30,706 nt of DNA from Pigoraptor vietnamica (Eukaryota; Opisthokonta; Filasterea), in assembly GCA_943704525.1 (NCBI GenBank), contig CALSCQ010003293.1, positions 1-30,706 of the forward strand, read 5' to 3'. Of the stretch, positions 1 through 30,706 are shown piece after piece. The notes under the pieces were generated by a model. That model was not told the DNA's origin. It ran no database searches and saw only the letters and a list, made by a program, of their open reading frames with translations. Made by a program: the position numbers and the translations under genes. Every line of letters starts with the position of its first letter. Position 1 is the stretch's first letter.

Positions 1-17
1 ACACACACACACACACA

Positions 18-56
<39 letters not shown>

Positions 57-63
57 ACACACA

Positions 64-129
<66 letters not shown>
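1..129. repeat. (AC)n microsatellite at the left edge
   Basis: About 129 bp of almost pure AC dinucleotides, broken by a few AT steps. On the minus strand this is (GT)n, and it lies inside the third intron of the DENR gene, whose donor is at 229-228 and whose acceptor lies beyond the window. It probably limited the assembly on this side. Confidence 0.97.
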
Positions 130-131
<2 letters not shown>

Positions 132-229
132 GACACACAGACAGACACAACGGAAGAACACAACGGTGAGTGAAAAAGTCTGCCTTCGACCGTTACAGTG
201 CGAAGCGATCGAGGCGCCACACGACGCAC

Positions 230-748
<519 letters not shown>

Positions 749-1196
749 GGTGCCAGAGCAAGCGACACGGAGCAAGACAACAGGGAAAGCGGTATTGCAG
801 GCATCCCTTTGACATCCCAGTGGGTGACATCGCACGTGACAGAGTAACAGTTTACGCACGTGCCGTTACGCGACAAAATCTGGTCGTCTTTTGAAAGTTC
901 AACTTCACAATCCACCGCAACGTGGAGACTTCCCATACTTCATAATTTACTGGATTTAGCGAATTCAAAACAGTCTGTGGCTCTCACGTCCCAGTTCCCA
1001 CCGACGGGAAGAAGGCCCCTTGCCTTGGAATACACGGACGCCGGCGACGACGCCGAACACAGCCTCTACAGCGACTGGCACAGTCGCCGCACCACTGTAC
1101 GTGAGCGCGAGTGGCGGTTATCCCCTCTTCCGTCGTACAACACGGCCCGCTGTCTGTCGCAGAGCGGCCTCGCTTGTATCCCCCCGCATATTGGCT
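749..1196. promoter_or_regulatory. Divergent intergenic region upstream of DENR, with two E-boxes
   Basis: This gap lies between the DENR start (minus) and the first likely ATG of the F-box gene (plus, 1197). It holds two CACGTG E-box cores at 833-838 and 857-862, only 24 bp apart and within about 115 bp of the DENR start codon. No clear TATA box or coding signal was seen. Open reading frames here (for example from 860 on the plus strand) look like chance openings in GC-rich DNA. Confidence 0.4.
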
Positions 1197-3866
1197 ATGG
1201 CGACAGACAGCGACACTGCGCCCATTCTGCGGCTGTCAGACACCGCGTGGTACGACATACTCTCCCTCGAAGTGCTCGACCCCATCGACCTCGCGTGTCT
1301 CGCGGCGTCGTGCACGCAACTGTACGCGTGCATCAACAAGCTCATCCGCGTGCGATGGCCGCGCATAGTGGAGAGGGGCCGCGCGCACGCCGCCGCCTTC
1401 TCAGAGCACGGCGATCAGCGCTACCACTCGCCGAGCCTGTTTCTGTGGCTGGGTGCCGACGAGACAAAGGGCATCCGAAGCCTGCGTTTGTGTCTCGCGA
1501 GTGGCTACGGGCGATCAACGAGCGCGCGCGGCGGCTTGCGTGGACGCGGGCGGCGCTTGACCACGTGCGCGTGTCGAGGGATGCATTTCGCACCAACTGG
1601 ACGCACGAGGGCGAAGACGAGGTGTTGCGGCGCTTGGCGACCGTTCCCGGAGAGAGGGGCCGATTTGTGCGCGATTATTACGGACGGATGGTGGCCGGAT
1701 GCCCTGATCGCGACATATCAGCGGTGTATACGCCCGCTATGAACGGAGGGTCTGGGTACATTGCGACTACAGCGGACGCGCACCGTGCGGGAATCAAGTT
1801 CGTCTCGATTGTGTCGAATCGAGTATGGGGTTCGCTGCGGTGCTGCGAGGCTTAGCAAAGGACGCGTGCGAAGGATGCGCTCGAGGGTGTGGTAATCGAG
1901 GGCGCAGAAGGGCCGAGTTGCGCGGAGGACGACTGCTGCAGGAAGGGCAAACTGTGCGGCACAGAGGACAGCGACAGCACCAGCGACAGCGACGAGAAGG
2001 CACGAGCGAAACAAGATCTCGCGACGAGGGTGGCGAAGCTGCTTCAGTTCACGGCGTTGCCCCCTTCGGAGCTATCCACGCCGCGCAACATGCTGTCGAC
2101 GGACGCCGACCCTGCGGGAGCTGCCAGACAAGTATCGCCGGCCAAAATTGCCGAGCTTGGACTCGCTTGCCGAATACTCGGCAGATGCCGTGCCGGGTGC
2201 GGAGGACGCCTTTGCGGCGATCGATACGGTCGAAATTTTGCGCTGGCGAATGGTCGCGGAGAGCCCGCGCGGGTATCTTGATAGCTCGGTGCGCGCGGCG
2301 GACTTCCTCTTCCGTATTGGCGGGGACCCCAGCGCGCCGCTGTACGTGTGGCTGCGCGCCCTCGATTGCGTTTCTGCCCAACGGTACGATGCCTATTCAT
2401 ATACAAGCAACTGTTTCATGGCGACCGGAGCCCGCCAGAGCGGGGAATTGATTTCCCGGGACGGCCTGAAGTCAGCCGCGCGCGTGTTCTTTCGGCTGGG
2501 ACACGAGGGGCCGTTTCAGGAGGGCGTCACGTGCGCGTTCGGGCGGCTGCTGAGCCGCGCACGATGCGACATCGACGGCGAATTCCACGACGGCAGACCG
2601 TCCTGCAGCGAAGATTTCCTGCGCGCGATTGGCTCTGCGTTGCCGAACATGCCGCTCGACCGCGCTTTTGGGGTCGTGTCGATTGTGCTCAGCCTCGTCT
2701 TTGGGAGCGCTGAGGGCCGGAAGGTTGTGCCTGGCTTTACGAACTTCGCCGTCAATTTGCGGACGGGTCGACCCGAGTTGTTTGACGGTCGCGAGGACCT
2801 CACAGATGTACACGAGCGAGTGCCGGCGGCTTCGCTTCTGGACGTTGCTGCACCCACGTGGCGCAGAGGACGACTGCAGATGCAGCCATCGCGTGAGTGC
2901 GTGGGCGCGTCCCCATTTTCCTATCCCAGTGGTTATGGGGCGTCTGCGAAGCCCTTTTCGCTCTACAGGCCACGGGGAACGCATCGACGTTACACCGAGG
3001 GGCATCTCGGGCGCTTGTTTCACGACGAAACGGCGATGTGGGCGTACTTGTCCTCCGTGTCACGCGACCTCGCCGCCACCCTGCGGTTGGGTCTGACGGG
3101 GCCCCGCCAGTGCGAAAAGTTCACGCACGTGTGCACGTCGATCGACGATGACAAGGGATTCTGGGCGAAGGCGGGTCCGTTTGGAAAGGAGCCGTCGGAG
3201 GGATTGGGTGCGTTGAGCGACAAACCAATGAGCAGGCACGACTGCTTGTGCGGGATAGTCAGTTTCGACGACGCGTACTGTGGGGCGTCATGGGATCGAG
3301 TGGCGGGCGCGAGGGGCGCGGAGGAGGGCGATCCTCCGCCGAGGGACGACGCGTGGTGGACGGCGCCGGGCGGGAGGGTGATGCGCACGCCGGAGCTAGA
3401 GCTGTGCCGGCAGCGTTCCATGTCGGTTTATGGGCATGACTTCACGTGGGAGGCGGTGCCTGCGCTTTTTGAATACGCGAAGATGCTGGAGAGCGAGGGC
3501 GCCGGCGAGCGCGATGAGAATAGCGACGACGGCAGCTACGACGGGGACGACGACAGCAGCAGCGATGAGTGCGATAACGCGGACGAGGAAGATGAAAAGG
3601 GACCGGACGTTCGGCGGCTTGCTGCTCCAACGCCGGCGTGCACTCAGCTTCCCGACTTCGGCGACGATGCAACCGCGGGCGACGGTTCCAGTGACGACGA
3701 AGCGGAAGTTGCCTCGATGGCCGAGAGAGAACGGAACGGTGATTACTCCGTTACCGACACGGACCTTGACCACGAGCCTTATGGCATGAACAGCGACGGC
3801 GAGAACGAGAGCTGCTCCGAGGATTACGACGACTACGAGGAGTATGTGCGCACGAAGCGTAACTAG
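1197..3866 (+). pseudogene. F-box protein gene, 5' half disrupted
   Basis: From ATG 1197 the frame reads an F-box-like segment (LSDTAWYDILSLEVLDPIDL, then ACLAASCTQLYACIN), so the ancestral product was probably a substrate adaptor for a Skp1-cullin ligase. Beyond it, protein-like coding runs on with almost no gaps but changes frame about four times before settling into the long open frame that ends at 3866. No GT...AG introns of the length seen elsewhere in the window fit these changes. The neighbouring genes show no such damage, so decay is more likely than assembly error, although uncorrected indels remain possible. I do not recognise the rest of the protein. F-box proteins with acidic tails are common in protists and in some giant viruses of amoebae, so an acquired origin is possible but not shown. 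Confidence 0.5.
2148..3866 (+). CDS. Long open frame of the F-box-type gene, unknown function, acidic C-terminus
   Basis: An uninterrupted 572-codon frame; 2148 is simply its first ATG and the protein-like signal begins a little upstream. The middle part is globular in composition (for example LYVWLRALDCVSAQRYDAYS and GRLFHDETAMWAYLSSVSRD), with no family that I recognise. The last 140 residues are strongly acidic, with runs such as DDGSYDGDDDSSSDECDNAD followed by further Asp/Glu/Ser clusters, as in disordered tails of nuclear or histone-binding proteins. It is best read as the C-terminal part of the F-box gene starting at 1197, not as an independent gene. The stop at 3866 is convergent with, and 149 bp from, the end of the ANKRD-like gene. 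Confidence 0.5.
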   Translation: MPSLDSLAEYSADAVPGAEDAFAAIDTVEILRWRMVAESPRGYLDSSVRAADFLFRIGGDPSAPLYVWLRALDCVSAQRYDAYSYTSNCFMATGARQSGELISRDGLKSAARVFFRLGHEGPFQEGVTCAFGRLLSRARCDIDGEFHDGRPSCSEDFLRAIGSALPNMPLDRAFGVVSIVLSLVFGSAEGRKVVPGFTNFAVNLRTGRPELFDGREDLTDVHERVPAASLLDVAAPTWRRGRLQMQPSRECVGASPFSYPSGYGASAKPFSLYRPRGTHRRYTEGHLGRLFHDETAMWAYLSSVSRDLAATLRLGLTGPRQCEKFTHVCTSIDDDKGFWAKAGPFGKEPSEGLGALSDKPMSRHDCLCGIVSFDDAYCGASWDRVAGARGAEEGDPPPRDDAWWTAPGGRVMRTPELELCRQRSMSVYGHDFTWEAVPALFEYAKMLESEGAGERDENSDDGSYDGDDDSSSDECDNADEEDEKGPDVRRLAAPTPACTQLPDFGDDATAGDGSSDDEAEVASMAERERNGDYSVTDTDLDHEPYGMNSDGENESCSEDYDDYEEYVRTKRN

Positions 3867-4015
3867 AACACCTGAAGTATCTCTTTGATGGCCGACGTGA
3901 CATTGCGGCCGAGCGTCGTGCCGCTACTCTGTGTGTGTGTGTGTGTGTGCGTGCGTGCTTGCCAGTCGTGCCCACTTGTACAGGAATACAGAGAGGGGCG
4001 TTCATTCAACTGCAC
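3867..4015. other. Short convergent gap with a GT tract
   Basis: 149 bp separate the stop codons of the plus-strand F-box-type gene and the minus-strand ANKRD-like gene. The gap holds an interrupted (GT)n run near 3930-3958. No canonical AATAAA was seen on either strand. Confidence 0.5.
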
Positions 4016-7000
4016 TCAGAAGAGATCTTCCATGAGCACTGTGGCGCCTTCGACGTGCACGAGAGGCACTTCGCCGTCGGGTGACTCGCCTGTGCGCTCA
4101 GCCCATTCCAGCCGCTGGGCTGCATGCAGGGCGAGTGCCTCGTGTGTGTGCTGCTGCGCAATTTCGCACTGCAGAGGTAGAGGGCGGAATGGGATCATCA
4201 GCGATGTGTGTGCATGAACAAGAAAAGCCTCTTGCGTGTGTAACAGTTGAAAAGAGTGTAAACGTCTTAGAGGCGAAGGGGGCATGAGTGGAAAAGGAGA
4301 GTGCAGATTTACAGACTGATGAAAGGTGTGCGCGAGGGAGACATTTCGTTCAATGCCTTTGCATGCACGCACTGCAAACTGCCACGTAGCCTCCTCGAGC
4401 ATGGCAAGTGCGACGGTGAGGTCGGGTGTCGCACGGCCCGCCTGGCTCGCCTTGATCGCGTCCACGTGCCGCTTCTGCGAGGGAGAGGCCCGTCAACTGC
4501 TGCGGTCACGAGCACATGACTCCACTTCTACCGGTGTGTGTAACTCACAATGCAAACGCACGAGGACACTGGGTGCACGTACAGCTAAAGAAGCACTAGA
4601 TATCGAGAGTGACATGCGTAGGGATGTGACAACGTGCGAACGCGTAACACGCACCCAGTCACTGGGCGACTTGGAAAGCAGCGACCTGCACGCGCTCCGG
4701 GGAGCCGGCCCACGTGACTGGTACAACCGTACGATGCGGTGCTCGGCGGCGAGGCGGGCGCGCTCCCTCTGTGCTCGGTGAAGCACGGCGAGGGCGTCAC
4801 GCGCCTTCGCCTGCGACCGCCGCAGAGCCGCCTTGACGTCAGGCTCTCCAACGGGCGTCTGTGGGTGGACGCGACGGCGTGAGTGGCGCTCAAGATGAGG
4901 GGCAAAGTGTCCAAGAATAAGAAAAAATAACCAACAAAGTGTTCAGCTAACAGTCAACTCAGCAACCCACCGCCGACCGCTCCTCCACCGCCGGCTCGGC
5001 CGTCGCGGGGTGCAGCGTGTACTTGCGCGTTGACAGTGTGAACGAGTCCATGTTATCCGGCATCGGCGTCGCGCTCTCCCACGTGACCGTGAACGGATTG
5101 CGGCTGCGTACCGCAAAGGGCGCCACTCTCCGCACGCCGCCCTCAACTGCAACAGGCGCGCGAGTGGGCGCAGAGTCCGCGCGCGAAAACGCAGCAGCAA
5201 CGGCGTCGGCGTAGAAATCCGGAGGCGAAATGGCCTCGACGTCAATCGTGTCGTCCGCGATTGAAGAGTCCGGCGCACTCGGCGCGCCTTCGCCAGCGCC
5301 CGACGCCTGCGTGTTGCTTGCGGGCGCATCTTCCTCGCCTGAAGAGGGCTTCGCGTCCGTCCGATCGCGCACGCGCCGCACCTTTGCGCCATCTTTGGAA
5401 GGTGCCGCTGTCTTCGCCCGCAGAATGGCACTCATGGACCCGACCGAGCGCGACGAAGCGACCTTAACCGTTGGCACGCGCAAGGACGTCTCGTTGTTCT
5501 TGGGCGCAACGTTCTCCTTCTGTGTCCTCTCGCCCGCAGTGCCGTCGTCAGCCTTTGTCTGTTGAGACGCGCTGCTCCGACGGCGCATGGCGCGCGAGGT
5601 GGCGTCTGTGACAGCTGCCTCCTGTGTCTGGGGTAGCAGAAGAATGGCGGCTGCTTCTGCCAGTGCGCTCACGCCCGCGCCGTCCTTGCCCTTGCGTTGG
5701 GCGATCTGCGCAGCAAGCAATTCCGTCACAAAGGCGAAGGGCACAGTGAACATTATACACAGAGCATTGAGAGCTCGGAAACACGCACGCATCTGCTGAG
5801 GCAGCCAATTACAAGAAAGACAAGCGAGTGCATAAGACGTCAATCGCCTCACAGGCGCCGCGCACTCCCTCACCTCTTCCTCCGCCGGCGCGACCCCCAT
5901 CATGGCCAGAAGCCCCGCAGCAGCATCGTCCGTTCCTGTCGCCATACCTTGCGCATCTGACAACGGCGTCGCTCCCAAGCCATCCGCCGCCGCGCTCAGT
6001 GACGCCTCGCCGTCGGCCGCAACGTGCTTGCGCCGTTTGCCGCCCTCGCGCTTCGCAGGTGACGTCGACTCTGGCCGCTGCTCGTCCGCGTCCTCTGCGC
6101 CCTCCACACGCCGCCGCTTGCCCGTTCGCTCGCGGGGCTCCTCGTCATGTGAGCGCTGCCTGTGCGGGTGCAACGAACCCTCCTTCTCGCTGCCCTTGCG
6201 ACCGTCCTCTTTCGACGACCGTTTGCCACCGCCGAGCTCTCGCCTGAGCGACCCCTTCGCCTCGGTGGCGGCCTCCTGCACAGCCCCACTGTCTCCGCTG
6301 ACATCGATCGAAGTGCTCTCCAGTCGACGTCGCCTTGCAACGCGCTCTGTCGCTGGGGCGGTCACGAGCGCGGAGTCCGCTGCCGAGGGAGCGGACTCGC
6401 CCGATTCGGCGGCGAACTCTCTCGGCGCAATGGTGCGCTCCTTTCCCTGCAGCACGGCCACCATTTCTTCCGAGGGGGCGACGTCGAGCGCAGTGCGTCC
6501 GTGGTCGTTTGTGAGGCTCACGTCTGCGCCAAACGACACGAGCACCTTTGCGACGGCCGTGTGGTTGTTGACCGAAGCGTCGTGCAGCGCCGTGTCGCCA
6601 TCGAGTCCGCGCGAGTTTGCGTCGGCGCCGCTGCGGAGGAGGAGCGCGACGAGCATAGCGTGGCCGTGGTTCGCGGCCTCGTGGAGGGGCGTCCACCCTG
6701 CGTTGTCACGTGAGTTGACCTCTGCGCCCTTCTGGATGAGCCCCTGCGCGGCCTTGTAGTCGCCCCGGATGCACGCGCGGTGCAGCGGCGTCTCGCCTGT
6801 CCGGCAGAGGCAATGTTAGCTGGCCGGTACAGGCAGGACGCCACACACCACACAGCTCTCTCACACACGAACGCGCACACACAAGCATATATATCACTAT
6901 CTGCACAACACGCGCAAGACGGCTCCCACCTCGTTCGTTGCGCCCGTGCACCTTGTCGTCGGCCTGTGCCTTGTTACTCGCCTTCTGGTCCATCTTGAGG

Positions 7001-7569
7001 AGCAGTGCCATCTGCTGGCGCTCCGTCAGCGCACGCGGGGCACTGTCCGCCTTTGCGCGCTTTCCGCGCTCCTTGGCTGAAGCGTCCGATGCGGAGAGAT
7101 TGCCATCAGCGACTTTGCACACATACAAGTGCCTATGTACACGCACGTACTCATACATACACAGACACACCACACGGCACATGAAGAGCAACCCACATGG
7201 ACTGTCCTGCTCGTCCCTTGCGAACGCCAGCTTTCGCTTCAGTGACTTCTTCCCCTGCTCTTCGGACGAGTCCATCTGCAACGCAGAAGCAGTGCTGTCA
7301 AGAACAAATGTCGCAAACGGCAGTTAAAGGCTGAGATCGGCGACAGCAGCTGGCAGACGGACCTGTTCGTCGCGCTCACTCGCCGCTTGGGCCTTCTCTG
7401 CGCTATTCGCTTTCGCCGCATCTTCAAACGGCGTTGGCGGAAGATGAGCCTCCGCAGCGCCCTTTCGCTTGTCTACCCCGACACCTGGGGCGTCCGGAGA
7501 CATGAAGGATTGCCGCTTCACGTCGCCTGGCGCGGGTGGGGGCGAGAGGAGGCCCGTTGCGTCCGCCAT
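4016..7569 (-). CDS. ANKRD11/ANKRD12-like ankyrin-repeat protein (8 exons, 835 aa)
   Basis: Minus-strand exons: 7569-7363, 7275-7197, 7112-6930, 6796-5874, 5705-4971, 4858-4733, 4474-4373, 4168-4016. All joins keep phase and give 835 residues. After a short N-terminus comes LTERQQMALLLKMDQ, then KVHGRNERGETPLHRACIRG starting the first of four ankyrin repeats (about residues 153-280). This matches the human ANKRD11/12 block (TERQQLALLMQM...NKRNERGETRLHRAAIRG) segment by segment. The middle is disordered and basic with nuclear-localisation-like KRRRV and KRRK clusters. The C-terminus, CEIAQQHTHEALALHAAQRL then EWAERTG...VPLVHVEGATVL, matches the end of ANKRD11 (RQQHEAAALNAVQRMEW...VPMVDVNDDFVLL). 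In animals these are nuclear co-regulators that recruit histone deacetylases and bind nuclear-receptor co-activators. The protein is far shorter than the 2000-2700 aa animal forms, mainly in the disordered centre. The exon 6 to exon 7 join (258-bp intron) is the least certain. Confidence 0.85.
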
Positions 7570-7962
7570 TGTGTGCCGCGCTGACCGCCGCGCACGCGAA
7601 TCCGAGGGGAAACCGGCACACGCGCACCACCGCTCAACTGGTTAGATGCGGTTGCTGCGATGCACCGACATCAGTTTCACTCGCGCTGCAAGTGATGTGA
7701 CGTGACTCACTTATGCATACTGTGTGAGCCGGCGCCAAAAATCGACCGCCAAATTTGAAACAAAATTTTGGCGCGCACGAGTCACGTGTCGACACGTGAT
7801 CAAACTTTTTGTAAACCCCCACCTCATGTCATAGTGCCTAACCAGTGTGGTTTCATGGCCTGAACAGATTTTTATGGCAAACAGCGAACAACGTTTGCGG
7901 GGTGCGAAATACAGCGCGTGTGAAAGGGAATCATGCAAAAGGAAGACGCGCCGCCAGAATTC
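7570..7962 (-). promoter_or_regulatory. Promoter of the ANKRD11/12-like gene: E2F-like pair, AP-1-like site, 18-bp palindrome
   Basis: This 393-bp gap lies between the end of the F-box/MATH/HUBL gene (7963) and the ANKRD-like start (7569), both on the minus strand. Going away from the start it contains TGACTCA (7703-7709), two oppositely oriented E2F-like sites, GCGCCAAA (7732-7739) and TTTGGCGC (7767-7774), and the perfect palindrome TCACGTGTCGACACGTGA (7782-7799), which carries a CACGTG-type E-box on each arm. The sites cluster within about 100 bp, some 135-230 bp upstream of the ATG. Their regulatory role is inferred from the motifs alone. Confidence 0.45.
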
Positions 7963-10429
7963 CTATTCTTCGCCAAAGAGCGAGTACATCTCAATCCGCT
8001 CGTACGGCTCGCACGAGGGCGGCGGTGTCACCGTCTCGAATCGAATCAGCGCCGTCAGCGTTGGGTGCTCCCAAAACCCTTCCTTAAGCTTGTGCGCGGG
8101 CAGAGAGCTTCCCGTCGAGTAGCCGAACACGGCACTCAGCGTCATGCCCATCGAGTAGCGCACGGGACGCACCCACGGGCTCGACTCGCGCCCCATCGCC
8201 TCCAAGCGCACGCAGCCGAGCGGCAGTCCCAGGCGCGTCGCGAGGGCCTGTGCGGCATCGAACATCGTGTCCGTGCGGTTCAGCGTGACGCGGAGCGTGT
8301 GGGGCGGTGGGCAGCTCTCCTTCTGCGCCGGCGAACGCTCGAACAGCACCGAGACCTTCTCGAGGAGGCGCGCGAGGTAGACGTCGACAGTCAGCGCGGA
8401 CGACGGAATGCCGAGCACCTCGGGCGCCGGCTGAAAGCAGACAATGTCGCCGTTGATGAGATGGCTCGTCTCGAGCGTGTTCTTGGCGTCGAGGAGGTCG
8501 ACCATGCCCGGCTTGACCTCTTCGAACACGAGAAGGGGGTAGTCCTTCGGAAGGCCCGCCATGCGGCGCATCGCAGGGAACATCTGCTGCAGCGGCATGT
8601 TGCTGTCCGCGAGAATCTGCCCGACGTAGCTCATCTTCTCCGCGATAGGATCGTAGTACTTGAAAAAGATGAGGCACTGCTCCCGCTCCGCGCCCTCAAA
8701 CATGCGCGCGACGCCCGCGAGCGGCCCGTAGCGCGCCTCGTCGTCGTCGGGCGGGAGGTCCTCGAAGCAGGCGTAGTCGCACGTGCCATTTTCGTTCGAT
8801 TCCGGCGGCACGCGGCGCAGGAAGAGCAGCTTGACCTTGAGCTTCTTGCGCTCGACCTCCGTGAAGAGGGAGAGGAGGGGAATGCGCTCGGCCGCCGGCG
8901 TGACGCGCTTGAAGACGCGGACGGTGCGGTTGGTGCGCATGCAGCACGTCCAGTACTGCTGCTCCTCGGGCGGAATGCCGTACCGCCGGTGCGCAATCGC
9001 CTTGAACGGTTCGAGCGTGTCGTCCCAGAGCATCTTCTGTGAGGGCATGTCGCTGAAGTCGAACAGTTCGTAGCCGTGGTGTCCGCCAAAGTCCCCCTCG
9101 GACATAACGGCAAACTGCACGCGCATGCAGTCGAAGCGATCCTCGCCGCCCTGCAGCGCCGTCGGCAGCGTCTCGACGGACGTCTCGATGACGAGCGCGC
9201 CCTTGTCAAGCCATGCCTCGGGGTCGCTGTTGATCGTGTCGAGACTCATGAAGTTGGTGAAGCCCCAGTCGCGTTCGCTCGCGACAAACACGTGCGAAGG
9301 GACGTCGCGCCGCACGCTCGCCGCGGGATTGCGGTGGTTGACGACGCGGAGATGGAAGCGCGCGTCTTGGCGCCATCCCTCGGGCAGCGTGTCGGCGTTC
9401 GCGACATCGAGATACAGCGACAGCATGTTCTCGACGTTGTTGCCTGCGGGAGGGATCGAGCCGACGGTAAGTGCTTTGTAGGACCATTGGACACGCATTC
9501 GCATGCACGCACGCAGACACGCACACGCACGCACACGCACACACACCTCGCGGAAACAGGAAGAGCCGCCACGGGAAGCCGCCGGCTACGACCGAGTGCG
9601 AGTACAGCGACTTAACCGAGAGCTCGCGAAACTTCTCAACGCGCCACGTGAGGTCCGCGCGGCCGCCGAGAGAGTTTCCGTCGAGGAACATGCGGCGCCA
9701 ATCGCCGGAATACATCTCGGGCGAGCAGAGCGGCCACTTGCCCAGCACGAGTCGCTGCCACGGTGCGCGGTCGTGCGCGATGCGACGCCACTGCCGGCAC
9801 ACCTGCGCCGTGCGGAGGAGGTCGCCCGGGCCCAGCAGCCGCATGATGCGCACGATGATTTCCTCGGGTACTCGCGCAAAGTGATTCACGCGGAACACTT
9901 CCTTGTCCTTGTCCGTGTCGAGGTCAATGTCCGGCGTGTTGGCGCGGCTGCTGCACGCACTGTTGCTCCCGCTCAGCCCGCGCGAGAGCATGCGCACGGG
10001 GCGACTTCCGCCGGGGCGCCGGTCGGCGTCCGCGCTCGACTGGCCATAGAGCTCTGTTTTGAGGCGGCGGCGTGCGCGGTCATCGAGGATGCACGACTTG
10101 CCCGACTGCGCGACGCCGGCACTGTGGTGGCCAATCATGTCGGATGTGCGCGAAGAACGGGGCCGCTTCGCCGAACCTCCCATCAACAGCGGACGCAGAG
10201 CGCCTCGGTGCGAATCGAGCGGTCCCTTGCTGCGTGCGTGGCGCAGTGAAGGCAGTGAAGGCAGCGACGGCTGCGATTCTTCTGGTCTGCGCCATAGGGG
10301 GGGCAAGTGATTTGACTCGGCCGTCAGTCGCTGTGCGGTGAGTACAAGCGCGCCTTTTGAGGGCGGAGGGCGGGGCAGCAAAGGGAGGCAGAGGGGTCCG
10401 TGGGACGATGTGGCGCGTGCGTCCGCCAT
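7963..10429 (-). CDS. F-box + MATH + USP7-type HUBL (ICP0-binding) protein lacking the protease domain (2 exons, 787 aa)
   Basis: Exon 1 is 10429-9547, the intron 9546-9444 (GTGTGT donor, CGCAG acceptor, sense strand rich in GT/GC), and exon 2 9443-7963. Residues 1-180 are low-complexity. Residues about 187-232 are an F-box (VPEEIIVRIMRLLGPGDLLR, then TAQVCRQWRRIA). Residues about 258-390 are a MATH/TRAF-like domain of the USP7 type, including the hallmark ERDWGFTNFM. Directly after it begins the USP7 ubiquitin-like region: MRVQFAVMSEGDFGGHHGYE, LIFFKYYDP...VGQI, LVFEEVKPGMVDLL and GDIVCFQ match HUBL1-2, and LRVTLNRTDTMFDAAQALA matches HUBL3. The roughly 350-residue UCH catalytic domain that separates MATH from HUBL in USP7 is absent, as are HUBL4-5 and the C-terminal activating peptide. 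The likely role is an SCF ubiquitin-ligase substrate adaptor using USP7-style binding surfaces. The start ATG has A at -3 and G at +4; a downstream in-frame Met (MGGSAKRPRSS) is an alternative. Confidence 0.87.
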
Positions 10430-11280
10430 TCTCTTTGACGAGTAACAGACAAGTGGATGCAGTGCATCTAACGCGCGAAATGCAGCAACAATGCCCTCAA
10501 GTTCACGCTCACGAAAACGCGCACACGGAGAGCGCTCTGAAGCGTACCTTCAGCCACCGGACGAGCTTCGCGCGCGACGTCGAATTGCCCAAAACTTCTC
10601 GCGAATGTTGCAGCGATTATCTTCCAAGTTCCGCAGTGTTCTTCGAATTTCGATTATATACTGCACTCAATCTCGGGCAGGGGACGTATTCGCTCGCAGC
10701 CGCGTGCGCCTCTGGAGGAGTCGCAAGGCAAGCGAACTGGCGCCCGAGATAAGGAATAGGGAACTATCTATGGCCACCCCCTGGACTTCGGTGTTCTGGA
10801 TTGACGGCGACGGCTGGTGTGTGGGGGTGTGCCGCTACAGTCTATTGTGTGCATTTGCGCGCAGGAAAGAATGGGGACGACGGCGTAAGTGGGGCGCCAG
10901 TCATACCTCGACACCTCCGCTCGCACTGCCCTTGATGTGGGTGAACGAATTTTGGACGGAGAGTAACAGTGGACGGCTGCGTGACGCTGCGTCACACTCG
11001 AGAAAAAACGGATAAAGAGAAAAACCGCAGGCCTTTCTGCCCGCATGCCGTTCTATTGTACTGCACCAGCGCGCGCAACGCATGCCTGTCACAGTACACG
11101 TGCGTGCGTGTGTGTGTGTGTGCAGAGAACGAAGGAAAGTGCGGTGTCCGCCCCTTTTTTTCAGTTACGTTCTCAGCATTCCACCCCCAAAGGTGGTTCA
11201 GTCGGGCGATTTACATTGAAATTCGTGCGAATTTGTGGATCTTTTGTGCTTCCGAGATCCAGTTCAGATTAAAGTGTTAC

Positions 11281-11320
11281 TCACGTGATTGTTACATTGT
11301 GCTGCTCACGTGATTGTTAC
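11281..11320. repeat. 15-bp direct repeat, each copy holding TCACGTGA
   Basis: TCACGTGATTGTTAC occurs at 11281-11295 and again, identical, at 11306-11320, 25 bp apart start to start. Each copy begins with the 8-bp E-box palindrome TCACGTGA. It lies in the gap between the two divergent genes and may be a paired binding site. Confidence 0.85.
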
Positions 11321-11556
11321 TCAGCCGGTGTATGCTGCTCACTGAATCCCGCTCAGTAATCCGGCGGTTCGTACGTATGCCAGACAATGTGCTGCGGGGA
11401 CACGACAGACGCGCACACTGTGTGGCAGCCTTACTCACCGAAAATTCAGAGTATGGCCAAGAACCGCGAACCCATCAATGCGCCGAGTGCCCGGGGGTGT
11501 GGAAGCAACTGAAGCAGTCAGGAGCCGGCGCGGGCACCGGCGAAGACTGAACTGCA

Positions 11557-11811
11557 ATGTCATTAAAATTTCTCTGTCTATTCGGGTTCATTGTGATTGG
11601 TACATCTGCTCTTTGGCTCACACTAACACGGCGGACTAGCAGCCGGCACTTGGCAGTCACTGGGTGTCAGAACAATGGCTCAGCGCCTGGCGGTCCCCAG
11701 CCGGACATAGCGCCGTTCTCAGAGTTCAAAAAGCAGTCAGCCGCGACATTGTCGAACTTCACAGTAGTAAAGAAAGGCCGATACTCAGTGTTCTCAACGC
11801 CGGGAATCTGA
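11557..11811 (+). CDS. Small hypothetical protein with an N-terminal signal anchor
   Basis: An 84-codon frame starting MSLKFLCLFGFIVIGTSALW followed by basic residues, which has the look of a signal peptide or type II membrane anchor as in Golgi enzymes. The remainder (one NFT glycosylation-type sequon) matches no family I know. An AATAAA at 11923-11928 lies about 110 bp after the stop, the best polyadenylation-type signal seen in this gap. Against it are the short length, no visible introns and lack of recognisable domains. It could be a chance frame or the remnant of a longer gene. Confidence 0.25.
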   Translation: MSLKFLCLFGFIVIGTSALWLTLTRRTSSRHLAVTGCQNNGSAPGGPQPDIAPFSEFKKQSAATLSNFTVVKKGRYSVFSTPGI

Positions 11812-12749
11812 TGGCACGAAAGCCGGCCGCTGCAGTTGCCAACGGCAAAGCCAGTGATGGCTCAGAATGCGTGGAGATGATACACTACCGTAGTACACTT
11901 TTGGGCGAACAATTAAAAAATTAATAAAGTTCCAAAGCCGTGCTTTCACTGTCTGCGTGTTCACTGAGTGGGTTCAGGCGGCGTTTCTTTATGGCGGAGT
12001 CCGAAGTTCCGCTCCGCTCTGGCGAGATCTCGCTTACGGGTCACCCCAACCGCACGGGTTTTGGGGTTGGGTATTATGTGCACTATGACAGGATCATCAT
12101 GTATGGTCTGAGTACTGCACGATTGCGTGATAACGGAACATTCGGCTTACCCAAATTGACTTGTGTTAACAGTTACACCCGAAGTACTGTATATTTCGTA
12201 GAAGTGGAACAGGAATTTAAATAATATATATTCGTTGAATTTCATATTTCTACTAAATTTATGTATATTCAAGCAAATGTAAATGTCAAAGATAGTATAT
12301 TGGCCCGTGTGGACATCTGTCGCGAATGACCATCTGAGCCCACAGCCGGACAGCACGCGACACCCACTCCGACACTGTACTGCCACGTCTACCACCACCG
12401 TTTGCCGCTGTGCCATGTGTGTCCGTCTGTCTGTGTGTGTGTGTGTGTGTGCGAACTTGCGAACTTTCCAGTTGTCGTCGCCGTGACGCCGCAAGCAACC
12501 GCAGCACCCCGTCAGCTGGGGTGGTCGGCGCTTCCCACGGAGGATTCGAATCCGCCACGCACTTAGGCCGCAATTATTAGCGCATTGTTTTTGCGATTGG
12601 CCACCGAGATCGCTGCTTTCCCGCGACCGCAGCACTTCCGCCCACATTTGGCGGGTGTCTTTCGAGTTGCTGACAAAGTGTAACGCGATTCAGTCACTGA
12701 CGGACCCACAGCCACACAGCGCAAGTGCGCATATGCGCTTTGCGCAACC

Positions 12750-13350
12750 ATGTCCGCCGAAAAGGGTGGGTGTTGTCTGCGTTTCAACCTGCGCATCTCC
12801 GCTCTGCGTGCTCGAACGACTGCGTAGTTTTGCGTGGACACTGGCACGTCGTCACGCGTTGCGTACTGTGTCTGAATGGCCCGTGGGCGTCGCGCGCAGC
12901 CGTCAGCTACATTGCCGCTTCGCCAGCGGAGTTTGTGCACAACTTTGGCGGGCGGCGTGTAATCGAGAAGGTGCTTATTGCGAACAACGGCATCGCCGCT
13001 GTCAAGTGCATCCGCTCGATCCGTCGCTGGTCGTACGAGGTCTTTGGAAATGAGGTGAGTTACTCCTCTCTGCGTGGTGCGATTTATTGCGATTGCTGCA
13101 TGATAACTGCGAATGCTGTCCCCGTGTTGCTGCGTGCATGAAGGCTGACAGTGCAATTACCGCAACTCGCGCGCTCGTTTTCAACAGCGAGCCATCAAGT
13201 TCACGGTCATGGCGACGCCCGAGGACATTAAGGCCAATGCAGAGTACATCAAGATGGCCGACCAGTACGTGCCCGTCCCCGGCGGCACCAACAATAACAA
13301 CTACGCAAACGTCGACCTCATTGTCGACCTCGCCGAGCGCCTGGGCGTTC

Positions 13351-13396
<46 letters not shown>

Positions 13397-16300
13397 GCGC
13401 GCGCGTGTGCTTGTGTGGTGTGTGTTGTGTGTGCGTCCCTTGCCGTCCTCTTCCGATTGTGAAACTCAACTGCGTGCCGTTTTGTGTGCAGGCCGTGTGG
13501 GCCGGGTGGGGACACGCGAGCGAGAACCCGAAGCTGCCCGACGCCCTCGCCGAGATCAACATTGCCTTCATTGGACCGCCCGGCAAGGCCATGCGCGCAC
13601 TCGGAGACAAGATCTCCTCCTCGATTGTGGCGCAGTCGGCGAACGTCTCGTGCCTGCCGTGGAACGGGTCCGGACTGTCGGTGGATTGCAAGCTGGTCGA
13701 CGGCGCACCCTCCGCGGGCGACACGATCACGGTCCCCGACGACATTTACGCGAAGGGAACTGTGCAAAACTCGCAGGAGGGCCTCAAGGCGGCCGCACAA
13801 ATCGGCTTTCCGGTGATGATCAAAGCGGCGGAGGGCGGCGGCGGCAAGGGCATTCGTCTCGTGAACACCGCGGACGAGTTTCCTGCGCTGTTCCGGCAGG
13901 TGCAAGGTGTGTGTCTCGGCTGTGTATCCTCATCTCGGCACACAGACCTCGTTCGTGAGGCGCATGCCTAATTTTGCCTGTGTCCGTACACGCAGCCGAG
14001 GTACCCGGGTCCCCCATTTTCATCATGAAGCTCGCGAAGAAGGCGCGCCACCTCGAGGTGCAAATTCTTGCCGACGAGTACGGCAATGCAATCTCGCTCT
14101 TTGGCCGCGACTGCTCGGTGCAGCGCCGGCACCAGAAGATTATTGAGGAGGCGCCCGTCACTGTGAGTGTCACCTCTCTGTCCGTGAAATAAGTTGTATT
14201 GGTGTGTGGTACTCTACGTGTGGAATACGTCGTCACCGTTGGTGTGCTCGTGTAACATGTCTGTGGCAGCATCGGTGGCTCACAAATTTTGTCGTCGTTT
14301 CAGATTGCGCCGTCCGACATCTTCGAGGAAATGGAGCGCGCGGCCGTTCGCCTCGCTCGCCTCGTAGGCTACGTGAGCGCGGGCACTGTCGAGTACCTCT
14401 TCAACGAGGAAGAGAACGGCTACTACTTTCTCGAGCTCAACCCGCGCCTTCAGGTCGAACACCCGTGCACCGAGATGGTCGCCGATGTCAACCTTCCCGC
14501 CGCGCAGCTGCAGGTCGCGATGGGCGTCCCTCTCCACCGCATCCGCGACATCCGCTCGCTGTACGGCGAGGACCCACTCGGCGCTACATCCATCGACTTT
14601 ACGGCACCGCGGCGCAGGCCGCAGCCCAAGGGCCACGTGATCGCGTGCCGCATCACTGCCGAGAACCCGGACGAGGGCTTCAAGCCGTCCGGTGGTCTCA
14701 TGCAAGAGCTCAACTTCCGCAGCAGCAAGAACGTGTGGGGATACTTCTCCGTGAGCGCCTCGGGGGGCCTGCACGAGTACGCCGACTCGCAGTTTGGCCA
14801 CGTGTTCTCGTGGGGCGAGAACAGGGAGAACGCCCGCAGGTGCGTTTCGGGTGCTTTTTGATACTCTCCATGCGTCTTCATGCTTGTTGTCGCAAAGCTG
14901 CTCCTCTATTTTTCGTTGCTTTTTCATTGCCTTAAGTTTGTTTTGCGTGCGTGCAGGAACATGGTGGTCGCGCTGAAGGAGATTTCGATCCGCGGCGATT
15001 TCCGCACGACGGTCGAGTACCTCGTCAAGCTGCTCGAGACGTCCGAGTTTGGCAACAACCGCATCGACACCGGGTGGCTCGACGGACTTATCCGCGAGAA
15101 GGTGCGTATTGTTTTTCTTTTGGGGACAAGGTCCTCTGTGTGCTGGTTGTGTCTTGGTCGTTCTGCAGAGTGATCCGTGCGACTGATGTGCCTGCGTCCC
15201 ATGGTACCGTTCAGGTGACCGCGGAGCGTCCGGACACTATGCTTGCGGTGGTGTGCGGCGCCATACACATCGCGGACCTCCAGATTCAGGACCGCTTCCA
15301 GTCGTACTTGCGCTCGCTCGAGCGCGGCCAGGTGCTCAGCCGCGACTTCCTCAAGAACGGCGCCGTCGTCGAGCTGATCTACGGTGCGTGCTAGCAGTGT
15401 GCTTGTGCGCTCAAGCGTATCACTCTTTGAAGATGTGGTTTGCACAAGTATGCTCCTTCTCTTATGCGATTGCATTTTTTCTGTCGCAGGCAACTCGAAG
15501 TACGTCGTTGAGACGACGCGCAGTGGACCGAACGGCTTCATCCTCACGATGAACGGGTCGTTTGTGGAGGTCGACATGCACAAGCTCAGCGACGGCGGAA
15601 CCCTCGTCATGTTTGGCGGGCAGTCGCACGTGACGTACATGAAGGAAGAGGTCGACCGGTGGGTTGTGTTGATATTATATATCAATTCGGCTGGCGAAGT
15701 CGAGTCGGTGCGATCCCATTCGTCTGTATGCTGACGAATGTCTGCGCTATTATGCAGCTATCGCGTGACGCTCGACGGCAAGACGTGCGTCTTCCACAAG
15801 GAGAATGACCCGACGAAGCTGCGCACGAGCTCCCCCGGCAAGCTGATGCGCTATCTGGTCGGCGAGGGCGAGCACGTGAGCGCCGGCAAGCCCTTTGCCG
15901 AGATTGAGGTGATGAAGATGATCATGCCCCTCGTGTCCGGCGACAGCGGCGTCCTTCACCAGACGAAGCAGCAGGGTTCCATCCTCGAGACCGGGGACGT
16001 CGTCGCGACGCTCGTCCTCGACGACCCTTCGCGCGTGCAGAGGGTCGACGTATACGGCAGCCCCTTCCCGGACTTTCGCGACACGCAGCTCGTGGGTGCG
16101 CGCGCCCACCAGGTGTTCCGCGCGGCGAAGGCGGCGCTCGAGAACATTATGGCCGGGTACGAGCTCCCCGACCTCATCCGCAATGACAAGCTGCGCGACT
16201 GGATTGCGCAGTTTGTGTCGACGCTGCAGGACCCCCGCCTGCCCATGCTCGAGCTCCAGGAAGTGCTCGCGGCGCTGGCGTCGCGACTGCCCGTGTCGCT

Positions 16301-19300
16301 GCTCACGCGGATCAATGCGCTCCTGGCGCACTACGGCAACAGCATCAATTCGATGTTCTGCACGTTCCCGACGCAGCAGATTGCGGGGTCGGTCGACCAG
16401 TACGCCGCGTCGCTGACCTCGGAGCAGGACCGCACGCAGTTTTTCATGGTCGTCGAGCCCGTCATCACGCTCATCCAGCGGTACGTGTTTGCGCCTCTTT
16501 TTTTTTTTTTTTTTTTCTTTTTCCGTCGCGGCTTTCGGCATTACGCCTCCCTCTTGATTGAATGCAGCTGTCGTGCCTCCTGTTCTCACCGCTCCACGCG
16601 TCGCTGTCTCGCTTGCAGGTACCGCAGCGGCATCCGTGGCCACATGAAGACGGTGCTTACGATGCTCATTCGTCAGTACCTCGACGTCGAGAAGCTGTTT
16701 GGCGGGGAGAAGAGCTACGAGGAGGTCATCTACTCGCTCCGCGAGCAGCACCGCGAGCGCCTCTCGCGCGTACTCCAGATCATCTCGTCGCACGCCCGCG
16801 TCCATCTCAAGAACCAGCTGGTGCTCGTCCTGCTTGACTACCTCTGCGGCAAGGACGGCTCTCTCACGACACCCGAGGACAAGCAGACGCTCGGCGAGCT
16901 CGCGGCGCTGAGCAGCAACTCTACGTCGAAGGTGTCGCTGCGCGCGCGTCAGATTCTCATCCAGTCTCACCTGCCGTCGTTCAACCGGCGGCGTCTGGAC
17001 ATTGAGGTGTTCCTGCAGTCGGCGGTGGACTCGATCGGCGAGAAGTGCGCCGAGAAGCTCCAGTCGCTCGTGGACTCGTCGTCGACCATCTTTGACGTCC
17101 TCATGACGTTTTTCTATCACAAGAACATTGCGATTCAGCTCGCGGCGCTCGAGGTGTATGTGCGGCGCGCGTACGTGGCCTATCAGATGGAGGGCATTCG
17201 GCACGACTGGCTGCCCGGCGGCAAGATTGTGATTGAGTGGCAGTTCATTCTGCCCAAGTCGCACCCGTCGCTGCAGCACGCACGCGCGCGCGCGGGGGAC
17301 ATTGGGTCACCGCGTCGCACGTCGGGGCCGATCAAGAAGGTGCGCTGTCGTCCTATGTGTTCCTCTGTGTGTGGTGCTGTAACGCGTGTGTGTGTGCGCG
17401 CGCGTGTGTGTGTGTGCGCAACCATTTCGCGCATTGGTGCGTGTCTAACGCACGCCCGCACCCTTCACTTCCCACAGGTGATGAGCCTTGGCGAGAACCT
17501 TGGGCTCCTCGACTCGGCCGATCGCAGCATTTGCCGGCTGGGCATCATGGCCGCCTTCGACAGCCTCGACGAGTTCAGCCGTCACTTCAATGACGTCATG
17601 GACCGCTTCCCGCGCCGCATGGCCCCCATCTCGGAGGTCGAGTCTCCGCCGGACGACAGCGACATATGGGGCGAGCCCATCCACTGCCTCAACGTCGCGC
17701 TCAAGTCGTCTGCGCCCATGGACGACGCCGACCCCGACGACAAGATACTCGAGCTGCTCGGCGCGTTTGTCAACTCACAGCGGCGCACGCTCCACGACCG
17801 CGACATTCGGCGCGTGACGTTCGTCATCCAGCGCCCCGAGAACTTCCCCAAGTACTTTACGTTCCGCGAGCGCCTCGAGTTCCAGGAGGACTCGATCTAC
17901 CGCCACATTGAGCCTGCGCTGGCGTTCCTCCTGGAGATCTTCCGCATGAGCAACTACCGCATCCAGTTTGTACCCACGGCGAACCACAAGCTGCACCTCT
18001 ACTACGGCGAGGGCAAGCCGCTCGACGGCCAGCCCGTGACGGACCGCCGCTTCTTTGCGCGGTCGATCATCCGCCACGCCGATCTCATCTCGAGCAACAC
18101 GAGCCTCGAGTACTTCTTTTCGGAGGGCGAGCGCATGCTGATCGAGGCGCTCGACGAGTTTGAGGTCGCGCTGGCCGACCCGCGCTTTGGGCCCACAGAC
18201 TGCAACCACATCTTCATGAACTTTGCGCCGACGGTCCTCGTCGACCCGCTCGTGCTGCGCGAGAACCTGCGCGCGCTCATTATTCGCCACGGCAAGCGGC
18301 TGTGGAAGCTTCGCGTGACGCAGGCGGAGATTCGCATCCAGGCTCGCCTTACCGCGACGACGCCGCCGATTCCCATCCGCTTTTTCGTGAAGAACCAGAC
18401 GGGCTTCCTTCTGATGATCCACGTGTACCGCGAGGTGGAGGACCCCCTCACGGGCAAGACGATCTTCGAGACCTTTGTCGGAAGCGGCTCGCCGGGTCCC
18501 CTCCACGGGCACGACGTCAGCGCGCCCTACATGGTCAAGGACCACCTGCAGCTCAAGGTGGGGGTCGCGCGGATGCGCGAGTGTGCAATTTTGAGGGGAC
18601 CGGCTGTGCTTTGCCCCTCTGCTCCATGTCGCCGCTGTTGTCTTCGATGCCGTCTAACGCGCCTTGTGCCTCTGTCCCCGCAGCGCTACTCTGCGCAGTC
18701 GCAGGGCACCACGTACGCCTACGATTTTCCCGAGCTCTTCCGCGAGGCCGTGCACCTTGCGTGGGCGCGGCACACCGGCGGCGCGGGCGAGGCGGCATCG
18801 GGCGTCCCGGAGACGCTGATGAACTGCGCCGAACTGGTGCTCGACGAGAAAGAGAACCTTGTGCCCGTGCGTATCAAGGGCATTCGCTGTGTGCATCCCG
18901 TTTGGTTGTGCTGCGTGCGCTGCGCACATGATGCGTATGGCGACGATGTGTGCGTGCCTGCATGTGTGCTGGTCCTTGTGCTGATTCCCGTCGCTCTCGT
19001 GGCGCGCGCAGGTCCAGCGGCAACCCGGCTGCAACTCGAGCGGCATAGTCGCGTGGAAGATGGAGCTCTTCACCCCGGAGGCGCCGCAGGGCCGCGAGAT
19101 TGTTGTCATCGTCAACGACATCACTCACGTGATCGGCTCGTTTGGGCCGGCGGAAGACATTGTGTTCAAGAAGGCATCGGAGTACGCGCGCCGCCTCGGC
19201 ATTCCCAGGATATACGTCTCGGCCAACTCTGGCGCGCGGATCGGTCTCGCCGACGAGGTGCGTTGGTCACATGCCATGTGTTGTGCGTGAAGCGGGCTTG

Positions 19301-21500
19301 CGTGTCGTGTGGATATTTCATACCTGTGTGCGCACGTGTGCTGATGCGGCTGTTGCGCGCAGGTCAAGAAGCTGTTCCGCGTGGCGTGGGTGAGCGAGGA
19401 CCAGCCCCAGAAGGGCTTCAAGTACCTCTACGTAACACCGGACGACTACAAGACGCTCAACGCCACCAACTCGATCAAGGCCGAGCTCGTCGAGGACGGC
19501 GGCGAGACGCGTTACAAGATCAACGACATTATTGGCGCGCTGGACGGCCTCGGCGTCGAGAACTTGCGGTGCGTTACGTCACTGTGCAAGTGTTGTGCCT
19601 TTTTTCGCGTTTTCTTTGTTTTGCTTTTTCTGTTTGCACTGTCTTGCCTGCGACGATGCTTTGTGTGTGTGTTGCAGCTCGAACGGGCATGTAAGCGGAG
19701 TACATGCTTGACAATTCTCTTTTTTGCGTGTACAGTGGCTCTGGAATGATCGCCGGCGAGACTTCTCTCGCTTACGAAGAGACGTTCACGATCACGCTGG
19801 TCACTTGCCGCTCCGTGGGCATTGGCGCCTACCTCGTGCGGCTGGGCCAGCGCGTCATCCAGGTCGAGGGAACGCACATTATCCTCACGGGCGCGAACGC
19901 TCTCAACAAGGTGTGTGCACGAGCACTCGTCGTCTGTTCGTCATCCGTCGCATTTGAGCCTGTGGAGGCTGACGCTTTGCTTTTGTTCATCCTCTTTGTG
20001 GCGCAGGTGCTCGGCCGCGAGGTGTACACGTCGAACGCGCAGCTGGGCGGCACGCAGATCATGTACAACAACGGCGTGTCGCACCTCGCCGTCGGCAACG
20101 ACTTTGACGGCGTCGCCGCGATCGTCCACTGGCTGTCGTACGTGCCACGCGTGCGTGATGGCCCCCTCCCTGTCATCAAGCCCATCGATCCCATCGACCG
20201 CGAGATTGACTTTGTGCCGACGGAGACGCCCTATGACCCGCGCTGGATGCTCGCCGGGCGCGCGGACCCCTCGAACCCCAAGAAGTGGCTGTCTGGCTTC
20301 TTTGACCGGGACTCGTTCCAGGAGACGCTTGGCGGGTGGGCGCAGACGGTCGTGTGCGGTCGCGCGCGGCTGGGCGGCATCCCCATGGCGGTGATTGCGG
20401 TGGAGACGCGCACGGTGGAGGTCATTGTGCCTGCGGACCCCGCGAACAGCGACTCTGAGGTGCAGCTGTTGCAGCAGGCGGGGCAAGTGTGGTTCCCGAA
20501 CTCGGCGTTCAAGACGGCGCAGGCCATCCGCGATTTTGACCGCGAGCAGCTGCCGCTCCTCGTGTTTGCCAACTGGCGCGGGTTCAGCGGCGGCATGCGC
20601 GACATGTACGAGGAGATTCTCAAGTTTGGCGCGTACATCGTCGACGCACTGCGCGCGTATCGCCAGCCCGTGTTTATCTACATTCCGCCCTATGGCGAGC
20701 TGCGCGGCGGCGCGTGGGTCGTCGTCGATCCCACGATCAATCCTTCGATGATGGAGATGTACGCGGACGAGCTGTCTCGCGGCGGCGTGCTCGAGCCCGC
20801 GGGGACCGTGTCGATCAAGTTTCGCAAGCGGGACATTCTCAAGGCGATTGGCCGCATGGACGCACTTGCCATGGCCCTCGCGACGGAGCTCGCGCGTCCG
20901 GACATTGACGAGGCCACCGCGCGCGACCTGCGCCGGCGGCTGAAGCAGCGGCAGGACGACCTCCTGCCGGTGTACACGCAGGTGGCCAACACGTTTGCCG
21001 ACCTGCACGACACGGCGGGCCGCATGAAGGCGAAAGGCTGCGTGAGCGAGGTGCTCCAGTGGAAGACGGCACGGCAGTTCTTCTACTGGCGGCTGCGTCG
21101 GCGTCTGGCCGAGGAGGAAGTGCGCCGGCGCATTGGTGAGGCTAGCGGCGAGCTGTCGCACGGGCAGGTGACGTCGATGCTGCGCCGGTGGCTGGTCGAG
21201 TCGCGCGGCGTCGTTGCCCTCAGCTACTGGGAGGACAACAAGGTCATGGCCGAGTGGTTCGAGCAGCAGCGCCCGGCGATTGCGCAGAACATTGCGACGA
21301 TTCGGCAGGCGGCGCTTATCGAGCGCGTGTCCGGACTAGTCAAGCACGACGCCGACGCCGCGATGCAGTCGGTGCTGGCGCTCCTCGAGCACCTCTCGCC
21401 CGCGCAGCGCGAGGACCTCGCGAGCATACTGGCAGCAGGGCCTCCCGATCTTCCTTCGCCCACGTCCGCCGACTCTGCGCGGGACGTCGCGCACAACTGA
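12750..21500 (+). CDS. ACC1: Acetyl-CoA carboxylase, eukaryotic multidomain type (17 exons, 2254 aa)
   Basis: Exons: 12750-12765, 12900-13054, 13188-13352, 13492-13906, 13996-14162, 14304-14839, 14957-15101, 15215-15383, 15490-15658, 15758-16480, 16619-17339, 17478-18557, 18684-18866, 19012-19257, 19363-19568, 19736-19910, 20007-21500. All phases match. The enzyme makes malonyl-CoA from acetyl-CoA, bicarbonate and ATP, the committed step of fatty-acid synthesis. Visible parts: biotin carboxylase with [15 protein letters not shown]-type start, [20 protein letters not shown], glycine-rich loop GGGGKG (about 227-232) and [12 protein letters not shown]; biotin carrier motif EVMKM with the biotinyl lysine near 699; a long central region; and carboxyltransferase with [25 protein letters not shown] and [11 protein letters not shown]. 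Sequence is closer to animal ACC than to yeast over most blocks. The N-terminus is very short: SPAEFV begins 13 residues after the start, so the animal AMPK-target segment is absent. Lacking a transit peptide, it should be cytosolic. Confidence 0.97.
16498..16516 (+). repeat. Poly-T tract inside ACC intron 10
   Basis: Nineteen T in a row, then C and further T, about 15 bp after the donor GTACGT of the 138-bp intron 16481-16618. It is a pyrimidine tract far from the acceptor, so it is more likely a slippage-prone homopolymer than the main polypyrimidine tract. Confidence 0.9.
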
Positions 21501-21893
21501 TTTCTCTGACTCAAATTTTGCGATGCCTTCAGTGTACGACGCACGCGGCGGATTGACTCTGTTGTTGGCGCTGTCGACCGGAAGTGCAGCTGTGCTTTTG
21601 CGTGCGTGCGCGTGGTTGCGTTTCGTGCGGCGCGCTGTGTATCCCTCTCAATTTATGACTGTCATCGAATGCGTTGCCAATTGAGACGTCCGTTACTGGT
21701 AAAGAGTAGTGGAACTGTAGTTGGTGGGTTGAGATAGACATGTCCTATAGGGATAGACTTGTGCATCGCCCTCGATATGGGGCTCCATCTCGTTGGTGCC
21801 GCGAAAGCGTGCGTTGGAGAGTTTGAGTGGACCCTCACGTAAGAGGGTTCCGATTCCCAGAAACTAACGCATTGTTTAATGCAAACGGCCAAC
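21501..21893. other. Convergent gap between ACC and the receptor kinase gene
   Basis: This 393-bp gap separates two stop codons on opposite strands. ATTAAA on the minus strand (21880-21875), 14 nt after the kinase stop codon, is a possible but very close polyadenylation signal. No AATAAA was seen for ACC. No coding, RNA or repeat signal was recognised. Confidence 0.5.
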
Positions 21894-24800
21894 TCACGCC
21901 GAGGACTCGTACAAATTGGCGTCGGCAAGGAGGCGATCGCTGTCGCCAGTTGTGCACACGACCTCCAAGCTGGGGGCGGGAGGGTCGTTATCGTAGCCCC
22001 CTTCCTCGCCGTCGACGTGCGCGGCGTGCAGTAGCTTGGACTTCTCACCATCGACCGCAGTGGAATCAAAGTTGTCGTACAGCGAAGTCACAGAAGAAGC
22101 TGCGACGGAGGGCACCGTCGGGTTTGCGTACGTGTTGGTGCGATCGCGGACGGTGAGCGATTTTTCTTGCGACGTCGGGACCATCTCGTGTTCCTGCGAC
22201 AGCATCGTAGTCGTTGCAGTTCCGATCGCTTCCCGAATTTCCGCAAACGACGGTCGCGCCTTGGCCTCGAACGCCCAGCACTGCCGCAAGACATCGTACA
22301 TGGCGTCAGAGCACGAGGGCGGCTGCGCGAGGCGGTCACCGCGACGAATGAGGGCGCGCAGCTCTGCTATCGGGATTCCCGCCCACGGAACAGCGCCGAA
22401 GGAGAAAAGCTCCCACAGTGTCACGCCGTAGCCCCAAACGTCGGATTGCTGCACGGCATTGATTCACAAGGCACAGCTTGGTCAGCCGAGTGAAGTGAGT
22501 TCAATAGTAAGACGTGCTGGCAGTAGTGGGCTTTCTGGAGCTAAACGGCCGAGTACAGCGCGCACGAACAGACAGCTCACACACGTCTCAAAGAGTGCCC
22601 AACCTCCGTAAAGCGCCGCTCGTTAAGCGCTTCCGGGGCCATCCATTTCACCGGCATCTTCTCTTTCTGAGTGAGACGAAAGTAGTTGCGCTCGGCCGAG
22701 ACACTCTTGGACATGCCGAAATCGGCGACCTGTTAACGGATTGTCGATCAGTTAATAGTCTGTCCGGAGCGTCGGGACGGGGTGAAAGTCAAAACAGTTG
22801 GCATTCGCTTGTAGCGTCGGTCCATTCAGAGCAAACAAGCAGCACTTGCAACAAGCTGGGCCGCCGCGCTTTGCCATCGCGGAACACTAAGGCTGAAAAC
22901 CGGCAATCAGGAGTGTGCCAACACGTACACCCAGCCATTCGGATACACGCGCGCGGCAATATTCCGCTTCCCACCTTCATGATGTACTCCCCGAAGGCGT
23001 CTTGCCCCACCTGCGATAGAGAAGAACCGGCCATTGGCGCACATGCCGGACATGAGCCTGGACGCTACTGGTGACGGACTCCAGACACGAGCGTTGGAAC
23101 AAAAGCGGCCACAAAGGCTCACACTGATGATGGGGCAGTCGAGAGTAACAGTTGGCTCAGCGCTGTCATACCATAACATTCCTGGCCGCAAGATCGCGGT
23201 GCCTGTCATGGTAGAAGCGGGCGATAAGGTGAGTAAACAAAACAAAATCAGAACGCGCAGGATAAAAGCCTGAGAGGCTCGCAGAGGCACACGGGCACCC
23301 ACACAATGTGCATGGCGGCGAGGTACTCCATGCCGCTGCAGATCTGCTGCGCGAAGCGTTCGAGCATCACGCGCGTTGGTGCCGCCTTCCTCATGCGATC
23401 GGGGATGCCGCGCACAAACGACAGCGCGCTGCCGTGGGGGACGAGTTCCAGGATAATGAGAACCGGCTCCACGGTAGTGCACACGCCCACAAGGCCCACG
23501 ACGTTCACGTGAGGTGCGAGAGAGTGCATTATCTCCGCCTCTTTCACAAATTCCACGCGCTGTTCAAAGGACGAGCCCTCCTGCGAGCGATAATCAACAG
23601 GAAATTAAACGCCGGCGAAATGAGCAACGAATGAGCCTTGATCACGACAGGCTTATTGATCTGATACACAGCATCCGAAATCCCAACAGCCGCTTCGACA
23701 CCTTCAACCTAAGCCCTCTTCCCTCCCTCCTTTCCCACCTTGAGCGTCTTGGCGGCGCACAGACGCGGCCGGCTGTCCGCAGTAACGCGCGCCTTCCTGA
23801 CGACGCCGAACTCTCCCTCTCCGAGTTTCTCCTGGAGTTCGACGGCTTCGCGATCCAGTTCCGTCGGACGGCCGCCACTTTCCGTTCGCAGGGCGTGCCA
23901 ATGCTCCTCCAAGAATCGCAAGTGCGCCTCGTGGCTCCTTTTCCGCCGCATCGCCGCTGTTTGCCACCGCAGCAGCGCAACGAGCGCCACCAGCCCCACC
24001 ACGCACGGGACAACGACCGCCGGGACGATCTTTGCCGTGTCATCCGTCGGCGACACGCAATGCCACACGCTTCTCGCATCGCCCGCCGAAATGGGGCTGA
24101 GCTCGAGCACGCGGCCACCCCCGCACGGCAGCACCGTCACAGGGATCGTGAGGTTGGACAGCACCGCCCGCCGGCCCACGTCCGTGTCCTTTTCCCCGTA
24201 GAGCAGCGGATTCGACGATTCCACACGCAAAGCATACACGCCCGGCGGGGCATTCAGCCGCAGCGCGCCAAACGTGACCTCCGGACTCGACCCGAAGCTC
24301 TTCTCAGTGTCTCCCTCAATTTTTGCCCCCGTTGTGCCTTCCACGGCGAGCGAGATCGTCAGCGGCGCGTCCCGTGGGAGGGAGATGGGCAACCCCAGCG
24401 CATCAAGCGTCGTGAGCGAGAACGCGGGAAGCAGTGCCGAGCTTTCCGAAAAGAATCCCGCCGGCAGCGCGAGCGTCCGGACTCCCGTGGTCAGGAGGCC
24501 GCCGCGGACCCAGCCCGGCGGGAGTTCCGCAGCGGACATGTGCCCGGGGTTGCGCAGGAAAGTCACATTACCGAGAACGACAAAGGGGCTCGCAAGGTAC
24601 ACGCCAGGCCCGAGGACTGCGTTGGTGCGGTTGATGCGGACGCCCTCCGATCGAATCGCCGCAAGGGCGTCCGCGTACACGGCACCGCCCGTGCTGCCGT
24701 AGCAGAGGTCCAGCGACAGACCCTTCAACATCAAGCGCGCGTTGGCGCCCACGTGCACGCACCCGCCCTTCCCCGAGGCAGTGCTGTTGTACACAAACAC

Positions 24801-27800
24801 GTTGCGCACGGTGCCGTCAGAGCCGCTTCCCACGTACAGCGCGCCGCCGTCCAGCGCGACCACATTGCGCAACACGGCATTCTCCACAGCAACCGACGCA
24901 CCGCCAATCGCCGCAATGAAGCCCCCGCCGACCAGCGGAGCCGTGACTGTGTCGACGAGCAGGTCCCTCGCGTCGATGACGGCCCCCGATGACGCCAGAA
25001 ACGCGCCCCCTTTGCCGCCCTCGCCATCTCCGTGCACAGAGACGCCAACGACAGACACATTTTCGAGTCGTGCGCGACAGGGGCCGTCCAGGATGGCAAA
25101 ACCCGCCGACTCCACAGCGCCCAGGCCATCAAACACGCACCCCGTGAGCGAAACGCTTCCCCCCGTACAGGCCACGGCGCCGCCACTCGAGAGCGTCCGC
25201 GCACTGGACACAGTGGACGACGAGAGGGCGACCGTCCCAAAGCCCGCCAGAGACGCAATTGCCCCGCTCAACCGGCTCACGACGTCTCTCAAGGTACTGC
25301 CGTCGACAACAGCACTTGCCCGCCCGGACACCGCGAGGGCGTTCCCCGACACGTCAGTCACAGTGGAAGAGGAGAGCTCGAAGGACGACGACTCATCCAT
25401 GGCCGCGAGTGCCCCACTGAGCGCCTCCACGTGCGCTAAGCGAAGACGCATGGCCCGTACAGTGGCGCGTCCCATGCCCGCGACAAGGCCGCCGCCTCCC
25501 CCCGACGCGGTCAGATTACTGAAGTCGCCGTCAACGACGTGCAGAACGGACCCGTCTCTGAGCGACGCAAAGGCGCCGTTCTGAGCAAACAGTCCGCGCG
25601 CTTTCACGCCCTCCACACGCATCGTCGCCCTGTCGGACAGAGATAGCGCACCACCGAAAACAACCCTGACGTCGATCGCGGAGACGTTCACGAAATGTAC
25701 CGACGACGTGTCGCCGGCTGCAGCCACGCCGCCCGCGCCCGCCGACATGTTGCTGAAGGCGCAACGGACAACCGAGACGCTCGCCTCCTCGGACGAGAAG
25801 AGAACGCCGCCGGCAGCCGTTGCCACTGCCGAGGTCAAGTGGGCGTCGCTGAGCGTGACAGAGGCTGCCCCGTGCGCCCTGACCAAAGCCCCCTTTGCGG
25901 CAGAGAGCGACGAGAACGACGACCCAGAGATGGAGAGAGTGCTCGCGTCCTCAGCCCAGAAGAGCGTTGCGCGGGCGTCGCTCACGTTGCACGACACAAA
26001 CTGGAAATTGCAGCCGTCGACGAGCCGCGCGAGTGCCGCGCCCACCGTTCCCGACAGCCCGACAAACGAAGAGTCGGCCACCGTCGTCTGCATGGACCCA
26101 AAGAATACCCCACCGTCAGCAGCTGACACTCCGTGCGCGTGAACCCGCGTCAAGAACGCCACGGGCGGAGTGAACGTTGCCACAGATGCAACGCTCGCCG
26201 TTAGGCCGCGGTGTGCGACAAGGCCCCCCGTGCGTTCCGCATGCACGCCCTCGAAAGTAGAGTCGGTGATGTTGAGCTCGTGCCGCCCACCCTCGATCAA
26301 GACGCCGCCCCCGTCGCCGTCAACTGAAACATTAAAGAAGCGCGATCTCGTCACAACCAACGCCGACGGGACATCCGCGGGAGGCAGGTAATGCCGGAAC
26401 ACCTCGAGGTGCACCGGCTGTGGGTCTGGAATCGCCAAAGGGAGCGAGACGAACGCCACGCCGCCGCTCGTCGCGTGTACGTCGTGCACCACAGTGTCGG
26501 TGATTTCGACCGCCACGCGCTCGACAAGCGGGGTCACGTACACAATCCCGCCAAACGCGGCCCTCACGCCGACGACGAGACAGCCGACGATCGACACTGG
26601 GCCCGGGATTTGCGCCACGACCGCGACGAGGCCGCCGTTGCCCTCGAGCGCGTCCGTTGTGGCAATGTCCAAGAGGGTGCTGTTCACGAGAGACAGCGCG
26701 CTCAGACTCGAAACGTACGCAACGCCGCCCTTCCCCGCCCTCACGCCGAGTATGGTCGTGTTCTCAATCGAAGCCTGTCCCTGGCTGAGGTAGACGACCC
26801 CGCCTTCGCTGCGGTCCGCATCACGGCCCACAGGCACCACGTCCGAGATGAACGACGACCGCACGACCAAGTGCCCGCCAGTCTGTACGAGCGCAAAGCC
26901 GCCGTTGCCTTCCACGCGCGCGTGCGAGAACACGACATCCTCCGCCGTCACAACGCAGTACGGCGACACAAGCGCAAACGCCGCTGAGCCGTAAACGTCG
27001 AAGTCCGTCGCACTGCAGCGCTGAAAGTGGACCGCGGCATCGTAGCACGCGACCAAGCCCCCGTCCTGCGTCGTGCCCCTGAGGGTGTCGCCGCCCAAGT
27101 CGTCAGGGTTGCCCGGTATGCCCGCGACTGTCACGGACGCAAACGTCGAGTCCGTCACCATCAGCGACGCATATTCGGCGTAGAACACGCCACCGGAGAG
27201 CGCCGTGGTGACGCCGGCGATCGTGCACCGCTCGAGCGTGACCATGCCAAAGCTCGCCCACACGACGGCACCCTGCACTGCGGGGTCGGCCCCAACGTAT
27301 TGGAGGGGATTAAAAACGTCGCGAACAGTCGTGTCCATCAACTGCAGATGCCCGTTCCGCCACACCTCAAAGAGGCGGAAGTGATGCACGAGCGTCACGT
27401 GCTGGACCACAAGAATGGCGGCGCGATCTGTCGTAACGTCCACGGCGCCGACTTTGAACAGGCGCGGGCGCATGCCCGGACTGCTTGACTCGCGGCAGCC
27501 GTAGATGGACATCCCCGCGAGCTCAAGCGCACCCTCGCGGAGTACGAGGTGGTCGGGCTCCTCGTCGTCCATGCAGGCCGTGCGAACGACCACTGCGCCC
27601 TCGACGCGAATCCGAATTGAGGGCCAGAGCGAGACGGAACCGCTCCCGAAGCGAAGCTCGGCCTCTCCATCCCCCACGAGCACCACCGTTGCCGTGGCCG
27701 ACGTCGCATTTTCAAATTCCGCGCCGAGCATCATGTTCGCAGCGACATCCTGAATCACCGCAACGAGGGACGTCTGATTGGCACTTTGAAGATCAACGAC

Positions 27801-27908
27801 AAACTCGCGATCGGCTGCCCTGGACTGGGCACCAACTGATGCGAGGGCGATGAGGACTGCGAGGGCAAACACGAGCGGGCCTGCGCCGGTCCCGACATTG
27901 CGCGGCAT
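21894..27908 (-). CDS. Receptor tyrosine kinase with a large beta-helix (Pmp-like) ectodomain (6 exons, 1731 aa)
   Basis: Exons: 27908-23739, 23580-23303, 23202-23172, 23010-22975, 22729-22604, 22448-21894; phases match throughout. Start is the first ATG, giving a signal peptide (MPRNVGTGAGPLVFALAVLI...). Residues about 30-1290 carry about 25 repeats of 25-30 residues with GGxxxV/GGA motifs, as in polymorphic outer-membrane (Pmp) and other right-handed beta-helix proteins. A single membrane span (about 1293-1315, VVVPCVVGLVALVALL) is followed by basic residues. The kinase domain has glycine loop GEGEFGVV (1363-1370), lysine 1387 (AAKTLK), glutamate 1404 of helix C, HRDLAARN with catalytic Asp 1486, DFG Asp 1508, activation-loop Tyr 1521 and PVKWMAPEAL. 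HRDLAARN plus PVKW mark a true tyrosine kinase, and all catalytic residues are present. The tail (about 1625-1731) has four tyrosines, two in YxN context. It should sit in the plasma membrane; the ligand is unknown. Confidence 0.94.
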
Positions 27909-28232
27909 TGCGTCTGCAACACTGCCGAAGCGCGAATGGGGCCGTCTGTCGTGAGCACACAATATAAGCGTGAGTGATGGAGGGTGTTACAGTGTGGGCC
28001 CACAGCGGACTCAGGCCCATACTGAAAGACAGTGCAGTGCACGCCCTCGGCGACACCCGGCTTATCCAATCCAACAAATGCAGGTCACGTGATGTTGCCT
28101 TCGCGCGGGAATTCCGTCGTTCAAAAAACACTCTGGCGCATTTTTTCTACTGCGTGCACCCGCTTCTCTTTTCTAGCCGCAGCGCACCGCTCACACAAAA
28201 CATGCGCAACCGCGCGTCGCACTGAGCGTCCC
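27909..28232. promoter_or_regulatory. Divergent promoter of the receptor kinase and the Sfi1-repeat gene
   Basis: 324 bp separate the two start codons. TTATATT on the minus strand (27970-27964), about 56 bp before the kinase ATG, is TATA-like. TCACGTGA (28085-28092) is a full E-box palindrome, and TTCGCGCGGGAA (28100-28111), read on the other strand as TTCCCGCGCGAA, fits an E2F site. The last two are adjacent and 122-148 bp before the Sfi1-type gene start, consistent with cell-cycle expression of a centriole protein. Confidence 0.45.
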
Positions 28233-30618
28233 ATGGACTGGCAACGGGGGCGCGGGCGCGGGCGTCCCGCACCCTCCGCACTCGCCGTTACTGCGCATGG
28301 CATCCCCGCCGCCCGCGACACCCGCACGGGAGTGGACGCAGCGCAAGCACCAGGCGAGAATGTGTGGGACACTGCCTCTCTGCGGACGCGCGTCACGGGT
28401 GCGCTCGCACGAGGGCGTCCGTCCGCTTCTGCCTCGCGAATACCGCGTCCCGCAGCGCCGCACACACCGGGGAGAGCGATTGGGAGAGCGATTGCTGCAG
28501 CGACACGTGCGACAGCGACACGTGCGGCAGAGGGTGCGTCCCAGCCACAAGCAGGGCAACACGCGCATCACGCACTGGCCGCGCTCACGCCTCTCGAGCG
28601 GCACATTGCGGCGCGTGTGGTGCGCAAGTGGAAAGCGCGCGCGCGTCTCCGATTGGCTGCGATTAAGGCGAGGCGTCTGCATGAGGCCTCCCTGGCGCGG
28701 CGCGTGCTCACCGCGTGGCGCGATGCCGTGTTTGTGGGGCGCGCCATGTGGCGGTTGAAGCTTCGCGCCGATTACCACAGCAAATTCCGCCTCTATAGGA
28801 TGGCATTTGCGGCGTGGGTTGCGTTTGTCGCCGCGCGTCGTCGAAAGCGTGCGGCGGTCGCAGCGGCAGACGCCCTCCGCCGGTCCTCGCTGCTGCGCGC
28901 GCACTTGGGTGCGTGGCGTCGCTACGGCGCACAACAGGAGCTCAGTCGGCGCATGGACGTCTCGGCGTACGCCTTCCGTGCGCGCCGCCTTGCCTCGCTG
29001 GCCGTCGGAGCCATTCGCGCGCGGGTTGCCGAGATGCACGCACACGACGGGCGGCACTCGCAATACCTCCTGCGCGTGGCCTTTGTCGGGTGGCGGAGAC
29101 GTGCGCTCTTGGGTCGCGCTGTGCTTGCGCTCCGTGCGCGGGCGGTAAAGACCCGACGCGACGCACGCGCTGCCGCAATGCTCAGGGCGTGGGCGCTCTT
29201 CGCCGCGGGGAAGCAGAAGTACCGTGCATCGGCACGCGTGGCGGACGAGCGGGCGACAGCGCTGGCGGCGAGGCACACATTGCAGCGCATGCGTGCGGTT
29301 GTCGCGCGTCGCCGTTTTGCGCGCGATCGCGACAATGCCGTGATTGACATGGGTCGCGTGGCCGTGATGCGGCGTGCGTTCGGGCGCATGCTCTTTTATG
29401 CGCGCCGTCGGAGGGCGCTGAGGGAGACTGCCGTGCGTGCGGACAGCTTGCGTCATGCGCACGCACTGCGGCGCGTACTGGGCGCATTTCGAGCGTACGT
29501 GGGGCAGCGGCGGGAGAAGGCAGCAATGCGCGCGCGCGCAATGGCCTTTCGCAGGGCCGCACTGTTGCGCACCGCACTTGCGAGGTGGTCCGTCGCACAC
29601 GATGCGGCGGAAGAGCGCCGCCTGGGGCCTCTCACGCAAGTCGCGCGGGGCTTTCGCACGCACGCGCTGCTGCGGACGATTGTGCGCGCATGGCACAGCG
29701 CGGCTGTACGGAGTGTTCGACGTCGTGCGCTTGCTGCCGTGGCCGCACGACACGACGCGATGGCGTCACAGCGGCGCCACTTGCGTGCGTGGAGCGCAGT
29801 CGCTTCTCGCAAGCGCGCGGCGGAGAGCTCGGCTGTGGCTGTGGTACAAGGGCGGCGAAGGGCTTTGCTCAGCCGCGCCATTGGAAAGTGGAAGGCGGCG
29901 TTCCGCTCGAGAGCGAATGCGCGACTCGCAGAAAGGACGGTGCGTTGTGTTGTCATGTGCTGCGGTTTGCAGAAGTGCGCTTGTGCGTTTGTGTACGGCG
30001 TCTCTCACACCTGCTCCATTCTTTTCCAGGCCATTCTGCACGCGGACGCAGTGCTTGTGAAGCGCGCCCTACGGCGGTGGCGCAGCGCGGTGGAAGAAGG
30101 GCACAGGCGCGTGCAGATGGCGTGCGCGGCGGTGCTGTGGCGCAAGCACTCGCTCGCGCGGCGCGCTTTTCGGCGGTGGCAAGCGCACGCCGAGGCACTG
30201 CGGCTGGAGAAGCTACAAGTGGCGGCCGCGCTCGCACACGCCGATGTGGTGCGGGTGCGCGCGTGCTGGACTGCATGGCGCGCGGTGGGTATTGTTACTG
30301 TCATGTTAATCCTTGCTCGCGTTGCGGTAGGAGAGAGCAGGGAAGGCGGAGATTGGCGTGTGCTGTGTTACGAGTGCGGCTGACGTGAGTCCTGCAAGGA
30401 GAGAGCAGGGAAGGCGAAAGAGCGATGGGTGTGTGCCGCGTTACGAGTGCGGCTGACGTGAGTTCTGCGCGCACCGATTGCAGTTTGTGCACCGGCGATG
30501 GCTCAAGCGGCGCGCTCTGGTTCGCGCGGACGAGTGGGCGCGGCGGTCGTTGCTGCGGAGGGCGCTCTTTCAGTGGATTGTGCGTGTTGCGGCGTGTGCT
30601 CGCGTTTGGCAATGCTGA
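28233..30618 (+). CDS. Sfi1-repeat (centrin-binding) protein (3 exons, 698 aa)
   Basis: Exons 28233-29939, 30030-30284 and 30484-30618 join in phase, with donors GTGCGT and GTGGGT and acceptors TTCCAG and TTGCAG. After about 115 residues of Ala/Arg/Pro-rich sequence come about 15-16 helical repeats spaced roughly 33-37 residues apart, each with the pattern L-L-x-x-A-F-x-x-W, for example LARRVLTAWRDAV, LYRMAFAAWVAFV, LLRVAFVGWRRRA, LLRTALARWSVAH, LVKRALRRWRSAV, LARRAFRRWQAHA and LLRRALFQWIVRV. This is the Sfi1 repeat, in which each helix binds one centrin and the whole forms a long filament at centrioles, basal bodies or spindle pole bodies. Start at 28233 (CCCATGG) is chosen over an in-frame upstream ATG at 28032, because the upstream part overlaps the promoter motifs and looks non-coding. 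Very basic composition supports a filament with acidic centrin. The orthologue is not certain; other Sfi1-repeat proteins exist. Confidence 0.83.
30329..30469 (+). repeat. Tandem duplication inside the last intron of the Sfi1-type gene
   Basis: Two adjacent copies (30329-30396 and 30397-30469) share the blocks AGGAGAGAGCAGGGAAGGCG and TTACGAGTGCGGCTGACGTG, followed by AGTC/TCTGC; the second copy is 5 bp longer in the middle. The unit fills most of the 199-bp intron 30285-30483. Each copy contains a GTGAGT donor-like hexamer. Confidence 0.9.
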
Positions 30619-30706
30619 CAGTGTAGTTGTTGCATCTCACACTCTGTTGTCTATACTTACTGAGGTTTGTTTTTTTTTGTTTGGGGGGGGGGGGGGGGGG
30701 GGGGGG
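30619..30706. other. Right edge with T-rich and poly-G tracts
   Basis: 88 bp after the Sfi1-type stop end in a T-rich stretch and then 24 consecutive G (30683-30706). A run of this length can form a G-quadruplex and often stops sequencing or assembly. No polyadenylation hexamer was seen. Confidence 0.9.

Follow-up and report, generated by a model that had tools for sequence, protein, structure and literature searches.

The locus described here raises the question of what becomes of the substrate-reading modules of the deubiquitinase USP7 when they stand on a chain of their own, behind an F-box. By removing ubiquitin, USP7 controls a large set of proteins, p53 and MDM2 among them. The window, a stretch of 30,706 nucleotides from a genome assembly of Pigoraptor vietnamica, carries on its minus strand a gene (10429-7963) that reading-frame analysis divides into two exons with 787 codons and a stop. 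The species, a filasterean and so a single-celled relative of animals, is the organism named Opistho-1 in sequence collections and has been grown on the bodonid Parabodo caudatus (PMC7147346, PMC9492541). The gene and its domains are laid out as follows.

9547..10429, minus strand: exon 1, ATG at 10429, residues 1-294 plus one base; N-terminal low-complexity region, F-box, and first part of the MATH domain
9743..9877, minus strand: F-box, residues 185-229 (PF12937, 49 bits, E 5e-13; PF00646, 33 bits)
9175..9652, minus strand: MATH/TRAF-like domain of USP7 type, interrupted by the intron, residues 260-384 (PF22486 MATH_2, 77 bits, E 2e-21)
9444..9546, minus strand: intron of 103 nt, GT...AG, phase 1, inside the MATH domain
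7963..9443, minus strand: exon 2, with the remaining MATH, HUBL1-3, the C-terminus, and the stop
8134..8955, minus strand: HUBL region, residues 458-731 (PF12436 USP7_ICP0_bdg, 122 bits, E 4e-35)

Removal of the intron rejoins LFPRG with NNV, and the fungal USP7 P0002 reads LFPRGNNV at the same point of the alignment. Six GT/AG combinations with an open frame were listed, and the pair chosen is the one that matches the P0002 residues exactly. As this only intron measures 103 nt and lies inside MATH, a hidden protease exon has no room, as the first-pass annotation had argued, and is ruled out. A downstream exon carrying HUBL4-5 was likewise rejected: about 390 nt separate the stop from the ATG at 7569, which is probably the start of the next gene on the minus strand (other ATGs lie between), and the genome has no PF14533 match.

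The F-box, MATH, and HUBL matches all exceed the curated Pfam cut-offs, and the genome profile search placed the F-box at 9743-9877 too. Pfam gave no match in the 787 residues to a UCH catalytic domain with its Cys/His/Asp triad, to HUBL4-5 (PF14533, USP7_C2), or to BTB. About 16 residues link MATH to HUBL1, and the chain ends just beyond HUBL3. Among solved structures, 28 sequences were matched: 22 are USP7, in MATH or HUBL2-3 stretches, four are FBXW7 in its F-box (26 bits), and the other two are weak matches to ubiquitin entries over residues 435-530. The best whole-chain match is USP7, with E down to 2e-25. The order of F-box, MATH, and HUBL with no UCH, proposed in the first-pass annotation, is thus borne out by Pfam, and the resemblance of MATH and HUBL to USP7 by Pfam, solved structures, and alignment together. 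Its assignment of HUBL1-3 holds too. The PF12436 match covers residues 458-731, and HUBL1 comes from alignment, not from Pfam; it starts near residue 401 (about 9126), mostly ahead of the Pfam match, scores about 10 bits by itself against human USP7 HUBL1, and also aligns with two other USP7s. Judged by its sequence, the product is USP7 minus the protease, minus the protease activator, and plus an F-box. It is called USP7-like and not classed as a USP7 deubiquitinase because the catalytic domain was looked for and is absent. HUBL4-5 has been reported as needed for USP7 catalysis (PMC7419626), so its loss fits the loss of the protease.

This architecture suggests that the product is probably a substrate adaptor for SCF, derived from a USP7 scaffold, which would send clients of the former deubiquitinase to ubiquitylation. 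An F-box would have been joined ahead of a USP7-type MATH, the UCH domain between MATH and HUBL1 would have been excised cleanly, and HUBL4-5, which activates the protease, would have been lost too. MATH would grip client peptides of the P/A-x-x-S kind, while HUBL1-3 could offer a further docking surface of separate specificity. The F-box would dock the protein on Skp1, and the clients would be ubiquitylated. In this scheme we infer that the F-box binds Skp1, and we also infer the clients, the sequence of evolutionary steps, and the sign of the effect. The adaptor layout itself, an F-box followed downstream by a substrate-reading MATH with kept peptide contacts, agrees with what had been proposed.

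In the alignment, residues R294, D353, and W354 of MATH correspond to R104, D164, and W165 of human USP7, and all three are kept. R104 is a client contact in the USP7 MATH domain. D164 and W165 have been described as essential contacts for P/A/ExxS clients (PMC7419626, PMC12047801), and client reading by MATH is likely kept here. The motif read by the MATH domain of USP7 has been given as [AP][GS]xS (PMC13376213). A different picture emerges for HUBL2, where E759, D762, and D764 of USP7 each proved indispensable in pull-downs for binding the ICP0 peptide (PMC4457826). The equivalents in the window protein are H622, N625, and D627, with one of the three essential acids kept; the same positions read E/N/D in the Corallochytrium USP7 (P0001) and E/D/D in P0002. 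With this pocket, ICP0, GMPS, and UHRF1 are doubtful as HUBL2 partners, and the earlier suggestion that partners of this type are recruited is not supported. Yet the double mutation D762R/D764R lowered partner binding in cells and did not abolish it (PMC4457826), which implies that other contacts exist.

The USP7 origin of the MATH-HUBL part rests on the HUBL region, the MATH-HUBL order, and the MATH match together. The window MATH finds its best BLAST match in the Corallochytrium USP7 (83.6 bits; 39% identity over 111 aa), followed by the fungal USP7 (65.1) and by a second MATH of the same assembly, on contig C1116 (62.8). The latter is nearly as close as the fungal USP7, so that HUBL and domain order carry the assignment as much as MATH does. 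The C1116 MATH scores 41-43 bits with the two USP7s and is thus nearer to the window MATH, with which it shares the motif ERDWGFTNF.

Several known systems are comparable. With USP7/HAUSP, which has the relatives Ubp15 in fungi and UBP12/13 in plants, the window protein shares MATH and HUBL1-3, homologous in sequence and order, and the equivalents of D164/W165 and R104; it differs by the missing UCH and HUBL4-5, the F-box in front, and a HUBL2 acidic pocket that is mostly replaced. SCF adaptors of the FBXW7 type carry their reader domains downstream of the F-box. The window protein resembles them in having its F-box ahead of a client-reading module, and in the sequence match to the FBXW7 F-box, but its reader is MATH-HUBL as in USP7 instead of WD40 or LRR. 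In plants, the MATH proteins MUSE13/14 act with the F-box ligase SCF-CPR1 as separate proteins, whereas here MATH and F-box share one chain with HUBL. MATH also serves as the client reader of an E3 adaptor in the Cul3 adaptors of the SPOP/MATH-BTB group; the window protein has an F-box (Skp1 route) in place of BTB (Cul3 route), and has HUBL1-3 in addition. SPOP and HAUSP were reported to compete for a single region of LZTS2 (PMC12848046), a precedent for MATH serving either sign of ubiquitin control.

The first-pass annotation had proposed that the protein competes with a true USP7, and this depends on a catalytic USP7 being present. The assembly comprises 32.5 Mb in 1395 contigs. Across all of it, PF12436 matches the window only, so no second HUBL was found. 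PF14533 has no match in the genome; the search control was likewise silent, and the model matches the Corallochytrium USP7 at 114 bits. The genome profile search gave 56 UCH matches on 26 contigs. Thirty fetched loci and the additional locus L046 were compared, and 26 of the 56 matches were covered only by the two whole-genome USP7 probes. Each probe, P0001 and P0002, returned nine matches (16 candidates scored for each), seven of them UCH stretches, and neither found HUBL outside the window in the whole genome. With both, the best-scoring UCH match lies on contig C764, at 34% and 33% identity and 55 and 61 bits, whereas the UCH domains of P0001 and P0002 match each other at 51% identity over 336 aa and 352 bits. 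The best single UCH stretch in the fetched loci (the 30 and L046) reached 85 bits.

Shorter and weaker UCH stretches score higher in identity to USP7, with C129 at 44% over 56 aa (E 7e-4), C568 at 40%, and C292 at 37%, and the Cys box of C764 is 89% identical to USP7 over 18 residues; such short stretches of high identity are taken as signs of general USP likeness. Against solved structures, C129 ranks USP35/36 (92-89 bits) above USP7 (64) among the best 60 of 103 matches, and C764 ranks Ubp8 and USP47 (about 59) above USP7 (53) among the best 60 of 83, by a small margin of about 7 bits. C764 was rejected as the missing USP7 on account of its 33-34% identity, the lack of a HUBL match there, and this ranking. 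Our guess is that it is a USP48; no DUSP domain was present in the two frames scanned. In all, neither the family models nor the probing with two USP7s recognised a catalytic USP7 in the assembly, and competition with a true USP7 is therefore not supported.

How far this absence can be trusted depends on the completeness of the assembly, which is fair. Chaperonin probes matched 11 contigs (9 genes are expected, and some of these contigs may carry other proteins of the family), proteasome probes 11 (14 genes expected), and cullin probes 2. A catalytic USP7 could have been overlooked; the chance of this is limited, though appreciable. In the alternative that follows, the window gene would be a paralogue beside a normal USP7 and an antagonist competing for shared clients. 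The kept client pocket of MATH would suit this, as would an assembly in 1395 contigs that is not fully complete, but neither a USP7-type UCH, nor a second HUBL, nor HUBL4-5 emerged anywhere in the assembly, and both C129 and C764 rank other USPs above USP7. This alternative is considered unlikely. The adaptor reading may instead be extended, tentatively, to the Pigoraptor-lineage USP7 itself having turned into a ligase adaptor, with no catalytic USP7 left and the ubiquitin sign over USP7-type clients inverted; this stronger form is plausible, though we would not rely on it. The F-box-MATH-HUBL protein may stand in USP7's place.

An adaptor of the SCF type needs partners, and Skp1 matches were found on two contigs, cullin loci on C100 and C1316, and at least 64 F-box matches in the genome (150 of 182 candidates scored). 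Together these predicted genes show an SCF system. An opisthokont with many F-box proteins would be expected to have more cullins, and the two loci caution of an assembly gap or of the reach of the search. MATH loci are also two by PF00917, the window and C1116, and PF22486 hits the same two contigs. On C1116 (15893-19219, L032), BTB and BACK lie in one frame and MATH in the following frame on the same strand, apparently a BTB-BACK-MATH adaptor if the frames form one gene. The order in SPOP is the reverse of this. If the C1116 frames are indeed one gene, both MATH genes found in the assembly carry modules of E3 adaptors, an F-box in one and apparently BTB-BACK in the other.

A second alternative holds that no ubiquitylation takes place: MATH and HUBL would shelter clients as a scaffold, or the F-box would titrate Skp1, as a dominant negative, or work outside SCF. 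Some F-box proteins do act outside SCF complexes, and here only HUBL1-3 remains, with an altered HUBL2 pocket. Against this, the F-box is well over its cut-off and the readers follow it on the chain, a layout shared with SCF adaptors like FBXW7, so that the scaffold role is rather improbable and the SCF adaptor is preferred.

Transcript evidence comes from two proteins in the EukProt 'Opistho-1' set, P0003 (407 aa) and P0004 (359 aa), the only ones found, which match the halves of the gene at 99% and show 99 and 100% identity to the query in the segments aligned by BLASTP. P0004 matches 10291-9218 without a break (99.4%), through the F-box exon, the intron, and the start of exon 2, which it enters out of frame. 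P0003 matches 9504-8302 (99.75%), begins inside the intron, and differs in its last residues. The intron is kept in both, and the protein searches returned no product of splicing, which weighs against a simple adaptor reading. As P0004 reaches across the intron from one exon to the other, the two exons are one transcription unit. It had been considered earlier that the exons might belong to different genes or that a UCH exon might be spliced in; P0004 joins them in one transcript, although an unspliced one, and no UCH exon lies between them in it. Copies with the intron still in place could come from unspliced RNA, from carry-over of DNA, or from regulated retention, and splicing presumably takes place in the mature mRNA.

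The domain-bearing part of the coding sequence has a GC3 of 0.84-0.88, compared with 0.75 in residues 1-175, and the GC content of the intron is flat over the three positions (0.59-0.63). Both halves of MATH are conserved across the splice in the alignment with other USP7s. The intron starts with a GT repeat, and so does an intron of the neighbouring acetyl-CoA carboxylase gene, located by eye between LGVQ and AVWAGWG. The weakest alternative is that the locus is not a working gene, its transcripts being fragments with a retained intron and a frameshift in MATH (P0004 out of frame, P0003 starting within the intron), or that it is an assembly chimera, and this is highly improbable given the stop-free frame of 787 codons with its high GC3, the two conserved MATH halves, the similar intron next door, and a transcriptome of another source that shares the exon-intron-exon junction.

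Adaptors with an F-box and adaptors with MATH are both known. The combination of F-box, MATH, and HUBL lacking UCH appears to be new, as far as the searches reach. Protein searches found the F-box-MATH-HUBL order in no other species within a limited reach: in two of them scoring was confined to 8000 or 7999 candidates, those with the most words in common, and one of the two could return only proteins of about 335-1060 aa. A MATH-only protein search of 27 candidates gave no match and missed even P0001, a sign of weak reach. With candidate sets and sizes so limited, the absence in other species is weak evidence. A viral origin was rejected, as none of the 58 pattern matches in viral contigs is a relative. 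Among the titles listed by literature searches (20 of 28 and 12 of 527 papers in two of them), none describes an F-box/MATH/USP7 protein, and in a term search of a review on ubiquitin evolution (PMC11354881), USP7 was absent and MATH occurred only in an author's name. If the adaptor reading is true, the readers of USP7 would be modules that can be taken apart, with an outcome that a domain swap can invert, and the protein would be a natural counterpart of engineered targeted degradation. The locus makes testable how a relative of animals lives without a catalytic USP7, if it does so, and which HUBL functions need the protease.

The window holds several other frames. Downstream of the F-box gene and on the same strand, 4959-6815 encodes an ankyrin-repeat protein with a long low-complexity tail. 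On the plus strand, the frame 960-1742 shows by eye an F-box-like stretch, LSLEVLDPIDLACLAASC. The region 13000-21500 (plus strand) resembles a multidomain acetyl-CoA carboxylase gene; several introns interrupt it, one of them the intron opening with a long GT repeat, and its C-terminal frame (19695-21500) matches 'Acetyl-CoA carboxylase 2' best, at 744 bits, with 'Acetyl-CoA carboxylase-like protein' entries at 599 bits. On the minus strand, 21894-27986 has the appearance of a receptor kinase whose ectodomain is unusual. Its frame of 1425 aa (23709-27986) contains a repetitive ectodomain, a membrane segment, and the kinase start, all recognised by eye, and 21894-22463 encodes a C-lobe of the tyrosine-kinase type (PF07714). 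A frame of 785 codons at 28026-30382 (plus strand), with no Pfam match, is rich in Arg and Ala and by eye has recurring Trp residues.
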